Origin: Natronosalvus amylolyticus
Lineage (GTDB): Archaea > Halobacteriota > Halobacteria > Halobacteriales > Natrialbaceae
Length of the DNA stretch: 64,000 nt
Direction: 5' to 3'
NCBI RefSeq assembly: GCF_024298845.1
Contig: NZ_CP101156.1
Span: forward strand, 1,550,001 to 1,614,000
The notes beneath the pieces were generated by a model. That model had not been told where the DNA came from. It did no database searches and worked only from the letters and a program-made list of their open reading frames with translations. The translations under genes and the position numbers were made by a program. This document shows, piece by piece, positions 1-64,000 of this stretch (position 1 is its first letter; each line of letters opens with the position of its first letter).

Positions 1-45
1 TCCGCATCGATATGTTCATACTTACACAGTCGTGACAGGCGAGGT

Positions 46-756
46 ATGAACCGCGCCGAAAAAGCCGCACTCCAGCTGAGGGCCGTCGACGTGCTGTGTA
101 TGCTCAAAGAAACTCGCACGTACGACGAACTCGCCGAGCGAACCGGCCTCCCCGCCGGCGACCTCAACCGGTACGTCAACGGCCACGTCCTCCCCGGCAC
201 CGAACGCGCCCGAACCGTCGTTGAGGACGTCGGTCGGGAAGCACTCGTCACCGAACTCGAGGCTCGCATTCGGGTCGACGAGGACGGCTACGTCGACAAC
301 TCCGGTGCCGTCTTCGATCAGCCGTTTCTCGACCTCGTCGCCCCCGTGGTCGCGGACGCGTTCGACTTCGGTCGTCCCGACGTCGTCCTCACAGCCGCGA
401 CCGACGGCATCACCCTCGCGTCCGCACTCGCGAGTTACTACGGGACCCGCTGTGCCTACGCCAAAAAGCGCAAAGAGACCGCCGTCGAAACGTTCGTCGA
501 AGCCCGCGAACGCCTCGAGTCCGGCATCGAACTCACCTACTACCTGCCCGCCTCGGCCATCGACGAGGGCGACAGCGTCCTCGTCGTCGACGACCTGATT
601 CGCTCCGGCGAAACGCAAGAACTCCTCCTCGACATCGTCGACACCGCTGACGCCGAAACCGCAGGCGTCTTCGCCCTGATTGCCGCCGGAACCGATGGCA
701 TCGAACGAGCGCGAGCGCGAACCGACGCCCCGGTTGGCTCACTGACTTCAGTGTGA
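46..756 (+). CDS. gfcR: GfcR-type transcriptional regulator with phosphoribosyltransferase domain
   Basis: This 236-aa protein has an N-terminal helix-turn-helix-like segment (about residues 10-60, with LKETRTYDELAERTGLPAG) followed by a type I phosphoribosyltransferase fold. The PRPP-binding loop VLVVDDLIRSGET is at residues 178-190. The same architecture is known in GfcR of Haloferax, where a PRTase-like domain serves as sensor and the protein controls genes of the semi-phosphorylative Entner-Doudoroff pathway. The ATG at 46 fits a leaderless start, with the AT-rich stretch around 18-25 as a possible TATA region. Orthology is a family-level inference; an older annotation would be an orotate or purine phosphoribosyltransferase-like protein. 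Confidence 0.85.
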   Translation: MNRAEKAALQLRAVDVLCMLKETRTYDELAERTGLPAGDLNRYVNGHVLPGTERARTVVEDVGREALVTELEARIRVDEDGYVDNSGAVFDQPFLDLVAPVVADAFDFGRPDVVLTAATDGITLASALASYYGTRCAYAKKRKETAVETFVEARERLESGIELTYYLPASAIDEGDSVLVVDDLIRSGETQELLLDIVDTADAETAGVFALIAAGTDGIERARARTDAPVGSLTSV

Positions 757-826
757 CCGCGTCGTCGCGCTGTAGAACGGACTATGGAGCGCGAAGTATT
801 TGGCTCTCGAGAGCGTAGTAAGCCGT

Positions 827-1231
827 ATGGCACAACCAAATTCAGTGTCCGACGCACTGGAAGCACTGCTCGAAGCACCCTCCGAAGACGCCCTCGAAGC
901 GGCCGACAAAGTCGATTCCGACCTCGAGACCGAAGAGTCTCCCGACCTGCTCGAACTGCTCGAGCGTCGACACGCACTGGCCGTGTTGCGGGCGGTCGCC
1001 ACGACGCCTGACTCTCGACGGTTCTCCGAACTCGAGGAAGAAATCGGCGCGGCCCCGAGTACGCTCTCGGCCAGACTCTCCGAGTTTACCGAGGCCGGCT
1101 TGCTCGAGCGCGAGTCATACGACGAGATGCCCCCGCGCGTCGAGTACCGGCCGACCGAAGCCGCCACAGCGCTGGCCCCGCTTTTCACCTACCTCCGACT
1201 GTGGGAGAGTCGCTACGGCGACGACGCCTGA
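827..1231 (+). CDS. Winged-helix HxlR-like transcriptional regulator
   Basis: A 134-aa protein with a central winged helix: LLERRHALAVLRAVATTPDSRRFSELEEEI, then APSTLSARLSEFTEAGLLER as recognition helix and wing, and a closing VEYRPTEAATALAPLF strand and helix. This matches the HxlR/PadR-like winged-helix pattern of haloarchaeal DNA-binding regulators. I chose the ATG at 827 because an upstream in-frame TTG at 800 adds only nine poorly conserved residues. The 3' end overlaps the convergent phosphatase gene by 19 bp, so the two transcripts are antisense at their ends. The target and the inducer are unknown. Confidence 0.75.
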   Translation: MAQPNSVSDALEALLEAPSEDALEAADKVDSDLETEESPDLLELLERRHALAVLRAVATTPDSRRFSELEEEIGAAPSTLSARLSEFTEAGLLERESYDEMPPRVEYRPTEAATALAPLFTYLRLWESRYGDDA

Positions 1232-1644
1232 TCGACGAACTCGGCCTCCAGGTCGTCGAACAGGGCGCGAACCCGCTCGCTGATCTCCTCGCGAATTTCG
1301 TGGACCGTCTCGAGATCCTTCCCGTGTGGGTCCTCGAGGTCCCAGTCACGCACGTCGGTCTCGGCACCGAGTTCGAGCGTCGAACACCCCATCGTAGCGA
1401 CGACGTCACAGGCCTCGAGTTCCGCGTCGGTGACAGGCTTTGGTGTTCGAGTAGAGAGGTCGAATCCCACTTCGGCCATCGCCTCGACGACGATATCGTG
1501 AACGGAGTCGGCTGGATGGGTCCCACCAGTGATGATTTCGACCTGCGATTCGAGCCCTCGCGCCTCCCGTTCGGCTTGGGCGTAGGCTGTGGCCATCTGG
1601 CTGCGACCGGCGTTCTGGACGCACACGAGTCCGATACGAGTCAT
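1213..1644 (-). CDS. Low-molecular-weight protein tyrosine phosphatase / arsenate reductase family
   Basis: This 143-aa protein starts with the P-loop of the LMW phosphatase fold, C8-VQNAG-R14-S15, where Cys8 is the expected nucleophile. A downstream DLEDPHG segment could supply the general acid aspartate. The family includes protein tyrosine phosphatases and thiol-linked arsenate reductases (ArsC); the sequence alone does not decide between them. VCVQNAGRSQMA resembles the arsenate-reductase branch. No arsenite pump or ArsR gene is adjacent, although a winged-helix regulator lies convergently downstream. Cytoplasmic, single domain, normal length for the family. Confidence 0.75.
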   Translation of the reverse strand: MTRIGLVCVQNAGRSQMATAYAQAEREARGLESQVEIITGGTHPADSVHDIVVEAMAEVGFDLSTRTPKPVTDAELEACDVVATMGCSTLELGAETDVRDWDLEDPHGKDLETVHEIREEISERVRALFDDLEAEFVDQASSP

Positions 1645-1777
1645 TTGACGTGAGAAGGACTCGAGGTGTCCTAAGGCTTGGTATGAGGGCAGTTGTGTGT
1701 TCTATTGACATGGAGAGACGGCCCATCGTCGGTACAGCGACCGATACCGGTTTGTGACTCGCCAGTCATCGTCACCT

Positions 1778-2494
1778 ATGACCGTCGACGCCGTCCTGTT
1801 CGACCTCGACGACACGCTCTATCCGTACGGACCCTGTAACGAGGCTGGCAAAGCCGCCGCACGAGCGACTGCGAGCGAGGGAGGCTACGAATTCGCCGCA
1901 GACCCTGATACCTTCGAAGCGTTCTATCAACGTGGCCGTCACGGGGCCAAGCGCGACGTCGCTGGTACCGCAGCCTCTCATCACCGACTGCTGTACTTCA
2001 AATACGCGCTCGAGGCGGAAACCGGCGAGCCCCAGCCCGAAGACGCGCTCGCACTCGCCGACGCCTACTGGGACGGCTACCTCGAGGCAATGTCCCTCGA
2101 GTCGGACGTTTTGGCGACGCTCGAAACGCTTCGAAACGACGGCATCTCGCTCGCGATCATCACCAATCTGACGACGCGAATCCAGCTTCGAAAACTCACG
2201 GCGCTGGGGCTCGAGGACGCGTTCGACCTCGTCCTCACCTCCGAGGAAGCCGGGCAGGAAAAGCCCGCCTCGGTCATGTTCACGCTGCCGCTCGCTCGTC
2301 TCGAGTGCCCGCCCTCCAGAGCGATGGTCGTCGGCGATTCCGTCCCGGCCGATATCGTCGGTGCGAACGCGATAGGCCTCGAGTCGGTGCTGTACTGTGC
2401 AGGTGACGACCCCGATGTGGACGCGCTATCCCCGCACGAAACTCCGGACCACCACCTACAAGCCTTCGGCGAGCTAACTGATCTGGTACGATGA
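1778..2494 (+). CDS. HAD-superfamily hydrolase
   Basis: A 238-aa HAD phosphatase-like protein. Motif I is [11 protein letters not shown] with nucleophile Asp9 and acid/base Asp11. Motif II is the threonine of IITNLTT, motif III the lysine in GQEKPAS, and motif [12 protein letters not shown]. The helical cap lies between motifs I and II, as in pyrimidine 5'-nucleotidase-like members. The ATG at 1778 is preferred over an upstream GTG at 1754 because motif I normally sits within about ten residues of the N terminus. Its stop overlaps the next start by 4 nt, so it is translationally coupled to the class II aldolase. The pair suggests processing of a sugar phosphate, which is an inference. Confidence 0.8.
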
Positions 2495-3135
2495 TGCTCG
2501 AGTCCGAGCGCCGACAGGTCGTCGACCGGGCGAGTGAGCTCGCGACGCTCACCCCCGGTCGAACCGGCAACCTCAGCGTCCGTGAAGGCGATGTGTTCGC
2601 GATTACGCCCACGGGCGTCGCCTACGACTCCTTCGACGTGCCCGACGTACCCGTCGTCGGCGTCGATGGCGAACACCGCGACGGAAACATGCTTCCGAGC
2701 AGCGAGGTGCCGATGCACGCTGCCATCTACCGGCGCGACCCCGTTGGCGCAATCGTCCACACCCACTCCCCGTGGTCGACGACGCTGGCCATCGCCAACG
2801 AACCGTTGCCACCGATTCATTACATGATCGTCGCGGTCGGCAAATCCGTTCCCGTCGCCGAGTACGCCCCCTACGGCACCGACGACCTCGCCGCGAACAT
2901 CGTCGACGCGATGGAGCGAGCCGACACGACCGCGGCGTTCATCGAAAACCACGGCCTCGTGGTCACCGGCCCCGACCTCGAGACCGCCCTCGAGAACACT
3001 GTTCACGTCGAGAGTTTGGCCCGCCTCTACCTGGAAGCACGCGCGGCCGGTCTCGAGCCACAGACGCTCACCGACGGCCAGCTCGAGACGGTGCTCACGA
3101 AGTTCGAATCGTACGGTCAGGACGACTCAACGTAG
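2491..3135 (+). CDS. Class II aldolase/adducin family protein (fuculose-phosphate aldolase-like)
   Basis: This 214-aa protein carries the zinc site of class II aldolases. His90 and His92 lie in HTHSPW, His154 in ENHGLV, and the candidate catalytic Glu72 in EVPMHAAIY. The family cleaves phosphorylated deoxy-sugars to dihydroxyacetone phosphate and an aldehyde. Its 4-nt overlap with an upstream HAD phosphatase makes a salvage route for a 5-deoxypentose or deoxyhexose phosphate plausible, but the substrate cannot be read from the sequence. The members that act as L-ribulose-5-phosphate epimerases are a less likely alternative. Confidence 0.78.
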
Positions 3136-3156
3136 CTATCGACCGAAAGACGTTCG

Positions 3157-3996
3157 CTACTCAGCGTCTTCGTTTTGCTTCTCCGCGTCGTTGTTTCGGT
3201 TCTCCTCGTTGCCGTTGTGATGGAGTTCGAGCGCTTCGGGCACCGTCAACTCACCGCTGGCAACCCGCCGGGCCAGCGCTTCGTCGATGGCCCGGTTGGT
3301 CTCGCTGTACTCGCGCGAGCGGTCTTTGATTACCTGTAGCTCACCCGCTGTCGGTTCGATTTCTCGTGTTTCGACGGGTTCGCCCTCGAGGCGGGCAATG
3401 TTGACTGCAGCCAGCACGTCACCCATGCCACGCGCACCGGTGCCCAGGTACGGCGTCGTCCCCGTCTCGTCGACCAGTTCGACGCGGACGTCCTCGAGGT
3501 CGGAGACGAGTTTTGCTCCCTCGATTCGAGAGCCGTCGCCCACGCGAACCACCGGGTCGACCGGGTTGCCCTCGCGAACTTCCCGATGGATCACCTCGAC
3601 GGCGTCGCCAATCGGCACCTGAAAGGCGGCGACGACGGTCTCGCCCGCCAGTACGGCGATGCCGGGGTTTCGACCGGGGTCAACCCCGATAATCGTGCGG
3701 CCGCCACCACCTCGAACGGTCGCCAGCGCTTCGTCGACGGCCGCCCGAATCGCGTCGGGGTCAGCGACGATCACTGACACCCCTTCGTCCGCGAACGATT
3801 CGGCGTGTTCGGCCCCGGTGACGATCACCGTCGTCGACTCCGGGAGGTCGTCGTCCGGTTCGACGGTCGTAAACGTCGCTCCCCGGTCGCGAAGTTCGTT
3901 GACGACCCCGTGGTACACTTCGAAATCGGCTGTGGCGACGACGATCACACTCGTCTTTGGCGTTCCACGGAATAAAGTGTGTTCGCCCTCAGGCAT
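3157..3996 (-). CDS. RuvC-like (RNase H fold) conserved haloarchaeal protein
   Basis: A 279-aa protein whose core, from about residue 100, reads TIIGVDPGRNPGIAVL. This is the first beta strand and catalytic Asp (Asp106) of RuvC/RNase H-fold nucleases. A helix with GARGMGDVLAAVNIARL near residues 187-203 places Asp193 where RuvC-type proteins have their last catalytic acid. Residues 1-95 form a separate alpha/beta domain with VIVVATADFEVYHGV. The C-terminal tail is charged and Asn-rich. The ATG at 3996 is chosen because an upstream in-frame extension runs into the radB promoter. Its divergent position next to radB suggests a recombination or repair role. Nuclease activity is an inference. Confidence 0.6.
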   Translation of the reverse strand: MPEGEHTLFRGTPKTSVIVVATADFEVYHGVVNELRDRGATFTTVEPDDDLPESTTVIVTGAEHAESFADEGVSVIVADPDAIRAAVDEALATVRGGGGRTIIGVDPGRNPGIAVLAGETVVAAFQVPIGDAVEVIHREVREGNPVDPVVRVGDGSRIEGAKLVSDLEDVRVELVDETGTTPYLGTGARGMGDVLAAVNIARLEGEPVETREIEPTAGELQVIKDRSREYSETNRAIDEALARRVASGELTVPEALELHHNGNEENRNNDAEKQNEDAE

Positions 3997-4075
3997 TCGT
4001 TGAGCGGTATTCTTTCCGCCTCGAGGTTCCACACTCGAGTCATGCGAACCAGCGTCACAGCCCGTTTTCGGGGCC

Positions 4076-4083
4076 TTTTTTAT
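4076..4083 (+). promoter_or_regulatory. TATA-like box of radB
   Basis: TTTTTTAT is centred about 25 bp before the GTG at 4105, which fits a leaderless haloarchaeal transcript. The position supports the GTG over the longer in-frame extension that starts at 3979. Confidence 0.55.
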
Positions 4084-4104
4084 CACCGCCGGGAAAGGTC
4101 GACC

Positions 4105-4812
4105 GTGAACGACGAGGCTATCCCGACCGGCTGTGGACCAGTCGATTCGCTGCTCGAGGGTGGATTCGAACGCGGGGCCGTCACCCAGGTGTACGGGCCG
4201 CCAGCGTCGGGAAAGACGAATATCGCGCTCTCTGCGGCCGTCGAGACAGCCGCGAACGGGGGTACCGCCGTCTACATCGACACCGAGGGCGTCTCCGTCG
4301 ACCGGTTCGAACAGCTGTTACGAGCCAGAACCGACGACGTGGAAGCGGTCGCCTCGAACATCGTCATCGAAGACGCCTACGACTTCGGCGAACAGGCCGA
4401 AGCCGTCCGCGACGCGGCCGATTTCGCCGAACGGGCCGACCTGATCGTCCTGGACAGCGCCACCGGCTTTTATCGTCTCGAGCGTGGCGACGACGGCGAG
4501 GCAGGGGACGCCCTCCGCCAGGTCGCCAATCAGATCACACACCTGCTCTCGCTCGCGCGCAAACACGACCTCGCCGTGGTCATCACGAACCAGGTGTTCG
4601 CCGACCCTGACAGCGACCGCACCCGTCCGCTCGGCGGCAATACCCTCGAACACTGGACCGGCGTCGTCGTCCGTCTCGACCGGTTCCGCGGCGGCAACCG
4701 CCGTGCGACGCTGACCAAACACCGCTCGAAAGCCGCCGGTGACTCCGCGACGTTCCGCATCACGGGCGACGGCCTCGAGGGGGCCGACGAACCCGCGCGA
4801 CTGAACGGTTGA
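4105..4812 (+). CDS. radB: DNA repair and recombination protein RadB
   Basis: This 235-aa RecA-superfamily ATPase has Walker A GPPASGKT (residues 31-38) and Walker B LIVLDSA (about 112-118). It lacks the N-terminal helix-hairpin-helix domain of RadA, and that size and architecture define RadB, the archaeal RadA paralogue that assists homologous recombination. The GTG start at 4105 gives the normal RadB N terminus (NDEAIPTGCGPVDSLLEGG) and lies 25 bp after a TATA-like box. It is divergent from the RuvC-like gene, with start codons 108 bp apart. Downstream lies the converging CBS-domain gene. Confidence 0.93.
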   Translation: MNDEAIPTGCGPVDSLLEGGFERGAVTQVYGPPASGKTNIALSAAVETAANGGTAVYIDTEGVSVDRFEQLLRARTDDVEAVASNIVIEDAYDFGEQAEAVRDAADFAERADLIVLDSATGFYRLERGDDGEAGDALRQVANQITHLLSLARKHDLAVVITNQVFADPDSDRTRPLGGNTLEHWTGVVVRLDRFRGGNRRATLTKHRSKAAGDSATFRITGDGLEGADEPARLNG

Positions 4813-4896
4813 ACGGCGGTTTTCCCTCCGAAAGAACGAGCCAAAAGGACGATGCCACGACCGAAGGCGACTCGAGCCGCCAAATAATGAAGCTGG

Positions 4897-6069
4897 CTAC
4901 AGTTCGTTCAGTTTGCGGAGCAACTGACCGCGGTACTCCTCGTCGCTTCTGACGCCTTTCAACTCGAGGACGTTGCGCTCGAGTTTGTCCAGCGCGACGC
5001 GGAAAGCGTTCTCCGCGCCGTAGCCCTCACCGGACCCGGCGACCTGTGATTTGTTGGTACGCAGGCGAATCTGACACTGGATGAGCGGAGTTCCGCGCAG
5101 TTTCTCTTTGTGCTCGTGGAAGCGCACGTGTGCGTGCTGAACCTGCATATCGGCGTACTTGTCCGCGACCTGCTCGATGCTCTGGGTGATCGATTCCCGG
5201 CTGATAGTGTCCATCAACGAGATGTTCGTAATCTGGACATCCATGTGCTCTTCTTCGGTGAACGTCAACGCGCGGAGGACGTCCGTTTTCGTGACGACAC
5301 CCTGAATCACGCGGTCGTCGTCTGCCGGGGTAACGACAAGGCCGGCGTAGTCGTGCTCGAGCATCGTTTCGACCGCCTCTTTGGCCGTCGCGTCGGGCGT
5401 CGTCGTGACGACCGGACTGTTCATGATATCGTAGATTGGGACGTCGAGCATCCGGTCGTTGTCGCCGACGCGGTCGCCGGTGGTCATCCGTTCGTTCTGT
5501 CGGATGACGAAGTCGGCGATGTCGTGGGTGGTGACGACACCGGTCAGGTAACCGTTTTCGTTGACGACCGGCAGTCGCGAAATACCGTGCTCGCGGAGGT
5601 GATTGATGGCCTTGCCCACTCCGTCACCTTCCTCGAGTCGGACGGGTTCTTCAGTGTAGAGGTCGGTTACCGTCAGCGCGTCGAGATTGTCGAGGACGGC
5701 CCGCAGCAGGTCGTTGTCCGTGATGACGCCCCAGAGTTCGTCGTGTTCGAAAACGGGCGCGACTTTGGTATTGCCCTCGACGAGCACGCGTGCGACCTCG
5801 CGGACGTCTTCGTGTCGGTCGACTTTGGGTGATGGGTTGTTACGGCTCGGTTTGATCAGGGCCGCGACCTTGGCGTCGTCCTCGACGTGTGACTGGAGGA
5901 CCTCTCGTTCGCTGATGACGCCAGCGTACGAGCCGTCATCGATGACGATCAGTCCCTTGGGATTGCCGTTCTCAAACATCGAACGAACCTTCCCCATTCG
6001 CGTTCCAACATCGACTTCGATGTACTCCGTCGTGGCGATATCAGCGATATTCATCGTTTCACTCTCCAT
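4897..6069 (-). CDS. Four-CBS-domain protein with hibernation-promoting-factor-like C-terminal domain
   Basis: A 390-aa cytoplasmic protein. Four CBS motifs run in tandem over residues 6-275; diagnostic segments are GLIVIDDGSYAGVISEREV, APVFEHDELWGVITDNDLL, SRLPVVNENGYLTGVVTTHD and AGLVVTPADDDRVIQGVVTK. CBS pairs bind adenine nucleotides. Residues 276-390 differ: a strand and helix (VQITNISLMDTISRESITQS), two strands (HVRFHEHKEKLRGTPLIQCQ) and a final helix with AFRVALDKLERNVLELK, an order resembling bacterial HPF/RaiA ribosome-hibernation factors. A role in nucleotide-sensed ribosome inactivation is inferred. An alternative start five codons downstream (Met6) is equally plausible. Confidence 0.72.
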   Translation of the reverse strand: MESETMNIADIATTEYIEVDVGTRMGKVRSMFENGNPKGLIVIDDGSYAGVISEREVLQSHVEDDAKVAALIKPSRNNPSPKVDRHEDVREVARVLVEGNTKVAPVFEHDELWGVITDNDLLRAVLDNLDALTVTDLYTEEPVRLEEGDGVGKAINHLREHGISRLPVVNENGYLTGVVTTHDIADFVIRQNERMTTGDRVGDNDRMLDVPIYDIMNSPVVTTTPDATAKEAVETMLEHDYAGLVVTPADDDRVIQGVVTKTDVLRALTFTEEEHMDVQITNISLMDTISRESITQSIEQVADKYADMQVQHAHVRFHEHKEKLRGTPLIQCQIRLRTNKSQVAGSGEGYGAENAFRVALDKLERNVLELKGVRSDEEYRGQLLRKLNEL

Positions 6070-6245
6070 TACTCTCGCGGAACTATTTAAGATACCGCCA
6101 ACCGCTTCGCCCCTAGAATGACCGTGTGGCTTTTGTACGCTCGAACGGATTGCCGGTATCTTGTGTGCTCGAGCGGACACGGCAACACGACTCCGACAAC
6201 GTGGTTTGCCCCAGTAGCTATAGGTGATCGTTTCCTGTGTTGGAT

Positions 6246-6569
6246 ATGGCTCGAGACATTAGCGTTTTCGGACGATACACCTACCTCCTGACCGAAGTTT
6301 TCTGGGGAACAATCGCCTTCCTGTTGTTGCGCCGCGCCGGCGCGCTCAGACGGGCGGCCGTCACCATCCTCGCGCTGTATCCCATCGCCTACTTCTGGGA
6401 CTGGTATACCCTCGAGGTTGGCGTCTTCGACATTCCGCTTCGAACCGGAATCGAAATCGGAGGCATCCCGCTCGAGGAACATCTCTTTATGGCCGTTGTT
6501 CCTGGCCTCGTCATCGGTTTTCACGAAAACATTCACGCGGACGACGACCAGCCCCAGGACGGGAGATGA
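6246..6569 (+). CDS. Single lycopene-cyclase-domain membrane protein
   Basis: This 107-aa protein has three predicted membrane helices: YLLTEVFWGTIAFLLLRRAG, AAVTILALYPIAYFWDWYTL and EEHLFMAVVPGLVIGFHENI. The motif IPLEEHLFM is typical of the heterodimeric or fused archaeal and actinobacterial lycopene cyclase (CrtYc/CrtYd) domains. Haloarchaeal CrtY proteins normally carry two such domains. This one has a single domain, so it may be a half-sized subunit or a divergent paralogue. No partner lies adjacent, and the carotenoid cluster is more than 50 kb away in the window. The ATG at 6246 is chosen over a GTG three codons upstream. Confidence 0.68.
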   Translation: MARDISVFGRYTYLLTEVFWGTIAFLLLRRAGALRRAAVTILALYPIAYFWDWYTLEVGVFDIPLRTGIEIGGIPLEEHLFMAVVPGLVIGFHENIHADDDQPQDGR

Positions 6570-6638
6570 GACGTCTCGACACGTCGAACACTCACGGGAA
6601 GCCGACTGACTTATGAAAGACACGCTACCAGTAGGGGT

Positions 6639-7412
6639 ATGAAACGGACTGGTGGCCGTTCGAACGGAGTACGTGACCGTGGTTCACACAGCGGTTCGAG
6701 CAGTCGAGATACAGAGACAGCGACCGAGAGGGGTGCACTCGAGGTTGGCAAACTCTTCGTCGCCATCGGCGTTCTCAGCGCGCTGGTGCTCGCTGGTGCG
6801 CTCGTCGGCCCGCAGGCCCTGGCGACCGCGGAGGACGTCACCGGTACTGGTGACGACGCACAGATCCCCGACGCTGGCGACCGCAACCCCGAGCTCACGG
6901 ACCCCGGCGACCCTGGTGAAACGACCTACCAGACTGATGAAGCGGTCGTCTCCTCCGATGCGGTCGAAGATCACATCCACGATATCGCCAACGAGAAGCG
7001 TGCCGAACACGGCCTCGAGCCGCTGGACTGGGACGGCACCGTCGCGTCGGTCTCACGCGCACACAGCTGGGACATGTACGAGACGGGCGAGTTCAGCCAC
7101 ATCAATACCGACGGCGAGTCGCCACACGAGCGCTTCCAGGCCGTCGCCGACTACTGTCAGGTGTACGGTGAGAACATCGCCGAAACGAGCGTCGGACAGC
7201 CCGTCGAACGGGCCTCAGACGGCGAGACCGTCGAACACCAGACTGCCGAGGAACTCGCCGGCGGTATCGTCGACCAGTGGATGAACTCCCCCGACCATCG
7301 CGCAGCCATCCTCGAGGAGGATGTCGACGGCTGGGACCGTGGTGGTGTCGGCATATACATTTCCGACGAGGGGCGAGTGTTCGCGACGCATAACTTCTGT
7401 ACGCTCCGGTGA
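6639..7412 (+). CDS. CAP/SCP-domain secreted or membrane-anchored protein
   Basis: A 257-aa protein with a charged N terminus and one hydrophobic segment (LFVAIGVLSALVLAGALVGP, about residues 39-58) acting as signal anchor, followed by an acidic linker. The CAP domain starts near residue 107. Its recognisable blocks are HDIANEKRAEHGLEPLDWDG, HSWDMYETGEFSHIN, YGENIAET, IVDQWMNSPDHRAAIL and GVGIYISDEGRVFATHNFC, which keep the His and Glu residues of the SCP cavity. The domain is therefore expected outside the cell. Substrate and role are unknown; CAP proteins include proteases, lipid binders and toxins. Confidence 0.82.
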   Translation: MKRTGGRSNGVRDRGSHSGSSSRDTETATERGALEVGKLFVAIGVLSALVLAGALVGPQALATAEDVTGTGDDAQIPDAGDRNPELTDPGDPGETTYQTDEAVVSSDAVEDHIHDIANEKRAEHGLEPLDWDGTVASVSRAHSWDMYETGEFSHINTDGESPHERFQAVADYCQVYGENIAETSVGQPVERASDGETVEHQTAEELAGGIVDQWMNSPDHRAAILEEDVDGWDRGGVGIYISDEGRVFATHNFCTLR

Positions 7413-7490
7413 ACCGATTGTAGGGACGGTTATTTGTTGTTCATGCTTTGAATACTCTTACAGTGTCGAGTCCACGAGTATGACGTGAGT

Positions 7491-8294
7491 ATGTCGACAC
7501 CGTCGGCACAGGAGGTCCGCGAAGTCGGGACAGCGATCGCTCGAACGGCCAAAGACCGCGAAATCTCGTTTTTAGCGGCGAGTTTTGCGTACTACGCGTT
7601 CGTCTCCCTGATTCCGATGGTGATTCTCGCGCTTGCGCTCGGCTCGCTCATCGGCGGTCAACAACTCGCCGAGCGACTCGTCGTCCTCGCCGGAGACTTC
7701 CTTCCACAGGCGGGCGAAGACATCCTGCTCGAGGCGTTGACGACCGAGGCTGGACGAACGCAGGCGACAGTGGTCGCACTCGTCGTCTCGACGTGGGGTG
7801 CGCTGAAGGTCGTGCGTGGACTCAGTCTCGCGTTCGACCAGGTGTACGGGTCGGCCGGGAAAGATTCGCTTGCGACGCAAATTCGCGATGGAATTACCGT
7901 CCTTCTGGCCGGGATTCTCGCACTCCTGTTGATGATCTTACTCGGGATCATCATCGGTTTTCTGGCCGGACGCGTTCCGTTCGGGAGACTCCTGAGTTGG
8001 CTCGGACTGCTGGTCGGTCTCGTCCTCGTTTTTACGCCGATCTACTATGTGCTCCCCCCGGTCGACGTGACACCGTCGGAAATCCTCCCCGGTGTCGTGT
8101 TCACCGCCACCGGCTGGGTCGTCCTCCAGTTCGGCTTTCAGGTGTACGCCGCAAACGCCGGCCAGTACCAGGCCTACGGCGTCCTCGGTGCGATAATCCT
8201 GTTCGTCACCTGGCTCTACTTCGCCGGCATCTTGCTGTTACTGGGTGCCGTGATTAACGTCGTCCTCTCGAGACCAGACCTCGCAGGTGGATAG
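7491..8294 (+). CDS. YihY/virulence factor BrkB family membrane protein
   Basis: This 267-aa integral membrane protein opens with KDREISFLAASFAYYAFVSLIP, the signature N-terminal segment of the YihY/BrkB family, followed by five or six hydrophobic helices. Later family-typical blocks are STWGALKVVRGLSLAFDQVYG and TWLYFAGILLLLGAVINVVL. The family is widely distributed and its transport or structural function is unsettled; it is not RNase BN despite old annotations. The ATG at 7491 is used; an in-frame GTG lies two codons earlier. The next gene follows 105 bp downstream on the same strand with its own TATA-like box. Confidence 0.85.
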   Translation: MSTPSAQEVREVGTAIARTAKDREISFLAASFAYYAFVSLIPMVILALALGSLIGGQQLAERLVVLAGDFLPQAGEDILLEALTTEAGRTQATVVALVVSTWGALKVVRGLSLAFDQVYGSAGKDSLATQIRDGITVLLAGILALLLMILLGIIIGFLAGRVPFGRLLSWLGLLVGLVLVFTPIYYVLPPVDVTPSEILPGVVFTATGWVVLQFGFQVYAANAGQYQAYGVLGAIILFVTWLYFAGILLLLGAVINVVLSRPDLAGG

Positions 8295-8368
8295 GGGTCG
8301 TTGGCCCCTCGAGACGTCCACGAATCATCGGAGAGTGAAAAACTCGAGTGGGTACCGGACGGAGAAAC

Positions 8369-8378
8369 CTTATTATCA
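8369..8378 (+). promoter_or_regulatory. TATA-like box before the acidic protein gene
   Basis: CCTTATTATC is centred about 27 bp before the ATG at 8400. This fits a leaderless transcript and decides against the longer reading from 8301. Confidence 0.5.
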
Positions 8379-8399
8379 TTCGTGCGCCAGACCGATGCA

Positions 8400-9257
8400 A
8401 TGAGCGACGACGAGTCCGCAAGGGAGGGGGTGGCCGACTCGGCCGACGAGACCTCGGGGGAACCTACCGACGAGAGCGAGAGAGAGGACATAGACGAACG
8501 CAAACATGACAGGCCCGGTGGTGGCCCAAAACGCGTCGTTTCGAAGACCAGCGTCGACGATATCCTCTCGTCGCTGAACGAGACGAAGCCGGATAGCAAA
8601 CCGCAGGGGTCCGCGCGCGTCACCCGCTCGAGTAGCGACATCGAATCATCGCTGGACGAGGTGGATGCTTCAAGCGAGGTGGAAGACACCCCCTCCAATC
8701 CAGAGAACGAACCGGATGACGCCGGTGACGCTGACAGAACCGAGTCTCAGGCCGCCGAGACCACGACAGGTGACGGCTCGAGCGAAGAAACTGATCCTGG
8801 GACGGACACAGTGGCCGACGATTCGCTCGAGGACGAGTCCGACGACGAAACCGACTCTCCTGTCGACGGGCAACGGGCTGATACGGAACCAGCGCCGGGT
8901 ACCGATCACGAAACGGATGCCGGCGACGAGGAAGCCGAGCCGACCATCGACGCCGACCTCACGGAGCGCATCGAGAGCGGTGCAGTGACCGGCGCAGACG
9001 TCCGGGCCGCCGAGGCGGGTGACGGGCGGGAGAAAACACCGGAAATCGACGAAATCGACCTCTCGCTCGACGACCTCGAGGCGACCACGTCGGCCTCGGC
9101 ATCGACAGCCGAAACGGACGCTGACGCGACAGGAAGTACGGATGGCCCGCTCGCATCGACAGGCCCGAAACCGGATGACGACACCGACACGGAGGAAACT
9201 GCAGACGAGGAGACGGGCGGTATCGTCGACAAGATTCGTGGCCTGTTCGGCCGATAA
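8400..9257 (+). CDS. Acidic, largely disordered conserved haloarchaeal protein
   Basis: This 285-aa protein is dominated by Asp, Glu, Ser and Thr, with no recognisable catalytic domain. Short ordered islands are KRVVSKTSVDDILSSLNETK near residue 43, EPTIDADLTERIESGAVTGADV near residue 180, and a C-terminal GGIVDKIRGLFGR that could be an amphipathic membrane- or partner-binding helix. The low-complexity composition warns against similarity-based naming. The start is set at the ATG at 8400 by a TATA-like box 27 bp upstream. I do not recognise its function. Confidence 0.65.
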   Translation: MSDDESAREGVADSADETSGEPTDESEREDIDERKHDRPGGGPKRVVSKTSVDDILSSLNETKPDSKPQGSARVTRSSSDIESSLDEVDASSEVEDTPSNPENEPDDAGDADRTESQAAETTTGDGSSEETDPGTDTVADDSLEDESDDETDSPVDGQRADTEPAPGTDHETDAGDEEAEPTIDADLTERIESGAVTGADVRAAEAGDGREKTPEIDEIDLSLDDLEATTSASASTAETDADATGSTDGPLASTGPKPDDDTDTEETADEETGGIVDKIRGLFGR

Positions 9258-9308
9258 CGGTCGTTGGCAACTCGTTTTTCGCTATCGCTCGAGAAACCGC
9301 CTGACTGA

Positions 9309-9327
9309 GTTGGGGCAGATTTGAACT
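9309..9327 (-). repeat. Direct copy of tRNA-Val 3' end
   Basis: A 19-bp sequence (plus strand GTTGGGGCAGATTTGAACT) is identical to 9431-9449 inside tRNA-Val. It lies in the same orientation 122 bp downstream of the tRNA copy. It also forms an imperfect inverted repeat with 9370-9384 (AAATCTACCCAAC on the plus strand). It resembles an attachment-site relic, but no element genes lie between the copies. Confidence 0.75.
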
Positions 9328-9396
9328 ACGTCGAGACATGCTCGCTACGCTGCGCTCGACTCGTCTAATTTAAATCTACCCAACGTAACGGATTTT

Positions 9397-9418
9397 CGCC
9401 TCACAGAATTGTTCGGCG
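9397..9418 (-). ncRNA. tRNA-Val trailer hairpin with GAAC...GTGA loop
   Basis: On the minus strand, CGCC and GGCG pair around the 14-nt loop GAACAATTCTGTGA, starting 10 nt after the tRNA. Similar hairpins follow the other two tRNAs in the window (31755-31775 and 45302-45323). It may act in 3' processing or termination; the stem here is only 4 bp. Confidence 0.5.
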
Positions 9419-9427
9419 CAAAAATAG

Positions 9428-9502
9428 TGGGTTGGGGCAGATTTGAACTGCCGGCCTCCTCCATGTCAAGGAGGTGTCATAACCAGACTAGACCACCAAC
9501 CC
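9428..9502 (-). tRNA. tRNA-Val (GAC anticodon)
   Basis: The minus strand folds into a full cloverleaf. The acceptor stem is GGGTTGG paired with CCAACCC, the anticodon arm CCTCC-TTGACAT-GGAGG carries GAC, and the T arm is GGCAG-TTCAAAT-CTGCC. The discriminator is A and CCA is not encoded. No intron is present. The anticodon reads GUC, the commonest valine codon in this GC-rich genome. Confidence 0.95.
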
Positions 9503-9623
9503 GGTTCGTGCGTGCTTTCGCGCTGCAACCAATCGTTGCCCGCCACCCTAATTGAAGGTTTCGAATCGGATGCTGTACGCGAGTGACCACCACAGCCACC
9601 TCGTCCGTCGCATGGCTCCGACA

Positions 9624-9658
9624 CGCTTAAGTCGATGTACTTGTTTGAACATTACAAG
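9624..9658 (+). promoter_or_regulatory. Candidate promoter and operator of trpDFEG
   Basis: A weak TATA-like GCTTAAGTC (about 9624-9632) is followed by a short inverted repeat, CTTGT at 9640-9644 and ACAAG at 9654-9658. The repeat straddles the expected transcription start, 26-45 bp before the trpD ATG. It could bind a repressor, but no regulator is identified. Confidence 0.35.
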
Positions 9659-9683
9659 ACAGAATCGTACATTGGTGTCCTCT

Positions 9684-10700
9684 ATGCAATCCTACGTCGA
9701 ACACGTCACTGACGGCAACGATCTCACACAAGAGGCGGCTCGAGCGGCCTCGAGCGCCATCTTCGAGGAAGCCACACCGGCCCAGATCGGTGCGCTCCTC
9801 GCCGCATTACGAGCGAAGGGTGAAACGGAAGCGGAGATCGCCGGCTTCGCGGAAGGCATGCGCGACGCCGCCCGCACGATCGACCCGGACCGTGCGCCGC
9901 TGGTCGACACCTGCGGGACCGGTGGCGACGACTACGACACGATCAACGTCTCGACGACGAGTGCCATCGTCGCCGCCGGCGCTGGTGTCCCCATCGCCAA
10001 ACACGGAAACTACTCCGTCTCGTCGTCTTCGGGGAGCGCGGACGTCCTCGAAGAGGTCGGCGTCACCGTCGATGCCGAGCCCCCGGCCGTCGAGCAGGCA
10101 ATCGAAACCGACGGCATCGGCTTCATGCTCGCGCCCGTGTTCCACCCCGCGATGAAAGCCGTCATCGGCCCCCGAAAGGAACTCGGTATGCGAACGATTT
10201 TCAACGTCCTCGGACCGCTGACGAACCCCGCGAGTGCCGACGCCCAGGTCGTCGGCGTCTACGACCCGGAACTGGTTCCAGTTCTCGCGCGTGCACTCGC
10301 CCGAATGGACGTCGACCGCGCCCTCGTCGTCCACGGTGACGGCACCGACGAAATCGCGATCCACGGCGAAACACAGGTCGCCGAAGTCGACGGCGACGCG
10401 GTCGAAACCTATACCCTCGAGCCTGGTGACCTCGGCCTCGAGCGAGCCTCCATCGACGCGATCGCCGGTGGCAGTCCCGTCGAGAACGCCGCCGACATGC
10501 GCGGTATCGTCGAGGGCGACCTCGAGGGACCAAAACGCGACGTCATCCTGGCGAACGCCGGGGCCGCACTCTACGTGGCCGGTGAAGCTACCTCCCTCGA
10601 GTCGGGAGCCGAGATGGCGCTCGAAGCGATCAGCTCGGGCAGTGCGAGTGCGACCCTCGAGCGCCTCTGTGCAGATACGACCGACGCGGTGAGCCGATGA
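9684..10700 (+). CDS. trpD: Anthranilate phosphoribosyltransferase
   Basis: A 338-aa enzyme that joins anthranilate and PRPP in tryptophan synthesis. The glycine-rich PRPP and magnesium loop is DTCGTGGDDYDTINVST (about residues 74-90). KHGNYSVSSSSGSADVLE and LGPLTNPA are the other family blocks. The ATG at 9684 starts the conserved N terminus (MQSYVEHVTDG); the upstream in-frame extension is not conserved-looking. It is first in a four-gene trp operon and its stop overlaps trpF by 4 nt. The remaining genes trpCBA are not in this window, as expected from the split trp organisation of haloarchaea. Confidence 0.96.
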   Translation: MQSYVEHVTDGNDLTQEAARAASSAIFEEATPAQIGALLAALRAKGETEAEIAGFAEGMRDAARTIDPDRAPLVDTCGTGGDDYDTINVSTTSAIVAAGAGVPIAKHGNYSVSSSSGSADVLEEVGVTVDAEPPAVEQAIETDGIGFMLAPVFHPAMKAVIGPRKELGMRTIFNVLGPLTNPASADAQVVGVYDPELVPVLARALARMDVDRALVVHGDGTDEIAIHGETQVAEVDGDAVETYTLEPGDLGLERASIDAIAGGSPVENAADMRGIVEGDLEGPKRDVILANAGAALYVAGEATSLESGAEMALEAISSGSASATLERLCADTTDAVSR

Positions 10701-11377
10701 CCCGGGTGAAACTCTGTGGTATAACCCGGCAGGAGGACCTCGCGGCGGCCGTCGACGCGGGCGCAGATGCCATCGGTATCATCTGTGACGTGACTGTGGA
10801 TACCCCACGGGAGGTCACCGTCGAACGGGCGGCCGAACTCGTGGCCGCAGCGCCGCCGCTGGTGACGACGGTACTCGTGACGATGCCCTCAGGACCGGAA
10901 CGAGCGATCGAGCTCGTGGAGACGGTCGAGCCCGACGCTATTCAGGTTCACGGCGGAATGCGTCCCGGCGACCTCGCCTATCTTCGCGCTAAATCGAACA
11001 CAGACGTGTTCCTCGCCGTCGACGCCGACGACATCGCGACCGCTGGGGTTTACGACGACATAGCCGACGCCCTGGTCGTCGACTCCGTCGACGAATCCGG
11101 GGCCGGCGGGACCGGCGAAACCCACGACTGGGAACAGACACAAAGGGCTATCGCCGACCTCGAGTCACCCGTCTTGCTCGCTGGGGGACTGACGCCCGAA
11201 AACGTCGCCGAGGCGATTCGAACCGTCGATCCGTTCGCCGTCGACGTCTCGAGCGGCATCGAAACCGAACCGGGCCGGAAGGACCACGAGGCACTAAGCC
11301 GGTTCGTCACCAGCGCACACCACGCCAGCAAAGGGATCGACTCGTCGGTCGACGACCGACGTGTGATAGAATCCTGA
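10697..11377 (+). CDS. trpF: Phosphoribosylanthranilate isomerase
   Basis: This 226-aa TIM-barrel enzyme begins with VKLCGITRQEDLAAAVDAGADAIG. The lysine and CGI motif with Cys7 is the general base of TrpF. IQVHGG, VLLAGGLTPENV and FAVDVSSGIE complete the phosphate-binding face, with the Asp of AVDVSSG as expected general acid. The start overlaps the trpD stop by 4 nt. The C-terminal 25 residues, after the conserved FVTSAH, are variable. Confidence 0.95.
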   Translation: MTRVKLCGITRQEDLAAAVDAGADAIGIICDVTVDTPREVTVERAAELVAAAPPLVTTVLVTMPSGPERAIELVETVEPDAIQVHGGMRPGDLAYLRAKSNTDVFLAVDADDIATAGVYDDIADALVVDSVDESGAGGTGETHDWEQTQRAIADLESPVLLAGGLTPENVAEAIRTVDPFAVDVSSGIETEPGRKDHEALSRFVTSAHHASKGIDSSVDDRRVIES

Positions 11378-11396
11378 ACCATTTCGAACCACAGAC

Positions 11397-13139
11397 ATGA
11401 CAGATCACCTCTCACCACCCACCGCGTCGGCATCCGCTTCGACCCCTGCGCTCGACCTCGAGCGAGAGCAGTTCCGCGCGTACGCCGACGAAACCGACCG
11501 ACAGCACCGTCCGGCCGTTATTCGGGTCGAAGCAACCCTCGACGTTGCGACGACGCCGCTGAGCGCCTATGCCGCACTGACGGGACGAACCGACGTCGAA
11601 ACGGCCGAGCGCTCACCGTACGCGTTTTTACTCGAGAGCGCCGGCAAAACCGCCTCGAGCGACCCCGATGGCGCGTTCCGCCCCAACTCGAGCAGTACGG
11701 ACCGCCACGCCCGGTTTTCCTACGTCGGCTACGATCCCGAAGCCGTCGTCACCGTCGACCCCGACGGCACGACCGTCGAGACGTTTGCCGACTCGGTACC
11801 GATCGACGTCCTCGACGTGAGTGACGACGTCGACACGCTCGACGTCCTTCGTGAGGCACTCCCCGATGTGCGCCTCGAAAACGTACCCGAGCGCGAACGC
11901 CAGCACCTCGAGGGCGGCCTCGTCGGATTTCTCGCCTACGACGCGGTCTACGACCTCTGGCTCGAGGAGGTCGGCCTCGAACGCCCCGACTCACGGTTCC
12001 CCGACGCCCAGTTCGTTCTGACGACCAAAACGCTCGTCTTCGACGACAACGACGACTCGCTGTCGCTCGTCTTCACGCCCATCGTCGGCGCGAACGACGA
12101 CCCCGACGAGGTCTACGACGAATTGCTGGCCGAAACAACAGCAGTCTGCGAAACGCTCGAGTCAGCAGCCCCGCTCGAGACAGGGGGGTTCGTCCGACAC
12201 GGCGAGACTGCAGGCCCACAGCCAGCATACGAAGACGCCGTTCGGCGCGCCAAAGAACACGTTCTCGACGGCGACATCTATCAGGGCGTCATCTCCAGGC
12301 GACGCGAGATAGCCGGCGAGGTCGACCCGCTGGGCTTCTACGAGTCGCTTCGGGCAGTCAATCCATCCCCGTATATGTATCTCCTCGAGCACGACGACCT
12401 GACCGTCGTCGGAGCCAGCCCTGAGACGCTCATCTCCGTTCGGGGCCAGAAGATCATGTCCAACCCAATTGCCGGCACCTGCAAGCGTGGTTCGAGCCCC
12501 GTCGAAGACCGCCGACTGGCCGGCGAGATGCTCGCCGACGGGAAAGAGCGGGCCGAGCATACCATGCTGGTCGACCTGGCCCGAAATGACGTCCGCCGGG
12601 TGGCCGAACCCGGTTCGGTTCGCGTCGACGAGTTCATGAACGTGCTCAAATACAGTCACGTCCAGCACATCGAGTCGACGGTGACCGGGCGGTTGCGAAC
12701 CGGCGAAGGTAACGATGAACGGACTGGCACTGAACCGTCGTGTGACGCTTTCGACGCCACTCGCGCAGCGTTCCCTGCTGGCACGCTATCGGGTGCGCCG
12801 AAAGTCCGAGCGATGGAGATTATCGACGCGCTCGAGGAGGAACCACGTGGGTTGTACGGTGGCGGCGTCGGCTACTACTCCTGGACCGGCGACGCCGATT
12901 TCGCCATCGTCATCAGAACCGCTACGGTCGAAGACGGCGCGTCGCCAGGCGTTCCCTGCGGAGCCGACGAGCAACTCATCACCGTTCGCGCGGGTGCCGG
13001 CCTCGTCGCCGACAGTGACCCGACTGCAGAGTACGAGGAGACCGAACAGAAGATGGGCGGCGTGTTGGACGCACTCGAGCGAATCGAAACGACCGAGCAC
13101 GTGCCTGACGCACCCGAACACACGGAGGGCGAACGATGA
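11397..13139 (+). CDS. trpE: Anthranilate synthase component I
   Basis: This 580-aa chorismate-utilising enzyme makes anthranilate from chorismate, using ammonia delivered by TrpG. The chorismate-binding domain occupies about residues 270-550. Diagnostic blocks are ILVGASPETLIS-like VVGASPETLIS, NPIAGTCKRG, HTMLVDLARNDVRRV and FPAGTLSGAPKVRAMEIID, with RAGAGLVADSDP near the end. The N-terminal regulatory domain is longer than in bacterial TrpE, with haloarchaeal acidic insertions. It overlaps trpG by 4 nt, matching the need for a 1:1 complex. TrpE is distinguished from para-aminobenzoate synthase by its operon. Confidence 0.95.
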   Translation: MTDHLSPPTASASASTPALDLEREQFRAYADETDRQHRPAVIRVEATLDVATTPLSAYAALTGRTDVETAERSPYAFLLESAGKTASSDPDGAFRPNSSSTDRHARFSYVGYDPEAVVTVDPDGTTVETFADSVPIDVLDVSDDVDTLDVLREALPDVRLENVPERERQHLEGGLVGFLAYDAVYDLWLEEVGLERPDSRFPDAQFVLTTKTLVFDDNDDSLSLVFTPIVGANDDPDEVYDELLAETTAVCETLESAAPLETGGFVRHGETAGPQPAYEDAVRRAKEHVLDGDIYQGVISRRREIAGEVDPLGFYESLRAVNPSPYMYLLEHDDLTVVGASPETLISVRGQKIMSNPIAGTCKRGSSPVEDRRLAGEMLADGKERAEHTMLVDLARNDVRRVAEPGSVRVDEFMNVLKYSHVQHIESTVTGRLRTGEGNDERTGTEPSCDAFDATRAAFPAGTLSGAPKVRAMEIIDALEEEPRGLYGGGVGYYSWTGDADFAIVIRTATVEDGASPGVPCGADEQLITVRAGAGLVADSDPTAEYEETEQKMGGVLDALERIETTEHVPDAPEHTEGER

Positions 13140-13798
13140 GCGAAGCTACCACGGGGTCATCGACCATCGAAGAGCGCCGACCGCACGTTCTCTTTATCGA
13201 CAACTTCGACTCGTTTACGTACAATCTGGTCGAGTACGTCAGCGAACACGCCGAGACGACGGTGTTGAAAAACACGGCCGACCTCGAGGCAGTTCGTGAG
13301 GTTGACCCCGACGCAATCATTATCAGCCCTGGCCCCGGCCACCCCAAAAACGCACGCGACGTTGGCGTCACTATGGACGTCCTCTCCGAGCTCTCGCCCA
13401 CGATCCCGACGCTGGGGGTGTGTCTGGGCCTGGAGGCCGCCGTCTACGCCTTCGGTGGCGCCGTCGGACGCGCCCCGTCTCCGATCCACGGCAAGGCCTC
13501 GCCCATCGATCACGACGGTCGGGGCGTGTTCACCGGCCTCGAGCAAGGATTTCAGGCGGGACGGTACCACTCACTGGTTGCCACCGAGGTCCCCGACTGC
13601 CTCGAGGTGACGGCGACGGCACGCCACGACAGCGGGAGCGCAGAAAGCGAGAGCGATGACCAAACAGACGGCGAAACGCTCGTTATGGGCGTCCGACACG
13701 CGGAGTACCCGCTCGAGTGCGTCCAGTTCCACCCCGAAAGCGTACTCACCGCTGTCGGACACGACGTCATCGAAAATTTCCTCGAGAACTGTCAGTAG
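13136..13798 (+). CDS. trpG: Anthranilate synthase component II (glutamine amidotransferase)
   Basis: A 220-aa class I glutamine amidotransferase. It shows LFIDNFDSFTYNLVEY at the N terminus, the oxyanion block SPGPGHPKNA, the nucleophile Cys in TLGVCLGLEAAVY and the His-Glu pair in CVQFHPESVL. The residues after the nucleophile read GLE rather than the more usual GHQ, although all three catalytic residues are present. An acidic insertion lies before the last strand (around residue 165). It is last in the trpDFEG operon and should form the heteromeric anthranilate synthase with TrpE. Confidence 0.93.
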   Translation: MSEATTGSSTIEERRPHVLFIDNFDSFTYNLVEYVSEHAETTVLKNTADLEAVREVDPDAIIISPGPGHPKNARDVGVTMDVLSELSPTIPTLGVCLGLEAAVYAFGGAVGRAPSPIHGKASPIDHDGRGVFTGLEQGFQAGRYHSLVATEVPDCLEVTATARHDSGSAESESDDQTDGETLVMGVRHAEYPLECVQFHPESVLTAVGHDVIENFLENCQ

Positions 13799-13868
13799 CG
13801 GGCTAAGTATCGCTGCCACGCGTCGTCGCGTGATCGAGATCGACGCAGAAATCGACTACTGGCCGTCG

Positions 13869-14042
13869 TTAAATAATGCCGAGGTAACCGACTGTGTAAA
13901 TGCCGGCGAGAACCACCGCGGCGATCAATCCGACGCGGATGGCGATTTTGATAGCGAATCTAACTGCGGTAATGACGACGGCGATGAGGGCCAGTGCTGC
14001 AAGCGCCATCAGAATTGGTGAACCTGTGATCGGATCCAACAT
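13869..14042 (-). CDS. Small two-helix membrane protein (57 aa)
   Basis: This short gene on the minus strand begins MLDPITGSPILMALAALALI and ends GYLGII. It encodes two hydrophobic helices (residues 10-26 and 37-54) separated by a basic turn with RFAIKIAIR. The reading frame is clean over 57 codons, codon use is that of the neighbours, and it fills the gap between trpG and the nrdJ leader. I do not recognise a named family. It faces trpG convergently, with the stop codons 70 bp apart. The basic loop suggests an inside-facing turn with both termini outside. Confidence 0.6.
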   Translation of the reverse strand: MLDPITGSPILMALAALALIAVVITAVRFAIKIAIRVGLIAAVVLAGIYTVGYLGII

Positions 14043-14381
14043 AGCTTGTCTGGCGCACTCAACCTACCTAATAGTTCCGGATGTCGTGACAATCAACGAA
14101 CACTGAGTCTCGAGAGCGTGGCCTGCGCGATTCGTATCGGATGACAACCAGATACTGTTTGTCACAGGCGACTGATCGGAGACACGCACAAGTGTACGTA
14201 TACCGTAGGAACGATAATGGAGATGGAATCGATAACTGCGACCGGGAACGTGGTGGTCCATCCTCCGAGGGACTACTTTCAGTCCGGTCTGAAAATCATT
14301 AAGACCATCGCGTGTGTAGCCACTGTTAGCCGCGGAGACGGCCACTTCGGCCGTCCCACCCTCACCCGCGACTCGCGAGTG
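14043..14381. other. Intergenic stretch upstream of the nrdJ promoter
   Basis: No convincing gene is seen. A 61-codon plus-strand ORF at 14217-14402 has no family features and runs into the inverted repeat of the nrdJ promoter. A perfect short hairpin, ACGGCC-ACTTC-GGCCGT, lies at 14338-14354. Confidence 0.4.
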
Positions 14382-14430
14382 ACTTCTACACAACTAATGT
14401 GAAGTTAATACAAGTCAGATAGATTTATAC
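14382..14430 (+). promoter_or_regulatory. Candidate nrdJ promoter with inverted repeat
   Basis: An inverted repeat, ACTTCTACA (14382-14390) with TGTGAAGT (14398-14405), lies just before a TATA-like ATTTATAC (14423-14430). The repeat could be an operator. The spacing predicts transcription near 14452, a few nucleotides before the short leader ORF. Confidence 0.45.
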
Positions 14431-14463
14431 CTCTGGATGAATACCAAACCGTCGTCACTACTC

Positions 14464-14538
14464 ATGGAACGGAACATTCGATTCGGTTCGAAAATCGCCA
14501 GCCGAAGACGCTGTGCGGTCGAGGTGTCGCGCGCATGA
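14464..14538 (+). CDS. 24-codon leader ORF overlapping the nrdJ start
   Basis: An ATG at 14464 opens a 24-codon frame (MERNIRFGSKIASRRRCAVE...) rich in Arg and Lys, unlike the acidic proteins around it. Its TGA stop overlaps the nrdJ ATG in ATGA, the spacing used for translational coupling. It is the first ATG after the predicted transcription start. It may control translation of nrdJ rather than make a functional peptide. Chance occurrence is possible; conservation of the frame in relatives would decide. Confidence 0.4.
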   Translation: MERNIRFGSKIASRRRCAVEVSRA

Positions 14539-17500
14539 GCGGGTCCGAGCTTACTGCGGACGACATCACACTGCCGATCAAACGCACCGAGGGCGAGACC
14601 CTCGAGGAGCGGATGACGGCGAACGCGTATCACAATATTCTCCCCGCACGCTATCTTCGCAAGGACGCAGACGGCGAGCTCACGGAAACGCAGGACGAAC
14701 TGTTCGAGCGGATCGGCAAGAACATCGCCCTCGCCGAAGCGGTGTACGAAGCCGACAACCAGAATCTCGAAATCTCCGTCAGTCCCGACCAACTCAAGCC
14801 GGGCCACCCGCGACGGGACGAACTCGCCGCGGAAGTCTTCGGTGACGGAACGACCGTCGACGATGACGTCGAGACGGTTCTGACCGAACACAACGTCAAT
14901 AAGTTCGCCTACGACACCGTCGTTCCCGAACTTCCCGAACCCGTTCGTGAACACGTCGACGACGTGGCAGACACCTTCATCGAGGGCATGTCGTCGCTCT
15001 CTTTCATGCCGAACTCGCCGACGCTGATGAACGCCGGCGACGAACTTCAACAGCTGTCCGCGTGTTTCGTCATGAGCCCAGACGACGATCTCGCCAACAT
15101 TCACGAGACCGCAAAGAAGGCCGCGGAGGTCTTCCAGAGCGGTGGTGGCGTCGGCTACGGCTTCTGGCAACTGCGGCCGTTCGGTGACTCGGTCGGTTCG
15201 ACAGGCGGTATCGCCTCCGGCCCCATCACCTTCATGCGCACCTACGACCAGCTGTGTGAAACTATCGCCCAAGGTGGTACTCGACGCGGGGCCCAGATGG
15301 GAATCATGCGCGTCTCCCACCCGGACGTCATCGAGTTCATCCACGCGAAAAACAAAGACGTCTCCCTGGCACACACCCTCCGACTGAACGACCCCGACGA
15401 TTACACCTACACCACCTTCGCGGAGGCCCTCGAGGAAGCCCGCGAACTGATCGACGACGACGGCAAGGTGCCAAAACACCTGCGGAACGCCGTCGAAGGC
15501 CACCTGTCGAACTTTAACATCTCCGTTGGCGTGACCGATTCGTTCATGGAAGCACTCCAGAACGGCGAGGAGTACACCTTCACCAACCCGCGCACGGAGG
15601 AACCCCACATCGCCACCGAAGAGACCAAGGAGATGTACGGCCGCTACGACCTCGACGAGTACGTCGAAGTCGGCGAACCACTCTCGGTTCCAGCTGAACT
15701 CATCTGGGAGCGCATCGTCGAAGGTGCCCACGAGAACGGCGAACCCGGGGTCATCTACCTCGAGCGAGTCAACAAAGAACACTCATTCGACGTCGAGGAA
15801 CACCCCGAACATACCATTTTGGCGACAAATCCCTGCGGTGAGCAGCCGCTCGAGGAGTACGAAGCCTGCAACCTCGGTCACATCAACCTCTCGACGCTCG
15901 CCGACTTCGACGCCCCCGACTGGCGCGTCTGGTCGGCCGAACACGAAGACGAGTACGATAGCCACGAGGCAGCCGTCGCCGCGTTCCTCGAGGAGGCAAT
16001 CGATTTCGAAGCGTTCGACGAGCGCATCGAGTACGGGACCCGCTTTTTGGAGAACGTCGTCACCATGTCCGACTTCCCGGTCGAGGAGATCGAACAGACA
16101 GTTCGCGACATGCGAAAAATCGGCCTGGGTATCATGGGGCTGGCACAGCTGTACATCCAGCTGGGCATCAAATACGGCAGTGACGAAGGCAACGAAGTCG
16201 CCCGCCAGCTGATGACCCACATCAACCACGGCGCGAAGGCCACGAGTCACGAACTCGCGACCGAGCGCGGCTCGTTCAACGACTGGGACGAGTCGAAATA
16301 CGCGAACCCAACCGAGTACCGCGAGTGGTTCGAACACCAGACCGGCGAATCTGCCGACGACTGGGAAGATGGCTTCCCCATCCGGAACCACAACGTAACG
16401 ACTATCGCGCCAACGGGAACCACCTCGATGGTCGGCAACACCACGGGTGGCTGTGAGCCGATTTACAACGTCGCCTACTACAAGAACGTCACCGACGACG
16501 TCCAGGGCGACGAGATGCTCGTCGAGTTCGACGACTACTTCCTGCGCACGCTCGAGGCAAACGACATCGACGTCGAGGCCGCAAAGCGCGAAGCCCAAGA
16601 GCAGATGGCGACCAACCAGTTCAACGGCGTCGAGGGACTCGAGACCGTCCCGGACGCCATCGGCGAACTGTTCGTCATCACGGCAGACCTCTCAGCGAAA
16701 GACCACGCAGCCGTCCAGTGTGCCTGTCAGAAAGGTGTCGATTCGGCCATCTCGAAAACCGTCAACGCACCGAACGACTCGACGCTCGAGGACGCCAAAG
16801 ACGTCTTCGAGTGGGTGTACGAAAACGGCGGGAAGGGCGTCACCTACTACCGTGACGGCACCCGCACCAAGCAGGTACTGACAACGCGAGCAGACAACAC
16901 CGAGTTCGCCGACGAGACCGAAGCCGCGGAAGCCCTGATCGAACAGATCGACGAGATCTTCGGCGGTCTCGAGCAGTTCCTCGAGCACGACGACGTGCGC
17001 GAGGTGCTCGAGAGTGACGGTTTCACCGACACGGCTGTCAAACAGCCGGCAATAGACTTCGCCGAAAAACGCGAGCGACCTGACGCACTCCACGGCGTCA
17101 GCCAGCGTATCGACACCGGCTACGGCAAGGTTTACGTCACGATCAACGAAGACCCCGAAACCGGCCAGCCGTTCGAACTCTTCGCGAACATCGGTCACTC
17201 CGGCGGCTTCACGAACTCCTTTACCGAGGCCCTGGCGAAAGTCATCTCGACGTCGCTGCGCTCGGGAGTCGACCCCGATGAAGTCGTCGACGAACTCTGT
17301 GGGACCCGATCCCCGAAAGTCGCCTGGGACAAGGGCGAGCAGATTCAGTCGATCCCAGACGCGATTGGAACAGCTATGCGACGCTACCTCGACGACGAGA
17401 TCGACAAACCGTACCCACACCAGCAGACGCTCGAGGAGTCGGCCGACCCGGAAGCCGAAGCCGGTGCTGAGGCGATCGAGTACGAAGACCACGAGACCGA

Positions 17501-17651
17501 CGGCGGCGCGGCAACCGCCGACCGCGAAGACGCAACCCAGGACCTGATCGACGCCGGGGAATCGCCCGAGTGTCCCTCCTGTGGCTCGCTCTCGCTTTAC
17601 TTCTCGGAGGGCTGCAAGACGTGTGAGTCCTGTGGCTGGAGTGAGTGTTAG
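14535..17651 (+). CDS. nrdJ: Adenosylcobalamin-dependent ribonucleoside-diphosphate reductase (class II)
   Basis: This 1038-aa enzyme makes deoxyribonucleotides with a radical generated from adenosylcobalamin. The active-site Cys and Glu lie in NPCGEQPLEEYEACNLG (from residue 432). APTGTTSMVGNTTGGCEPIYN (from about residue 625) is the nucleotide-diphosphate loop. The C terminus has a zinc-ribbon-like CPSCGSLSLYFSEGC followed by CETC-type cysteines ending CGWSEC, which carry the redox-active pair. No intein is inserted. The start overlaps a short leader ORF. The enzyme depends on cobalamin, whose late biosynthetic genes lie at 49536-55662. Confidence 0.95.
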   Translation: MSGSELTADDITLPIKRTEGETLEERMTANAYHNILPARYLRKDADGELTETQDELFERIGKNIALAEAVYEADNQNLEISVSPDQLKPGHPRRDELAAEVFGDGTTVDDDVETVLTEHNVNKFAYDTVVPELPEPVREHVDDVADTFIEGMSSLSFMPNSPTLMNAGDELQQLSACFVMSPDDDLANIHETAKKAAEVFQSGGGVGYGFWQLRPFGDSVGSTGGIASGPITFMRTYDQLCETIAQGGTRRGAQMGIMRVSHPDVIEFIHAKNKDVSLAHTLRLNDPDDYTYTTFAEALEEARELIDDDGKVPKHLRNAVEGHLSNFNISVGVTDSFMEALQNGEEYTFTNPRTEEPHIATEETKEMYGRYDLDEYVEVGEPLSVPAELIWERIVEGAHENGEPGVIYLERVNKEHSFDVEEHPEHTILATNPCGEQPLEEYEACNLGHINLSTLADFDAPDWRVWSAEHEDEYDSHEAAVAAFLEEAIDFEAFDERIEYGTRFLENVVTMSDFPVEEIEQTVRDMRKIGLGIMGLAQLYIQLGIKYGSDEGNEVARQLMTHINHGAKATSHELATERGSFNDWDESKYANPTEYREWFEHQTGESADDWEDGFPIRNHNVTTIAPTGTTSMVGNTTGGCEPIYNVAYYKNVTDDVQGDEMLVEFDDYFLRTLEANDIDVEAAKREAQEQMATNQFNGVEGLETVPDAIGELFVITADLSAKDHAAVQCACQKGVDSAISKTVNAPNDSTLEDAKDVFEWVYENGGKGVTYYRDGTRTKQVLTTRADNTEFADETEAAEALIEQIDEIFGGLEQFLEHDDVREVLESDGFTDTAVKQPAIDFAEKRERPDALHGVSQRIDTGYGKVYVTINEDPETGQPFELFANIGHSGGFTNSFTEALAKVISTSLRSGVDPDEVVDELCGTRSPKVAWDKGEQIQSIPDAIGTAMRRYLDDEIDKPYPHQQTLEESADPEAEAGAEAIEYEDHETDGGAATADREDATQDLIDAGESPECPSCGSLSLYFSEGCKTCESCGWSEC

Positions 17652-17671
17652 GCATCGGCTAGACGCTAACG

Positions 17672-17680
17672 CTTAATAAC
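17672..17680 (+). promoter_or_regulatory. TATA-like box of the first aminotransferase gene
   Basis: CTTAATAAC lies about 25 bp before the ATG at 17701, consistent with a leaderless transcript and with the chosen start. Confidence 0.5.
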
Positions 17681-17700
17681 CATATTCGCGATTTCTGCCT

Positions 17701-19044
17701 ATGGATCGGGACGTAGTAGAGCCAACGGTGCGTACTGTCCCGGGCGAGGCAGCGCGTTCGTGGATCGAATACCACCACCGCAACGCCGCCCCGAGTGAGT
17801 ACTCCCACGAATTCGTCTGGGATCGAACCGCACCCGCAGCGGGCCCGTTTTGTACGGACGTCGACGGAAACGTATTCCTCGATTTTACCTGCCACATCGG
17901 CGCTGCGCCGCTTGGCTACGACAATCCGAAAATCCTCGAGCCGATGGCCGAGTTCGAACTCGGTGACCCGATGAAAATCGCGGGTCAAGATTTCTACGTC
18001 GGCGCCGGTCCTTCGCCCGAGGAGCCGTCTCATCCTGGCCCGAGTCAGCTGATGGATCGACTCGTCGACATCTCGAGTCACTACGACATGGATACGGTCT
18101 TTCTCTGTAACAGCGGAGCCGAGGCCGTCGAAAACGCGATGAAAATCGCCCATACGACCGCCAAAGCCCCCAAGTACGGCGTCACGTTCGTCGGTGGGTT
18201 CCACGGGCGAACGCTGGGAACCCTCTCGATGACCCGCACCAAATCGGTATACACACGATCGTATCCGGAGCTTGCAGGGTCCAGAACCGTCCCGTTCTGT
18301 GAGGACCGAAACTGTACCGCCAAAACGTGTTCGTGTGGTTTTTTCGCCGGCGAACGGTCCCAGCTTGGGCGATTGCTCGAGCCCGAGGGTGGCTACCTCG
18401 ATCCGTCGGAAATTTCGTTCGTGGTTCTCGAGCCCGTTCAGGGTGTTGGCGGCTACAATTTCCCGAGCGAAGCGTTCATGACGGAAGTTGCTCGCATCTG
18501 TGACACCTACGACATCCGCCTGATCGTCGACGAGATTCAGGCCGGAATGGGACGCACCGGAACGATGTGGGCCGCCGATCAGTACCCGATCGAACCCGAC
18601 GTTATCGCCGCCGGCAAGGCGCTGCGGGTCGGAGCCACGATATCGCGGGCGGACGTCTTCCCCGCCGAGAAAAACCGAATCGGCTCGACGTGGGGCGGCG
18701 GCGACGTCCTGTCGGCGCTCCAGGGAGCGCTAACCATCGAGGCCATCGAGGAGTACGACCTGTGTGACAACGCCGTCAACCGCGGGAAACACATGAAAAC
18801 GCGACTTCGCGAGGCAGAACCGGCAGGAGTCGTCGACGTTCGTGGACGCGGACTCATGATAGCTGTCGAGTTTGACTCCACCAAACGGAGAAATGCGGTC
18901 GTCGAAGAAGCCGTCACGCGCGGCCTGCTCACGCTTGGCTGTGGCAAAAAAGCGATCAGGCTGTTGCCCCCGCTCGACGTTACCGAACGAGAGGTCGACC
19001 TCGGTGCAGACCTGTTACTCGAATCCATCGAGGCCGCGAGCTAA
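17701..19044 (+). CDS. Class III aminotransferase with cysteine-rich insertion
   Basis: A 447-aa PLP enzyme of the ornithine/4-aminobutyrate aminotransferase class. The cofactor contacts are NSGAEAVENAMK (residues 137-148), FHGRTLGTL (168-176), Asp277 in IVDEIQAGMGRTG, and the Schiff-base Lys306 in AAGKALRVG. An unusual insertion near residues 200-212 carries Cys200, Cys205, Cys210 and Cys212, which could bind a metal or form a redox pair. It precedes the DoeA-like gene on the same strand by 80 bp, so an amino-donor substrate from ectoine breakdown, such as diaminobutyrate, is a reasonable guess. The exact substrate is not determined. Confidence 0.78.
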   Translation: MDRDVVEPTVRTVPGEAARSWIEYHHRNAAPSEYSHEFVWDRTAPAAGPFCTDVDGNVFLDFTCHIGAAPLGYDNPKILEPMAEFELGDPMKIAGQDFYVGAGPSPEEPSHPGPSQLMDRLVDISSHYDMDTVFLCNSGAEAVENAMKIAHTTAKAPKYGVTFVGGFHGRTLGTLSMTRTKSVYTRSYPELAGSRTVPFCEDRNCTAKTCSCGFFAGERSQLGRLLEPEGGYLDPSEISFVVLEPVQGVGGYNFPSEAFMTEVARICDTYDIRLIVDEIQAGMGRTGTMWAADQYPIEPDVIAAGKALRVGATISRADVFPAEKNRIGSTWGGGDVLSALQGALTIEAIEEYDLCDNAVNRGKHMKTRLREAEPAGVVDVRGRGLMIAVEFDSTKRRNAVVEEAVTRGLLTLGCGKKAIRLLPPLDVTEREVDLGADLLLESIEAAS

Positions 19045-19124
19045 CTCGCGCTGGGCCATCCAATCGGTCGAGTTGAGACGCAGGAAAACTATTATGCGGG
19101 TATGGATGGTTCGACTGACTGTCA

Positions 19125-20303
19125 ATGACAACCACACCGTTCGAGCCAGAGGAGTACGAGCGCCGGGTCGACGCGACGAAAGAACGGATGCGGGAGGCCG
19201 GTCTCGAGACGCTGTTCGTCACCGACCCCGCAAACATGAACTATCTCACCGGTTACGATGGCTGGTCGTTTTACGTCCACCAGGGAGTCGTCGTCTCGCT
19301 CGAACACGACCAGCCGGTGTGGATCGGCCGCGAAATGGACGCAAACGGGGCGAAGGCGACGGTGTGGATCGATCACGAGCACATCAGATCCTACAGTGAC
19401 GACCACGTCCAGTCGCCCGTCGACAAACACCCCATGGACTACGTCGCGACAGTCCTCGAGGAGATGGGACGGGAACGAACGGAAATCGGCGTCGAGATGG
19501 ACGCCTACTACTACACCGCCCGGTCACACGAGCGACTCGAGCGGGAACTTCCCCATGCGACCTTCACCGACGCAACGCTGCTGGTGAACGAGGTGCGGAT
19601 CGTCAAGTCAGAGCGGGAACTCGAGTACATCGAGCAGGCTGTCGAGATTTCCGATGCGGCGATGCAGGCGGGCCTCGATGCGCTGGCACCGGGCGTCCCC
19701 GAATCGACGGTCGCCGCGGAGATCTATCACACCTTGATCGACGGCGTGGAGGGTATAGGGGGCGATTACCCCGCCATCGTCCCGTTGATGCCCTCGGGCG
19801 AACACACGGGCACGCCACACCTGACCTGGTCTGACGAGGCGTTCGAGGCAGGCGACCCCGTCATCATCGAACTCTCCGGCTGTCGCCATCGGTATCACGC
19901 CCCGCTGGCGCGGACGGCCGTCGTTGGAGACCCCTCCGAGGAGATGCAGCGCGTTGCCGACGTCGTCGTCGAGGGGCTAAACGCCGCACTCGAGGTTGCC
20001 GAACCGGGCGTCACCTGCGAGGCGGTGGAACTGGCCTGGCGGGAAACCATTGCCGAACACGGCATCGAAAAGGCGTCTCGAATCGGATACTCGATGGGCT
20101 GTGGCTATCCGCCAGACTGGGGTGAACACACTGCGAGCCTTCGTCCGGGCGACGAGACGGTGCTCGAGGAGAATATGACGTTCCACATGATTCCCGGCAT
20201 CTGGTTCGACGAGTTTGGCGTCGAAATCAGCGAGCCGTTCCGGGTGACGAGTACGGGCGCAGAGCGCTTTTCGTCCTTTCCGCAGGAACTGTTTTCGGTG
20301 TGA
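19125..20303 (+). CDS. doeA: Ectoine hydrolase-like M24-family protein (DoeA/EutD type)
   Basis: This 392-aa pita-bread-fold protein has the creatinase-like N-terminal domain (DPANMNYLTGYDGWSFYVHQ, GREMDANGAKAT, HPMDYVATVLEE) and an M24 C-terminal domain. Metal-dependent members have Asp ligands in this region; here it reads IIELSGCRHRYHAPLART, as I recall for ectoine hydrolase DoeA/EutD. SMGCGYPPDWGEHTASLRPG also matches that subgroup from memory. DoeA opens the ectoine ring to N-acetyl-diaminobutyrate. An Xaa-Pro dipeptidase is less likely because the metal ligands are missing. Neighbouring aminotransferases and a BCCT transporter fit osmolyte catabolism. Confidence 0.72.
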   Translation: MTTTPFEPEEYERRVDATKERMREAGLETLFVTDPANMNYLTGYDGWSFYVHQGVVVSLEHDQPVWIGREMDANGAKATVWIDHEHIRSYSDDHVQSPVDKHPMDYVATVLEEMGRERTEIGVEMDAYYYTARSHERLERELPHATFTDATLLVNEVRIVKSERELEYIEQAVEISDAAMQAGLDALAPGVPESTVAAEIYHTLIDGVEGIGGDYPAIVPLMPSGEHTGTPHLTWSDEAFEAGDPVIIELSGCRHRYHAPLARTAVVGDPSEEMQRVADVVVEGLNAALEVAEPGVTCEAVELAWRETIAEHGIEKASRIGYSMGCGYPPDWGEHTASLRPGDETVLEENMTFHMIPGIWFDEFGVEISEPFRVTSTGAERFSSFPQELFSV

Positions 20304-20481
20304 TCGAGTGGACGTATCGACAGGGCCGTTTCGGCGGTAACCAAGATTGTAGCCGACAAACTACCGTGGATAACAGCGTATTACTACCCCTTCGGAATCC
20401 TCGTCCTCGAACACGCTCTACGTTTTCGGGTGCAACGGGAGGCGGCGCGTCTCGTCACGCCCTTTCAAGACGGCGAGGGGG

Positions 20482-21405
20482 TCACAACGAGCCAGATATC
20501 GACACCAGCGCCGCTCCGATGACGACGACGGCGGCCGCTGCGATCACCGCGGGCGTGACCTTCTCGAGTCGCTGGGGGAGAAACAGTGCAGAGAGGACGA
20601 CCACGAGCAACGGCGTAGTCTGCAACAGCGGAACGACCACGACGACAGGTGCGACCTCGAGAGCAGCGAAGTATGCGACGAGCGCGAAGGTGCTCGAGAC
20701 GCCGGCACCCAGGTACCAGCCCATCGTCGCGCTTTTCAAGGGAACCCGAACCGGCGCGCGGTGCCAGACCAGATAGCCAGCAAACCCGATCGTGCCAACG
20801 AACGTCATCAACAAGACCCCAGGAATAGCGGGCGTTCCCGCTGTGAGTCCCATCGAGACGAAAATTGGCTCGACGCCGATAGCGGCCGCCGCGCCAATCG
20901 GCAGCGCCAGCGAGAGGCCGAGGTCGCGAAGGGATTGATCCGGTTCGGCCGAGGACGCCGTCTCCCAGGAGATGACGGCGACGCCGCCGACGATGAGAAC
21001 GATGCCGAGGAGGTGCGTTCCAGTCAGCCGTTCGTCCAGAAAGACGACGGCGAGGACGGTCGCAAAGAAGACGTTCGCGGAGATAACCGGCGACGTCCGA
21101 CTCGCTCCGATCGTCTCGATGCTGCGGTACATGAGCAACCGGGCCACGAGCGAACCAGCGACGCCAGCAGCGGCAAACGAAAGGATCGAGTATGGAGTAA
21201 ACAGCGTCGAGAGTTCCCCAGCGTAGAGAACGAGGACTATCGGAGTCAACAGAACGACGTTCGACAACAGCGTCACCAACACCGCATCAGTCACCTGGCC
21301 GTTGTCCGTCCCCAGGCGGATACACAGAAACTGGGCGGCCCACAACACGGCCGATCCGCTCGCGAGAACCAGTCCGAGCGTGATCCCGGTCAGTTCGACG
21401 GCCAT
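20482..21405 (-). CDS. DMT-family (EamA) transporter
   Basis: A 307-aa membrane protein with ten predicted helices in two EamA repeats. The first covers about residues 5-145 and ends with LLGIVLIVGGVAVISW; the second covers about 165-305. It belongs to the drug/metabolite transporter superfamily, which exports or imports metabolites. Its setting between the DoeA-like gene and a 2-hydroxyacid dehydrogenase suggests a small organic substrate. It is convergent with the DoeA-like gene. Substrate and direction cannot be inferred from sequence. Confidence 0.85.
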   Translation of the reverse strand: MAVELTGITLGLVLASGSAVLWAAQFLCIRLGTDNGQVTDAVLVTLLSNVVLLTPIVLVLYAGELSTLFTPYSILSFAAAGVAGSLVARLLMYRSIETIGASRTSPVISANVFFATVLAVVFLDERLTGTHLLGIVLIVGGVAVISWETASSAEPDQSLRDLGLSLALPIGAAAAIGVEPIFVSMGLTAGTPAIPGVLLMTFVGTIGFAGYLVWHRAPVRVPLKSATMGWYLGAGVSSTFALVAYFAALEVAPVVVVVPLLQTTPLLVVVLSALFLPQRLEKVTPAVIAAAAVVVIGAALVSISGSL

Positions 21406-21538
21406 ACACGGTCTTCGGAGATGCCCCCTGATATACTGTCCGTCACGCGACCGTCTGTTAGCCAGTGCGACAATTTACACACGCGACGCAATAATATGAC
21501 CCTGAAACGGGTTTAGCAGTCGTTTCTGTGTGCAGTGG

Positions 21539-22516
21539 CTACGTTGGTGCATACACGACGTTCTCGAGGCCAGCCACCGACTCCGTTTCCTCGAGCGCGG
21601 TGACGTTCCTCGCGACGATGTCTGCCAGTCTGTCCCAGTGTTTGGGCGTGTGTCCCCCGGTGTGTGGTGTAATAAGGACGTTCTCGAAACCCCAGAGCGG
21701 ATGGTCAGCGGGAAGCGGTTCGGGGTCGGTAACGTCCAGAGCGGCCCCGCGAATTTCGTTGGACTGGATGGCCGCTACCAGCGCCTCGGTGTCGAGTATC
21801 GGACCGCGAGCGGTGTTGACGACGACGGCGTCAGGTGGGAGCGTCGCGAACTCGTCCTCGCCGAACAGTCCGCGGGTGGTGTCGGTCAGCGGACAGGCGA
21901 TCACGAGGTAGTCAGTTCGGGCGAGCGCGTCGTGGATGGCGTCCTCGTCGAAGCCGATCACCTCGTCCGTCGGCCCGCCTTTCTCCGGACTGTATCTGAC
22001 GCCGATAGTTTCGACCGAAAAGCCCTCGAGTCGGGCGACGAGTTCGGTGCCGATGGAGCCGAGGCCGACGACGGTGACCGTCGACCCCGTCAGTTCGAAC
22101 GACTGGAAGTGTCGCCACTCTCGATTTTGCTTTCGCCGCCATCCCTCGTGGAGTCGTCTGGCGAAGACAAGCATGTTGCCGAGGGCTTGCTCGGCGATAC
22201 CCGGGGCGTGAATCCCGCCGGCGTTGGTGACGATCACGCCGCGATCGCGGAACGCCTCCATCGGGAGGTGATCCGTGCCCGCGAACGAGCAGGCGAAGAG
22301 TTCGAGGTTCTCGGCGCGCTCGAGCAAGGCCTCGTCGATACGGACGCCCGTGACGACCGGTGCCCGTTCGACGAGTTCGCGTTCCGCCTGCGGCGTCGGT
22401 GCGTGGCGAACCTCGTGCTCGGGCAATCGCTCGGCCAGCAGGTCGGCGTACGGCTTCGTCGGCAGTCCTTCGGTCCCCTCACGGAGAACGACGACGTTCG
22501 GCGGTGAATCGTGCAT
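21539..22516 (-). CDS. D-2-hydroxyacid dehydrogenase
   Basis: This 325-aa NAD(P)-dependent oxidoreductase has the Rossmann motif TVVGLGSIGTEL, the arginine in VVNTARGPILDTEAL, the glutamate-containing strand DVTDPEPLPADHPLW and the catalytic histidine in LITPHTGGHTP. This is the set of the D-isomer-specific 2-hydroxyacid dehydrogenase family (phosphoglycerate, glycerate and hydroxyisocaproate types). The ATG at 22516 is preferred; the upstream in-frame extension crosses into the divergent M20 gene's promoter. It lies head to head with the amidohydrolase gene (about 100 bp between starts), so the two may be co-regulated. Substrate unknown. Confidence 0.87.
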   Translation of the reverse strand: MHDSPPNVVVLREGTEGLPTKPYADLLAERLPEHEVRHAPTPQAERELVERAPVVTGVRIDEALLERAENLELFACSFAGTDHLPMEAFRDRGVIVTNAGGIHAPGIAEQALGNMLVFARRLHEGWRRKQNREWRHFQSFELTGSTVTVVGLGSIGTELVARLEGFSVETIGVRYSPEKGGPTDEVIGFDEDAIHDALARTDYLVIACPLTDTTRGLFGEDEFATLPPDAVVVNTARGPILDTEALVAAIQSNEIRGAALDVTDPEPLPADHPLWGFENVLITPHTGGHTPKHWDRLADIVARNVTALEETESVAGLENVVYAPT

Positions 22517-22617
22517 AGATATCAACACGCGAGAAGGGCCGATAAAAGGGGTTGCCGTGGCGTGACACGGTATCGATGGCGTAGTTAAGTGTGTTGTCGT
22601 GGTAACGAACCGCATAG

Positions 22618-23928
22618 ATGACTCGAACGGTTCGCGATAACCTGCGGGCGATCAGACGACGGTTCCACCGCTACCCCGAACCCGGTTGGCGGGAGTTTTA
22701 CACCACGAGCCTGCTCGTCGACGAACTCGAGGGCATCGATGCGCGAAGCGAGGCGGCAGGGACAGGCGGCATCGACGAGATCGCCGTCGGCCCGGCCGCG
22801 ATGGACCCCGACGCCAGGATGGCGGTTCCGGACGACGAGTCCCTCGAGACGTGGTTCACTCGTGCTCGAGAGCGTGGCGCCCGCGAGGACGTTCTCGAGG
22901 CGACGCGCGGAGGGTACACCGGCGTGGTTGCCAGGGTGTCTCGAGGCGACGGACCGTCGGTCGGCCTTCGCGTCGACATCGACGGGCTGTTCGTCGAAGA
23001 GGCCGAAGACGAGGACCACGAGCCCGCATCCGAGGGGTTTCGCTCCGAACACGAGGGGCTGATGCACGCCTGCGGACACGATGCGCACATGACCATCGGA
23101 CTGGCCGTCCTCGAGGGCGTTCTCGAGAGCGACTTCGGTGGCACGTTCACGGTCTTCTTCCAGCCCGCCGAAGAGGAGGCTGGCGGGGGGAAACCGATGG
23201 CAGAAGGGCCGTATGCCGACGAACTGGATTATCTGCTTGCCGTCCACGTCGGTCTCGGCCATCCGACGGGGCGGGTGGTCGCCGGCATCGTGAAGCCCCT
23301 GGCGATGAGCCACGTCGAAGCCTCGATCCTGGGAGAATCAGCCCACGCCGGAAAGGAACCCAACGAGGGGCGAAACGCGATCCAGGCAGTGGCGACGGCC
23401 GTGCAAAACGCCTACGGGATCCCCAGGCACGGCGATGGCATGACGCGGGTCAACGTCGGTCAGATTGAGGCCGGAACCGCGAGCAACGTGATCGCCGAAC
23501 GAGCGGACGTCGTGGCCGAAGCCCGCGGCGAAACGACGGAGTTGATGGAGTACATGAAGGGTGAACTCCGCCGGACGTTCGAGTCCGCTGCCAGCATGCA
23601 CGGCTGTGAACTCGAGTTCGAGGTGGTGAGCGAGTCCCCGAGAGCCGACAGCGACGAGGCCCTGGTCGAACTGGTGTACGACGTTGCCGCAGAAACCGAC
23701 GGGGTGGACGAACCCATCCGAACCGCACCGTTTGGCGCGAGCGAGGACGCAACCTTCCTCATGCGACGCGTCCAGGAGTCCGGCGGATTCGCCGCCTACC
23801 TGATCGTCGGTACCGACCACCCGGACAGCCATCACCGACCGCACTTCGACGTCGACGAGCGGAGCCTCGAGATCGCCGCGGACGTCCTGATAGGGGCGAC
23901 CCGTCGACTCGAGGACGTACAATTGTAA
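22618..23928 (+). CDS. M20-family amidohydrolase (aminobenzoyl-glutamate hydrolase/aminoacylase-like)
   Basis: A 436-aa dinuclear-metal hydrolase. The zinc-binding block is MHACGHDAHMTIGLAVLEG, and the catalytic glutamate lies in FQPAEEEAGGGKPM. The lid (dimerisation) domain contains the block ESAHAGKEPNEGRNAIQA. The C-terminal ligand is in GTDHPDSHHRPHFD. An insertion of about 50 residues before VGLRVDIDG, with ETWFTRARERG, resembles AbgA-type hydrolases. The family cleaves N-acyl amino acids. In this locus it could deacylate an N-acetylated product of the DoeA-like enzyme, but the known DoeB belongs to a different family, so this is only a hypothesis. Confidence 0.83.
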   Translation: MTRTVRDNLRAIRRRFHRYPEPGWREFYTTSLLVDELEGIDARSEAAGTGGIDEIAVGPAAMDPDARMAVPDDESLETWFTRARERGAREDVLEATRGGYTGVVARVSRGDGPSVGLRVDIDGLFVEEAEDEDHEPASEGFRSEHEGLMHACGHDAHMTIGLAVLEGVLESDFGGTFTVFFQPAEEEAGGGKPMAEGPYADELDYLLAVHVGLGHPTGRVVAGIVKPLAMSHVEASILGESAHAGKEPNEGRNAIQAVATAVQNAYGIPRHGDGMTRVNVGQIEAGTASNVIAERADVVAEARGETTELMEYMKGELRRTFESAASMHGCELEFEVVSESPRADSDEALVELVYDVAAETDGVDEPIRTAPFGASEDATFLMRRVQESGGFAAYLIVGTDHPDSHHRPHFDVDERSLEIAADVLIGATRRLEDVQL

Positions 23929-24187
23929 CCGTTCGACTCGGTACCCGATACGTCGCGTCGAACATTCGCACTTGTATCACCCAGGTCTGTCAACCTCTGG
24001 AACGTCACTGCTCGAAGGAAGCCGCCAATCCGTTGTCGCGCTGGTGGTCGCTGAGCGGGTTGATCGACGACGAATGGATATCTCTGAACGAAACTGCCAC
24101 GGGAGCATTTCACAATAACGATTGTTGATTCACTATCTAAAAACTATATTTGCGAATGCATAAATTCGCGCAGTTCAAAGACGTCGT

Positions 24188-24325
24188 ATGGACGAGACTG
24201 AATCCAGAGATCCGATTACCAACGTGCCGATCGACCAAGAAGAACCGGAAATATACCTGCCAGGCACGCCAACTGTCGAATTCACGGCATACCTCGAGCG
24301 CTTCATCGCAATGCTTCGTCGATAA
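24188..24325 (+). CDS. Possible small protein (45 aa)
   Basis: A short acidic frame begins MDETESRDPITNVPID and ends EFTAYLERFIAMLRR. The first 30 residues are acidic and proline-containing, and the last 15 form an amphipathic helix. AT-rich DNA with possible TATA boxes (AACTATATTT and ATGCATAAATT, about 24140-24166) lies 20-45 bp upstream. The next gene, a BCCT transporter, is on the opposite strand and converges on it. I do not recognise the family. The AT-rich upstream and the sensible amino-acid composition argue for a real gene, but a chance frame remains possible. Confidence 0.4.
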   Translation: MDETESRDPITNVPIDQEEPEIYLPGTPTVEFTAYLERFIAMLRR

Positions 24326-24664
24326 CGGCAGGAGTATCCGCCAGACCGATGTTTTGAACGGCCGACGGCACTCCCGAACGACGGTAATTGCTTTTTGTCG
24401 TACCTATTTAGGTCACTCGAGGTCAGTAACAGGAGACCTCCCGAGACCAGCAACTCGAGACGCTCGAGCGGTAGTCAGCTGCAACCATCACCTGTGAGAC
24501 GACAGGAAACCGTATCAGAGTGGCCGGTTGTCGCTACGCTCATGGGAGAGGGCTCCAGACCGACACTGGCGCGAACCTCAAGAACAGACCGAAAATGGCA
24601 CCCGTCCGAAAAGGCAGGTTCCCAGAACGAGAACTCGATGGAGCGACGAGAGTGGCGCTCTCGG
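24326..24664. other. Stretch without a convincing gene
   Basis: The frames here lack recognisable family features and continue antisense into the BCCT gene. I see no repeat or RNA gene. It probably holds the 3' ends of the two converging transcripts. Confidence 0.4.
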
Positions 24665-26293
24665 TCAGTCGTCGTCGCTCGATTGTGCGGCACCGCCGAC
24701 CGTCGGCGGCGTGTCACTCGAGCCGATGAGCGTCGTCTCTTCTTGCAACAAGACGCGACCGTACGTCGAGGTGAAGTGTTTGATCAGCCCGAGCATAGCC
24801 AGGAAGCACACGAACGCGAACGGTCCGCCGGTGATGATGGCGGCCGACTGGAGTGCCTCGACGCCACCCTGTATCATCAGGATTGCCGCCGTCATCCCGA
24901 GGACGATACCCCAGAAGACTCGGTTGATGTTCGATGGTCTCGCTTTCCCGCCGGTCGTCATCATCGACACCGCGAGCGTCGAGGAGTCCGCAGAGGTGAT
25001 GAAGAACGTGGTTACGAGTATCAAGAACGCGATCATGAACACCGTTCCGAGCGGGAACGCCTCGAACAGGATGAAGCCAGTGACCTCCGCACCCTGCTCG
25101 AACGCCATGACGGAGCTAAAGTCGGCGATCTCGTTGTGCTGTGCATACAGCGCGGTACCGCCGAGAGAGACGAACCACGGAATCGTCGCCGCCGACGTGG
25201 CGACGATACCCGTGAACGCAACTTCCCGAACGGTTCGCCCACGAGAGATACGAGCGATGAACAGGCCGGCGAACGGCGACCACGAGAGCGCCCACGCCCA
25301 GTAGAACACGGTCCAATCGTTCATCCACTGGGTGCCTCCCTCGGTACCCGCACCGGTGTAGAGGCTCATGGAAACGAAGTTCGTGACCATCCCGCTGAGC
25401 GCCTGCGTGCCGAGCAGGACGAGGAAAATCGTCGGTCCAACGATGAACGTCGCTAGAAGCAAAATCACGAATAAAATCATGTTGAAGTTCGAGAGTCGGC
25501 GGATGCCGCGGTTGACCCCCAGAACCATCGAAATCGTAAACAGGAGCGTCATCGTCGTGACGACGAGTAAGATGCCCGTGTCGCCCAGGTCGATACCCCA
25601 CTGGTAGTCGAGTCCAGTGACGAACTGACTGCCGATGAATCCGAGCGACGTCGCAACGCCACCGATGGTTGCGAACACGGCGAGGATATCGATCGCTTTC
25701 GCGGCCGGCCCGTCGAGGTTTTCCTTGCCCAGAATCGGCGTCAGTGCTGAAGACACTCGCAGTGGTACGTTCTCGTAGTTGTACGCGAAGTAGCCGATAG
25801 CAATGCCCATTATCGTGAACACGGCCAACTGGGGTAGCGCCCAGTGGAACAGTGTCTGTTGAACAGCAACAGCCATGGCCGGTCCGGACTGGCTCGAGAC
25901 GTCGAACAGTGGGGATGGATTATCGTAGTAAAACAGTGCCTCTGTCGGTCCCCAAAAGACCACACCTGCAGCGAAGCCTGCGGAGTACAACATCGCGAAA
26001 AACGAGAGGAAGCTATACTCCGGTGGATCGTCGCCGAATTTGATTTTCCCCCACGGCCCCAGTATGAGAAAGAGGAGGAAGACCACGACCAGAAACACGA
26101 TCACCAGCAGCGCCCAGTTGAGGTACTCCAGGAAGAACGTGTTGAGGCCACTGATGGCCCAATCCAGGGTCGAACGGCTGATGAAAAACGTCGCTATCAC
26201 GCCGACGGTCAGTCCCGCACCAAACAGGAACACGATGGGGTCGAGTTCCTCACGGAAACGGCCGACAGCGCCGAGATCATCGCGGTTAGACAT
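24665..26293 (-). CDS. BCCT-family osmolyte transporter
   Basis: This 542-aa protein has twelve predicted membrane helices and the features of betaine/carnitine/choline transporters. FAMLYSAGFAAGVVFWGPTEALFY covers helices 3-4, and the aromatic substrate box WAWALSWSPFAGLFIARISRGR covers helix 8. It imports compatible solutes such as glycine betaine or ectoine, using sodium. The ATG at 26293 is chosen over a GTG three codons upstream. The C terminus is short, without the long regulatory tail of BetP. Near a DoeA-like hydrolase and aminotransferases, it may feed an osmolyte either for osmoprotection or for catabolism. Confidence 0.92.
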   Translation of the reverse strand: MSNRDDLGAVGRFREELDPIVFLFGAGLTVGVIATFFISRSTLDWAISGLNTFFLEYLNWALLVIVFLVVVFLLFLILGPWGKIKFGDDPPEYSFLSFFAMLYSAGFAAGVVFWGPTEALFYYDNPSPLFDVSSQSGPAMAVAVQQTLFHWALPQLAVFTIMGIAIGYFAYNYENVPLRVSSALTPILGKENLDGPAAKAIDILAVFATIGGVATSLGFIGSQFVTGLDYQWGIDLGDTGILLVVTTMTLLFTISMVLGVNRGIRRLSNFNMILFVILLLATFIVGPTIFLVLLGTQALSGMVTNFVSMSLYTGAGTEGGTQWMNDWTVFYWAWALSWSPFAGLFIARISRGRTVREVAFTGIVATSAATIPWFVSLGGTALYAQHNEIADFSSVMAFEQGAEVTGFILFEAFPLGTVFMIAFLILVTTFFITSADSSTLAVSMMTTGGKARPSNINRVFWGIVLGMTAAILMIQGGVEALQSAAIITGGPFAFVCFLAMLGLIKHFTSTYGRVLLQEETTLIGSSDTPPTVGGAAQSSDDD

Positions 26294-26648
26294 CGTAATC
26301 ACCGCCTCGAACGGCCCAGTCGGTCAAACGAATACGATTCTCGTCTGATAGTACACCAATTCCCCGAGTGTTAATTGGCACCATGACACGCACACACCAC
26401 ATACCTCTCCTTAAGTATGACTAGAATTGCAATCTGCAGAAGTTGGTATCGTGTCCTTATCATGATTGTTACAAAATTTGAAGAGAATCTACACGCCTGG
26501 CCAAAAGTCAGTGCCCGATGAATCAATAGGGGGCCGGTCGTGGACGTCTTCGAGCATGGAGTAATGTAGGGCATATCGAGTGAGGCTGAGTGACGTTGAA
26601 GCGATGACGCTTCGACCGAAAGGCAGCAACCGATTACCCGCTGTCACG
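26294..26648. other. Intergenic stretch between the BCCT and aminotransferase genes
   Basis: The sequence is AT-richer than its neighbours. It should hold the promoter of the BCCT gene on the minus strand. Small frames at 26371-26574 and 26489-26698 have no recognisable features, and I see no gene. Confidence 0.4.
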
Positions 26649-28016
26649 TCACCGGGTGGTCGCCGCCGCAATCGCCTCAACGAGTACGTCCAGCGCAACG
26701 TCGGCCAGTTCGCGGGTTAACACGAGCGGTGGCAGTAGTCGGACGATGCTGTCGTGGCGACCGGCAGTCCAGACCAGCACGCCATGTTCGTAACAGTACT
26801 GTTGAATCGCCGCAACCGTTTCGCCCGCCGGAGTCCCATCCCCGTCGACGAACTCGGCCCCGATAAACAATCCTTTCCCACGCACCTCACCGAGCATCGG
26901 GTTCGTATCCGCGACTTCCTCGAGTCGACCACGGATGTGGTCACCGAGTTCTCGAGCGTGGGCCAGTAAGTCGTGGGCCTGAATGTACTCTATGGCGCGG
27001 ATACCGCCGACCATCGCCGTCACGTGACCGCGGTACGTGCCAGCGTGATCACCCGGCCCCCAGGTATCGAGTTCCTCCCGGTACATCGTCGCCGAGAGCG
27101 GCAGTCCGTTGCCGCCGAGCGCTTTCGCCATCGTCATGACGTCGGGTGTCACGTCGAAGTGGTCGGCGGCGAACCACTCTCCGGTCCGGCCGATGCCGCT
27201 CTGGATTTCGTCGAATATCAACGGCAACCCGTTGTCGTCAGCAATTTCCCTGAGTCCCTCGAGAAAGGCCGTCTGTGGGACGACCACGCCGCCTTCACCC
27301 TGAATCGGTTCGACGAAGATACCCGCCGGGTTCGCGAGACCGCTGTATGGGTCTTCGACGATCGCTCGAACCTCCTCGAGGGCATCTTTCGTCGCCTCGT
27401 CAGGGGTTTTTCCCTGTGCGAACGCGTACGGATAAGGCGCGTGGACGACATCGGGGAGCAACGGCGTGTAGTGACGCTTGAATTTTCTGTTCGAACTCAG
27501 ACTCATCGCCCCGCTCGTCGGCCCGTGATACCCGCCGCGGAACGCGATCAGTCCGTCGCCGCCCGTGTTGTACTTCGCGAGTTTTATCGAAGCTTCTATC
27601 GCATCACTCCCGGTCGGGCCGCCGAAGACGACGCGATTGTTCCCGGCGAGCGACCCCGGTGCGATTTCGTCGAGTTTCTCGATCAGTTCGAGGCGCGCAT
27701 CGGTCGGGAAATCGACCGTATGGACGAGTTTGTCCATCTGTTCGTGGATGGCTTCGACGACGTACGGGTTTGCGTGCCCGACGTTGAGGACGCCGATTCC
27801 GGCGAACATATCGATGAACGTGTTCCCGTCGACGTCCCGGATCGTGGCTCCCTTTCCAGCCTCGAACGCAAGCGGAATGTTGTTCGGATATGCGACGGCG
27901 CTGCTGTCGATCTCGCGTTGCTTCTCGAGCAGGGTTCGGGACCTGGGGCCGGGAACGGTATCGACGGCAGGGGCGTCCGCAAAGTGGAGTTCGTCGATCG
28001 GTGGTCCGGTGGACAT
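26649..28016 (-). CDS. Class III aminotransferase (4-aminobutyrate/diaminobutyrate type)
   Basis: A 455-aa PLP enzyme. It shows [16 protein letters not shown] (residues 133-148), a YHG stacking site (163-165), Asp269 in [18 protein letters not shown], the Schiff-base Lys298 in [15 protein letters not shown], and [13 protein letters not shown] as phosphate-binding loop. The family transfers the terminal amino group of 4-aminobutyrate, diaminobutyrate or ornithine. The N terminus [16 protein letters not shown] is characteristic of this subgroup. It could supply the DoeD-type step from diaminobutyrate to aspartate semialdehyde. The ATG at 28016 follows from the conserved N terminus. Confidence 0.83.
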
Positions 28017-28261
28017 GACCCACAGCATGCGAACCAGTCACAAATAAGTTGTCAGCAGTTATCATCGTTGGATAATCGAAATACGGGGCGAATCACCGCT
28101 CGAGACGCGTGACAGGCGGGCACCTCAAACCACTCGATAGGCGCGTGCTGGGGCGTTCCCGATAGGCCACCGTGGAACCCCCGATGACTGACTGCGCTGA
28201 AACCGGTAGGCCGCCCGTTGACCGATGCCATCATGCTACTCGAGGCACAAACGAACGACCA

Positions 28262-28390
28262 ATGGCGGAACCTGCACGCGATGACGGTCCACCCTGTCCG
28301 CGCTGTGAGGCGTCCCTCTACAAGCGCCACTGTAAGTACGTGTGTCCACAACACGGCGTCATCTACGACTGTTCTGACCCCTTCCGGTGA
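28262..28390 (+). CDS. Small zinc-ribbon protein (42 aa)
   Basis: This short protein reads MAEPARDDGPPCPRCEASLY and then KRHCKYVCPQHGVIYDCSDP. It has two Cys-x2-Cys-like pairs (CPRC and CKYVC, with an adjacent His and a final Cys) that would coordinate zinc. Tiny zinc-finger proteins of this type are common in haloarchaea, where some affect biofilm formation and swarming; that is general family knowledge, not specific to this one. The longer in-frame reading from 28172 lacks conserved features. It lies about 100 bp before a response regulator gene. Confidence 0.72.
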   Translation: MAEPARDDGPPCPRCEASLYKRHCKYVCPQHGVIYDCSDPFR

Positions 28391-28486
28391 TCACTGCGTA
28401 CGATAAGTCGAGTGGCCCGACTCACCAACTGAGTTGACCGCAACGATTACACCGTCTATCATCCTTTTCTCGACAACTACCGCCCT

Positions 28487-29002
28487 ATGTCTACCCAACC
28501 GACCATCCTCGTCGTCGACGACGAGCGAGAGATAACCGACCTGTACGCTACCTGGGTCGACGACAGCTATCACGTCAAAACGGCCTACGACGGGCAGTCG
28601 GCACTCGAGCAGATCGATACGGACGTCGACGTCGTCTTGCTCGACCGTCATATGCCGGATCTGACGGGCGACGAAGTCCTCGCCGAAATCCGGCGTCGCG
28701 GCCACGATTGCTGGATCATCATGGTGACTGCCGTCGACCCCGGACTGGACATCGTCGAACTCGACATCGACGACTACGTGACCAAGCCCGTCTCACGAAT
28801 GCAGCTCACCCGAATCATCGAAAACCTGCGCGTGCAGTCTCGCTACACCCAGAACGGCCGCCGAGAACTCGAGGCACTCTCGAACAAGATGGAAACTCTC
28901 GAAGACGAACTGGACCTCGAGGAACTCGAGGAAACGGAAACCTACCAGCAACTCGAGGCCGACCTCAAAGAGATGAGTGATGCACTCGTCGAAGACGGGT
29001 GA
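28487..29002 (+). CDS. Response regulator with receiver and HalX domains
   Basis: A 171-aa protein. The receiver domain (residues 1-118) begins TILVVDDEREITDLY, with the phosphoacceptor Asp in VVLLDRHMPDLTGDEVL and the conserved lysine in DDYVTKPVS. It is followed by a HalX domain rich in charged helices (SRYTQNGRRELEALSNKMET...), a C-terminal partner specific to haloarchaeal regulators. No DNA-binding domain is present, so output is probably by protein contact. No histidine kinase is adjacent. The final 40 residues look like a coiled coil. Confidence 0.9.
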   Translation: MSTQPTILVVDDEREITDLYATWVDDSYHVKTAYDGQSALEQIDTDVDVVLLDRHMPDLTGDEVLAEIRRRGHDCWIIMVTAVDPGLDIVELDIDDYVTKPVSRMQLTRIIENLRVQSRYTQNGRRELEALSNKMETLEDELDLEELEETETYQQLEADLKEMSDALVEDG

Positions 29003-29011
29003 TCAGGACGC

Positions 29012-29764
29012 TTACTGGACGACCTCGCCACGGTGGCGAAGCGCTCGATACAGCGTCGGCCCGAGAAGCATCCCGGCTGTAGCCGTACAAAACAGGGCCA
29101 ACACCAGGCCGTACTCGCCGTTCGTCCCTTGCTCCATTGCACCCGTGAGCGAAGCCGCAGACGCACCGAGGGCGACGGCTGCCACCGTCCACGGGAGTTC
29201 ACCGATTACCGTCCCGGCGACGAGCTGACGACTCGAGACACCGCTTGCGGCTGCAGCACACGTCGCGATATCGGACGGAATCGGCGCTAACCGCGAGGCA
29301 ATGACACCACGAATTGGCCCGGCGTTCTCGTAGTAGCCAGTGACCACGTCGTGGCTCCGCTCGAGAAGTGTGTCGAATCGACCGGTTCCGGCGGTACGTT
29401 CGGGACTCGAAACCGACGGACCAGCGTGCTCGGCTGAACCGGTTTTCGCGTCTCGCTCGAGGAGCCACCGAGCGACCCCGAACGTCGGCAACACGGTAAA
29501 AGCGACGCCGAGCAATGCAATCGGAACGCCCTGCGTCAGTCCGTAGCCGTATCCGACGACGACTGCGAGTGGCGTCGTCGGCCACGCAAACAGTGGCCGG
29601 AAGACGTAGAGTCCGATCACGAGAAGCGCAAACGTAGTCGGGTCGGTGACGATGCCGTCGAGCGCCGCCACGGTGGCCGTTGGAGAAACAATCAGGGCGC
29701 CGAGAAGCACGATACCGACCAGTAGCGTACCCACGACGACACGAACCGATCCGATACGCTGCAT
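29012..29764 (-). CDS. TVP38/TMEM64-type membrane protein
   Basis: This 250-aa protein has five or six hydrophobic segments and the VTT (SNARE-associated) domain pattern: FRPLFAWPTTPLAVVVGYGYG near the first re-entrant region and IRGVIASRLAPIPSDIATCAAAASG in the second half. The family includes DedA and TMEM64 proteins, some of which act as lipid scramblases or carriers. An acidic insertion (SAEHAGPSVSSPERTAGTG) interrupts the cytoplasmic loop. It is convergent with the response regulator, with only 9 bp between the stops. Confidence 0.8.
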   Translation of the reverse strand: MQRIGSVRVVVGTLLVGIVLLGALIVSPTATVAALDGIVTDPTTFALLVIGLYVFRPLFAWPTTPLAVVVGYGYGLTQGVPIALLGVAFTVLPTFGVARWLLERDAKTGSAEHAGPSVSSPERTAGTGRFDTLLERSHDVVTGYYENAGPIRGVIASRLAPIPSDIATCAAAASGVSSRQLVAGTVIGELPWTVAAVALGASAASLTGAMEQGTNGEYGLVLALFCTATAGMLLGPTLYRALRHRGEVVQ

Positions 29765-29954
29765 CGACACGCGGGCGTTCGAACCCGGCCGTTGAAACCT
29801 TTGTGCCTCTCCCGGTGTTTTGTATCACCTTCAATACGTTGTGTCACTCTCGATCGAAGCGTGCCCGTTGGAGGTATCCAGCAGGTCTACAACTCGATAT
29901 CCGGCGCGGTCGCCGACACAATGTTTAAGCACACTCGCAGGTCACTCAGGATCG

Positions 29955-30308
29955 ATGGACGAGCGCGTCGAACTCGGTCTCGCTCTGCTCGAGCGACTCG
30001 AATACGAGTCACTGCCGTTGCCCGAGGTGGTCGACCGAATTGAGACGATCACGAACGACCCCATCGTTGCCCGAACGATCCTCGATGAAGCTGAACTTCG
30101 GGGGTTGATCGAACGCGAGGAGGGTATCGTCCGCGTCAAAAGCCGACAGTACGTTCGCTTCGAGGAACAGGTCGTGACCAAAGAGGGCGATTTTTCCTGC
30201 CGACGCTGTGGCTCGAGCCTCTCGACGGGCTACTTTCTCAAACTCGAGGCCGGCGAACTGGGGCCGTTCGGCTCGTCGTGTATTCGGAAAGTTACCGGGC
30301 GGGAGTGA
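29955..30308 (+). CDS. Conserved haloarchaeal protein with winged-helix-like and C-terminal Cys motifs
   Basis: This 117-aa protein starts MDERVELGLALLERLEYESL and continues with a predicted winged-helix region (PLPEVVDRIETITNDPIVART-like helices and LRGLIEREEGIVRVKS). It ends with the pattern FSCRRCGSSLSTGYFL and SSCIRKVTG, where three cysteines could bind zinc. I think it corresponds to a family of unknown function labelled DUF5830, from memory. A nucleic-acid-binding role is plausible but unproven. The ATG at 29955 is chosen because the upstream extension is not acidic or conserved-looking. Confidence 0.65.
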   Translation: MDERVELGLALLERLEYESLPLPEVVDRIETITNDPIVARTILDEAELRGLIEREEGIVRVKSRQYVRFEEQVVTKEGDFSCRRCGSSLSTGYFLKLEAGELGPFGSSCIRKVTGRE

Positions 30309-30358
30309 CAGGAAAATCGGTTGGTGACGAGGGCGTCGAGTACCGGCGCTGGGAAACC

Positions 30359-31480
30359 TTACCGGCCGCGGCGTAACTCTTCGATCAGTTGCTCGATAGT
30401 CTCCTGTTGGGCGGCAATCTGTTCGGTCTGTTTCGAGACCGTCTCCTCGAGCACCTCGATTCGCTCGAGCAGTTCGGGGTCCGTCCGGGGCGTTGGCGGG
30501 GACGACTCGGTCGATCCCTGACTCTCGTCGACCGCCTCGAGTGTGGGGGACTCGAAGGGGTCCTCTCCAACGTTGCTCGCACCCGTCGCTCGCTCGGTCG
30601 TCGGCGAGCCTGTGCGGGGACCGTTTGTGGTGTCGCCAAGCGGGTCACTCGAGGTATCGTTCGGCGTGTCCGTCTGTACGGCAGTCGACTCGGCGGTAGC
30701 CGATGGGTCTGCCCCTGATTGGTCGTCGGCAATCGCCCCGTCAGCATCGAGTTCCGGTGGGTTGGCATCCAGCGGGTCAACACCGACGCCGAAATCGACA
30801 GCGGAACGAGACGCTTCTGCTGGCTCCCCATCACCATCGTCTTCGGCAACTGTGGCGTTGAGTTCCTCTAGCGAGTCGACGTCGTAATACGTAAACAGGG
30901 CGCGCTCGAGGCGTTCACGAACCTCGCCCGCGCGGTCGTTCGGGGTTTTGAATCGCTGTTGTCGCCCGTCGGTCTCGAGGACGATCTGTGTGGCGACGCT
31001 CCCGGGTTCGAACGAGAGGTTGGTGACGGATTCGTACCCGTATTGCTCGAAATCGCCGTCCCAGACGGCCTCGCCGATGTGTTTGACGAGGCGGTGACTC
31101 GTGAGGATGACGGTCAGTTCGCTAAAGCGGAACGTCTGGAGGACGGTTTCACCGGGTTCGGTTATTCCGTTGCCGTTGAGGACGCCCGCGAGGACGGGAT
31201 GTAAGACGTCGTCGGTGCGTTTTGCGGGGATGGTAAACTCGCGGGTCCCCTCCAGTGGGTACTCGAGCGTGAATCGGGTTTTTCGGCGGCCTTCAGAAAG
31301 CGTGAGTCGATCGGCTTCGTGGGGGAAGCTATCGACGGATTCGTCGCTGAGAAGGCCATCGGCGCGATAGATAATGGTTTTCGAGGGGGTAATAAACAGT
31401 TCGTCGTCGCCACCGAGCCCGACACGGGTGGCGATCTCCTCGCCCTCGAGCGTCGACTGGACGATTCCGGGAACGGTCAT
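30359..31480 (-). CDS. Conserved haloarchaeal protein with PH-like N-terminal repeats and C-terminal coiled coil
   Basis: A 373-aa protein. Residues 1-200 contain two similar beta-rich blocks with DELFITPSKTIIYRADGLLS and LTVILTSHRLVKHIGEAVW, which look like PH/bPH-type domains. A disordered acidic Ser/Thr-rich linker follows (200-325). It ends in a coiled coil, DPELLERIEVLEETVSKQ to the final LIEELRRGR. I recall this N-terminal region as DUF7115, but cannot confirm it. The ATG at 31480 is chosen since the upstream part of the frame overlaps the tRNA-Met promoter region. Function unknown; scaffold or membrane-proximal signalling is possible. Confidence 0.6.
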   Translation of the reverse strand: MTVPGIVQSTLEGEEIATRVGLGGDDELFITPSKTIIYRADGLLSDESVDSFPHEADRLTLSEGRRKTRFTLEYPLEGTREFTIPAKRTDDVLHPVLAGVLNGNGITEPGETVLQTFRFSELTVILTSHRLVKHIGEAVWDGDFEQYGYESVTNLSFEPGSVATQIVLETDGRQQRFKTPNDRAGEVRERLERALFTYYDVDSLEELNATVAEDDGDGEPAEASRSAVDFGVGVDPLDANPPELDADGAIADDQSGADPSATAESTAVQTDTPNDTSSDPLGDTTNGPRTGSPTTERATGASNVGEDPFESPTLEAVDESQGSTESSPPTPRTDPELLERIEVLEETVSKQTEQIAAQQETIEQLIEELRRGR

Positions 31481-31582
31481 GCGGCGAAATTCGCACGACC
31501 TCGTCATAAATCCGTGGGTACGGATTGCACGCCGGGGTCGAATGGGAAGGTTAAAGAAACACAGCGCACAAGCGGAGAGTGA

Positions 31583-31737
31583 GCCCGGGTGGCTTAGCTG
31601 GACATAGCGCCGCACTCATAGGGTTCAGAGATTCGGTGCGGTTTCGCCTTGGAAGCCTGCGTGTCCCCCATACGAGGACTGCCGAGCCTCGAACCTGGGA
31701 CATGCGGAGATCGAGGGTTCGGAGCCCTCCCCGGGCA
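31583..31737 (+). tRNA. Elongator tRNA-Met (CAU) with intron
   Basis: The exons fold into a cloverleaf. The acceptor stem is GCCCGGG with CCCGGGC and discriminator A. The anticodon stem CCGCA with TGCGG encloses CTCATA, giving anticodon CAU at 31617-31619. The T arm is GAGGG-TTCGGAG-CCCTC. An intron of about 81 nt (31621-31701) follows position 37, the usual archaeal site for a bulge-helix-bulge-processed intron. Haloarchaeal elongator tRNA-Met commonly carries such an intron. CCA is not encoded. Its 3' end is the attachment site of the island that follows. Confidence 0.92.
31621..31701 (+). other. Intron of tRNA-Met
   Basis: An insertion of about 81 nt lies between anticodon-loop positions 37 and 38. 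The exact boundaries are inferred from restoring the CCGCA/TGCGG anticodon stem and could shift by one or two nucleotides. Confidence 0.75.
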
Positions 31738-31740
31738 CTT
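31716..31740 (+). repeat. attL-like tRNA-Met 3' end repeat
   Basis: 25 bp covering the T loop, acceptor 3' strand and four following bases recur exactly at 31876-31900. The last 14 bp of the tRNA recur imperfectly at 38829-38842 (13 of 14). Confidence 0.85.
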
Positions 31741-31754
31741 CCTTTCTACACGAA

Positions 31755-31775
31755 GTCACGAACGGAGTGAGTGAC
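31755..31775 (+). ncRNA. tRNA-Met trailer hairpin 1 with GAAC...GTGA loop
   Basis: GTCAC and GTGAC pair around the 11-nt loop GAACGGAGTGA, 17 nt after the tRNA. It is the counterpart of the hairpins after tRNA-Val and tRNA-Tyr. Confidence 0.55.
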
Positions 31776-31818
31776 GAGTCTAAAAGGGGTGCCCGGAAGA
31801 GGCGACGAACCCGGTGGT

Positions 31819-31843
31819 CTTCACCGAGCGACGCGAGGTGAAG
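31819..31843 (+). ncRNA. tRNA-Met trailer hairpin 2
   Basis: A 7-bp stem, CTTCACC with GGTGAAG, encloses the 11-nt loop GAGCGACGCGA. It has the same loop length as its neighbours but a variant loop sequence. Confidence 0.5.
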
Positions 31844-31846
31844 GCA

Positions 31847-31873
31847 GGAACGACGAACGAGGTGAGTCGTTCC
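31847..31873 (+). ncRNA. tRNA-Met trailer hairpin 3 with GAAC...GTGA loop
   Basis: An 8-bp perfect stem, GGAACGAC with GTCGTTCC, encloses the 11-nt loop GAACGAGGTGA. It ends 2 bp before the duplicated tRNA 3' end at 31876. Confidence 0.6.
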
Positions 31874-31875
31874 GT

Positions 31876-31900
31876 GGTTCGGAGCCCTCCCCGGGCACTT
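31876..31900 (+). repeat. Second exact copy of tRNA-Met 3' end
   Basis: 25 bp identical to 31716-31740, displaced by exactly 160 bp. It may be the scar of an earlier small insertion nested at the same site. Confidence 0.85.
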
Positions 31901-32026
31901 ATCAAATTATTATCATGCCCTAACGACTACCCAGTGTAGCGTTTATTCCGGATACTGTCGCTTTTCGGTCGTTAGGCAACTCGCGATCGTTTCGTCTCCT
32001 CCGACACCGGTGGTCACCTGGCGGAG

Positions 32027-32227
32027 GTGGGAACGGTGACCGCTCGAGCGCGTCACGACCAACCTGCCCGTCGACTGGATGAACCCGGGGAGACGGTAAC
32101 CGAGTGCCCCAACCGATCCTGCGGGCGTTCGATCCGGATCGTCTTCGTTTCCGGTGCTCGGCGATACTTCTGTCCGTACTGCGACACTCGTCTTCGCAGT
32201 GATCTCGTCGACGGAGGTGCGCCGTGA
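32027..32227 (+). CDS. Small zinc-ribbon protein of the island
   Basis: A 66-aa protein with a GTG start; another GTG at 32036 is possible. It contains CPNRSCGRSIRIVFVSGARR followed by YFCPYCDTRLR, a zinc ribbon with four cysteines in two pairs. Its stop overlaps the start of the DUF7845-like reading frame by 4 nt, so the two were probably an operon. Such small zinc proteins are frequent in haloarchaeal plasmids and proviruses. Function unknown. Confidence 0.5.
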   Translation: MGTVTARARHDQPARRLDEPGETVTECPNRSCGRSIRIVFVSGARRYFCPYCDTRLRSDLVDGGAP

Positions 32228-33835
32228 GCCACGTGGCGACGGCCCCGCACGAGTGCGAGGGCAACCTCATCTTCACCGAGAACGGCCTGAGCCCGTACTG
32301 GATCGTCGGGAAATTGCTCACGTCCGGCTTCGGTGGCTACTCCGGCGAGATCGAGACGGAGATCGATGGCGAGGAGTGGACGCTCACGCTCACCTACCAG
32401 AAGAGCGGGATCGCGCCCCGGCTCGAGGACTCCATTGGCGGAGACCGGCTCTACGAGTTCCGGATCGGCGCTTAGGGCCAAGGAGAGCGGAAGGCGAACT
32501 ACTTGATTCAGCCCCGGTTCACCGACATGCGCCACTACGAAACGGGCGAGCCGGTTTCGACGCCGTTCGATCACATTCCCGAAGACGAGGGCATCAACGT
32601 CCGGTTCTCGGGATCGAACCTCGAGCCGGACGAGTTCCTCGCGTTGCTCCCGCAGTTCGTTCAGGTGCTCGCCCTCGAGGGTGACATCTACGTCAACCCA
32701 GAATACTTCGCCAGTTCGGTTCATGAGATGAGCAACATCACGACATACGAGCGCTACGTTCGCCTGAACCGGAACTGGAGTCAGAAGCTCGTCGGTCGCG
32801 GTGGGGCTATGCAGCGGCTCTTGCTCCTCTGTGCGACGGAGAAGGACAGTAAAGTCGAGTACAAGATCGACAACGAGGACGTCGTCGGTTACAACCACCG
32901 AATTGTCTTGCCGAAAGAGGACGCCAAACGGCTCATCTCAGGCCACCGGTACGGCAAACAGATCAAGCACTACCATCCGAAACACGTCCGGACGAAAGAC
33001 GAGAGTGACCCACTCTACCACCCCAAGGTCGGCGTTCTGTTGAAGAAGTCGCTGACGGGTCATGCCTTCGCTTGGGGCGATCGCCAACAGCTGCGCCGAG
33101 AGATCGACGAGACGCTCATCAACGTGCTTTACTGGAGTGACGTCCCCGTCCAAGCCGATCAGACGACGTACATCCCGGACAAGCACTTTGATGTGCAGCC
33201 AGCCGACGAATCGGTTCCGCTCGTCGCTGATCCGACGCCGGAGATGGAGGCGAACCAGGACGCTCCTCATTACCGTCTTGCGAGACCTCTGTGAGAGCGA
33301 CGTGGAAGTCCTCGAGACGCTCGTGACCGACGGCGGCGAGCAACACCCCCAACAGATAGCGAACAACACTGAGCGAGGAATCAGTACGATCTACCGAGCA
33401 CTCGAGCGCCTCCACGGAATCGTTCGAAATGAAGGTGCTTCGGTTTCGTTCGCGAGCAAGAAGTACGAGCAAGAGATCGCTGCGATCGTCGAGAGCACCG
33501 AGCACCAGATCGAGAACGCAGCAGATCGCGCCGCGAAGATTCTCGACCTCGAAACGCGCCAAGCCGCTTCGAGCGCCTGGCAGAAGTGGTGTCAGAAGTA
33601 CGCCGCGAAGATCACCGACGTGACTGACGAGAATCAGCCGACGGTTCGAATCGATACGATTCTCTCACGGCTCAAGAGTACCTCGTATCCGAATCTCCAA
33701 GAGGTTCTTTCCGAAGGTGTAGATGACTGGCACCGTGACGGTCGAGATCCTGGTGAACTGCTCGAGGCAACGGTGAAGTGGCGAGCCGGAGGCGATGCGT
33801 GGGAAGTCGGGAAGGTGAAACCAACGCTCAGATAG
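32224..33835 (+). pseudogene. DUF7845-like gene broken by an in-frame TAG and a frameshift
   Basis: Three open segments make one protein. Segment one (32224-32472) begins ATAPHECEGNLIFTENGLSP and stops at TAG 32473-32475. The same frame continues to 33294 with FTDMRHYETGEPVSTPFDH and YGKQIKHYHPKHVR. Near 33270 the homology shifts by one base into another frame that runs to 33835, with ITVLRDLCESDVEVLETLV and a winged-helix region (GISTIYRALERLHGIV). I recall the intact arrangement as DUF7845, a haloarchaeal element-associated family of about 530 residues. CAG to TAG is a likely origin of the stop. Function unknown; the winged helix suggests DNA binding. Confidence 0.7.
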
Positions 33836-33996
33836 CGCTGTCTTCGTGAGTGGCAACACTGTAATAGCCCACTAAAACAAGGCTTCTTTTGCCGGTTTCG
33901 TGTCGCGAGAGAGGGGGGGTATCTTCGTCTGGAGTGCTTTCAGCGTCCCTTTCAGTCGTTGGACAGGCGGGTTTCGTCCCAGGCAGTGGGACATCC

Positions 33997-34019
33997 CCCT
34001 TAGGGAGTGTGCCTAAGGG
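33997..34019. other. Perfect short inverted repeat
   Basis: CCCTTAGG and CCTAAGGG flank a 7-nt loop, between the broken DUF7845-like gene and the end of the YgjP gene. It could terminate one of the two convergent transcripts. Confidence 0.4.
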
Positions 34020-34023
34020 CACG

Positions 34024-34215
34024 GGCGAGAAAAATACCCCGCACCTCCGCAGCCGACGTTCCAGTTGAAACACTCGAAGCGAAGGTTCAACTGCTTCTCA
34101 ACTGCTTCGAGAGTGACGGTTTAGACGGTGAGCGTACTACCCTTGACACGGAGCCACTCTCGCCTCTCGCGATAATCGGGAACCAACGTTCCGACCGTAT
34201 TCCAGAACGCGTCCG
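34024..34215. repeat. Internal island duplication, copy 1
   Basis: About 190 bp, starting GCGAGAAAAATACCCC and running into the 3' end of the YgjP gene, recurs with roughly 75-80 percent identity by eye at 36251-36435. This copy includes the intact YgjP C terminus (ERREWLRVKGSTLTV on the minus strand). Confidence 0.75.
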
Positions 34216-34756
34216 AGTGTTCTTCGTGCCTAAAATGGGCGAGTTCGTGCGCGACAACGTAATCCTGAATCTTACGCGGTGCGAGAATCAGCCGCGAATG
34301 GAGTGAAACGTGTCCCGGTCGATACTCTCCCCACCGACGTTGGAGCGTCGTCACTTCGATCTCGATGTCGTCGATACCCAACTTTTGGATGTAATCGTCC
34401 GCTCGCTTGGGGAGTTTCTGAGTCGCTTCGGTAACATACCAGTCGACAACCGCCTGCCGCTTTCGGCGTGTATTGATAGCATCATTTTCAGGAACGAGTA
34501 GATCGAATCGATTTCCGTCGAAGATGAGTTCCGGTTCAATCACCGAGGACTCCTCGACTCGAAGCCGATACCGACGACCGTTATAAAGGAGTTTCTCACT
34601 GCTCAGGTACTCCTTGTCCAGCGGCGGGTCGTCCTGTTCGACTAGGCCGTATAGCGTCTCGAGAATCCACTGCTTCTTCTTTTCGAGTACGTCCTCGACG
34701 TCATCCACCGTTGCACTGGTCGGTGCCCGGACGGCCAACTCCATGGAACCGTCCAT
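34121..34756 (-). CDS. YgjP-like (M48-type) metallopeptidase, N-terminally shortened
   Basis: A 211-aa protein with the zinc motif HELAH in DYVVAHELAHFRHEEHSDAFW near the C terminus. The preceding block RRWGEYRPGHVSLHSRLIL is typical of the YgjP/DUF45 family, often encoded beside type I restriction genes. The frame upstream of the first ATG still encodes IEWSPDRSTIGLS, the usual family N terminus, but is cut by a stop before any start codon. The gene therefore seems to have lost its first residues where it joins the hsdR remnant. Activity is uncertain. The last 30 codons are duplicated at 36335-36440. Confidence 0.7.
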   Translation of the reverse strand: MDGSMELAVRAPTSATVDDVEDVLEKKKQWILETLYGLVEQDDPPLDKEYLSSEKLLYNGRRYRLRVEESSVIEPELIFDGNRFDLLVPENDAINTRRKRQAVVDWYVTEATQKLPKRADDYIQKLGIDDIEIEVTTLQRRWGEYRPGHVSLHSRLILAPRKIQDYVVAHELAHFRHEEHSDAFWNTVGTLVPDYRERREWLRVKGSTLTV

Positions 34757-34789
34757 CGAGAGCCCGATCGTGGAGCGGTCAGGACTCCA

Positions 34790-35358
34790 CTCGATTTGAG
34801 TTCACGAACCTTCTCACCGCAGCCTTCGAGGTTCATCGAGTCGTCCCGGTAGCGCTCTTTTGCGCGGGCGAAAATCTCGCTGAGCCGGTCGAGATCCTCT
34901 TTGTACGGGTTCGCCATCGGGTCCGGAAGGACGACGTCCATCAGCTGCGAGAATCGCTTGTAGGCGTTCTTAAACTCGATACGGATGTCTTCGGGCTCGA
35001 GCGTCTGGAGACACGCCTCCATGTCGTCGAGATCGTCGAAGAAGGCGGTTGCCTTCCGGTGGACGGCCTCGAGGAGGACGACGGCACGCTGGTCGGCGAA
35101 CTCACGGACGAACCGATCGAGTTCCCGCCGGACCTCGATTTCGACCTCACTCGGGAACTGGCGTTCAACGAAACCGGGTCCTTTGATCTCGTGGTCACCG
35201 TCGTGGACGACGAATCTGACGAGGCGGTCGTCGCGCTCCCGTTCGGGATCAAGAGCGTCGACACCGGTGAGGATCTGGAAATCTGCGAGGGGTAACCCAC
35301 GAACCCGCTCCGCCCGGCGTGGGTCGGCCTGACCGGAAGTGGCTACCGGGGCGCGGGT
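34790..35358 (-). pseudogene. Remnant of type I restriction enzyme R subunit (hsdR) C-terminal region
   Basis: The minus-strand frame is open from an upstream stop at 35359-35361 to beyond 34790. It encodes a helical region with EFKNAYKRFSQLMDVVLPDP, YKEDLDRLSEIFARAKERYR and NLEGCGEKVREL, which resembles the C-terminal helical domain of HsdR. It lacks a start and the ATPase and nuclease domains. Its end runs out of frame into the YgjP gene, so the true 3' end is missing. No hsdM or hsdS is in the window. The identification rests on pattern memory. Confidence 0.5.
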
Positions 35359-35415
35359 TCAGTTCCAGCGTCTGGAACCGGGTACGTGCCGTTGTGGGAG
35401 TCGATCCGGTTCCGT

Positions 35416-36204
35416 CTAGAACTCACAGTGATCGTTCTCGACACACTGCTCTACCCACGCGGGTGTCTCGATGTCGTCGACACTGGGGCCAGGGTCGTAC
35501 TCGTATTGTACGTTTACCGTCGTCGTATTGCCTGGCCGGAGCAGATACTCCCCGTACGATGAAGCCTCAGTCAACTGATACCGTAGCGACGCCTCTCGCA
35601 GGACGCCGGTTTCTGTGTCGACGCTGAGTTCACCCGACTCAGGAGTTGCACGCATCGTCCCCGATTCCATTTTGGTCCACGTCGAAGACGGCGCGTAGCC
35701 CGTCCGGTCACCCTGCTCGTTGACGCGCTCGTACGCGGGAACCGACAGCAGGTGTCTGGTCTCCATACGCACAAACAACATATGAGAGGAAGAGGAGTCG
35801 ACGGTTCCGTTTTCCGTAGTGATTCGGACAAACCTGTCCTCATGCTCTCCGAAGTATACCTCCTCGACGTCGGTGGGCTCAGTCGACGCCATCCATTCCT
35901 CGTCGTCGACGTGGCCCTCGTATTTTGTATAGACTGTTCCGTCGTCGTAGAATTGTTCGACGGTCCTGTTCTCGTACTCGAACGTGAGGTGTGCGTCGTC
36001 GTCGGCGAGGACCGTGGCTTCGTGCGCGATCAATAGCCCCACTTCATCTGTCGATATTTTCCCTGAGGAGACGTACGACTCGGACTGGCCAAGTTCGAAC
36101 GGCCCGCCCGTCGAATCAACGCTCAGGGGGAGCACGAACGTAGTCGCGACCCCAGCGAACACCAGCAGGATTGCAACGATCCCGATCAAAACCCAACGGT
36201 TCAT
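35416..36204 (-). CDS. Secreted or membrane-anchored hypothetical protein
   Basis: A 262-aa protein with one N-terminal hydrophobic helix (VLIGIVAILLVFAGVATTFVLP, residues 5-26), then an extracellular-type domain rich in beta strands and Asp/Glu. The end, YEYDPGPSVDDIETPAWVEQ, parallels the IDETTLEEPAWLEEAREE end of the lipoprotein at 62956-63885. The two are probably distant members of one haloarchaeal surface protein family (perhaps DUF7537, from memory). Here the lipobox cysteine is absent. The gene looks intact, unlike much of the surrounding island. Confidence 0.6.
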   Translation of the reverse strand: MNRWVLIGIVAILLVFAGVATTFVLPLSVDSTGGPFELGQSESYVSSGKISTDEVGLLIAHEATVLADDDAHLTFEYENRTVEQFYDDGTVYTKYEGHVDDEEWMASTEPTDVEEVYFGEHEDRFVRITTENGTVDSSSSHMLFVRMETRHLLSVPAYERVNEQGDRTGYAPSSTWTKMESGTMRATPESGELSVDTETGVLREASLRYQLTEASSYGEYLLRPGNTTTVNVQYEYDPGPSVDDIETPAWVEQCVENDHCEF

Positions 36205-36250
36205 ACTTACGCACCTATTAGATTAGAATATTAATATTTCCATTTCGTGC

Positions 36251-36435
36251 ATTGGCGAGAAAAATACCCCGGACCTTCGCAGCCGTCATTCCCGTTGAAG
36301 CCCTCGAAAAGAGGGTTCGGCTGCATCGAAAGTGACTGCTTTGGCGGTAAGCGTACCACCCTTGATGCGGAGCCACTCTCGCCTCTCGCGATCGTCGGGA
36401 ACCAGCGTTCCGGCCCTCTTCCAGAACACGTCCAA
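36251..36435. repeat. Internal island duplication, copy 2
   Basis: A diverged copy of 34024-34215. On the minus strand it still encodes the end of a YgjP-like protein (TLVPDDRERREWLRIKGGT), without the active-site region. It is a truncated duplicate or the residue of a second element. Confidence 0.75.
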
Positions 36436-36569
36436 TTCCCACTCGGAAATTGACAATTATGGATTGAGACGCTCTTCGGCAGATAGTAACAACTAATCGT
36501 ACATATCGAATCTAAAAATCCTTCAATATTTGTGAGTGGGTCTCTCACGTTGGCTACATGGGCCGAAAC

Positions 36570-36863
36570 CCGACCCCTTCGGGATTCACGTTCTATTTTC
36601 CCTGCGTTGTACACCACCTCGTCCCACCCCATCGGCTCACCGCTCGGGAGGTTCTCGTACTCTTCCGGTCGCTGGTACTTCACTGTGCTTTGCCAGTAGT
36701 CTTGATCCGCGCCAAAAAACTACAGATGGGCCTGGTTGAGTCCCATTGACTCGTTGATTATCGCCTGGAACTCTGCAAGTGTTCGGTCCTCTCCGACGAC
36801 GATATCGCGCCACAACGAAGTCGGATCCCACTCGAGTTTGACACGGAAGCGATAGGCAGTCAT
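36570..36863 (-). pseudogene. Plasmid pRiA4b ORF-3-like gene interrupted by TAG
   Basis: The minus strand starts MTAYRFRVKLEWDPTSLWRD and runs 46 codons to a TAG at 36720-36722. The frame continues as FFGADQDYWQSTVKYQRP and NLPSGEPMGWDEVVYNAG, the expected continuation of the family. The TAG stands where the family has Trp, so TGG to TAG is the simplest change. Homology fades near 36590. The upstream gene ends 1 nt before this start, so the pair was an operon. The function of the family is unknown; it is common on plasmids and mobile elements. Confidence 0.6.
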
Positions 36864-36864
36864 C

Positions 36865-37827
36865 TCACACCTCCGCGCCGGATCGGAAGCTCGTGAGGTC
36901 GTTGATGCGTCTTTCCAACTCCTCGATCTCCTCGCGAAGTACCTCGGCTTCGGCCCCTTCCGTCGCAGCCAGCCGGTCTTTGAGGCCCTGCAACCGGCTC
37001 TCCTTTTCCTCCTCGTTGACCTCGGCTTTCCGGACGTACTCGCGCTCTTCGATCTCGTAGACGTCCGATGGTGCCAACTCGGTCACCTCGAGTGCTTCGC
37101 CTACCTTCGACGAATCGACGCTGGTGACTCGTTCGCGAGGGATACCTGCTTCCTCGAGCGTTTCGAGGACTTTGTCTTCGTCGCGGAGTGATCGGTAGGT
37201 CCGACTGGTCCGCTGAACGGAACCGAACTGCCCGTGGACGGGTTGGTCGTGATGGACGCGGTCTAAGAGGACAGTCGCAACGTCACCCCGGAGATCGTCG
37301 GCGTCTCGCTGGACGTCCGAGAGGAGCGTGTAGAGATTTATCAGCGATGGCGTTGGTAGTTCCTCCAGTTCGGTCACGTCGTACTGCTCAAGGGCATCGA
37401 TGAGCAAGAGCGCATCCGAATAGATATCGAGATCTGGCGCTGTGCGTTCTGTTTCGACACTGGGAGAGACACCCCGGACGAATTGGGAGGGTGTCGGTTC
37501 ATCGGTTTCGCGAAGCGTGCCGGTCTGTTTGTCAATCTCGAAACGCGGGTGCAGGCTCATGACTGCCGGAATCGGATCGGCCTCCGGTGGGAGTCGATCG
37601 AGTTCGAACCCGCCAACTTCGCTTCGGACGCGGTCGACAAGCGTTTCAAACTGATCCCGCTGGAACGGTCGTGACTCTCCGGAGCCGGTAAACTCGACGA
37701 CAACACGATGCTCTTAGACGTCGGTGATCCGAAATCGCTGGCCGGATAACGGTGTGATGAGTATCGCGTTATCCTCGAGTGCCTCACACTCGTCAAGTAC
37801 ATTTCCCCACGTGGACGCGAAGGTCAT
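36865..37827 (-). pseudogene. Hypothetical island gene split by an in-frame TAA
   Basis: The frame starts at 37827 with MTFASTWGNVLDECEALEDN and meets TAA at 37714-37716, then continues without another stop to 36865, 320 codons in all. After the stop it reads EHRVVVEFTGSGESRPFQRD and DRVRSEVGGFELDRLPPEA, which fits one continuous protein (CAA to TAA). An internal ATG at 37560 would allow a 231-aa product containing TELEELPTPSLINLYTLLSD and a long coiled coil (RLQGLKDRLAATEGAEAEVL). The shorter protein may still be made. I do not recognise a function. Confidence 0.55.
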
Positions 37828-37914
37828 GCGTAAACCATACGCATAGCGCAGTAAAACCCTTCGCGGCGCTCTCGGCCGACTAAGGCGGTCGACCGTACCT
37901 TTATTTGTTTGTAC

Positions 37915-37924
37915 TACCATGGTA
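37915..37924. promoter_or_regulatory. Palindromic operator candidate for the VapBC pair
   Basis: TACCATGGTA is a perfect 10-bp palindrome ending 5 bp before the antitoxin ATG, and TTACCATG follows as a half copy over the start. A TATA-like TTTATTTG lies just upstream (about 37899-37906). Ribbon-helix-helix antitoxins commonly repress their own promoters at such sites. Confidence 0.5.
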
Positions 37925-37929
37925 TTACC

Positions 37930-38259
37930 ATGAAGTACGCCAACGTCAGCGTCAAGTTTCCCGAAGAACTCGATCGGGAGCTCGAGCAGTTCCTCGAGGA
38001 GACGGGTGTCTACACGAACAAGAGCGAGTTCATCAAGGAGTCCGTCCGTCGCCACCTGATCGAACTAAACAACGAGCCGGCGATCGCGGCGCTCCGCGTC
38101 GAGCAGTTACTCGCTCGCGCCGAGCAGGAGCCGGTGAGTGACGACGAACTGCACGGCCGACTCGACGATCTTCGCCAGCGTGTCGACGAAGAGGAGGTCG
38201 CAGACGCGGTTGCAGCCGCTCGTGAAGAAACAGCCGACGAGTACGCCGATCACGCGTGA
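37930..38259 (+). CDS. Ribbon-helix-helix antitoxin (VapB/CopG-like)
   Basis: A 109-aa protein from the ATG at 37930. The N terminus MKYANVSVKFPEELDRELEQ followed by TNKSEFIKESVRRHLIEL is a ribbon-helix-helix DNA-binding domain. The rest (about 60 residues) is helical and very acidic, suited to wrapping a toxin. The stop overlaps the PIN-domain gene by 4 nt, the usual antitoxin-toxin order. The upstream in-frame ATG at 37909 lies inside the predicted promoter and is rejected. Autoregulation through the palindrome at 37915 is likely. Confidence 0.8.
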   Translation: MKYANVSVKFPEELDRELEQFLEETGVYTNKSEFIKESVRRHLIELNNEPAIAALRVEQLLARAEQEPVSDDELHGRLDDLRQRVDEEEVADAVAAAREETADEYADHA

Positions 38260-38723
38260 AGATCCTCGACACGAACCTCTGGGTTTTCGGAACACTTGGG
38301 ACGAACGACCGAGCAGCCCGGCTTCTCGACGAGATCGAACGAGGGGAGACGATATCGGCGATCAACGCCTATATGGTGCAAGAAGCGCTCAACGCGTTCG
38401 ATCGGACACCTGGGCTAACAGCGAGGGAACGAGACGAGCTAAAGACGTTATTTCTGACTCGGCTTACCCGAATGACCGGACTCATCGAACCCCCCTCGAG
38501 TCGCGATGTCACCAACTCGCTACTCGACGAACGTCGAGCGAACGTTCACACCCGGCTCCTCGCCAGAATTACCGGCGTACAGCCGAAAGACATCCCGATC
38601 GTCGTTCTGGGATTCGAGCATCGCGATCGGGAACCGACGGTTTTCACCAATGATGCCGATTTCGCTACGTTCTCTCCGGTTGAGTATAACCTTCCAGAAC
38701 TCACTCTCGAGCATGTTGACTGA
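38256..38723 (+). CDS. PIN-domain toxin (VapC-like ribonuclease)
   Basis: A 155-aa protein with a GTG start. Its PIN-domain acids are Asp5 in MKILDTNLWVFG, Glu43 in VQEALNAF, Asp112 or a nearby acid, and Asp133/Asp135 in VFTNDADFATF. PIN toxins are Mg-dependent ribonucleases that cut tRNA or rRNA when freed from the antitoxin. It overlaps its antitoxin by 4 nt. The pair is the most intact module of the island and lies next to the right boundary. Specificity unknown. Confidence 0.8.
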   Translation: MKILDTNLWVFGTLGTNDRAARLLDEIERGETISAINAYMVQEALNAFDRTPGLTARERDELKTLFLTRLTRMTGLIEPPSSRDVTNSLLDERRANVHTRLLARITGVQPKDIPIVVLGFEHRDREPTVFTNDADFATFSPVEYNLPELTLEHVD

Positions 38724-39075
38724 GAACCCCCTTATTCCCGCAGTACCCGACACTCGAGTCCGGATAATTGGTGACTCGATGAAAATCACCGACGTTTAAA
38801 TTGTGGGTATGTAAACCTCTGGTGTAATGCTCTCCCCGGGCAGTCGACTTTTCAGTGGTCGCGCTCGAACATCGACAGCAGCCACCTCGAGTGAGTACAC
38901 TGACAACTGAGTACCACATCGCGAAACGCGAAACCTAAAGCCACTTCACGAGTCGGTTCTCGTTTTGACTCGTCTCCGAAACCAATCCGGACATCGCCCT
39001 CCAACAGTCGAATCGATCCGGACAACGTCCTTCAACAGTCGACGGGTCGAAGAGGCCACGCCCCGAATGGACTGT
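38724..39075. other. Right island junction and adjoining intergenic DNA
   Basis: No gene is seen. It contains the imperfect tRNA-Met end at 38829-38842 and an AT-rich patch with GTTTAAATT near 38796. It should contain the promoter of the beta-propeller gene. Confidence 0.4.
38829..38842 (+). repeat. attR-like imperfect tRNA-Met end
   Basis: GCTCTCCCCGGGCA matches the tRNA-Met 3' terminus GCCCTCCCCGGGCA at 13 of 14 positions, in the same orientation, at the point where accessory genes give way to core genes. Confidence 0.5.
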
Positions 39076-40092
39076 ATGACCCGTGTTTACACAGCACTTC
39101 GAGACCGTCTGCTCGTGTACGACGACGATACAACGCCACGAAACGATCCATCGACACAGGTCCACCTCGAGGACCACCACCTCGAGTGCGTCGCCGTCTC
39201 TCCCGACGCCCCCGAACGCGTGTTCGTCGGCACGTTCGACGACGGACTGTTTCGCTCGAGCGACGGCGGCGAGTCCTTCGACCGACTCGAGCCACCGATA
39301 TTCGAAAGCGACGCCGTCATGTCCGTCACGATTAGCCCCCACGACGCAGACACCGTGTACGTCGGCACCGAACCCAGCCGCGTGTACCGCTCGAGGGATG
39401 GCGGCGACTCGTTCGAACACCTCGAGGGCCTCACCGACCTACCCTCCGAATCGGAGTGGTACTTCCCGCCCAGACCCGACACCCACCACGTCCGCTGGCT
39501 CGAGGTCGACCCGTTCGACCCCGACCGCCTCTACGTCGGCATCGAGGCAGGTGCGTTCGTCATCCGCGACGAAGGGGCCGATAGCTGGCGAGAGCGCCCG
39601 GATGGCTCCCGCATCGACAACCATAGTCTGGCGACCCATCCGGAACGCGAAGGACGTGTATACACGGCAGCGGGCGACGGGTATGCGATGAGCGACGACG
39701 GGGGCGAAACCTGGTCGCACCCGCAAGCAGGTCTCGACCATCGCTACTGCTGGTCGGTGTGTCCACATCCCGCCGACCCCGACCGCGTCCTGGTCTCGAG
39801 TGCGAGCGGTGCTTCGCGTGCGCACACGCCGGAGAACGCCGACGCCTACGTGTATCGCAAGCCAGCGAGCAACGCCGACTGGGAGCGACTGGACGGACGT
39901 GGCCTGCCGATGGGCGAGGGTGTCGTCCGATCGATCCTCGAGGCGGACCGCGAGCACGAAACCGTCTACGCCGCCACCAACCGCGGCCTGTTCGCCTCGA
40001 GCGACTTCGGCGATTCCTGGGGGCGGGTCCCGGTCGCGTGGGACGATGAACTCGAGGAACTGACGCCTCGAGGGCTGGCCGTCGTTCCGTGA
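39076..40092 (+). CDS. BNR/sortilin-like beta-propeller protein
   Basis: A 338-aa protein of repeating beta-propeller blades. Asp-box-like motifs are FRSSDGGESFDRL, YRSRDGGDSFEHL, MSDDGGETWSHP and FASSDFGDSWGRV, spaced by about 45-90 residues. Between them, blocks such as AERVFVGTFDDGLF-type PERVFVGTFDDGLF and DRLYVGIEAGAFV recur. There is no signal peptide, so it is cytoplasmic. The fold resembles BNR repeat and YCF48/Vps10 propellers; no glycosidase active site is evident. The ATG at 39076 is used; in-frame starts upstream overlap the island junction. Confidence 0.72.
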   Translation: MTRVYTALRDRLLVYDDDTTPRNDPSTQVHLEDHHLECVAVSPDAPERVFVGTFDDGLFRSSDGGESFDRLEPPIFESDAVMSVTISPHDADTVYVGTEPSRVYRSRDGGDSFEHLEGLTDLPSESEWYFPPRPDTHHVRWLEVDPFDPDRLYVGIEAGAFVIRDEGADSWRERPDGSRIDNHSLATHPEREGRVYTAAGDGYAMSDDGGETWSHPQAGLDHRYCWSVCPHPADPDRVLVSSASGASRAHTPENADAYVYRKPASNADWERLDGRGLPMGEGVVRSILEADREHETVYAATNRGLFASSDFGDSWGRVPVAWDDELEELTPRGLAVVP

Positions 40093-40428
40093 CAGGGAGT
40101 GGTGGAATCGGTGACCGACGAACCGGGTAATCGCTGAGCGAGGAGAGACGACAACAGCCCCCTATACCGGACTGGTAGTAACTCGAGCGAGGAAAATCCA
40201 GTGCGACATCTTTTGCTACAGAATAGCTACTAATATAGTATTGAAACACTATTTCACACTATTGTAAGCCAAGTGAGCATACGGAGCGGACACAGACGCT
40301 AAAGCCTCGGTTCGAAGCTCGAGACACCGCATCGAGATGGGCGGTATCTATGTGAACCTGTCACAGTCCCCCCGGTTCGAAATCCTTTTAGGCGCAACAC
40401 GGACATAGTAGAGTAACTGAGTGATATC
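40093..40428. other. Intergenic stretch upstream of the S24e gene
   Basis: No gene is seen. A TATA-like CTTTTA at about 40384-40389 predicts transcription near 40412, leaving a short 5' leader before the rps24e ATG. Confidence 0.4.
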
Positions 40429-40740
40429 ATGGAAGTCGACATCATCTCCGAAGACGAGAATCCGATGTTGCACCGCACGGACGTCACGTTCGAACTGGTC
40501 CACGAGGAGGCTACGCCCTCTCGGCTCCAGGTTCGTGACAGTCTCGCCGCCAAACTGAACAAGGACGCCGACGAGGTCGTCATCCGGAAACTCGACACCA
40601 AATTCGGCATGCGCAAAACCGTCGGCTACGCGAAAGTCTACGAGACGTCTGCCCACGCGACCGAAGTCGAACAGGACCACATGCTCGACCGCAACAAGAT
40701 CGTCAGCGAAGAAGCAGACGCCGAGGCGGAGGAGGCCTGA
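40429..40740 (+). CDS. rps24e: 30S ribosomal protein S24e
   Basis: This 103-aa archaeal/eukaryotic ribosomal protein reads [20 protein letters not shown] at the start and contains [20 protein letters not shown], the signature region of S24e. The C-terminal tail is acidic, as usual in haloarchaea. It is followed 1 nt after its stop by S27ae, the conserved archaeal pair. Confidence 0.96.
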
Positions 40741-40741
40741 G

Positions 40742-40876
40742 ATGGCACACTACGAAATCTACGCCGACGACGGTACGGCCCAGCGCGACGCCTGCCCACG
40801 GTGTGGCGACACCTTCCTCGCCGACCACGGCGACCGCAAACACTGTGGCAAGTGTGGCTACACCGAGTGGGAGTAA
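40742..40876 (+). CDS. rps27ae: 30S ribosomal protein S27ae
   Basis: A 44-aa zinc-ribbon ribosomal protein beginning [20 protein letters not shown] and ending [10 protein letters not shown]. Cysteines of CPRC and CGKC coordinate zinc. It is coupled directly to S24e and precedes kae1-bud32, a gene order seen in many haloarchaea. Confidence 0.95.
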
Positions 40877-40930
40877 CCCGACTCGAGTCGACACACTTCT
40901 CGCGTTTTGACCTTGCCCCGACACTGACTC

Positions 40931-42580
40931 GTGAACGAAACACGCATTCTCGGTATCGAGGGCACCGCCTGGGCGGCCAGTGCGGCGCTTTTCGATACCG
41001 AATCCGACACTCTCCACATCGAAAGCGACGCATACGAACCCGATAGCGGCGGCATTCACCCACGTGAAGCCGCCGAGCACATGGCCGAGGCAATCCCACA
41101 GGTGATCGAGACGGTGCTCGAGCACGCCATCGAGACGGCTCCCGAGGACGAAACCGTCGACAATCGGGCCGCCATCGACGCCATCGCGTTCGCCCGCGGC
41201 CCCGGGCTCGGCCCTTGTTTACGCATCGTCGCCACCGCAGCGCGCGCGCTGGCGGCAACCCTCGAGGTGCCCCTGGTCGGCGTCAATCACATGGTCGCCC
41301 ATCTGGAGATCGGCCGCCACGAGTCCGGGTTCGACGATCCGATCTGTCTGAACGCCAGCGGTGCAAACGCGCATCTCCTGGCGTTTCGAAACGGCCGCTA
41401 TCGCGTTCTAGGCGAGACGATGGACACCGGCGTCGGCAACGCTATCGACAAGTTTACGCGCCACATCGGCTGGTCCCACCCCGGCGGCCCCAAAGTCGAG
41501 CAAGCCGCGAAAGACGGCGAGTACATCGACCTCCCCTACGTCGTCAAGGGAATGGACTTCTCGTTTTCGGGCATCATGTCCGCCGCGAAAGACGCCGTCG
41601 ACGACGGCCACGCGGTCGAGGACGTCTGTTTTGCCCTTCAGGAGACCATCTTCGCCATGCTGACCGAAGTTTCCGAACGCGCCCTCTCGCTGACCGGCTG
41701 TGACGAACTCGTCCTTGGTGGCGGGGTCGGCCGGAACGCCCGCTTGCGTGAGATGCTCGAGACTATGTGTGCTAACCGTGGAGCCGAGTTTTACGCCCCC
41801 GAACCCCGTCTGTTGGGTGACAACGCCGGGATGATCGCCGTTCTGGGTGCCAAAATGTACGATTCCGGGGACACGCTGTCGGTCGAAAACTCACGGGTCG
41901 ACCCGAACTTCCGACCCGACCAGGTTCCGGTCACCTGGCGATCCCCACGGACACTCGAGGAGGAGTCGGTCGGTATCGCCGCAACGACGGATTCGACCGA
42001 GTACACTACACAGGGCGCCGAAGCACACCTCACCATCGAGCCGACCGAGGGGCGGGTTCGCAAACGACGCCTCGAGAAAGCCTATCGCCATCCCGAACTC
42101 GACGCACGACTCCGCCGTGACCGGACGACTCTCGAGGCCAGGCTGACGAGCCTCGCCCGTCGACACGGCGTGGCGACTCCCGTCGTTACCGACGTCGACA
42201 GGAAACATGCAACCCTCGAGTTCGAGTACGTCGGCGACTGTGACCTGCGGGACGCACTGACACCAGCCCGTGTGCGCTCGGTTGGCCGCTCGCTGGCAAC
42301 GATTCACCGAGCCGGGTTCGTTCACGGTGATCCAACCACGCGCAACGTTCGCGTCGGCGACGACCGCACCTATCTGATCGACTTTGGCCTGGGCTATCAC
42401 ACCGACCACGTCGAAGACTACGCGATGGACCTCCACATCTTCGATCAGAGTCTCGTCGGCACCGCCGCCGACCCCGAACCACTCCGTGACGACCTCCGAG
42501 AGGGGTACCGATCGGTCGGCGATCAACGCATCCTCGAGCGACTGCGCGAGATCGAGACTCGAGGCCGGTACGTCGAGTGA
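40931..42580 (+). CDS. Kae1-Bud32 fusion: tRNA threonylcarbamoyladenosine synthase and atypical kinase
   Basis: A 549-aa bifunctional subunit of the KEOPS complex, which makes t6A37 in ANN-decoding tRNAs. Kae1 (residues 1-330) begins TRILGIEGTAWAASAALFD and contains GVNHMVAHLEIGRHESGF with the His pair for iron or zinc, and LVLGGGVGRNARLREML. Bud32 (about 350-549) has an atypical kinase core, FVHGDPTTRNVRVGDD and LIDFGLGYHTDHVEDYAMD. A GTG start at 40931 precedes the conserved N terminus. It is a natural fusion in many archaea. It lies 54 bp after S27ae and is convergent with ftsZ2. Confidence 0.95.
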   Translation: MNETRILGIEGTAWAASAALFDTESDTLHIESDAYEPDSGGIHPREAAEHMAEAIPQVIETVLEHAIETAPEDETVDNRAAIDAIAFARGPGLGPCLRIVATAARALAATLEVPLVGVNHMVAHLEIGRHESGFDDPICLNASGANAHLLAFRNGRYRVLGETMDTGVGNAIDKFTRHIGWSHPGGPKVEQAAKDGEYIDLPYVVKGMDFSFSGIMSAAKDAVDDGHAVEDVCFALQETIFAMLTEVSERALSLTGCDELVLGGGVGRNARLREMLETMCANRGAEFYAPEPRLLGDNAGMIAVLGAKMYDSGDTLSVENSRVDPNFRPDQVPVTWRSPRTLEEESVGIAATTDSTEYTTQGAEAHLTIEPTEGRVRKRRLEKAYRHPELDARLRRDRTTLEARLTSLARRHGVATPVVTDVDRKHATLEFEYVGDCDLRDALTPARVRSVGRSLATIHRAGFVHGDPTTRNVRVGDDRTYLIDFGLGYHTDHVEDYAMDLHIFDQSLVGTAADPEPLRDDLREGYRSVGDQRILERLREIETRGRYVE

Positions 42581-42795
42581 GAGGATTCGTGTAATCACTT
42601 CCAGTCAGCGACCACTTCGGTGCGTCGCTGACCGGTAATCAGGGACAACGATCCCTCTGAGACGGGGTCGGGAAGCCGCGTAATACAGGGCCAATTTTCG
42701 AGACGATTCTAACACGCTCGAGTGCGATAGGACGATCGACACACGCAAGCGCAGCCGCTTCGATAAAATTACGTGAAAACAGAATCGCCAGCGGA

Positions 42796-44007
42796 TTATC
42801 TGATGACGTCGACGCCGTTGTTGCGCTCGAGCTGGTCGCGGCCACCGTCGCTCTGTGCGCCGTAGCCGGATCCTCGACCCGTCTGGGTCTGGCTCGTTCC
42901 TTCGACGTTTGTGCTTGCGTCGAAGTCCGCATCACTCAGCCCCTCAATGCTGGCACGCGATTTGTCGGCCTGTTTTTGCGTACTCGGACCGAGGACCTGT
43001 GCGCTCTGGACGCCCGTCATGATAGCCATCACGCGGACCTTGCCCTTGTAGTTCTCCTGGATCCGGGCCCCCCAGATGACGTTTGCACTGGCCTCGAGGC
43101 GCTCGGTGATGTTGTCTGCGATTCCTTCGGCCTCTTTCAGGGTAAGATCCGGACCGCCAGTAATGTGAACGAGTCCGCCCGAGGCACCGCGATAGTCGAC
43201 GTCGAGCAACGGATGGTTCATCGCATCGCGAACGACTTCCTCGGTTTTGTTCTTATCCTGGGTCTCGCCGACGAGCATCACCGCGACGCCACCCTGATTC
43301 ATAATCGTGGACATGTCGGCGTAGTCCAGGTTGATCAGCGAGGGCTGGGTGATCGTCTCGGAGATACCTTTGACCGTTTCGGCGATGATCTGATCCATCA
43401 CCGAGAACGCTTTACCGATTGGCAGATTCGGGACGTAATCGAGCAGTCGGTTGTTATCGAGAACGATGATCGAGTCGGCCTGCTCGCGCAGTCGCTCGAG
43501 GCCCTCCTCAGCTTTGACCGTCCGGGCACGCTCGACGTTGAACGGCGTCGAAACCATGCCGACGACGATTGCGCCCTGTTCTTTGGCGATCTTGGCGGCA
43601 ACGGGAGCGGCACCCGTGCCGGTTCCGCCACCCATGCCAGCCGTCACGAACACGAGGTCGGCGTCGCCGAGAACGTCTTTGATCGTTCCCTGGGCCATCT
43701 CGGTCGCTCGCTCGCCCATATCCGGATCGCCACCGGCACCGAGGCCGTTGGTGAGCGATTTGCCGACCAGAATCTTCGTGTCGGCTTCGATCATTTTCAG
43801 ATGCTGTTTGTCGGTGTTGATGGCGATGGTATCTGCGCCTTCGACACCGATGTTATAGAGCCGGTTGATCGTGTTGTTCCCGGCACCACCACACCCGATG
43901 ATGACGATTCGAGGATCGCCGAACTCGTCGTCATCGTCGAGTGCGGCATCCATGTCTCGAGCCTCTGCTTCCGCGTTTTCGAGTGCGTCCTGGACAATAT
44001 CCTGCAT
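42796..44007 (-). CDS. ftsZ2: Cell division protein FtsZ2
   Basis: A 403-aa tubulin-like GTPase. Its N terminus ([20 protein letters not shown]) and the core [20 protein letters not shown] and [20 protein letters not shown] (tubulin signature, GTP binding) match archaeal FtsZ. The T7-loop region follows [20 protein letters not shown]. The start and C-terminal tail place it with haloarchaeal FtsZ2, the paralogue needed for constriction, and cdrS directly upstream supports that. The tail beyond KSRASIEG is variable and low in complexity. Transcribed from the cdrS side; the ATG lies 2 nt after the cdrS stop. Confidence 0.95.
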
Positions 44008-44009
44008 AG

Positions 44010-44189
44010 TTACACCTTTGCCCAGCCGCGTTTACCCGGGCTTTCGTGGCGAGCATCCTGCTGCTCGTTAATCATTTCTCGAACCGCCGATCGAATGGCT
44101 TCGCTCCGGTTAGGGAACTCGCCCGTTTCGACCAGTTGTTCGACCTCCTCGATCTGCTGTTTCGGAATCCGCAGTGTCACACGCTCCAT
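44010..44189 (-). CDS. cdrS: CdrS, short ribbon-helix-helix cell-division regulator
   Basis: A 59-aa ribbon-helix-helix protein: [20 protein letters not shown] and then [19 protein letters not shown]. In Haloferax and Halobacterium, CdrS is co-transcribed with ftsZ2 and controls division genes; the identical arrangement here is the main evidence for the name. It starts at 44189, and the ORF extension upstream is not conserved-looking. The region before it carries five copies of a GTCTTAC-type motif. Confidence 0.92.
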
Positions 44190-44207
44190 TGTTGTATTCC
44201 CTTTGTT

Positions 44208-44379
44208 GTAAGACGGTGCGCGCCTCATCAGACGCGGTGTGTCTTACACGGTAAACCGACAGACGTACGCCGATTTGTGGGCCTGTATTCCCCCGTGTAA
44301 GACACTCGTCTTACGTAGCTGAAGCCAACAGCGCGACCCATTATAAAACTATCGGCGAGAGTGATTGTTTTCGTCTTAC
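44208..44379. promoter_or_regulatory. Cluster of five GTCTTAC/GTAAGAC motifs between cdrL and cdrS
   Basis: The 7-mer occurs at 44208-44214, 44241-44247, 44297-44303, 44308-44314 and 44373-44379 in mixed orientation. Two copies lie in exact 11-bp complements, GTGTCTTACAC (44239-44249) and GTGTAAGACAC (44295-44305). CdrL is known to regulate itself and cdrS-ftsZ2; these are good candidate binding sites. Assignment is inference. Confidence 0.6.
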
Positions 44380-44401
44380 GACTGTCGTATGCGTATGACA
44401 G

Positions 44402-45085
44402 TCACACGCCGTCGGACTCGAGGACGTCCGCTGCGGGCGTTCGGCGGCCACAGCTCGGACAGAACGACCAGTCGGACCTGATCTCGTCACCACACTCACA
44501 GAACAACCGGTGTGACGCTTTCTCTCCACAGTTCGGACAGAACACGTGATCAGCGCCGAGGGCCGATCCACACTGTCCACAGGCACGAGCTGGTTCGCTC
44601 TGGTCTCTCGAGTGAGTGTGGCTTTCACCGGAGTTTTCCCCGTTTACGGATCCCACGCTGTGTCGACCAGGAGCCGAACTCGAGGCCTCGTTCGCGTTGG
44701 TTCGAACACCAGTGTGGGCACCGTCCTGCTTGGCGTCGACTGCAGACTGATCTTGGTGCTGTAGGCGTGCGTGCTCAGACACTCCTTCGAGTGCAATCGT
44801 GACGTTGACATCCTGGCCGCCCTCTCGGGGCCGATTTCCGACGTGACTGCCCTCGAACCGCTCGGCGAGTAGGCTGTCGATTCGGGTTTCGATCAGGGCA
44901 TCGAGACTGTCCTCGCGCGCACGGCTCTGGGTAGCGACGTCGCTGTGAGAATCGGCGACACCGTCTGCCGCGTGCGCATCGAGATACGTCCGGAGTGCCT
45001 CGCGCATGACCTCGCTTTTCGAGGCGTCGAACGCCTCGAGTTCGGCGACGAGTTCGTCATCCGCGCGGAACGTTATTTTACCCAT
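44402..45085 (-). CDS. cdrL: CdrL, long ribbon-helix-helix regulator with zinc ribbons
   Basis: A 227-aa protein. The N-terminal RHH reads GKITFRADDELVAELEAFDA and KSEVMREALRTYLDAH. A long disordered linker is followed by two zinc ribbons, ACGQCGSALGADHVFCPNCG and FCECGDEIRSDWSFCPSCG. It lies upstream of cdrS-ftsZ2 in the same orientation, as in other haloarchaea, where CdrL controls expression of cdrS and ftsZ2 and of itself. The ATG at 45085 is chosen over an upstream in-frame start outside the domain. Confidence 0.88.
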   Translation of the reverse strand: MGKITFRADDELVAELEAFDASKSEVMREALRTYLDAHAADGVADSHSDVATQSRAREDSLDALIETRIDSLLAERFEGSHVGNRPREGGQDVNVTIALEGVSEHARLQHQDQSAVDAKQDGAHTGVRTNANEASSSAPGRHSVGSVNGENSGESHTHSRDQSEPARACGQCGSALGADHVFCPNCGEKASHRLFCECGDEIRSDWSFCPSCGRRTPAADVLESDGV

Positions 45086-45222
45086 GATCGATACCGAGTT
45101 ACTGCACCTATTGTGAGCCATTCTATATCAAGTTTGTTCCGTTGTCTGACGAGTGTCACACACGCGCTCGGGCCGACGAAATAATAACCCTTATACCGGA
45201 TTCGTCTGCTACATACGAGTGA

Positions 45223-45296
45223 CCGCTCTTAGCTCAGCCTGGTAGAGCAGTCGACTGTAGATCGACTTGTCCCCCGTTCAAATCGGGGAGAGCGGA
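45223..45296 (+). tRNA. tRNA-Tyr (GUA anticodon)
   Basis: The cloverleaf has acceptor CCGCTCT with AGAGCGG (the archaeal C1-G72 pair typical of tRNA-Tyr), anticodon loop with GTA, and T arm CCCCG-TTCAAAT-CGGGG. The discriminator is A, CCA is not encoded, and there is no intron. Confidence 0.95.
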
Positions 45297-45297
45297 C
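45281..45297 (+). repeat. tRNA-Tyr 3' end repeat, copy 1
   Basis: 17 bp, AATCGGGGAGAGCGGAC, at the end of tRNA-Tyr. It recurs at 45404-45420, 123 bp downstream. Confidence 0.8.
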
Positions 45298-45301
45298 TTT
45301 T

Positions 45302-45323
45302 ACTGCGAACGACAGTGAGCAGT
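45302..45323 (+). ncRNA. tRNA-Tyr trailer hairpin with GAAC...GTGA loop
   Basis: ACTGC and GCAGT pair around the 12-nt loop GAACGACAGTGA, 5 nt after the tRNA. Confidence 0.55.
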
Positions 45324-45364
45324 GAAACGTCCAATCGAGCCGATTTGAACACGAGAGTCGCACG

Positions 45365-45383
45365 CTCGCGAACGGAGAGCGAG
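45365..45383 (+). ncRNA. Second tRNA-Tyr trailer hairpin
   Basis: CTCGC and GCGAG pair around the loop GAACGGAGA. It lies 20 bp before the second copy of the tRNA end. Confidence 0.45.
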
Positions 45384-45403
45384 ATCGTCTCTCATCTGTT
45401 CAT

Positions 45404-45420
45404 AATCGGGGAGAGCGGAC
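45404..45420 (+). repeat. tRNA-Tyr 3' end repeat, copy 2
   Basis: Exact copy of the last 17 bp around the tRNA-Tyr terminus, preceded by TTCAT, which also resembles the T loop. Confidence 0.8.
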
Positions 45421-45790
45421 CTCCTTTGCTGCCGTTTTGTAGTACCTAGTGATTTCGCCGTAAACGCTGCTTTCAGAGCGTTTACCGATGGTTCCCGATT
45501 TCGAAAATCGGTGCGAAAAGTGGATTGGAACTGGTTACACGTGCCAGGTCGCCTCAGCCTGGCGATTTGAGGAGTGGAACATCGGGGTGGTCTGCGTGGC
45601 GGTAAGTCACGATGGCCTCGAGACCACCCATATAGGCTCTGACGTCGGAGACCACGACTCGTCGTCGGAGGACGAGCCGAGCCAACAGGTGACCACGAAG
45701 TGAGAGACGTTCAAAACACCGCTCTCCAGCCCAGGGCTTCCGGATAGCCAGAGCAGAACGGCTTTACGTCACCGGCTACTTGCCTCGAAT
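45421..45790. other. Stretch upstream of the aIF2-beta gene
   Basis: A 71-codon frame at 45488-45703 has unusual Cys and Trp content, no family features and no clear promoter; I do not call it. I see no RNA gene beyond the tRNA trailer. Confidence 0.35.
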
Positions 45791-46402
45791 ATGGATTACG
45801 AGGCCAGTCTCGACCGAGCGATGGAGAACGTCCCCGACATCGGGGGTAGCGACGAGCGACTGCAGGTGCCTGATGCGGAAGCACACAAAGACGGTGCGTT
45901 CACCAGGTTTACCAACCTCGGTGATATCGCCGACAGTCTCTCGAGAGAGACCGAACACCTCCACCGGTTCGTCCAGCGTGAACTGGGGACCAGCGGAAAA
46001 CTCGGCGATGGTCGTGGCCGATACAACGGAAGCTTCTCCGCGAAAGATTTCGATGCAGCCGTCGACGCCTACGTCGAGGAGTACGTTCGCTGTTCGGAGT
46101 GTGGCCTGCCCGACACCCGTCTGGTTCGCGAGGACCGGACGCCGATGTTGCGCTGTGACGCCTGTGGCGCGTTCCGTCCGGTGACCAAGCGCTCGACCAC
46201 GAGCCAGCAACAACAACAGCGCGATGCCGTCGAAGAGGGGAAAACCTACACCGTCGAGATCACCGGCACGGGCCGGAAAGGCGACGGTGTCGCCGAGAAA
46301 GGCGAGTACACGATTTTCGTCCCCGGCGCGAGTGAGGGGGACGTCGTCGAAATTTACATCAAAAACATCTCGGGCAACCTGGCGTTCGCCCGTCTGGCCT
46401 AG
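45791..46402 (+). CDS. Translation initiation factor aIF2 subunit beta with C-terminal TRAM domain
   Basis: A 203-aa protein. Residues 1-135 are aIF2-beta: MDYEASLDRAMENVPDIGGS, the alpha/beta core with FTNLGDIADSLSRETEHLHR and the zinc ribbon YVRCSECGLPDTRLV with LRCDACGAFRPV. A Gln-rich linker (STTSQQQQQR) leads to a TRAM domain (about 148-203: KTYTVEITGTGRKGDGVAEK and NISGNLAFARL), an RNA-binding OB fold. aIF2-beta joins alpha and gamma to deliver initiator tRNA to the small subunit. The TRAM fusion is a haloarchaeal feature. Downstream of tRNA-Tyr. Confidence 0.93.
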   Translation: MDYEASLDRAMENVPDIGGSDERLQVPDAEAHKDGAFTRFTNLGDIADSLSRETEHLHRFVQRELGTSGKLGDGRGRYNGSFSAKDFDAAVDAYVEEYVRCSECGLPDTRLVREDRTPMLRCDACGAFRPVTKRSTTSQQQQQRDAVEEGKTYTVEITGTGRKGDGVAEKGEYTIFVPGASEGDVVEIYIKNISGNLAFARLA

Positions 46403-46522
46403 TCGCGTTCTAACCGTCGACGGATTCTCTACCCTGACTCGAGGACGACCAAACATCGACTCGAGGGCCGCCCGTGCGTGCAATCTCGTCTCCGGCGCCG
46501 GAGACGAGAAGACAGTTTGCTA

Positions 46523-48190
46523 TTACTCGGGTGGCTCGAACGTCATCGGTTCGTTATCACCACAGCCATGGCGATAGAATAGCCGATAGCTTCGGTCGCG
46601 GTCTTCGGGGCTGTCGACGGTTGCTCTCGTCACCTCCTCACTGACGACGTACATGTTCAGGTGCGTGAGACGTTCACCGTGTGTGGCCTCCCACTCGGCA
46701 CAGCGATATTCGGCCAGAATTGCGGCCGTGTCTGTACTCGAGCCACCCCGTCGAACGCTATTCATGTAAAACCGTTCGCGGTAGGTGCCGTACTGCCGCT
46801 GGAGTTCGTTGAACGGCCGGTCGTATGCGAGCGGCCGGTCGCTGTACACGTCGACGTACTCACCGGATTCGGTGGTAGCAGAGAAGACGTAGTACCGATC
46901 GGTCGTTCGCGGGTTCGGCGCAAACACACCCCAACCGACGGGCTGGTCGATAGCCATCGCCGAGGCAACTGTGTTGACCTGTTTGACTCCCGTCGTCTCC
47001 TCGAGCGTCTCTGATACGGTCCGGTCGATGACCTCCTCGAGCGGTTCCGACCCGTCGTGGTCGGCGACCGCACCGGCGGTCTGTGCGACCAGGACGACGC
47101 CAACGAAGACGATAGTGACGATGATCAGTCGCAATGTTGCGCCGTGAATCCTCGCACGCGCCCGTCGGACACGGTCAGTCGTCCATCGCGGATGTGGTGG
47201 GGGAAGTCGAGCGCCGACAGAGCGAAGCCGATGTCGCATCGATTCGAGGTGTCGCGCCAACGATTGCAGACTCGGTGAGCGTTCACCAGCCCTCCGAAGC
47301 CAGTGTTCGAGCGTGTCCAGAACCGGCGTCTGGACAAACAACAACAATCCGGCCAATGCGACGTAGGCGAACGCGCCGATTCGGACGGTCAGCGCAAACG
47401 AGAGGTGGCCGCCGATGTACAACAGGAGAAACGGTATCCGATACCAACCGTAGGTGACGAGCAACACCCAGCCACAGACCATCATCACGTACCACAGCAG
47501 GCCGCCGAACTCGAGGAACGTCTGAAACTGTCGAACCGTGTCCCCGAGCAGGAACGTCATTTCATCGAGGCCGAGGACTCGTGGCGCAGCGTTGCCGCTT
47601 CGCCACGTGCTCGAGACGGATTTGATGATGCCGTTGGTGACGTACATGTAGACCATCTGTCCCAGAATAAACGCCGTCGCGATACCCGCGACGGCCGTTC
47701 GCGGCTCCCGTCGCCGGTGGACCGCGTCGACCGACCAGCGTTCACCAAGGGGAACGAAAATCGCCCAGAACATGAGCAGCCGGAAGAGGACGTCGGCGTA
47801 GCTCAATACGAGCGGATTGTGGTGGTCGAGCGAGACGACGAACAGGAACGACACGACCGTCGCAAACGTGGTACGGTATCCAACGAGGAGCTGGATAGCA
47901 AACAGCGCCTGAATGACGAACAGGGCCGCTATCACCGTCGTGTTGGTCGAGAGATGGTAGAACGAGAAGGCGTAGTCAGCGGACAACTCCCGTGCCAGCG
48001 AGCGTGGCACGACGCCGTGTTCGGTGTAGAAAAACGTGAAGTTCCGTGAACGCAACAGCAGATCAGCCAGAATCAACAGGGCGAGCGAAACGCGAAACAT
48101 CGCCAGTGCTCGCGCGTCGATCCGAACGCATCGATGGAGGTGTCGGCGAGCGCGTCGAGCGCCAGCGTGGAGGCGCGAGCGGGAACGCAT
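46523..48190 (-). CDS. HTTM-domain multi-pass membrane protein
   Basis: A 555-aa protein starting with an Arg-rich segment and ARALAMFRVSLALLILADLL, followed by several membrane helices. The FYTEHGVVPRSL motif and LDHHNPLVLSYADVLFRLLMF identify the HTTM (horizontally transferred transmembrane) domain, related to vitamin K-dependent gamma-carboxylase. The C-terminal 150 residues form a soluble domain with QPVGWGVFAPNPRTTDRYYV. The biochemical role in archaea is not known. It precedes another membrane protein gene on the same strand, separated by about 240 bp. Confidence 0.85.
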   Translation of the reverse strand: MRSRSRLHAGARRARRHLHRCVRIDARALAMFRVSLALLILADLLLRSRNFTFFYTEHGVVPRSLARELSADYAFSFYHLSTNTTVIAALFVIQALFAIQLLVGYRTTFATVVSFLFVVSLDHHNPLVLSYADVLFRLLMFWAIFVPLGERWSVDAVHRRREPRTAVAGIATAFILGQMVYMYVTNGIIKSVSSTWRSGNAAPRVLGLDEMTFLLGDTVRQFQTFLEFGGLLWYVMMVCGWVLLVTYGWYRIPFLLLYIGGHLSFALTVRIGAFAYVALAGLLLFVQTPVLDTLEHWLRRAGERSPSLQSLARHLESMRHRLRSVGARLPPPHPRWTTDRVRRARARIHGATLRLIIVTIVFVGVVLVAQTAGAVADHDGSEPLEEVIDRTVSETLEETTGVKQVNTVASAMAIDQPVGWGVFAPNPRTTDRYYVFSATTESGEYVDVYSDRPLAYDRPFNELQRQYGTYRERFYMNSVRRGGSSTDTAAILAEYRCAEWEATHGERLTHLNMYVVSEEVTRATVDSPEDRDRSYRLFYRHGCGDNEPMTFEPPE

Positions 48191-48431
48191 ATGTCATCGT
48201 AGCGTCGGGCCGGGGTAATAGCCGTTATTGTTGATCGGCGAGGGGACGGGAAGAGTCCCGAAAGAGAGGCGACGACGCTCCCTCGAGGGACGTACTGCAA
48301 TCTATCGCCGCGGAAACGACGAGAGCAATGTGCTCACTCGAGTGTTGCAGGACGACCGCGAGTCGAAGGTGGTGGTTCGTCACGCCAGAACGTGTCGGTC
48401 GGGGTCGCCGAGTTCGGTGAGTGACGGCGTA

Positions 48432-49337
48432 CTAGTCCGCTTTGATGCCGCCAGTGCTCTGCCCGCCCGGTTCGGCGGGCTTTTCCGCACGGCCGCCGAG
48501 GCTCTCGAAGTCGAAGTTTTCGAACTCCTCCGGTTGTTCGCCCTCTCTCGCGTAGACGTACAGGGCCGTCTTGGCGATGCCCCAGACGGTCTGGTTGAGC
48601 AAGTACGCCATGACGAACGCGCCACCGACGAGCATGATGCCGAGCACGATGCCAGGTCCGGGGAACACGGCTGCCACGGGAACCGAGATGACGAGCGCGA
48701 TGGCGATCAGTCCGATACCGATGAGCACCGAAATGAGGCTGATACCGAAGCCAGCACCGATGGTTTCACCCCAGGTGTCTTTGAACGTACTGCCGCTCTT
48801 TTTGAACATCGAGGTCACCGAAACGTCTTCGAAGACGATCACGGGAACGATGAAGAACGTCATGATGGACCAGCCAACCGCGAACAGCGTCCCTAAAATC
48901 GATGCGATCGGGTTGTCAGACTCTTCGAGTGACTTGATGATGATGCTGACGGTGGCTGCGATCGCCGACCAGACGACGATCGGTCCGAGTCGGCCGTTGA
49001 TCGCTTTCATCGAGTCGCGAAGCCCCGGTTCCCGGCCGTGGAACGCTTCGTTGGCTCCGTAGACGAGCGCGGCGGAAAAGTACGTGCTGAAAAAGGTCGT
49101 GACGAAGTACAGCGCAAAGAGCACGATGTACTCGAGGCCGCTTCCGACCAGATTGGCGATCAACAGTGGAACGAAAAAGATGAGGAAAAAGAAGAAACTC
49201 GAGATGCCAGCAAGCAGTGGAAACACCATGAGTTTCGGGTGATGACGGATCACGCTGAAGCTGTCTTTCGTGAGCGTCCACCCGGTTTTGAACCGGTCGA
49301 TAACCCCTATACCTCCAGATTTTGTACCAAATGCCAT
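48432..49337 (-). CDS. DUF6159-type membrane protein
   Basis: A 301-aa protein with six predicted helices. It begins IGVIDRFKTGWTLTKDSFSV and PKLMVFPLLAGISSFFFFLI, which fit a glycerophosphoryl-like membrane family I recall as DUF6159. Helices two to six contain many glycines and small residues (VLIGIGLIAIALVISVPVAA). The C-terminal 30 residues are acidic and disordered. The ATG at 49337 is chosen over a start three codons upstream. Function unknown. Confidence 0.7.
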   Translation of the reverse strand: MAFGTKSGGIGVIDRFKTGWTLTKDSFSVIRHHPKLMVFPLLAGISSFFFFLIFFVPLLIANLVGSGLEYIVLFALYFVTTFFSTYFSAALVYGANEAFHGREPGLRDSMKAINGRLGPIVVWSAIAATVSIIIKSLEESDNPIASILGTLFAVGWSIMTFFIVPVIVFEDVSVTSMFKKSGSTFKDTWGETIGAGFGISLISVLIGIGLIAIALVISVPVAAVFPGPGIVLGIMLVGGAFVMAYLLNQTVWGIAKTALYVYAREGEQPEEFENFDFESLGGRAEKPAEPGGQSTGGIKAD

Positions 49338-49514
49338 ATGAATCATTACAGGAACACAGGGTTCTTAAAGTCATCGTATCAGACAGGCACAATATTTGAC
49401 ACGGGATAGGCACTTCATCGAATGCGAGTCATACTCGAGCAGTCGAACGATTCCGCTCGATAGTGTCCGGAGGACGGTAGCAGGGAAACGCCCGCAGTCG
49501 ACAAGGTAAAGTCA

Positions 49515-49538
49515 ACTTGTACAAGTCACACGTACGTG
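49515..49538. promoter_or_regulatory. Palindromes at the start of the cobalamin operon
   Basis: ACTTGTACAAGT (49515-49526) is a perfect 12-bp palindrome, and CACGTACGTG (49529-49538) a perfect 10-bp palindrome overlapping the GTG start. They lie where a leaderless operon would be transcribed from, so a repressor site is likely. Confidence 0.5.
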
Positions 49539-50216
49539 GCAGTCTCGTTCGATCTGTTCGGCACGCTCGTCACTGCTGACCGCCCGACCAACCCCGCGAC
49601 AGCCATCGCAAGGGAACTCGAGGCACGAGACGTTCGAGTCCCCGACGACTGGTCGGCCCGCTACGTCCAGTCGCATATCGACGCCCCCGACGGCGCGGAG
49701 GTTCCGCTCCCGGCACACGTAAGCCGAGCCCTCTCGAGCGCTGGCGTCGAGTGGCACGGCAACGTCGTCAGGCGCGCCGTAGTCGCCGCGTTCGACCCGG
49801 TCGTCGACACCCGGGACGGTGCGCTCGAGGCCGTCGAGGCCGCTCGAGAGCACGGGCCGGTCGCCCTCTGTTCGAACTGTAGCGTGCCGGAACTGGTCGG
49901 CCGAACGCTGGTCAGGTCCGACCTGGAGCGAGACGATTTCGACGTGATCGTTACGAGCGTCGGCTGTGGCTGGCGTAAACCCGCCCCAGAAATCTTCGAA
50001 ACGACTGCAGAGCAACTCGGCGTGGACCCGACTGCTCTCGTCCACGTCGGCGATGACGAACTGACCGACGGCGGTATCGAGGCCCTCGGCGGGACCGCAC
50101 TTCTACTCGACCGGACGCCGCTCGAAGACGTGCTAGCCGCACTGACAGCACACTTCGAGACGGCGAGAGACGCTCGAGACAACAACCCAGACGCTCGAGG
50201 TGACGACCGACCGTGA
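49536..50216 (+). CDS. HAD-superfamily protein heading the cobalamin operon
   Basis: A 226-aa HAD-fold protein. Motif I is VSFDLFGTLVTADRP: the nucleophile Asp is present, but the usual second Asp is Phe, as in dehalogenase-like members. Motif II is the Ser of LCSNCS, motif III lies in GWRKPAPEIFE and motif IV in HVGDDELTDGGIEA. Its stop overlaps cbiB by 4 nt. The position makes it a candidate for the missing adenosylcobalamin-5'-phosphate phosphatase, though the absent second Asp weakens a simple phosphatase model. A GTG start is used. Confidence 0.65.
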   Translation: MAVSFDLFGTLVTADRPTNPATAIARELEARDVRVPDDWSARYVQSHIDAPDGAEVPLPAHVSRALSSAGVEWHGNVVRRAVVAAFDPVVDTRDGALEAVEAAREHGPVALCSNCSVPELVGRTLVRSDLERDDFDVIVTSVGCGWRKPAPEIFETTAEQLGVDPTALVHVGDDELTDGGIEALGGTALLLDRTPLEDVLAALTAHFETARDARDNNPDARGDDRP

Positions 50217-51268
50217 CGCTCACGACGCTGGCGATTATCGGACTCGCCTTCAGCCTCGACCTGCTGCTTGGCGAACCCCCAACCACGCTGCATCCGGTGG
50301 CATGGTTCGGTCGCCTCGTCGGCGCCGTCGACCGTGAGTGGCCGCTGCTCGATGCGCGAAAGGCCGGCATCGCGATCGCAACTGTGTTGCCGCTATTCCC
50401 TGCGCTCGTTGCTGGCGGTGCCGTGTTGCTGGCACTCGAGGTCGCGCCGATGATCGGTGCAATCGTCGCTGCGATCGTCCTCTTTCTGACCATTAGCCTT
50501 CGAATGCTCCTCGATATCACCCGCGAAGTGGTCGACGCAACGGCGGGCGACCTCGAGTCCGCGCGCGAAGCGGTTCGGAGCCTCGTCGGCCGAGATACCG
50601 AAGCCCTGGACGGGGCCGGAATTCGCTCGGCAGCCATCGAGAGCGTGGCCGAAAATCTCGCCGACGGCTTCGTCTCGACGCTGCTTCCCTTCGCGTTGCT
50701 GGCACCGATTTCGCTGCCGACCGCGGCGGCCGTCGTCGCCTGGGTCAAAGCCGTCAACACGCTCGACTCGATGCTCGGCTACCCGTCGAAACCCATCGGG
50801 ACCGCCAGTGCCAGACTCGACGACGCCGTCATGTACGTGCCCGCTCGAGTGAGCGCCTGCTGTCTCGCCCTGGCGAGTCGCCGACCGGGCGCACTCGCTC
50901 ACGCACGGGCGTGGGCTCGCGTCCCGGCCTCGCCGAACTCCGGGTGGCCCATGGCGACGCTCGCGAGCGGGCTGGACGTTCGACTCGAGAAACCGGGCGC
51001 ATACGTCCTCAATCCGGACGGACCGCAGCCGACGGTGGAAGACGGCAACCGCGCTGTCTCCATCGTCGGCGGGGCAGCCGTTATCGCCGTCGGACTGGCA
51101 GCCGTCGCCGCCGTCTACGCACCCGCGCTCGAGAGCATCCTCGCCCCACCACTGCACGCAGGCCTGGAAATGATGTTCGGAGCCCTCGAGTCGGTGTTCG
51201 GCGTTCTCGAGTGGATTCGAGACTTCCTCGGCCGCCTGTGGAGGCGGCTTCAGGGGGTGAGAACCTGA
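50213..51268 (+). CDS. cbiB: Adenosylcobinamide-phosphate synthase CbiB
   Basis: A 351-aa membrane protein that joins adenosylcobyrate with aminopropanol (phosphate). It opens with LAFSLDLLLGEPPTTLHPVAWFG, the diagnostic CbiB N terminus. VVAWVKAVNTLDSMLGYPSKPIG and ARLDDAVMYVPARVSACCLA follow. GTG start, overlapping the HAD gene by 4 nt; its TGA overlaps the cobS ATG in TGATG. Confidence 0.94.
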   Translation: MTLTTLAIIGLAFSLDLLLGEPPTTLHPVAWFGRLVGAVDREWPLLDARKAGIAIATVLPLFPALVAGGAVLLALEVAPMIGAIVAAIVLFLTISLRMLLDITREVVDATAGDLESAREAVRSLVGRDTEALDGAGIRSAAIESVAENLADGFVSTLLPFALLAPISLPTAAAVVAWVKAVNTLDSMLGYPSKPIGTASARLDDAVMYVPARVSACCLALASRRPGALAHARAWARVPASPNSGWPMATLASGLDVRLEKPGAYVLNPDGPQPTVEDGNRAVSIVGGAAVIAVGLAAVAAVYAPALESILAPPLHAGLEMMFGALESVFGVLEWIRDFLGRLWRRLQGVRT

Positions 51269-52083
51269 TGGCGCGTCGTGATGGTCCGATTCAGCGTCCA
51301 CTCGAGCGAGGGAAAACGGCGATTCGGGGACTCCGTGGTGCCATCACGTTTCTGACACAACTCCCGGTCCCTCGAGCGGGAGCCGACGCGTCCGAACGAG
51401 ACTGGAACGCGTTTCGAACGACCCCCGCGGCATTTCCACTGGTGGGCTGGCTCGTCGGTGGGTTGACGGCACTGGTGTTCGTCCTGGGCGACGGCGTCCC
51501 AGATGCCACCGTCGCGTTTGGCTACCTGCTGGCCGTGTATCTGGTCACCGGGATCAACCACCTGGATGGCGTGGCCGACGTCGGCGACGCGCTGGTCGTC
51601 CACGGCGACAGCGAACGCCGTCGACGCGTCCTGAAAGACACCACGACCGGCGTCGGTGCTTTGCTGGCCGTCGGGGCCGTACTGATCGGGGTGGCACTGG
51701 CAGGATTTACCCTGTCGGGAGCCCCACTCCTCGTCGCCGTGGCTATCGTCCTCGCCGCCGAGGTGGGCGCAAAAACCGGACTGGCCCTGCTCGCCTGTGG
51801 CGGCCGGGCAGCCCACGAGGGCTTTGGAGCGCAATTCACGGCATCGCTGACACCAAAAAAAGTCGTCTTGCCGCTCGCGGTTGGCCTCCCGGTCATCGCC
51901 CTCTCGTGGCCGACGCCGGTTGCAGCCCTCACCTTCGTCGGCGCACTCACCGGCACGGCACTGACCTGGTGGTGGGCACGACGGCGACTGGGCGGCGTCA
52001 CCGGCGACGTCTTCGGCGCGGCCAACGAAGTGAGTCGACTCCTCGGCCTGCATCTGGGGGTGATCGCGTGGACGTGCTGGTGA
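51268..52083 (+). CDS. cobS: Adenosylcobinamide-GDP ribazoletransferase (cobalamin synthase) CobS
   Basis: A 271-aa membrane enzyme joining adenosylcobinamide-GDP to alpha-ribazole. The conserved segment FLTQLPVPRA is followed by VTGINHLDGVADVGDALVVHG, whose acidic residues bind metal. The start is the ATG at 51268; a longer frame upstream is a shadow of cbiB. The TGG-TGA end overlaps the cobY reading frame. Confidence 0.93.
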   Translation: MARRDGPIQRPLERGKTAIRGLRGAITFLTQLPVPRAGADASERDWNAFRTTPAAFPLVGWLVGGLTALVFVLGDGVPDATVAFGYLLAVYLVTGINHLDGVADVGDALVVHGDSERRRRVLKDTTTGVGALLAVGAVLIGVALAGFTLSGAPLLVAVAIVLAAEVGAKTGLALLACGGRAAHEGFGAQFTASLTPKKVVLPLAVGLPVIALSWPTPVAALTFVGALTGTALTWWWARRRLGGVTGDVFGAANEVSRLLGLHLGVIAWTCW

Positions 52084-52724
52084 TGTGTGGCGGCGAGGGA
52101 AGCCGACTCGAGGCCCACCTCGAGAAGCCACTGTTCGAAGTCGGCGGCCAGCCCATGATAGACCGGGTGCTGGACGCACTCGAGACCGACACACTCGAGA
52201 CGGTGTTCGCCGCCGTCTCACCCAACGCTCCCGAAACCCGACGCCACCTCGAGCGCGTGGCCGACAGCCACGAGTTACCCGACTCTCTCGAGATCGTCGA
52301 CACGCCCGGTTACGGCTACGTCACCGACCTCCAGTCCGTCCTCGAGCGACCGGGCGTATCGACACCGATCCTGACGGTGACGGCCGATTTGCCGTTGCTC
52401 GAGCCACCCGTCGTCGAACGAACCGTCGGTAGGTATCGGGCTGCAGTCGCCGGAAACACGGCGAAATCAGATTCGTCCGAAACGCCGTCGATGACCGTCT
52501 GTGTCCCCGTCAGCGTGAAACGGCGACTCGGCTTTTCCGTCGAGACGGTCGCACACGGCCAGCCACACCTCGCGCCGACCGGGGTCAACGTCGTCGGCAG
52601 CGAACACCGAACGATGACACACACCAGCTACGACCTACGACTCGCCAGTAACGTCAACAGACGAACGGACGCTCGAGCGACCGAACGGTTGCGTTCGGCA
52701 CTGGAGGAAAACGAATGCGAGTAA
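52068..52724 (+). CDS. cobY: GTP:adenosylcobinamide-phosphate guanylyltransferase CobY
   Basis: A 218-aa nucleotidyltransferase of the MobA-like fold. The GTG start at 52068 gives [20 protein letters not shown], the GxGxR...EKP nucleotide-binding signature. [10 protein letters not shown] is the metal-binding aspartate block. CobY is the archaeal non-orthologous replacement of bacterial CobU. It overlaps cobS by 16 nt and cobT by 10 nt. The product is activated as adenosylcobinamide-GDP. Confidence 0.9.
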
Positions 52725-53815
52725 TTCTCGCCGCCGGCGCGACCGAAACCGGGTTGATCGACGGCATCAGTGCGGCCGGGGCGTCCCCAGCATTGCTCGG
52801 GCACACGCCCTCGGCCGACGCCGAAATTCTCGTCTACGGGCAGCCGACCGCCGCCCCCGTAACGCCCGTCAGCCCCACGGGCTGTCCGACGCCCGCGGCG
52901 ATCACCCGTGCCGTCAGAGAGGTGCTGGGATTCGACGTGACCGTCCTCGACGCCGGACTGGCCGAACCGACCGCCGCGCCGACCGTCGACCTCGAGGCAG
53001 ATCCCGGTACGGATATCCGCGAGCGCATTGCGGTCCCGGACGCCACCGACCTGTACGAACGAGCCTACGCCTTCGGTCAGGACCTGCCGGACGAACGCGT
53101 CCTGATCGGCGAAACGATTCCCGGCGGGACGACGACCGCGCTTGGCGTCATGCGAGCACTCGGCGAACCGCTCGAGGTCTCTTCATCGCTCCCCGAAAAC
53201 CCGCTCGAGCGAAAACGGACGGTCGTCAACGAGGGACTCACCGCAAGCGGGCTCGCACCCGGCGACTGTGCCGGCTCTCCACTCGAGGCGATACGGGCGA
53301 TGGGCGACCCCGTCCAGGCGGCCGTCGCCGGCGTGGCCGCCGGTGCGCTCGAGCGCGGCGTCCGTGTCACACTTGCTGGCGGCACCCAGCTGGTAGCCGT
53401 CGCCGCAGCGGTTCGACACGCCGGAATCGACGGCCCGCTCGAACTGGCGACCACGTCGTTCGTCACCGCCGACCCGGCCGTCGACCTCGAGAGCGCGAGT
53501 GAGAACCTGGACCTGATAGTGACCGTTACCGACCCCGAATTCGAGCGAAGTGGCCACGTCTCGATGGCACGGTACTGTGCCGGCGAGGCCAAAGAGGGCG
53601 TTGCCATGGGCGGCGCCCTCTCGCTCGTACCGGCCGGCGAGATGGCGACGGTTCGAGGGCGAATAGAAACCGTCTGTACCCGCCTCGGTATCGAAGACGA
53701 GAGGGAGCGTTCGGGCTCGAGTCTCGAGAACGAAACCGAAACGACGGCCGCGACCGTCGACGACGCGAGGTCGAGAGCGAATTCGAACCACCCGGAGGAC
53801 CATGCATCCCGATAG
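52715..53815 (+). CDS. cobT: Archaeal nicotinate-nucleotide-dimethylbenzimidazole phosphoribosyltransferase-like CobT
   Basis: A 366-aa protein. The central block [21 protein letters not shown], then [20 protein letters not shown] and [12 protein letters not shown], matches the archaeal CobT-like family, which activates the lower base with nicotinate mononucleotide. It overlaps cobY and cobD in a continuous chain (10 and 14 nt). The C-terminal 40 residues are acidic and disordered. Base specificity in haloarchaea is not visible in the sequence. Confidence 0.86.
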
Positions 53816-54830
53816 CATCGCCGAAACGGGACGGGTTCCCCACGGCGGCGAACCGGACCGCTCACTTCTCGATTTCTCGGCCAACATCAACCCGCAAATT
53901 CCCGACGGAGTCGAAACCGTCTACGCCGACGCCCTCGAACGTGCCCGCCGGTATCCCGACGATACGTACCCAGTCTTTCGAGAAGCCGCAGCGGAGTACG
54001 TCGGCTGTACGCCCGACGCGGTGATTGCGACCCCCGGCGGCCTCGCCGCGATTCGGCTCAGCCTGGAGTGCACGCTCGAAGCGGGTGACACCGCACTCGT
54101 CCCGTATCCGAGTTTCGGCGAGTACGCCCGAGAAGTCCGTCTCCAGGGCGCGACCCCGGCGTTCGTTCCCCACGACGATCTGTACGACCTCGAGGTTCCT
54201 CACCTCGAGCAGGCGGACCTCGCCGTCTGCTGTACGCCCAACAACCCCACCGGTGACTGCCCCTCGAACGAACGCCTCGAGGCGTTTGCCCGGCGGTGTG
54301 GGGACGCCGGAACGACCCTGCTCGTCGACGAGGCCTTCCTGGGCTTTACCGACCGACCGTCGATGGCCTCCCGCGGCTTCGAACACGTCGTCGTGGCTCG
54401 CTCGCTGACCAAACTGTTCGGCCTGCCGGGTCTCCGAGCCGGATTTGCGGTCGCAACTGGCGACCTCGGTGAGCGGCTCGCGGTTGCACGCCGAGCCTGG
54501 TCGCTCGGAACGCCCGAAGCCGCCGTTGGCGCTCACTGTATGCGCGACCGGGCGTTCGTCCGCGAGACGCGAGCACGAGTCGATTCGGAGCGCGAACGCG
54601 TCCGAACGGCACTGCTCGAGGACGGACGTTACGACGTCTACGACTCCGTCGCGCCGTACCTCCTGTTCGAGTCCACGGAACCGGTAGAGGATCTACTCGA
54701 GCGAGCCCGTGACGCCGGAGTCGTCCTCCGGGATTGCCGAACCTTCCAGGGGCTCGAGCGTCACGTCCGTGTCGCCGTGGCCGAGCGCGAGACGAACGAC
54801 AGGCTACTCGAGGTGCTGTGTGATGCCTGA
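53802..54830 (+). CDS. cobD: L-threonine-O-3-phosphate decarboxylase CobD
   Basis: A 342-aa fold-type I PLP enzyme of the aminotransferase class. [20 protein letters not shown] is the CobD signature, [17 protein letters not shown] the cofactor-binding loop, and [18 protein letters not shown] carries the Schiff-base lysine. It makes aminopropanol phosphate, the linker used by CbiB. The start overlaps cobT by 14 nt. A histidinol-phosphate aminotransferase is the main alternative, and the operon excludes it. Confidence 0.9.
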
Positions 54831-55662
54831 GTCAGCCGGGAATTCTCGCTCGAGAGGGACGCGCACCGACGGCGTCCTGTGTGTCGAGCGGTCGGACGCC
54901 GAGTGGCTGTCGACGGGCTGGAACGGCGGTCGCTATCGAGGCGATCGCGCCTACAACATCTCGGTACCCGAAGGCTGGCACTGCACCGACCTCGCCCCGT
55001 ACGTCGAGGGCCGTCTCGAGCGAGCGGGATTCCTCGAGGCCGAAGAGGGGGGCCACACCCAACGCGACGTCGAGACCAACCTCGAGGCCCCCGTGTTGCT
55101 CACCGGCGTCGACCTGCAACACGCTCGCGGTGCCCGCTGTGGGCCCGTCACCGTCTACGCGACCGCCGGCGTCTCGAACCCTGCCGCACTCCCGATGGAC
55201 CCGTCTGGCGGCGACCTACCCGACGGCGCTCTCGAGACTGACGAGGATGGAGCTGCTGGCGATGGCGAGACGTCACCACCGAAAAGCGAATCCCCGACCG
55301 TCGGAACCGTCAACCTCATCGTCACCACTAGCTGTCGGCTCGCAGCCGGGGCCCTCGAGAACCTGCTGGCCGTCGCCGCCGAAGCGAAGGCGACCACCCT
55401 GTTGGCGCAGACCGGGTTTCCCGGAACCACGACCGACGCACTCGTCGTTGGTCACGACCCCGCGGGACCTGAGCAGGCGTTTTCCGGCAGCGGCACTCCG
55501 GTCGGTGCAGGGACTCGCGCCTGCGTCCGGGAGGCACTCTCGAGCGCCCTCGAGTCACGATACCAGGAAACGGACGCGACGATTCCAGCTGACGTCGACA
55601 CGGCCGAGTACGGCGTGTCGACCGACGTCCAAGCGTCGGTTTTCGAGCCCGATGATCGTTGA
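54823..55662 (+). CDS. cbiZ: Adenosylcobinamide amidohydrolase CbiZ
   Basis: A 279-aa enzyme that removes the aminopropanol from adenosylcobinamide so that it can be re-used via adenosylcobyrate. It contains LSTGWNGGRYRGDRAYNISV and GVDLQHARGARCGPVTVYAT, both typical of CbiZ, with later TVNLIVTTSCRLAAGALENL and TTTDALVVGHDPAGP. It overlaps cobD by 8 nt. It implies salvage of external corrinoids by this organism. Confidence 0.88.
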   Translation: MPESAGNSRSRGTRTDGVLCVERSDAEWLSTGWNGGRYRGDRAYNISVPEGWHCTDLAPYVEGRLERAGFLEAEEGGHTQRDVETNLEAPVLLTGVDLQHARGARCGPVTVYATAGVSNPAALPMDPSGGDLPDGALETDEDGAAGDGETSPPKSESPTVGTVNLIVTTSCRLAAGALENLLAVAAEAKATTLLAQTGFPGTTTDALVVGHDPAGPEQAFSGSGTPVGAGTRACVREALSSALESRYQETDATIPADVDTAEYGVSTDVQASVFEPDDR

Positions 55663-55721
55663 ATCCGGTGGCCTCGTCCCCGAGCCCACAGTATAACTCC
55701 GTCCGCTCCCAAACACCCCCA

Positions 55722-56198
55722 ATGAGCGACGAGGCGAACGACCCGCTCGTCATCCGTTCGATCGCCGTCACCGCCGACGACGTGCTCGACGCGTTCGTCT
55801 ACACGCGCGAAAACCCGGCCACGGCGGTTTTGCGCGTGACCCCGCCGTTTCACGGACGAATGCGGGCCCGAATCCACGTCTTTCAACACGACGACTCGAG
55901 TGCAACCGGCGCACTCCACCTCGAGCCAGCCCGATTGCTCGAAGACGAGGTGGTCGGCGCGTATCCGACGCTCGAGCCAGGTGGGGAACCGGCCGATGAA
56001 AGCGAGAGCATGGACGATGACACCCCCGACCTCGAGCACCACGGCGACGCCGTCAACGACTGGCGAACGCGTGCTCGCCGCGCTATCGTCGACTCGGTTT
56101 CGCTCGTCGACTCGAGCGCGTTCCAGGAGGATACAGACAACCATCGAGTGTCGGTTTCCGTGCTTGGTGGCCCCGAGAACGGGCAAACAAGCCACTAA
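55722..56198 (+). CDS. Conserved haloarchaeal hypothetical protein
   Basis: A 158-aa acidic protein starting MSDEANDPLVIRSIAVTADD. The first 80 residues form an alpha/beta region with AFVYTRENPATAVLRVTPPF and HGRMRARIHVF; a disordered acidic segment precedes a helix with DAVNDWRTRARRAIVDSVSL. A TATA-like GTATAACT at about 55691-55698 lies 27 bp before the ATG, supporting this start. I do not recognise a function. It follows the cobalamin operon but has its own promoter. Confidence 0.62.
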   Translation: MSDEANDPLVIRSIAVTADDVLDAFVYTRENPATAVLRVTPPFHGRMRARIHVFQHDDSSATGALHLEPARLLEDEVVGAYPTLEPGGEPADESESMDDDTPDLEHHGDAVNDWRTRARRAIVDSVSLVDSSAFQEDTDNHRVSVSVLGGPENGQTSH

Positions 56199-56262
56199 CC
56201 GTTTCGCCAGCGCGCCCCCTCGTGACGAAGACGCTTTCCGTCCGCGTCCACTCGAGTCGTGT

Positions 56263-56853
56263 GTGAACGGGCCAGCAGACGAACCGAACTTCGAAGAGAG
56301 GGCGACCGACCACACCGAGGCGGTCGACCACACCGAGGCGACAGGAACCACGAAATCGCCTCGAGTCGAAGTCTACCCCGGTCGCGAGGTAGTTGTCGAG
56401 TTCGATCCCGACCTCACCTTCGAGTGCGTCGAAGACTGCACCTGGTGTTGTCATCACGGCGTCTTGCTCTACGACCGGGACCTCCTCGAGTTGGCCCAGC
56501 GAGCGAACCTCGCCGACACCACGACCCAGTTTCGCGGCGAACCGTTCGTCACCCGCGAGGAGAAACCCCGAGAGGAACACGTCGGGCCTGACGGCCAGGC
56601 ATGTGCCTTTTTGCGCGAGGACGGACTGTGTTCGCTCCATCTCGAGGAAGACTGGAAACCGACCCGCTGTTCGGTGTTCCCCCTGGGCGTCTGGCTCGAA
56701 GACGACGGCCTTCACGTCGACATTCGGGAGTCCGCACACGAACACTGCGAGGGACTGAACGTGAGCGAACGACGCGTGATCGAGAACCTCGAGGCGTTTT
56801 TACCCGAGTTGTTGTGGGACCTCGAGAACCCCGATAGCGATCGGGTCCTGTGA
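56263..56853 (+). CDS. YkgJ-family cysteine cluster protein
   Basis: A 196-aa protein with a GTG start. The signature cysteines lie in FECVEDCTWCCHHGVLLYDR, ACAFLREDGLCSLH and PTRCSVFPLGVW, the set of the YkgJ/CxxCxxCC family that probably binds zinc or an iron-sulfur cluster. The N-terminal 50 residues are acidic and variable. Role unknown; related proteins are linked to metal handling or methyltransferase partners. Confidence 0.78.
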   Translation: MNGPADEPNFEERATDHTEAVDHTEATGTTKSPRVEVYPGREVVVEFDPDLTFECVEDCTWCCHHGVLLYDRDLLELAQRANLADTTTQFRGEPFVTREEKPREEHVGPDGQACAFLREDGLCSLHLEEDWKPTRCSVFPLGVWLEDDGLHVDIRESAHEHCEGLNVSERRVIENLEAFLPELLWDLENPDSDRVL

Positions 56854-56923
56854 TCCGGCTCAAGAATGGGCAAGGTGCCGTTCGATTCGTTGCAGATACT
56901 GTTCGGCTCTATCATTGATGGGC

Positions 56924-56933
56924 AAATTTATCA
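56924..56933 (+). promoter_or_regulatory. TATA-like box of the 56-aa membrane protein gene
   Basis: AAATTTATCA lies about 27 bp before the GTG at 56956 and decides the start in favour of the shorter protein. Confidence 0.5.
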
Positions 56934-56955
56934 CTGCGTGGAAACATTTCGAGTC

Positions 56956-57126
56956 GTGAGTACACCTACTGATAGACGACTCCTGGCGTTGTGTGGCATC
57001 TCTGCCTTCGTCGGCGTTCCCACAGGAATCTGGATATTTCCCAACCGCGGGATCATGATACTTGTCGTTCCGATCATCGTCCTGTCGGTACTGATGTTCG
57101 TCGACGGATTTCTGACTTCAGCTTGA
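56956..57126 (+). CDS. Small two-helix membrane protein (56 aa)
   Basis: With the GTG at 56956 the protein reads STPTDRRLLALCGISAFVGV and then PNRGIMILVVPIIVLSVLMF, two hydrophobic helices with a short turn. A longer reading from 56866 has no conserved features before this point and overlaps the promoter. I do not recognise a family. It is convergent with the SDR gene. Confidence 0.55.
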   Translation: MSTPTDRRLLALCGISAFVGVPTGIWIFPNRGIMILVVPIIVLSVLMFVDGFLTSA

Positions 57127-57263
57127 GTTTACGGTACTATCCTCGGGGTGAAACTACGACTGCTACTCACAGCCGATATGCAAAACGGACACGTCGCTCA
57201 TCGTCGACTGATAGAAGTTGTTGTCGTCTCTTTCCGTTTGGGTTCGTTACCGATTACTGATCA

Positions 57264-57968
57264 CTACCGCGTCGCCTGCTTCCACTCCCGTAATCCAACG
57301 ATCTCACCGTCGAGCGCATCATCATCACACTCGGTCGCCGCCCAGACGAACATCCCGGCGACAGATTCGGGGTCACGACCCTTCCCACCCGTGAGTTCCG
57401 TCGCGAGTTGGCCCGGCTCGAGACAGCCCACTACGTACTCCGTGTCGGCGGCGAATCCGCGAACCACGGCCTCGGCCCCCGCTTTCGAAATCGCGTACGA
57501 GCCGTAGCCCGGTTTGGCCTCGCGAGCGATTTGCCCGGTTGGAACCAGCACGCGAGCCCCGTCGTTCAGGTGGGGGAGCGCTTCGGTGATCGTCGCGAAG
57601 ACGCCTCGAGCGTTCGTTCCCAGGTGGTCGTCGAACCGGCTGTAGGGTTCTCCGTCGGTCGGCGTGTGTCCCGCGTCGCCGTGGTAGACACCCGCACAGG
57701 CGACGACCACGTCGATACCGCCAGTCGGACCGGCTCTCGATGCCGTCTCCATCAGACGTTCGCAGTCGTACTCGTCCCTGACGTCGGTTCGGACCCCGTC
57801 GACGGTTGCGTCCTCGTGTGTAGACTCGAGGGTGGAAACCGTCTCGTCGATTCGTGCCGCGTCTCGAGCGCCGATGACGACCGTTGCGCCCGTCGCACAG
57901 AACGCCGCGGCGACGGCACTCCCGATACCGCCCGTACCGCCGGTAATGACGACCGTTGACTCGTTCAT
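57264..57968 (-). CDS. Short-chain dehydrogenase/reductase
   Basis: A 234-aa classical SDR. The cofactor motif is TVVITGGTGGIGSAVAAAF and the catalytic Tyr and Lys are in GYGSYAISKAGAEAVVRG. ACAGVYHGDAG is the NAG-type strand. The ATG at 57968 is chosen over an upstream GTG-like start. It is divergent from the crtD-like gene, with about 130 bp between starts. Substrate unknown; a carotenoid or fatty-acid keto substrate is only a guess from the neighbourhood. Confidence 0.86.
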   Translation of the reverse strand: MNESTVVITGGTGGIGSAVAAAFCATGATVVIGARDAARIDETVSTLESTHEDATVDGVRTDVRDEYDCERLMETASRAGPTGGIDVVVACAGVYHGDAGHTPTDGEPYSRFDDHLGTNARGVFATITEALPHLNDGARVLVPTGQIAREAKPGYGSYAISKAGAEAVVRGFAADTEYVVGCLEPGQLATELTGGKGRDPESVAGMFVWAATECDDDALDGEIVGLREWKQATR

Positions 57969-58100
57969 GTGGGTGTCTACGAACGGGACGGATACCAACC
58001 CACCGGAACCGGTTGTTGGCTACCGGTTTCGCGCCGAACACCACGAAACCCTACCAGTGTATGACACACGTTTATCACCCAGCCGATACCACATTCTACC

Positions 58101-59582
58101 ATGCAATCGCTGGAAGGAGAGTCGGTCGTCGTGATCGGTGCCGGAGTTGGCGGATTGTCGACGGCGTGTTATCTCGCTGACGCGGGTGCGGACGTTCACG
58201 TCATCGAGAAAAACGAACAGCTCGGCGGCCGGGCAAGTCGTCTCGAGGCCGAGGGCTTTCGCTTCGATATGGGTCCATCGTGGTATCTCATGCCCGATGT
58301 CTTCGAGCGGTTTTTCGGCCACTTCGACCGAACGCCGACCGACTACTACGACCTGACGCATCTGGACCCCCACTACCGAATCTTCTTCAAAGACGGTGAC
58401 GAGGTCGATATCACGCCCGACCTCGAGCGAACCAAGGACATCTTCGAGACCTACGAAGCGGGTGCCGGGGAAGCGCTGGAGCGCTACCTCGAGAAATCGA
58501 AGGAGAACTACGAGGTCGGGATGGAACACTTCGTCTACGAGGATCGGGAGCGGCTGCGCGATTACCTCGATCTGGACATCGCCCGTCAGGCCCGCGGCCT
58601 CTCGCTTTTGGGGTCGATGCAGGGTCACGTCGAGAAGTACTTCGATCACCCGAAACTCCAGCAGATCATGCAGTACACGCTGGTGTTTCTGGGCGGCTCG
58701 CCTCGAAACACGCCGGCGCTGTACAACCTGATGAGTCACGTCGATTTCAACCTCGGCGTCTGGTATCCGGAAAACGGACTGGGCGGCGTCATCGACGGCA
58801 TCGTCGAGGTCGGGAGCGAACTCGGCGTCACCTACGATACCGACCGGCCTGCCACGGCGATCAAGGGACGAGAGGGGGCGTTCCTCGTCGAAACGCCCGA
58901 CGGGCCGCTCCGCGCAGACCTCGTCGTGAGTAACGCTGATTACGCTCACACCGAACAGGAACTGCTGACGCCCGAACAGCGGGGCTACGACGCCGACTAT
59001 TGGGACTCACGAACCTACGCACCCTCCGCGTTTTTGCTCTACATGGGTGTCGAGGGCGACGTTCCCGAACTCGCCCACCACACGCTGGTGCTCCCGACCG
59101 ACTGGGAGGAACACTTCGAGCAGATTTTCGACGACCCCGCCTGGCCCGACGACCCGGCCTACTACCTCTGTGTTCCCTCCAAAACCGACGACACCGTCGC
59201 TCCCGAGGGCCACAGTAACCTGTTCGTGCTCGTCCCCATCGCCGCCGGCCTCGAGGATACCCCCGAACTGCGCGAATCCTACCGCGACCTCGTGCTGTCC
59301 GATATTGCCGACCACACCGGAACCGACCTCCGCGACCGTATCGTCTACGAGAAATCCTTCTGCGTCGAGGACTTTTCCGACCGCTACAACAGCTACGCTG
59401 GCACGGCACTGGGGATGGCTCACACCCTCCGTCAGACGTCCCTGTTCCGCCCGCCACACCGCTCGAAAGCGGTCGACGGACTCTACTTTACCGGCTCGTA
59501 CACGACCCCCGGCATCGGCGTCCCGATGTGTCTCATCAGCGGCGAACTGACCGCCGAAAAAGTGTTCGAAGATCACGGCTAA
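58101..59582 (+). CDS. crtD: Carotenoid desaturase, CrtI family (probably CrtD-type 3,4-desaturase)
   Basis: A 493-aa FAD enzyme. The dinucleotide-binding motif VVVIGAGVGGLSTACYLADA, the EKNEQLGGRASRLEAEGFRF segment and the C-terminal GLYFTGSYTTPGIGVPMCLI are those of phytoene and carotenoid desaturases. Its position directly before lyeJ and cruF matches the bacterioruberin cluster, where the enzyme of this position is the 3,4-desaturase CrtD. Phytoene desaturase CrtI is the alternative; the sequences are close. Confidence 0.8.
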   Translation: MQSLEGESVVVIGAGVGGLSTACYLADAGADVHVIEKNEQLGGRASRLEAEGFRFDMGPSWYLMPDVFERFFGHFDRTPTDYYDLTHLDPHYRIFFKDGDEVDITPDLERTKDIFETYEAGAGEALERYLEKSKENYEVGMEHFVYEDRERLRDYLDLDIARQARGLSLLGSMQGHVEKYFDHPKLQQIMQYTLVFLGGSPRNTPALYNLMSHVDFNLGVWYPENGLGGVIDGIVEVGSELGVTYDTDRPATAIKGREGAFLVETPDGPLRADLVVSNADYAHTEQELLTPEQRGYDADYWDSRTYAPSAFLLYMGVEGDVPELAHHTLVLPTDWEEHFEQIFDDPAWPDDPAYYLCVPSKTDDTVAPEGHSNLFVLVPIAAGLEDTPELRESYRDLVLSDIADHTGTDLRDRIVYEKSFCVEDFSDRYNSYAGTALGMAHTLRQTSLFRPPHRSKAVDGLYFTGSYTTPGIGVPMCLISGELTAEKVFEDHG

Positions 59583-59589
59583 TTCGAGG

Positions 59590-59712
59590 ATGAACCGAGA
59601 CTCGCTCGAGACGACGACACGTTCACGCTCGCCCGGGCCAACGGCACCTGTAGACCCGCTCGAGACACCACCGCGTGGACACTCACTGCAAGAAACGGAA
59701 CCGGTGGCCTGA
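59590..59712 (+). CDS. Possible small ORF between crtD and lyeJ (40 aa)
   Basis: The frame starts 7 bp after the crtD stop and ends TGA overlapping the lyeJ ATG in TGATG. It reads MNRDSLETTTRSRSPGPTAP and PLETPPRGHSLQETEPVA: polar, Pro/Thr-rich and without structure. It could act as a coupling ORF for lyeJ rather than as a functional protein. A chance frame is quite possible. Confidence 0.3.
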   Translation: MNRDSLETTTRSRSPGPTAPVDPLETPPRGHSLQETEPVA

Positions 59713-60584
59713 TGACCGCGAACAGCCAGACGAGTCACGACGGGAGCGCCCTCGAGCACCTGTCGTATCTGCTCACGCTCTCGAGGCCGCGCTTTTGGCT
59801 GTATCTCGCCGGCCCCGTGCTGGTCGGCGTCGCGTACGCGGCCGAGACGACAGCCGAGTTGTTTGCCCCGGCAGCCGTCGCGCTGTTTGCGTACTTCCTC
59901 CTCCCGGCGAACGTGTTTCTGTACGGTATCAACGACATCTACGACCGGGAGATCGACACCGAGAATCCGAAAAAAGACGACCGTGAGGCCCGCTACGAGG
60001 GACAGCGGTTCGTGCCCGCAGTCGTCGCCTCCTGTGCGGTGGCCCCGCTGGCGCTGCTCCCGTGGTTGCCGTCGGTCACCTGGCCCTGGCTCGCACTCTT
60101 CCTCGTGCTGGGAGCGGGCTACAGCGCCCCACCGCTTCGGTTCAAGACAACACCAGTACTCGATTCAGTCTCGAACGGGCTGTACGTCACGCCAGGTATC
60201 GCTGCGTACGCGGCTATTGCGGGGGCGAACCCACCACTCGTCGCCATCGCGGGCGCGTGGCTGTGGGCGATGGGGATGCACACGTTCTCCGCGATACCCG
60301 ACATCGATCCCGACCGCCGCGCAGGTATCCGGACGACAGCCACCGTCCTCGGTGAAAGGCGAACCTACGCTTACTGCGGCGTGGTGTGGCTCGCCGCCGC
60401 CGTCGCCTTTGGCACACTCGAGTATCGACTCGGGCTCGTGATGGCCGTCTATCCGCTGCTCATCGTCGCCCTCGCGACCTCGAGCGTTGGTGTCGCTCGA
60501 GCCTACTGGTGGTTCCCCGCGATCAACACCGCCGTCGGCGCGACGCTGACGATGGGTGGCCTCTGGATGGTGGTTCACGGATGA
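59712..60584 (+). CDS. lyeJ: Lycopene elongase/1,2-hydratase LyeJ (UbiA-type prenyltransferase)
   Basis: A 290-aa membrane enzyme with the two Asp-rich motifs of UbiA prenyltransferases, NDIYDREIDTENPKKDDREA and FSAIPDIDPDRRAGIRTTAT, separated by about 100 residues, and eight or nine membrane helices. In haloarchaea LyeJ adds C5 units to lycopene and hydrates the ends, on the way to the C50 bacterioruberin. The operon context supports this assignment over other UbiA members. Confidence 0.9.
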   Translation: MTANSQTSHDGSALEHLSYLLTLSRPRFWLYLAGPVLVGVAYAAETTAELFAPAAVALFAYFLLPANVFLYGINDIYDREIDTENPKKDDREARYEGQRFVPAVVASCAVAPLALLPWLPSVTWPWLALFLVLGAGYSAPPLRFKTTPVLDSVSNGLYVTPGIAAYAAIAGANPPLVAIAGAWLWAMGMHTFSAIPDIDPDRRAGIRTTATVLGERRTYAYCGVVWLAAAVAFGTLEYRLGLVMAVYPLLIVALATSSVGVARAYWWFPAINTAVGATLTMGGLWMVVHG

Positions 60585-60669
60585 GGCCGACGACCGGACA
60601 ACCCACACCGATTCGAACAGCGCACACGGACCGAAACACGGGTAACCGTTCAGGCGAACCTGACAATCA

Positions 60670-61551
60670 ATGACAGCGACGAGCGGGCAAACCGGGCGAA
60701 TCGATAGAGCGACCGTCCAGACCCGTCTCGAGACCCTCATCAGCGAGAATCGCTTCACCATCGCCGTCGTCTTTCCGGTCGTCGGCGCGCTCACGCTCGT
60801 CGGCAGTGCCGAAGGCCTGCTTCCGGCACCGCTCGAGTACAATCCGCTCTTGATCCTCTTTGGGACGCTCGTCATGCGCTCCCCACTGGTCGTCGGATTG
60901 CTCCCGAAGATCGGCTGGTGGGCGATCGGCTGTCTCGGGCTCCTGACGGCGTACACCTACGCCATCGAAATCGTCGGCGTCCGGACCGACTGGCCCTACG
61001 GTGCCTTCGAGTACACCATCCAACTGGGCCCGATGCTGTTTGGCGAGGTACCGCTGGCACTGCCGCTGTTTTTCATCCCCCTGGTTCTCAACGCCTATCT
61101 GCTCACGCTGCTCGTATTGGGCCCGTTGGCAGACAACCCTGTCGTGCGACTCCTCTCGGCTATCGCCGCTGTCGTCGCCATCGACCTCGTGCTCGACCCC
61201 GCCGCCGTCGCCGTCGGCTTCTGGGCGTTCGATAGCGGCGTCTACTACGGCGTCCCCGTCTCGAACTACGTCGGCTGGGTCATTTCGGGTACGGTCGCCG
61301 TCGTGCTCGTCGACCTGGCGTTCGACCGCGAAGCCCTGCTCGAGCGCGTTCGCGAGTGTACGTTCATCCTCGACGACCTGGTCAGCTTCGTCCTGCTCTG
61401 GGGTTCGATCAACCTGCTCTATGGCAACTGGATCGCGGCCGCCGTCGCCGGCGTCTTCTGTCTCGGCCTGTTCAGTACGGACCGCTACGACCTCGAGTTG
61501 GTCATCGATGCGATGCCCCAACCGATCCGGACTCGAGTCGGAAACCGATAA
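60670..61551 (+). CDS. cruF: Bisanhydrobacterioruberin hydratase CruF
   Basis: A 293-aa membrane protein of the CruF (carotenoid 1,2-hydratase-like) family, with seven or eight helices. AYTYAIEIVGVRTDWPYGAF and GVPVSNYVGWVISGTVAVVL carry the family-typical polar residues (Glu, Trp-Pro-Tyr-Gly and Asn-Tyr). It adds water to bisanhydrobacterioruberin in the final step of bacterioruberin synthesis. It follows lyeJ in the same orientation (85 bp) and converges with crtB. Confidence 0.9.
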   Translation: MTATSGQTGRIDRATVQTRLETLISENRFTIAVVFPVVGALTLVGSAEGLLPAPLEYNPLLILFGTLVMRSPLVVGLLPKIGWWAIGCLGLLTAYTYAIEIVGVRTDWPYGAFEYTIQLGPMLFGEVPLALPLFFIPLVLNAYLLTLLVLGPLADNPVVRLLSAIAAVVAIDLVLDPAAVAVGFWAFDSGVYYGVPVSNYVGWVISGTVAVVLVDLAFDREALLERVRECTFILDDLVSFVLLWGSINLLYGNWIAAAVAGVFCLGLFSTDRYDLELVIDAMPQPIRTRVGNR

Positions 61552-61698
61552 GGAGATGCCACCATTCGGTTTGCTATAAATAGCATAGTTACAGACTATA
61601 GTATCAGTATTGGTTTAGTTCAGCGTCGATAGGTTTTTAATCCTAAATCAGTAGCTATTCTCGAGAGGCGAATTCGAGCGGGAGCGCCTCGAGAACAG

Positions 61699-62649
61699 CT
61701 ATCGCGTCGGTACGCGGTCGCCTGGGCCGGGACCCGCCTGTCGCCGTTCGGCGCTGGGAACCGCAGAAACTCGGCGGAACACAGCCTCAGGGTCGCGGTT
61801 CCAGTGCCAGTGCCACCGCGTTTTCGCGACACACCAGAGTTTTCTGGCCGTCGACAACGACGGTTCGTTCGTCAGGACGTCATAGCCGCTGTGGCGGATG
61901 AGTGCGTGATGTTCGGCGTACAACACCGATGCCAGCAAGACCGGAAGCTGACAGTCCTCCGGAAGATATCTGATACCGGCAACCCCTTGGCGATACAGCG
62001 ACTCCGTCCGTGAGAGTTCCTCCGCCATCGCCGTCGCGAACCGCTCGCTCATCTCGAAGTTTCTGACCTGGTCTTCGGTCACGCCGTGATCCTTGAGCGT
62101 CTCGAGGGGAAGGTAGATGCGGTCGCGTTCGACGACGTCCTCGCGGACGTCACGCAGGAAGTTCGTCATCTGGAACGCTTCGCCGAGTTTGATGGCGTGG
62201 GGGAGCGCAGCGTCGGGGTCGTCGGCCTCCATAATCGCCGTCATCATCACGCCGACGGCCGCCGCAGAGCCGCGCATATACTCCTCGAGGTCGTCGTAGG
62301 TTTCGTACCGGTCGGTGTCGATGTCGGTCTTCATCGCGTCGATGAACTCGTTGACCTCGTGATCGGCGATGGCGTATCGTTCCCGAACCGAACAAAACGC
62401 CTGTAACACCGGATCGTCGGTCGGTTCGTTACCGAGTGCCTGCTCGCGGAGTGTCTCGAGGCGGTCGGCCTGTTCGTCCGGTGGCGTGTCGCCGGCGTCG
62501 TCGACGACTTCGTCGGCAATACGGAAAAAGCCGTACAGCACGTGGGTCGGGTCGCGAACTCGTTTTGGGAGGAAACGGGTTGCGAGATAGAACGTCTTCC
62601 CAGTTCGACGCTGAATCTCCTTGCCCGCATGTACGTGTTCTTGTTCCAT
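61699..62649 (-). CDS. crtB: Phytoene synthase CrtB
   Basis: A 316-aa head-to-head prenyl synthase. The metal-binding aspartates lie in FFRIADEVVDDAGDTPPDEQ and NFLRDVREDVVERDRIYLPL. RTGKTFYLATRFLPKRVRDP is the family N-terminal block. It condenses two geranylgeranyl diphosphates to phytoene, the first step of the pathway whose later genes are adjacent. The ATG at 62649 is preferred over a start four codons upstream. The C-terminal tail after residue 280 is variable. Confidence 0.92.
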   Translation of the reverse strand: MEQEHVHAGKEIQRRTGKTFYLATRFLPKRVRDPTHVLYGFFRIADEVVDDAGDTPPDEQADRLETLREQALGNEPTDDPVLQAFCSVRERYAIADHEVNEFIDAMKTDIDTDRYETYDDLEEYMRGSAAAVGVMMTAIMEADDPDAALPHAIKLGEAFQMTNFLRDVREDVVERDRIYLPLETLKDHGVTEDQVRNFEMSERFATAMAEELSRTESLYRQGVAGIRYLPEDCQLPVLLASVLYAEHHALIRHSGYDVLTNEPSLSTARKLWCVAKTRWHWHWNRDPEAVFRRVSAVPSAERRQAGPGPGDRVPTR

Positions 62650-62955
62650 AATCACCCTCATCGACCGTAGTGGCGGCGACTGAGTGTATTCTCGTACGTC
62701 AGATAACTATAAAAAAGACATCCCTCACCAGGCTGGTTTCCGCTTTCGATTCGACGGTCACACACCGTCGTGAGGAGAACACAATTGTATGCATTATATA
62801 TGACTATCGCGACGATAGTTCATGGCTACGAAGCAGTTTCTGCAACGAACCCCTAACTCGAGTAGCCGTCCCAACTTCCCTCGAGTTCCACCGTCCGAAT
62901 CCCAGGGAGATAGCACTGAAGAAAGTATTTATCCGAAGACATAAAATACGCGACC
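62650..62955. other. Divergent promoter region between crtB and the lipoprotein gene
   Basis: Unusually AT-rich for this window. A TATA-like TACTATAAAAA-type patch (ACTATAAAAAAG, 62705-62716) and GCATTATATATGA (about 62793-62805) may serve the two genes. No gene is seen. Confidence 0.4.
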
Positions 62956-63885
62956 GTGACACAACGCGCCCTCCTCGTTGCCCTCCCGGTCGTCCTGTTG
63001 GTCACGCTGGCCGGTTGCAGTAGTCTCGCCGCAGATCCCTTCGACACCGACGTCGACCGCGATAGCTACACCGTCGACGCCCCGATCGACCCGGACGAGA
63101 TAACCGACGAGCGCGAGCCGACCGATACTGACCAGTTGTTGCCCGGCCTGCCGGGCGACGAGACCCACGAAATCGATACGGACAGACTCAGACAGGAACA
63201 TCAAAATGCGTTAGGCGACCAGTCTCGGACCTACCTGTTCGAGACCGAAACCGTCCTCGAAAACGGAACGCCACTCGCCGACAATACCGCCGAACTTCGG
63301 CACGACCCGACGACGAACGCCTATCACTTGACAGAACAGCTCAACGGGAGTGAACCGACCTGGCGCGGATATGGCGACGATTTCGATCCGCCAGTACGGG
63401 TCGAGAAATGGGACCCGGGTGATGTTGACTCATTCGGACGTTACGAACACGCAAACGGCTCAGTGCAGTACGAAGCGGACGACAGGGGATTCGTCGGCTA
63501 CTATTCGCCTGCCGAATCGATTCTCCTTCGGGCTGAATCGTATGATGATGTCGAGGTGTACGATGCCGACCAGCGCTACTACAGACTGCATTCGACGACC
63601 CCTCGAGAGCACGACAGTGACACCTTCGTCGAGGATACGTTCGAAGTGGAAGTGATTCTCGACGAAGATGGTGTCATCGTCTATGCGAAACTCGAGGGCG
63701 AACTCGATATGGCGGCGATTTCGACCGATTTCGATGCGGAAAATATGACGGCAACCCACACCGAGTTAGCGGCCGTGACCGGAATCGACGAGACGACCCT
63801 CGAGGAGCCTGCGTGGCTCGAGGAGGCCCGTGAAGAGACCGAAACGGACACCGAGGCCGACGATTCCGAACCCGAGTCGGAATAA
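62956..63885 (+). CDS. Acidic lipoprotein, DUF7537-like
   Basis: A 309-aa protein with a GTG start. The signal peptide ends in a lipobox, VTLAGC-SS, at about residues 16-23, so it should be lipid-anchored outside the membrane. The mature domain is beta-rich, with HEIDTDRLRQEHQNALGDQS and TRYYRL-type strands, and ends in EEPAWLEEAREETETDTEAD. A related end is seen in the island protein at 35416-36204. I recall this as DUF7537, without confirmation. Function unknown; it resembles lipoprotein carriers in general shape only. Confidence 0.7.
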   Translation: MTQRALLVALPVVLLVTLAGCSSLAADPFDTDVDRDSYTVDAPIDPDEITDEREPTDTDQLLPGLPGDETHEIDTDRLRQEHQNALGDQSRTYLFETETVLENGTPLADNTAELRHDPTTNAYHLTEQLNGSEPTWRGYGDDFDPPVRVEKWDPGDVDSFGRYEHANGSVQYEADDRGFVGYYSPAESILLRAESYDDVEVYDADQRYYRLHSTTPREHDSDTFVEDTFEVEVILDEDGVIVYAKLEGELDMAAISTDFDAENMTATHTELAAVTGIDETTLEEPAWLEEAREETETDTEADDSEPESE

Positions 63886-63982
63886 GCGAAAACTGAAAGC
63901 AGATCAGAGAAAGCAACGGCGGTCAAAACAGAACGTGGAATGGTTTAATAAACTATATTTTATGCGGGGATGAAAGCCCAAC

Positions 63983-64000
63983 GTGGACAAACGCGTCAGT
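63983..64000 (+). CDS. Possible start of a gene cut by the window end
   Basis: A GTG at 63983 opens a frame (VDKRVS...) about 27 bp after an AT-rich TATA-like stretch AAACTATATTTTA (about 63950-63962). Only six codons are in the window. Confidence 0.3.

Follow-up and report, generated by a model that had tools for sequence, protein, structure and literature searches.

The window, a stretch of 64,000 nucleotides from the 4.2 Mb, five-contig genome of the haloarchaeon Natronosalvus amylolyticus, contains a gene that fits the HibA family in every defining feature that can be tested by sequence or model. On the basis of its homology and predicted fold, this gene is very probably the haloarchaeal chromosomal orthologue of hibA and encodes a ribosome hibernation factor. 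HibA of Pyrococcus abyssi (PAB0961, Q9UYR4; PDB 9sr9, 9sra-9srf, and 9t7h) was published in April 2026 by Madru et al. with evidence from cryo-EM on the 70S ribosome, translation inhibition, and AMP binding, together with a deletion phenotype (PMC13324472). The initial annotation had read the gene as a hibernation factor; this is right in outline and is already published for the HibA family, so it is not new. Its remark that archaea have few well-described hibernation factors is out of date, as HibA, Dri, aRDF, and MRDF have now been described. The gene and its parts are arranged as follows in window coordinates:

6084 to 6090, minus strand: TATA box TTAAATA of the inferred promoter, kept upstream of the start in close relatives
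4897 to 6054, minus strand: hibA coding sequence from the likeliest start, ATG 6054 (385 aa); the alternative is ATG 6069 (390 aa)
5266 to 6048, minus strand: CBS module of four CBS domains (four PF00571 stretches; Foldseek), with approximate borders at about residues 8-61, 79-131, 133-190, and 213-268 of the 390-aa frame
5521 to 5541, minus strand: CBS3 nucleotide signature GVVTTHD (G and D in 88/88 alignment rows, T or S in 88/88)
5455 to 5499, minus strand: PTC loop of 15 residues (QNERMTTGDRVGDND), aligned with the P. abyssi HibA PTC loop 190-207
5281 to 5301, minus strand: CBS4 nucleotide signature GVVTKTD (G and D in 88/88 alignment rows, T in 82/88)
4900 to 5244, minus strand: C-terminal HPF/RaiA domain, residues 276-390 (Pfam, PDB sequence search, model, Foldseek, and VIA-align)

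The frame at 4897-6069, for which no strand had been given, is indeed open and encodes 390 amino acids without interruption on the minus strand; its start at 6069 is probably five codons too early. Translated from the second ATG (6054), the window protein begins MNIADIA, and the N-termini of the examined relatives, either MNIADIA or MDIADIA, match this position. Upstream DNA of related loci was compared by eye to assess conservation of the TATA box, and the expected transcription start, approximately 25 bases past this box, falls between the two ATGs. The start position in relatives and the position of the expected transcription start together suggest that hibA probably begins at 6054. Among named relatives, Natronosalvus hydrolyticus is the closest at this locus, with 92% protein identity.

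A PDB sequence search aligned residues 7-387 of the window protein with residues 5-388 of P. abyssi HibA (9sr9_H, E 3e-47), an entry that contains HibA and ATP on the 70S ribosome, and also matched chain a of PDB 9l96 (E 5e-62). With this end-to-end homology to a characterized member, the window protein has the defining architecture of the family, four tandem CBS domains and then an HPF/RaiA domain in a single chain, and its third CBS domain is followed by a PTC loop of 15 residues, the same length as in P. abyssi. The combination of four CBS domains and an HPF/RaiA-like domain that had been described from the letters of the DNA is therefore borne out by Pfam, the predicted fold, and homology over the whole chain. 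The two proteins are alike in domain order, PTC loop length, and the GhxTxxD signatures of CBS3 and CBS4, whereas the haloarchaeal protein is acidic (computed pI 4.84) and differs in loop sequence and much else. A further likeness is found in HVO_2384 of Haloferax volcanii, described in 2025 as a protein with CBS domains and a ribosome hibernation factor domain, 42.5 kDa, and pI 4.87 (PMC12607858). It has the same tandem CBS domains and C-terminal hibernation-factor domain, its mass and pI are near those of the short-loop type discussed below, and its orthology to the window gene rests on mass, pI, and a Haloferax profundi relative (42.4 kDa computed) with 66% identity to the window protein. 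A search of the literature for ribosome-binding experiments on haloarchaeal short-loop HibA found none.

The C-terminal domain was modeled alone with 24 aligned haloarchaeal sequences (pLDDT 82.8, pTM 0.72). AlphaFold2 reproduced the strand-helix-strand-strand-strand-helix order noted earlier for the last 115 residues (E2-6, H16-29, E35-49, E52-63, E67-75, and H77-114), and the comparison with HPF, which had been proposed as a check, revealed an HPF/RaiA fold, so the refuting outcome foreseen in the initial annotation did not arise. VIA-align superposed 94 residues on E. coli HPF from the hibernating 100S ribosome (6h4n), with a Z of 12.4 and an rmsd of 2.2, while the first unrelated row reached Z 7.4 and dsRBD-type folds Z 7.3. 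The best 30 Foldseek matches of this domain in the PDB were all HPF/RaiA/YfiA/pY-type proteins, many of them ribosome-bound. Ribosomal_S30AE (PF02482) matched residues 291-371 of the full protein at 21.2 bits, under the 23.7 gathering cut-off; the last 115 residues alone scored 24.3 bits, above the cut-off, and the window protein scored 24.0 bits in the genome scan. The equivalog cut-off of TIGR00741 (NCBIfam) was not reached (18.8 bits vs 40.9), suggesting that the domain, although it has the HPF fold in common with the bacterial proteins, does not belong to their stand-alone type. Bacterial HPF/RaiA/YfiA proteins are without a CBS module and are only approximately 20% identical to the window domain. 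Searched alone, the C-terminal 115 residues matched PDB 9l96 (E 5e-17) and P. abyssi HibA 9sr9 (E 6e-7). A chance resemblance of the C-terminus to HPF is ruled out by the fold, Pfam, and these PDB matches.

The weak Pfam score in the full protein, together with the presence of dsRBD-type folds lower in the structural list, might be taken to mean that the C-terminal fold is an RNA- or protein-binding module only, and that it does not inactivate ribosomes. We regard this as extremely improbable, as the protein is homologous over its full length to a factor that cryo-EM has shown on the ribosome, and the HPF score lies far above those of the dsRBDs.

The four CBS stretches in the window protein were recognized by Pfam (PF00571, E 2e-41). 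The full-length AlphaFold model, which in Foldseek matched archaeal CBS modules (MJ1225 and SSO3205), AMPK gamma, and Dri as well as CBS proteins from M. acetivorans ribosomes, was only moderate (pLDDT 75, pTM 0.60), and thus the placing of the CBS module relative to the C-terminal domain was left unused. Dri of Pyrobaculum (PDB 9e6q and 9e7f) and the Methanosarcina ribosome proteins (PDB 9znf-9zni) represent CBS modules that bind archaeal ribosomes, although Dri has two CBS modules and no HPF/RaiA domain (PMC13324472). Across 88 alignment rows, the GhxTxxD signature is conserved in CBS3 and CBS4 and inconsistent in CBS1 and CBS2. In P. abyssi HibA, ATP and AMP are held by CBS3 and CBS4 as a pair, and the CBS module binds AMP, ADP, and ATP with Kd values of 12 uM, 65 uM, and 113 uM, respectively; binding to the ribosome proceeds without clear effect of AMP or ATP (PMC13324472). 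The retained signatures therefore support AMP binding by the window protein and do not extend to a regulatory effect. CBS3 and CBS4 of the window protein can probably bind AMP. The earlier suggestion that the fusion links energy charge to ribosome inactivation has partial support: the signatures speak for nucleotide binding, but no clear nucleotide control of ribosome binding was seen in P. abyssi.

By analogy with P. abyssi and Thermococcus barophilus, we infer that HibA of the window organism acts on ribosomes as it does in those species. In P. abyssi, the C-terminal domain of HibA occupies the mRNA channel of the 30S subunit in every state, and the CBS module is found at the PTC, at uL5, or at the L1 stalk (PMC13324472). 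The HPF/RaiA domain of the window protein would likewise occupy the mRNA channel, and its CBS module would swing onto the 50S subunit at one of these three positions. The module may thereby fill empty tRNA sites and help to keep the subunits joined as 70S, which would leave intact ribosomes ready at regrowth. Deletion of hibA in T. barophilus lowered 70S ribosomes by approximately 60% and extended the lag phase from 2 to 4 h. The binding of HibA to ribosomes and to AMP, its inhibition of translation, this loss of 70S on deletion, and the function of the PTC loop are all known from P. abyssi or T. barophilus (PMC13324472).

A RadB-like Rad51-family gene (3979-4812, plus strand) is convergent with hibA at a distance of approximately 85 bases. 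A special linkage between hibA and radB was considered because HibA from P. abyssi and Haloferax has been reported to bind RadB: PMC3820547 describes the recovery of Pab0961, which is P. abyssi HibA, in pull-downs with RadB and GINS23, and cites a personal communication that HVO_2384 binds RadA as well as RadB. From these reports, a second role for HibA is possible. It could even be supposed that HibA is mainly a regulator of replication or recombination whose CBS module binds RadB, RadA, or GINS, with the ribosome role being secondary or with a DNA-side partner storing HibA for times of need. Of 80 haloarchaeal hibA loci, 52 do have a RadB-like gene in the flanking DNA that was retrieved. However, the genes on the other side are linked to hibA at least as strongly, with lycopene-cyclase-like genes in 58 and CAP protein genes in 52 of the 80 loci, and the retrieved hibA flanks of seven genomes from elsewhere in the phylum, none of them haloarchaeal, gave no RadB match. 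The retention of the HPF domain and the ribosome role proven in P. abyssi also argue against this possibility, and we consider it quite unlikely. The special linkage is likewise unsupported, as it equals general haloarchaeal local synteny. In the window, the lycopene-cyclase-type domain (PF18916) belongs to a 110-aa protein encoded at 6237-6569, divergent from hibA.

With the window gene read as hibA, its 15-residue PTC loop places it in one of two haloarchaeal types. At the PTC-loop position, P. abyssi and each of the 41 short-type haloarchaeal sequences in the tree set have 15 residues, and 14-16 residues are aligned there in other members of the phylum. The accessory type has a PTC loop of 27-40 residues, usually with a Gly/Ser-rich stretch (SQGG...GGFGAREG). 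Two further full-length HibA copies on contig C5, near 70864-72097 (plus strand) and 237166-238386 (minus strand), carry PTC loops that are rich in Gly and Ser and 36 and 40 residues long, as compared with 15 in the window copy. One of them comes after a universal stress protein gene (PF00582), and the other lies 1.4 kb from a catalase-peroxidase-like gene. In a tree built by a quick method with the loop columns excluded, the long-loop rows are set apart from all others by a branch with SH-aLRT 99 and are sister to the short-loop haloarchaeal rows. PDB 9l96, the row for which was assembled, like that for 9sr9, from printed search alignments, falls inside the long-loop group among haloarchaeal sequences. 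The 406-aa "CBS domain-containing protein" of PDB 9l96, 9l98, 9l9c, and 9l9v has its architecture in common with the window HibA; its PTC loop of 40 residues relates it to the copies on contig C5 and not to the window copy. Thus, a deposited structure exists for a long-loop HibA, although a literature search for the paper behind 9l96 did not find it.

Long-loop-type matches at E 1e-40 are present in 38 of 99 genomes of the order. The short-loop and long-loop genes are directly adjacent on one strand in genome G067 (C11:50168-52575), and some haloarchaeal genomes (G010, G002, and G009) have only a weak match to the window protein and yet possess a long-loop HibA, as if this type had taken the place of the short-loop one. 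We tentatively propose that haloarchaea have a near-universal short-loop chromosomal HibA and a long-loop accessory HibA, and that the two may differ in how they plug the ribosome and in the stresses that they serve, although we hold this to be somewhat doubtful. Haloarchaeal paralogues are not mentioned in the main text of PMC13324472, and we found no earlier description of the two types.

When either type is counted, HibA matches (E 1e-25 or better) occur in 287 of 293 Halobacteriales genomes, and in 254 of 255 when good assemblies are considered. A phylum-wide draw of 80 genomes yielded 29 matches at E 1e-30, 11 of which were from Halobacteriales.

The window gene confirms known biology and adds no new system. 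HibA has been proven in hyperthermophiles, and nearly all haloarchaea carry it. Some haloarchaea, such as Haloferax, are genetically tractable, and thus AMP control of hibernation is directly testable there, as is a functional difference between the two haloarchaeal HibA types.
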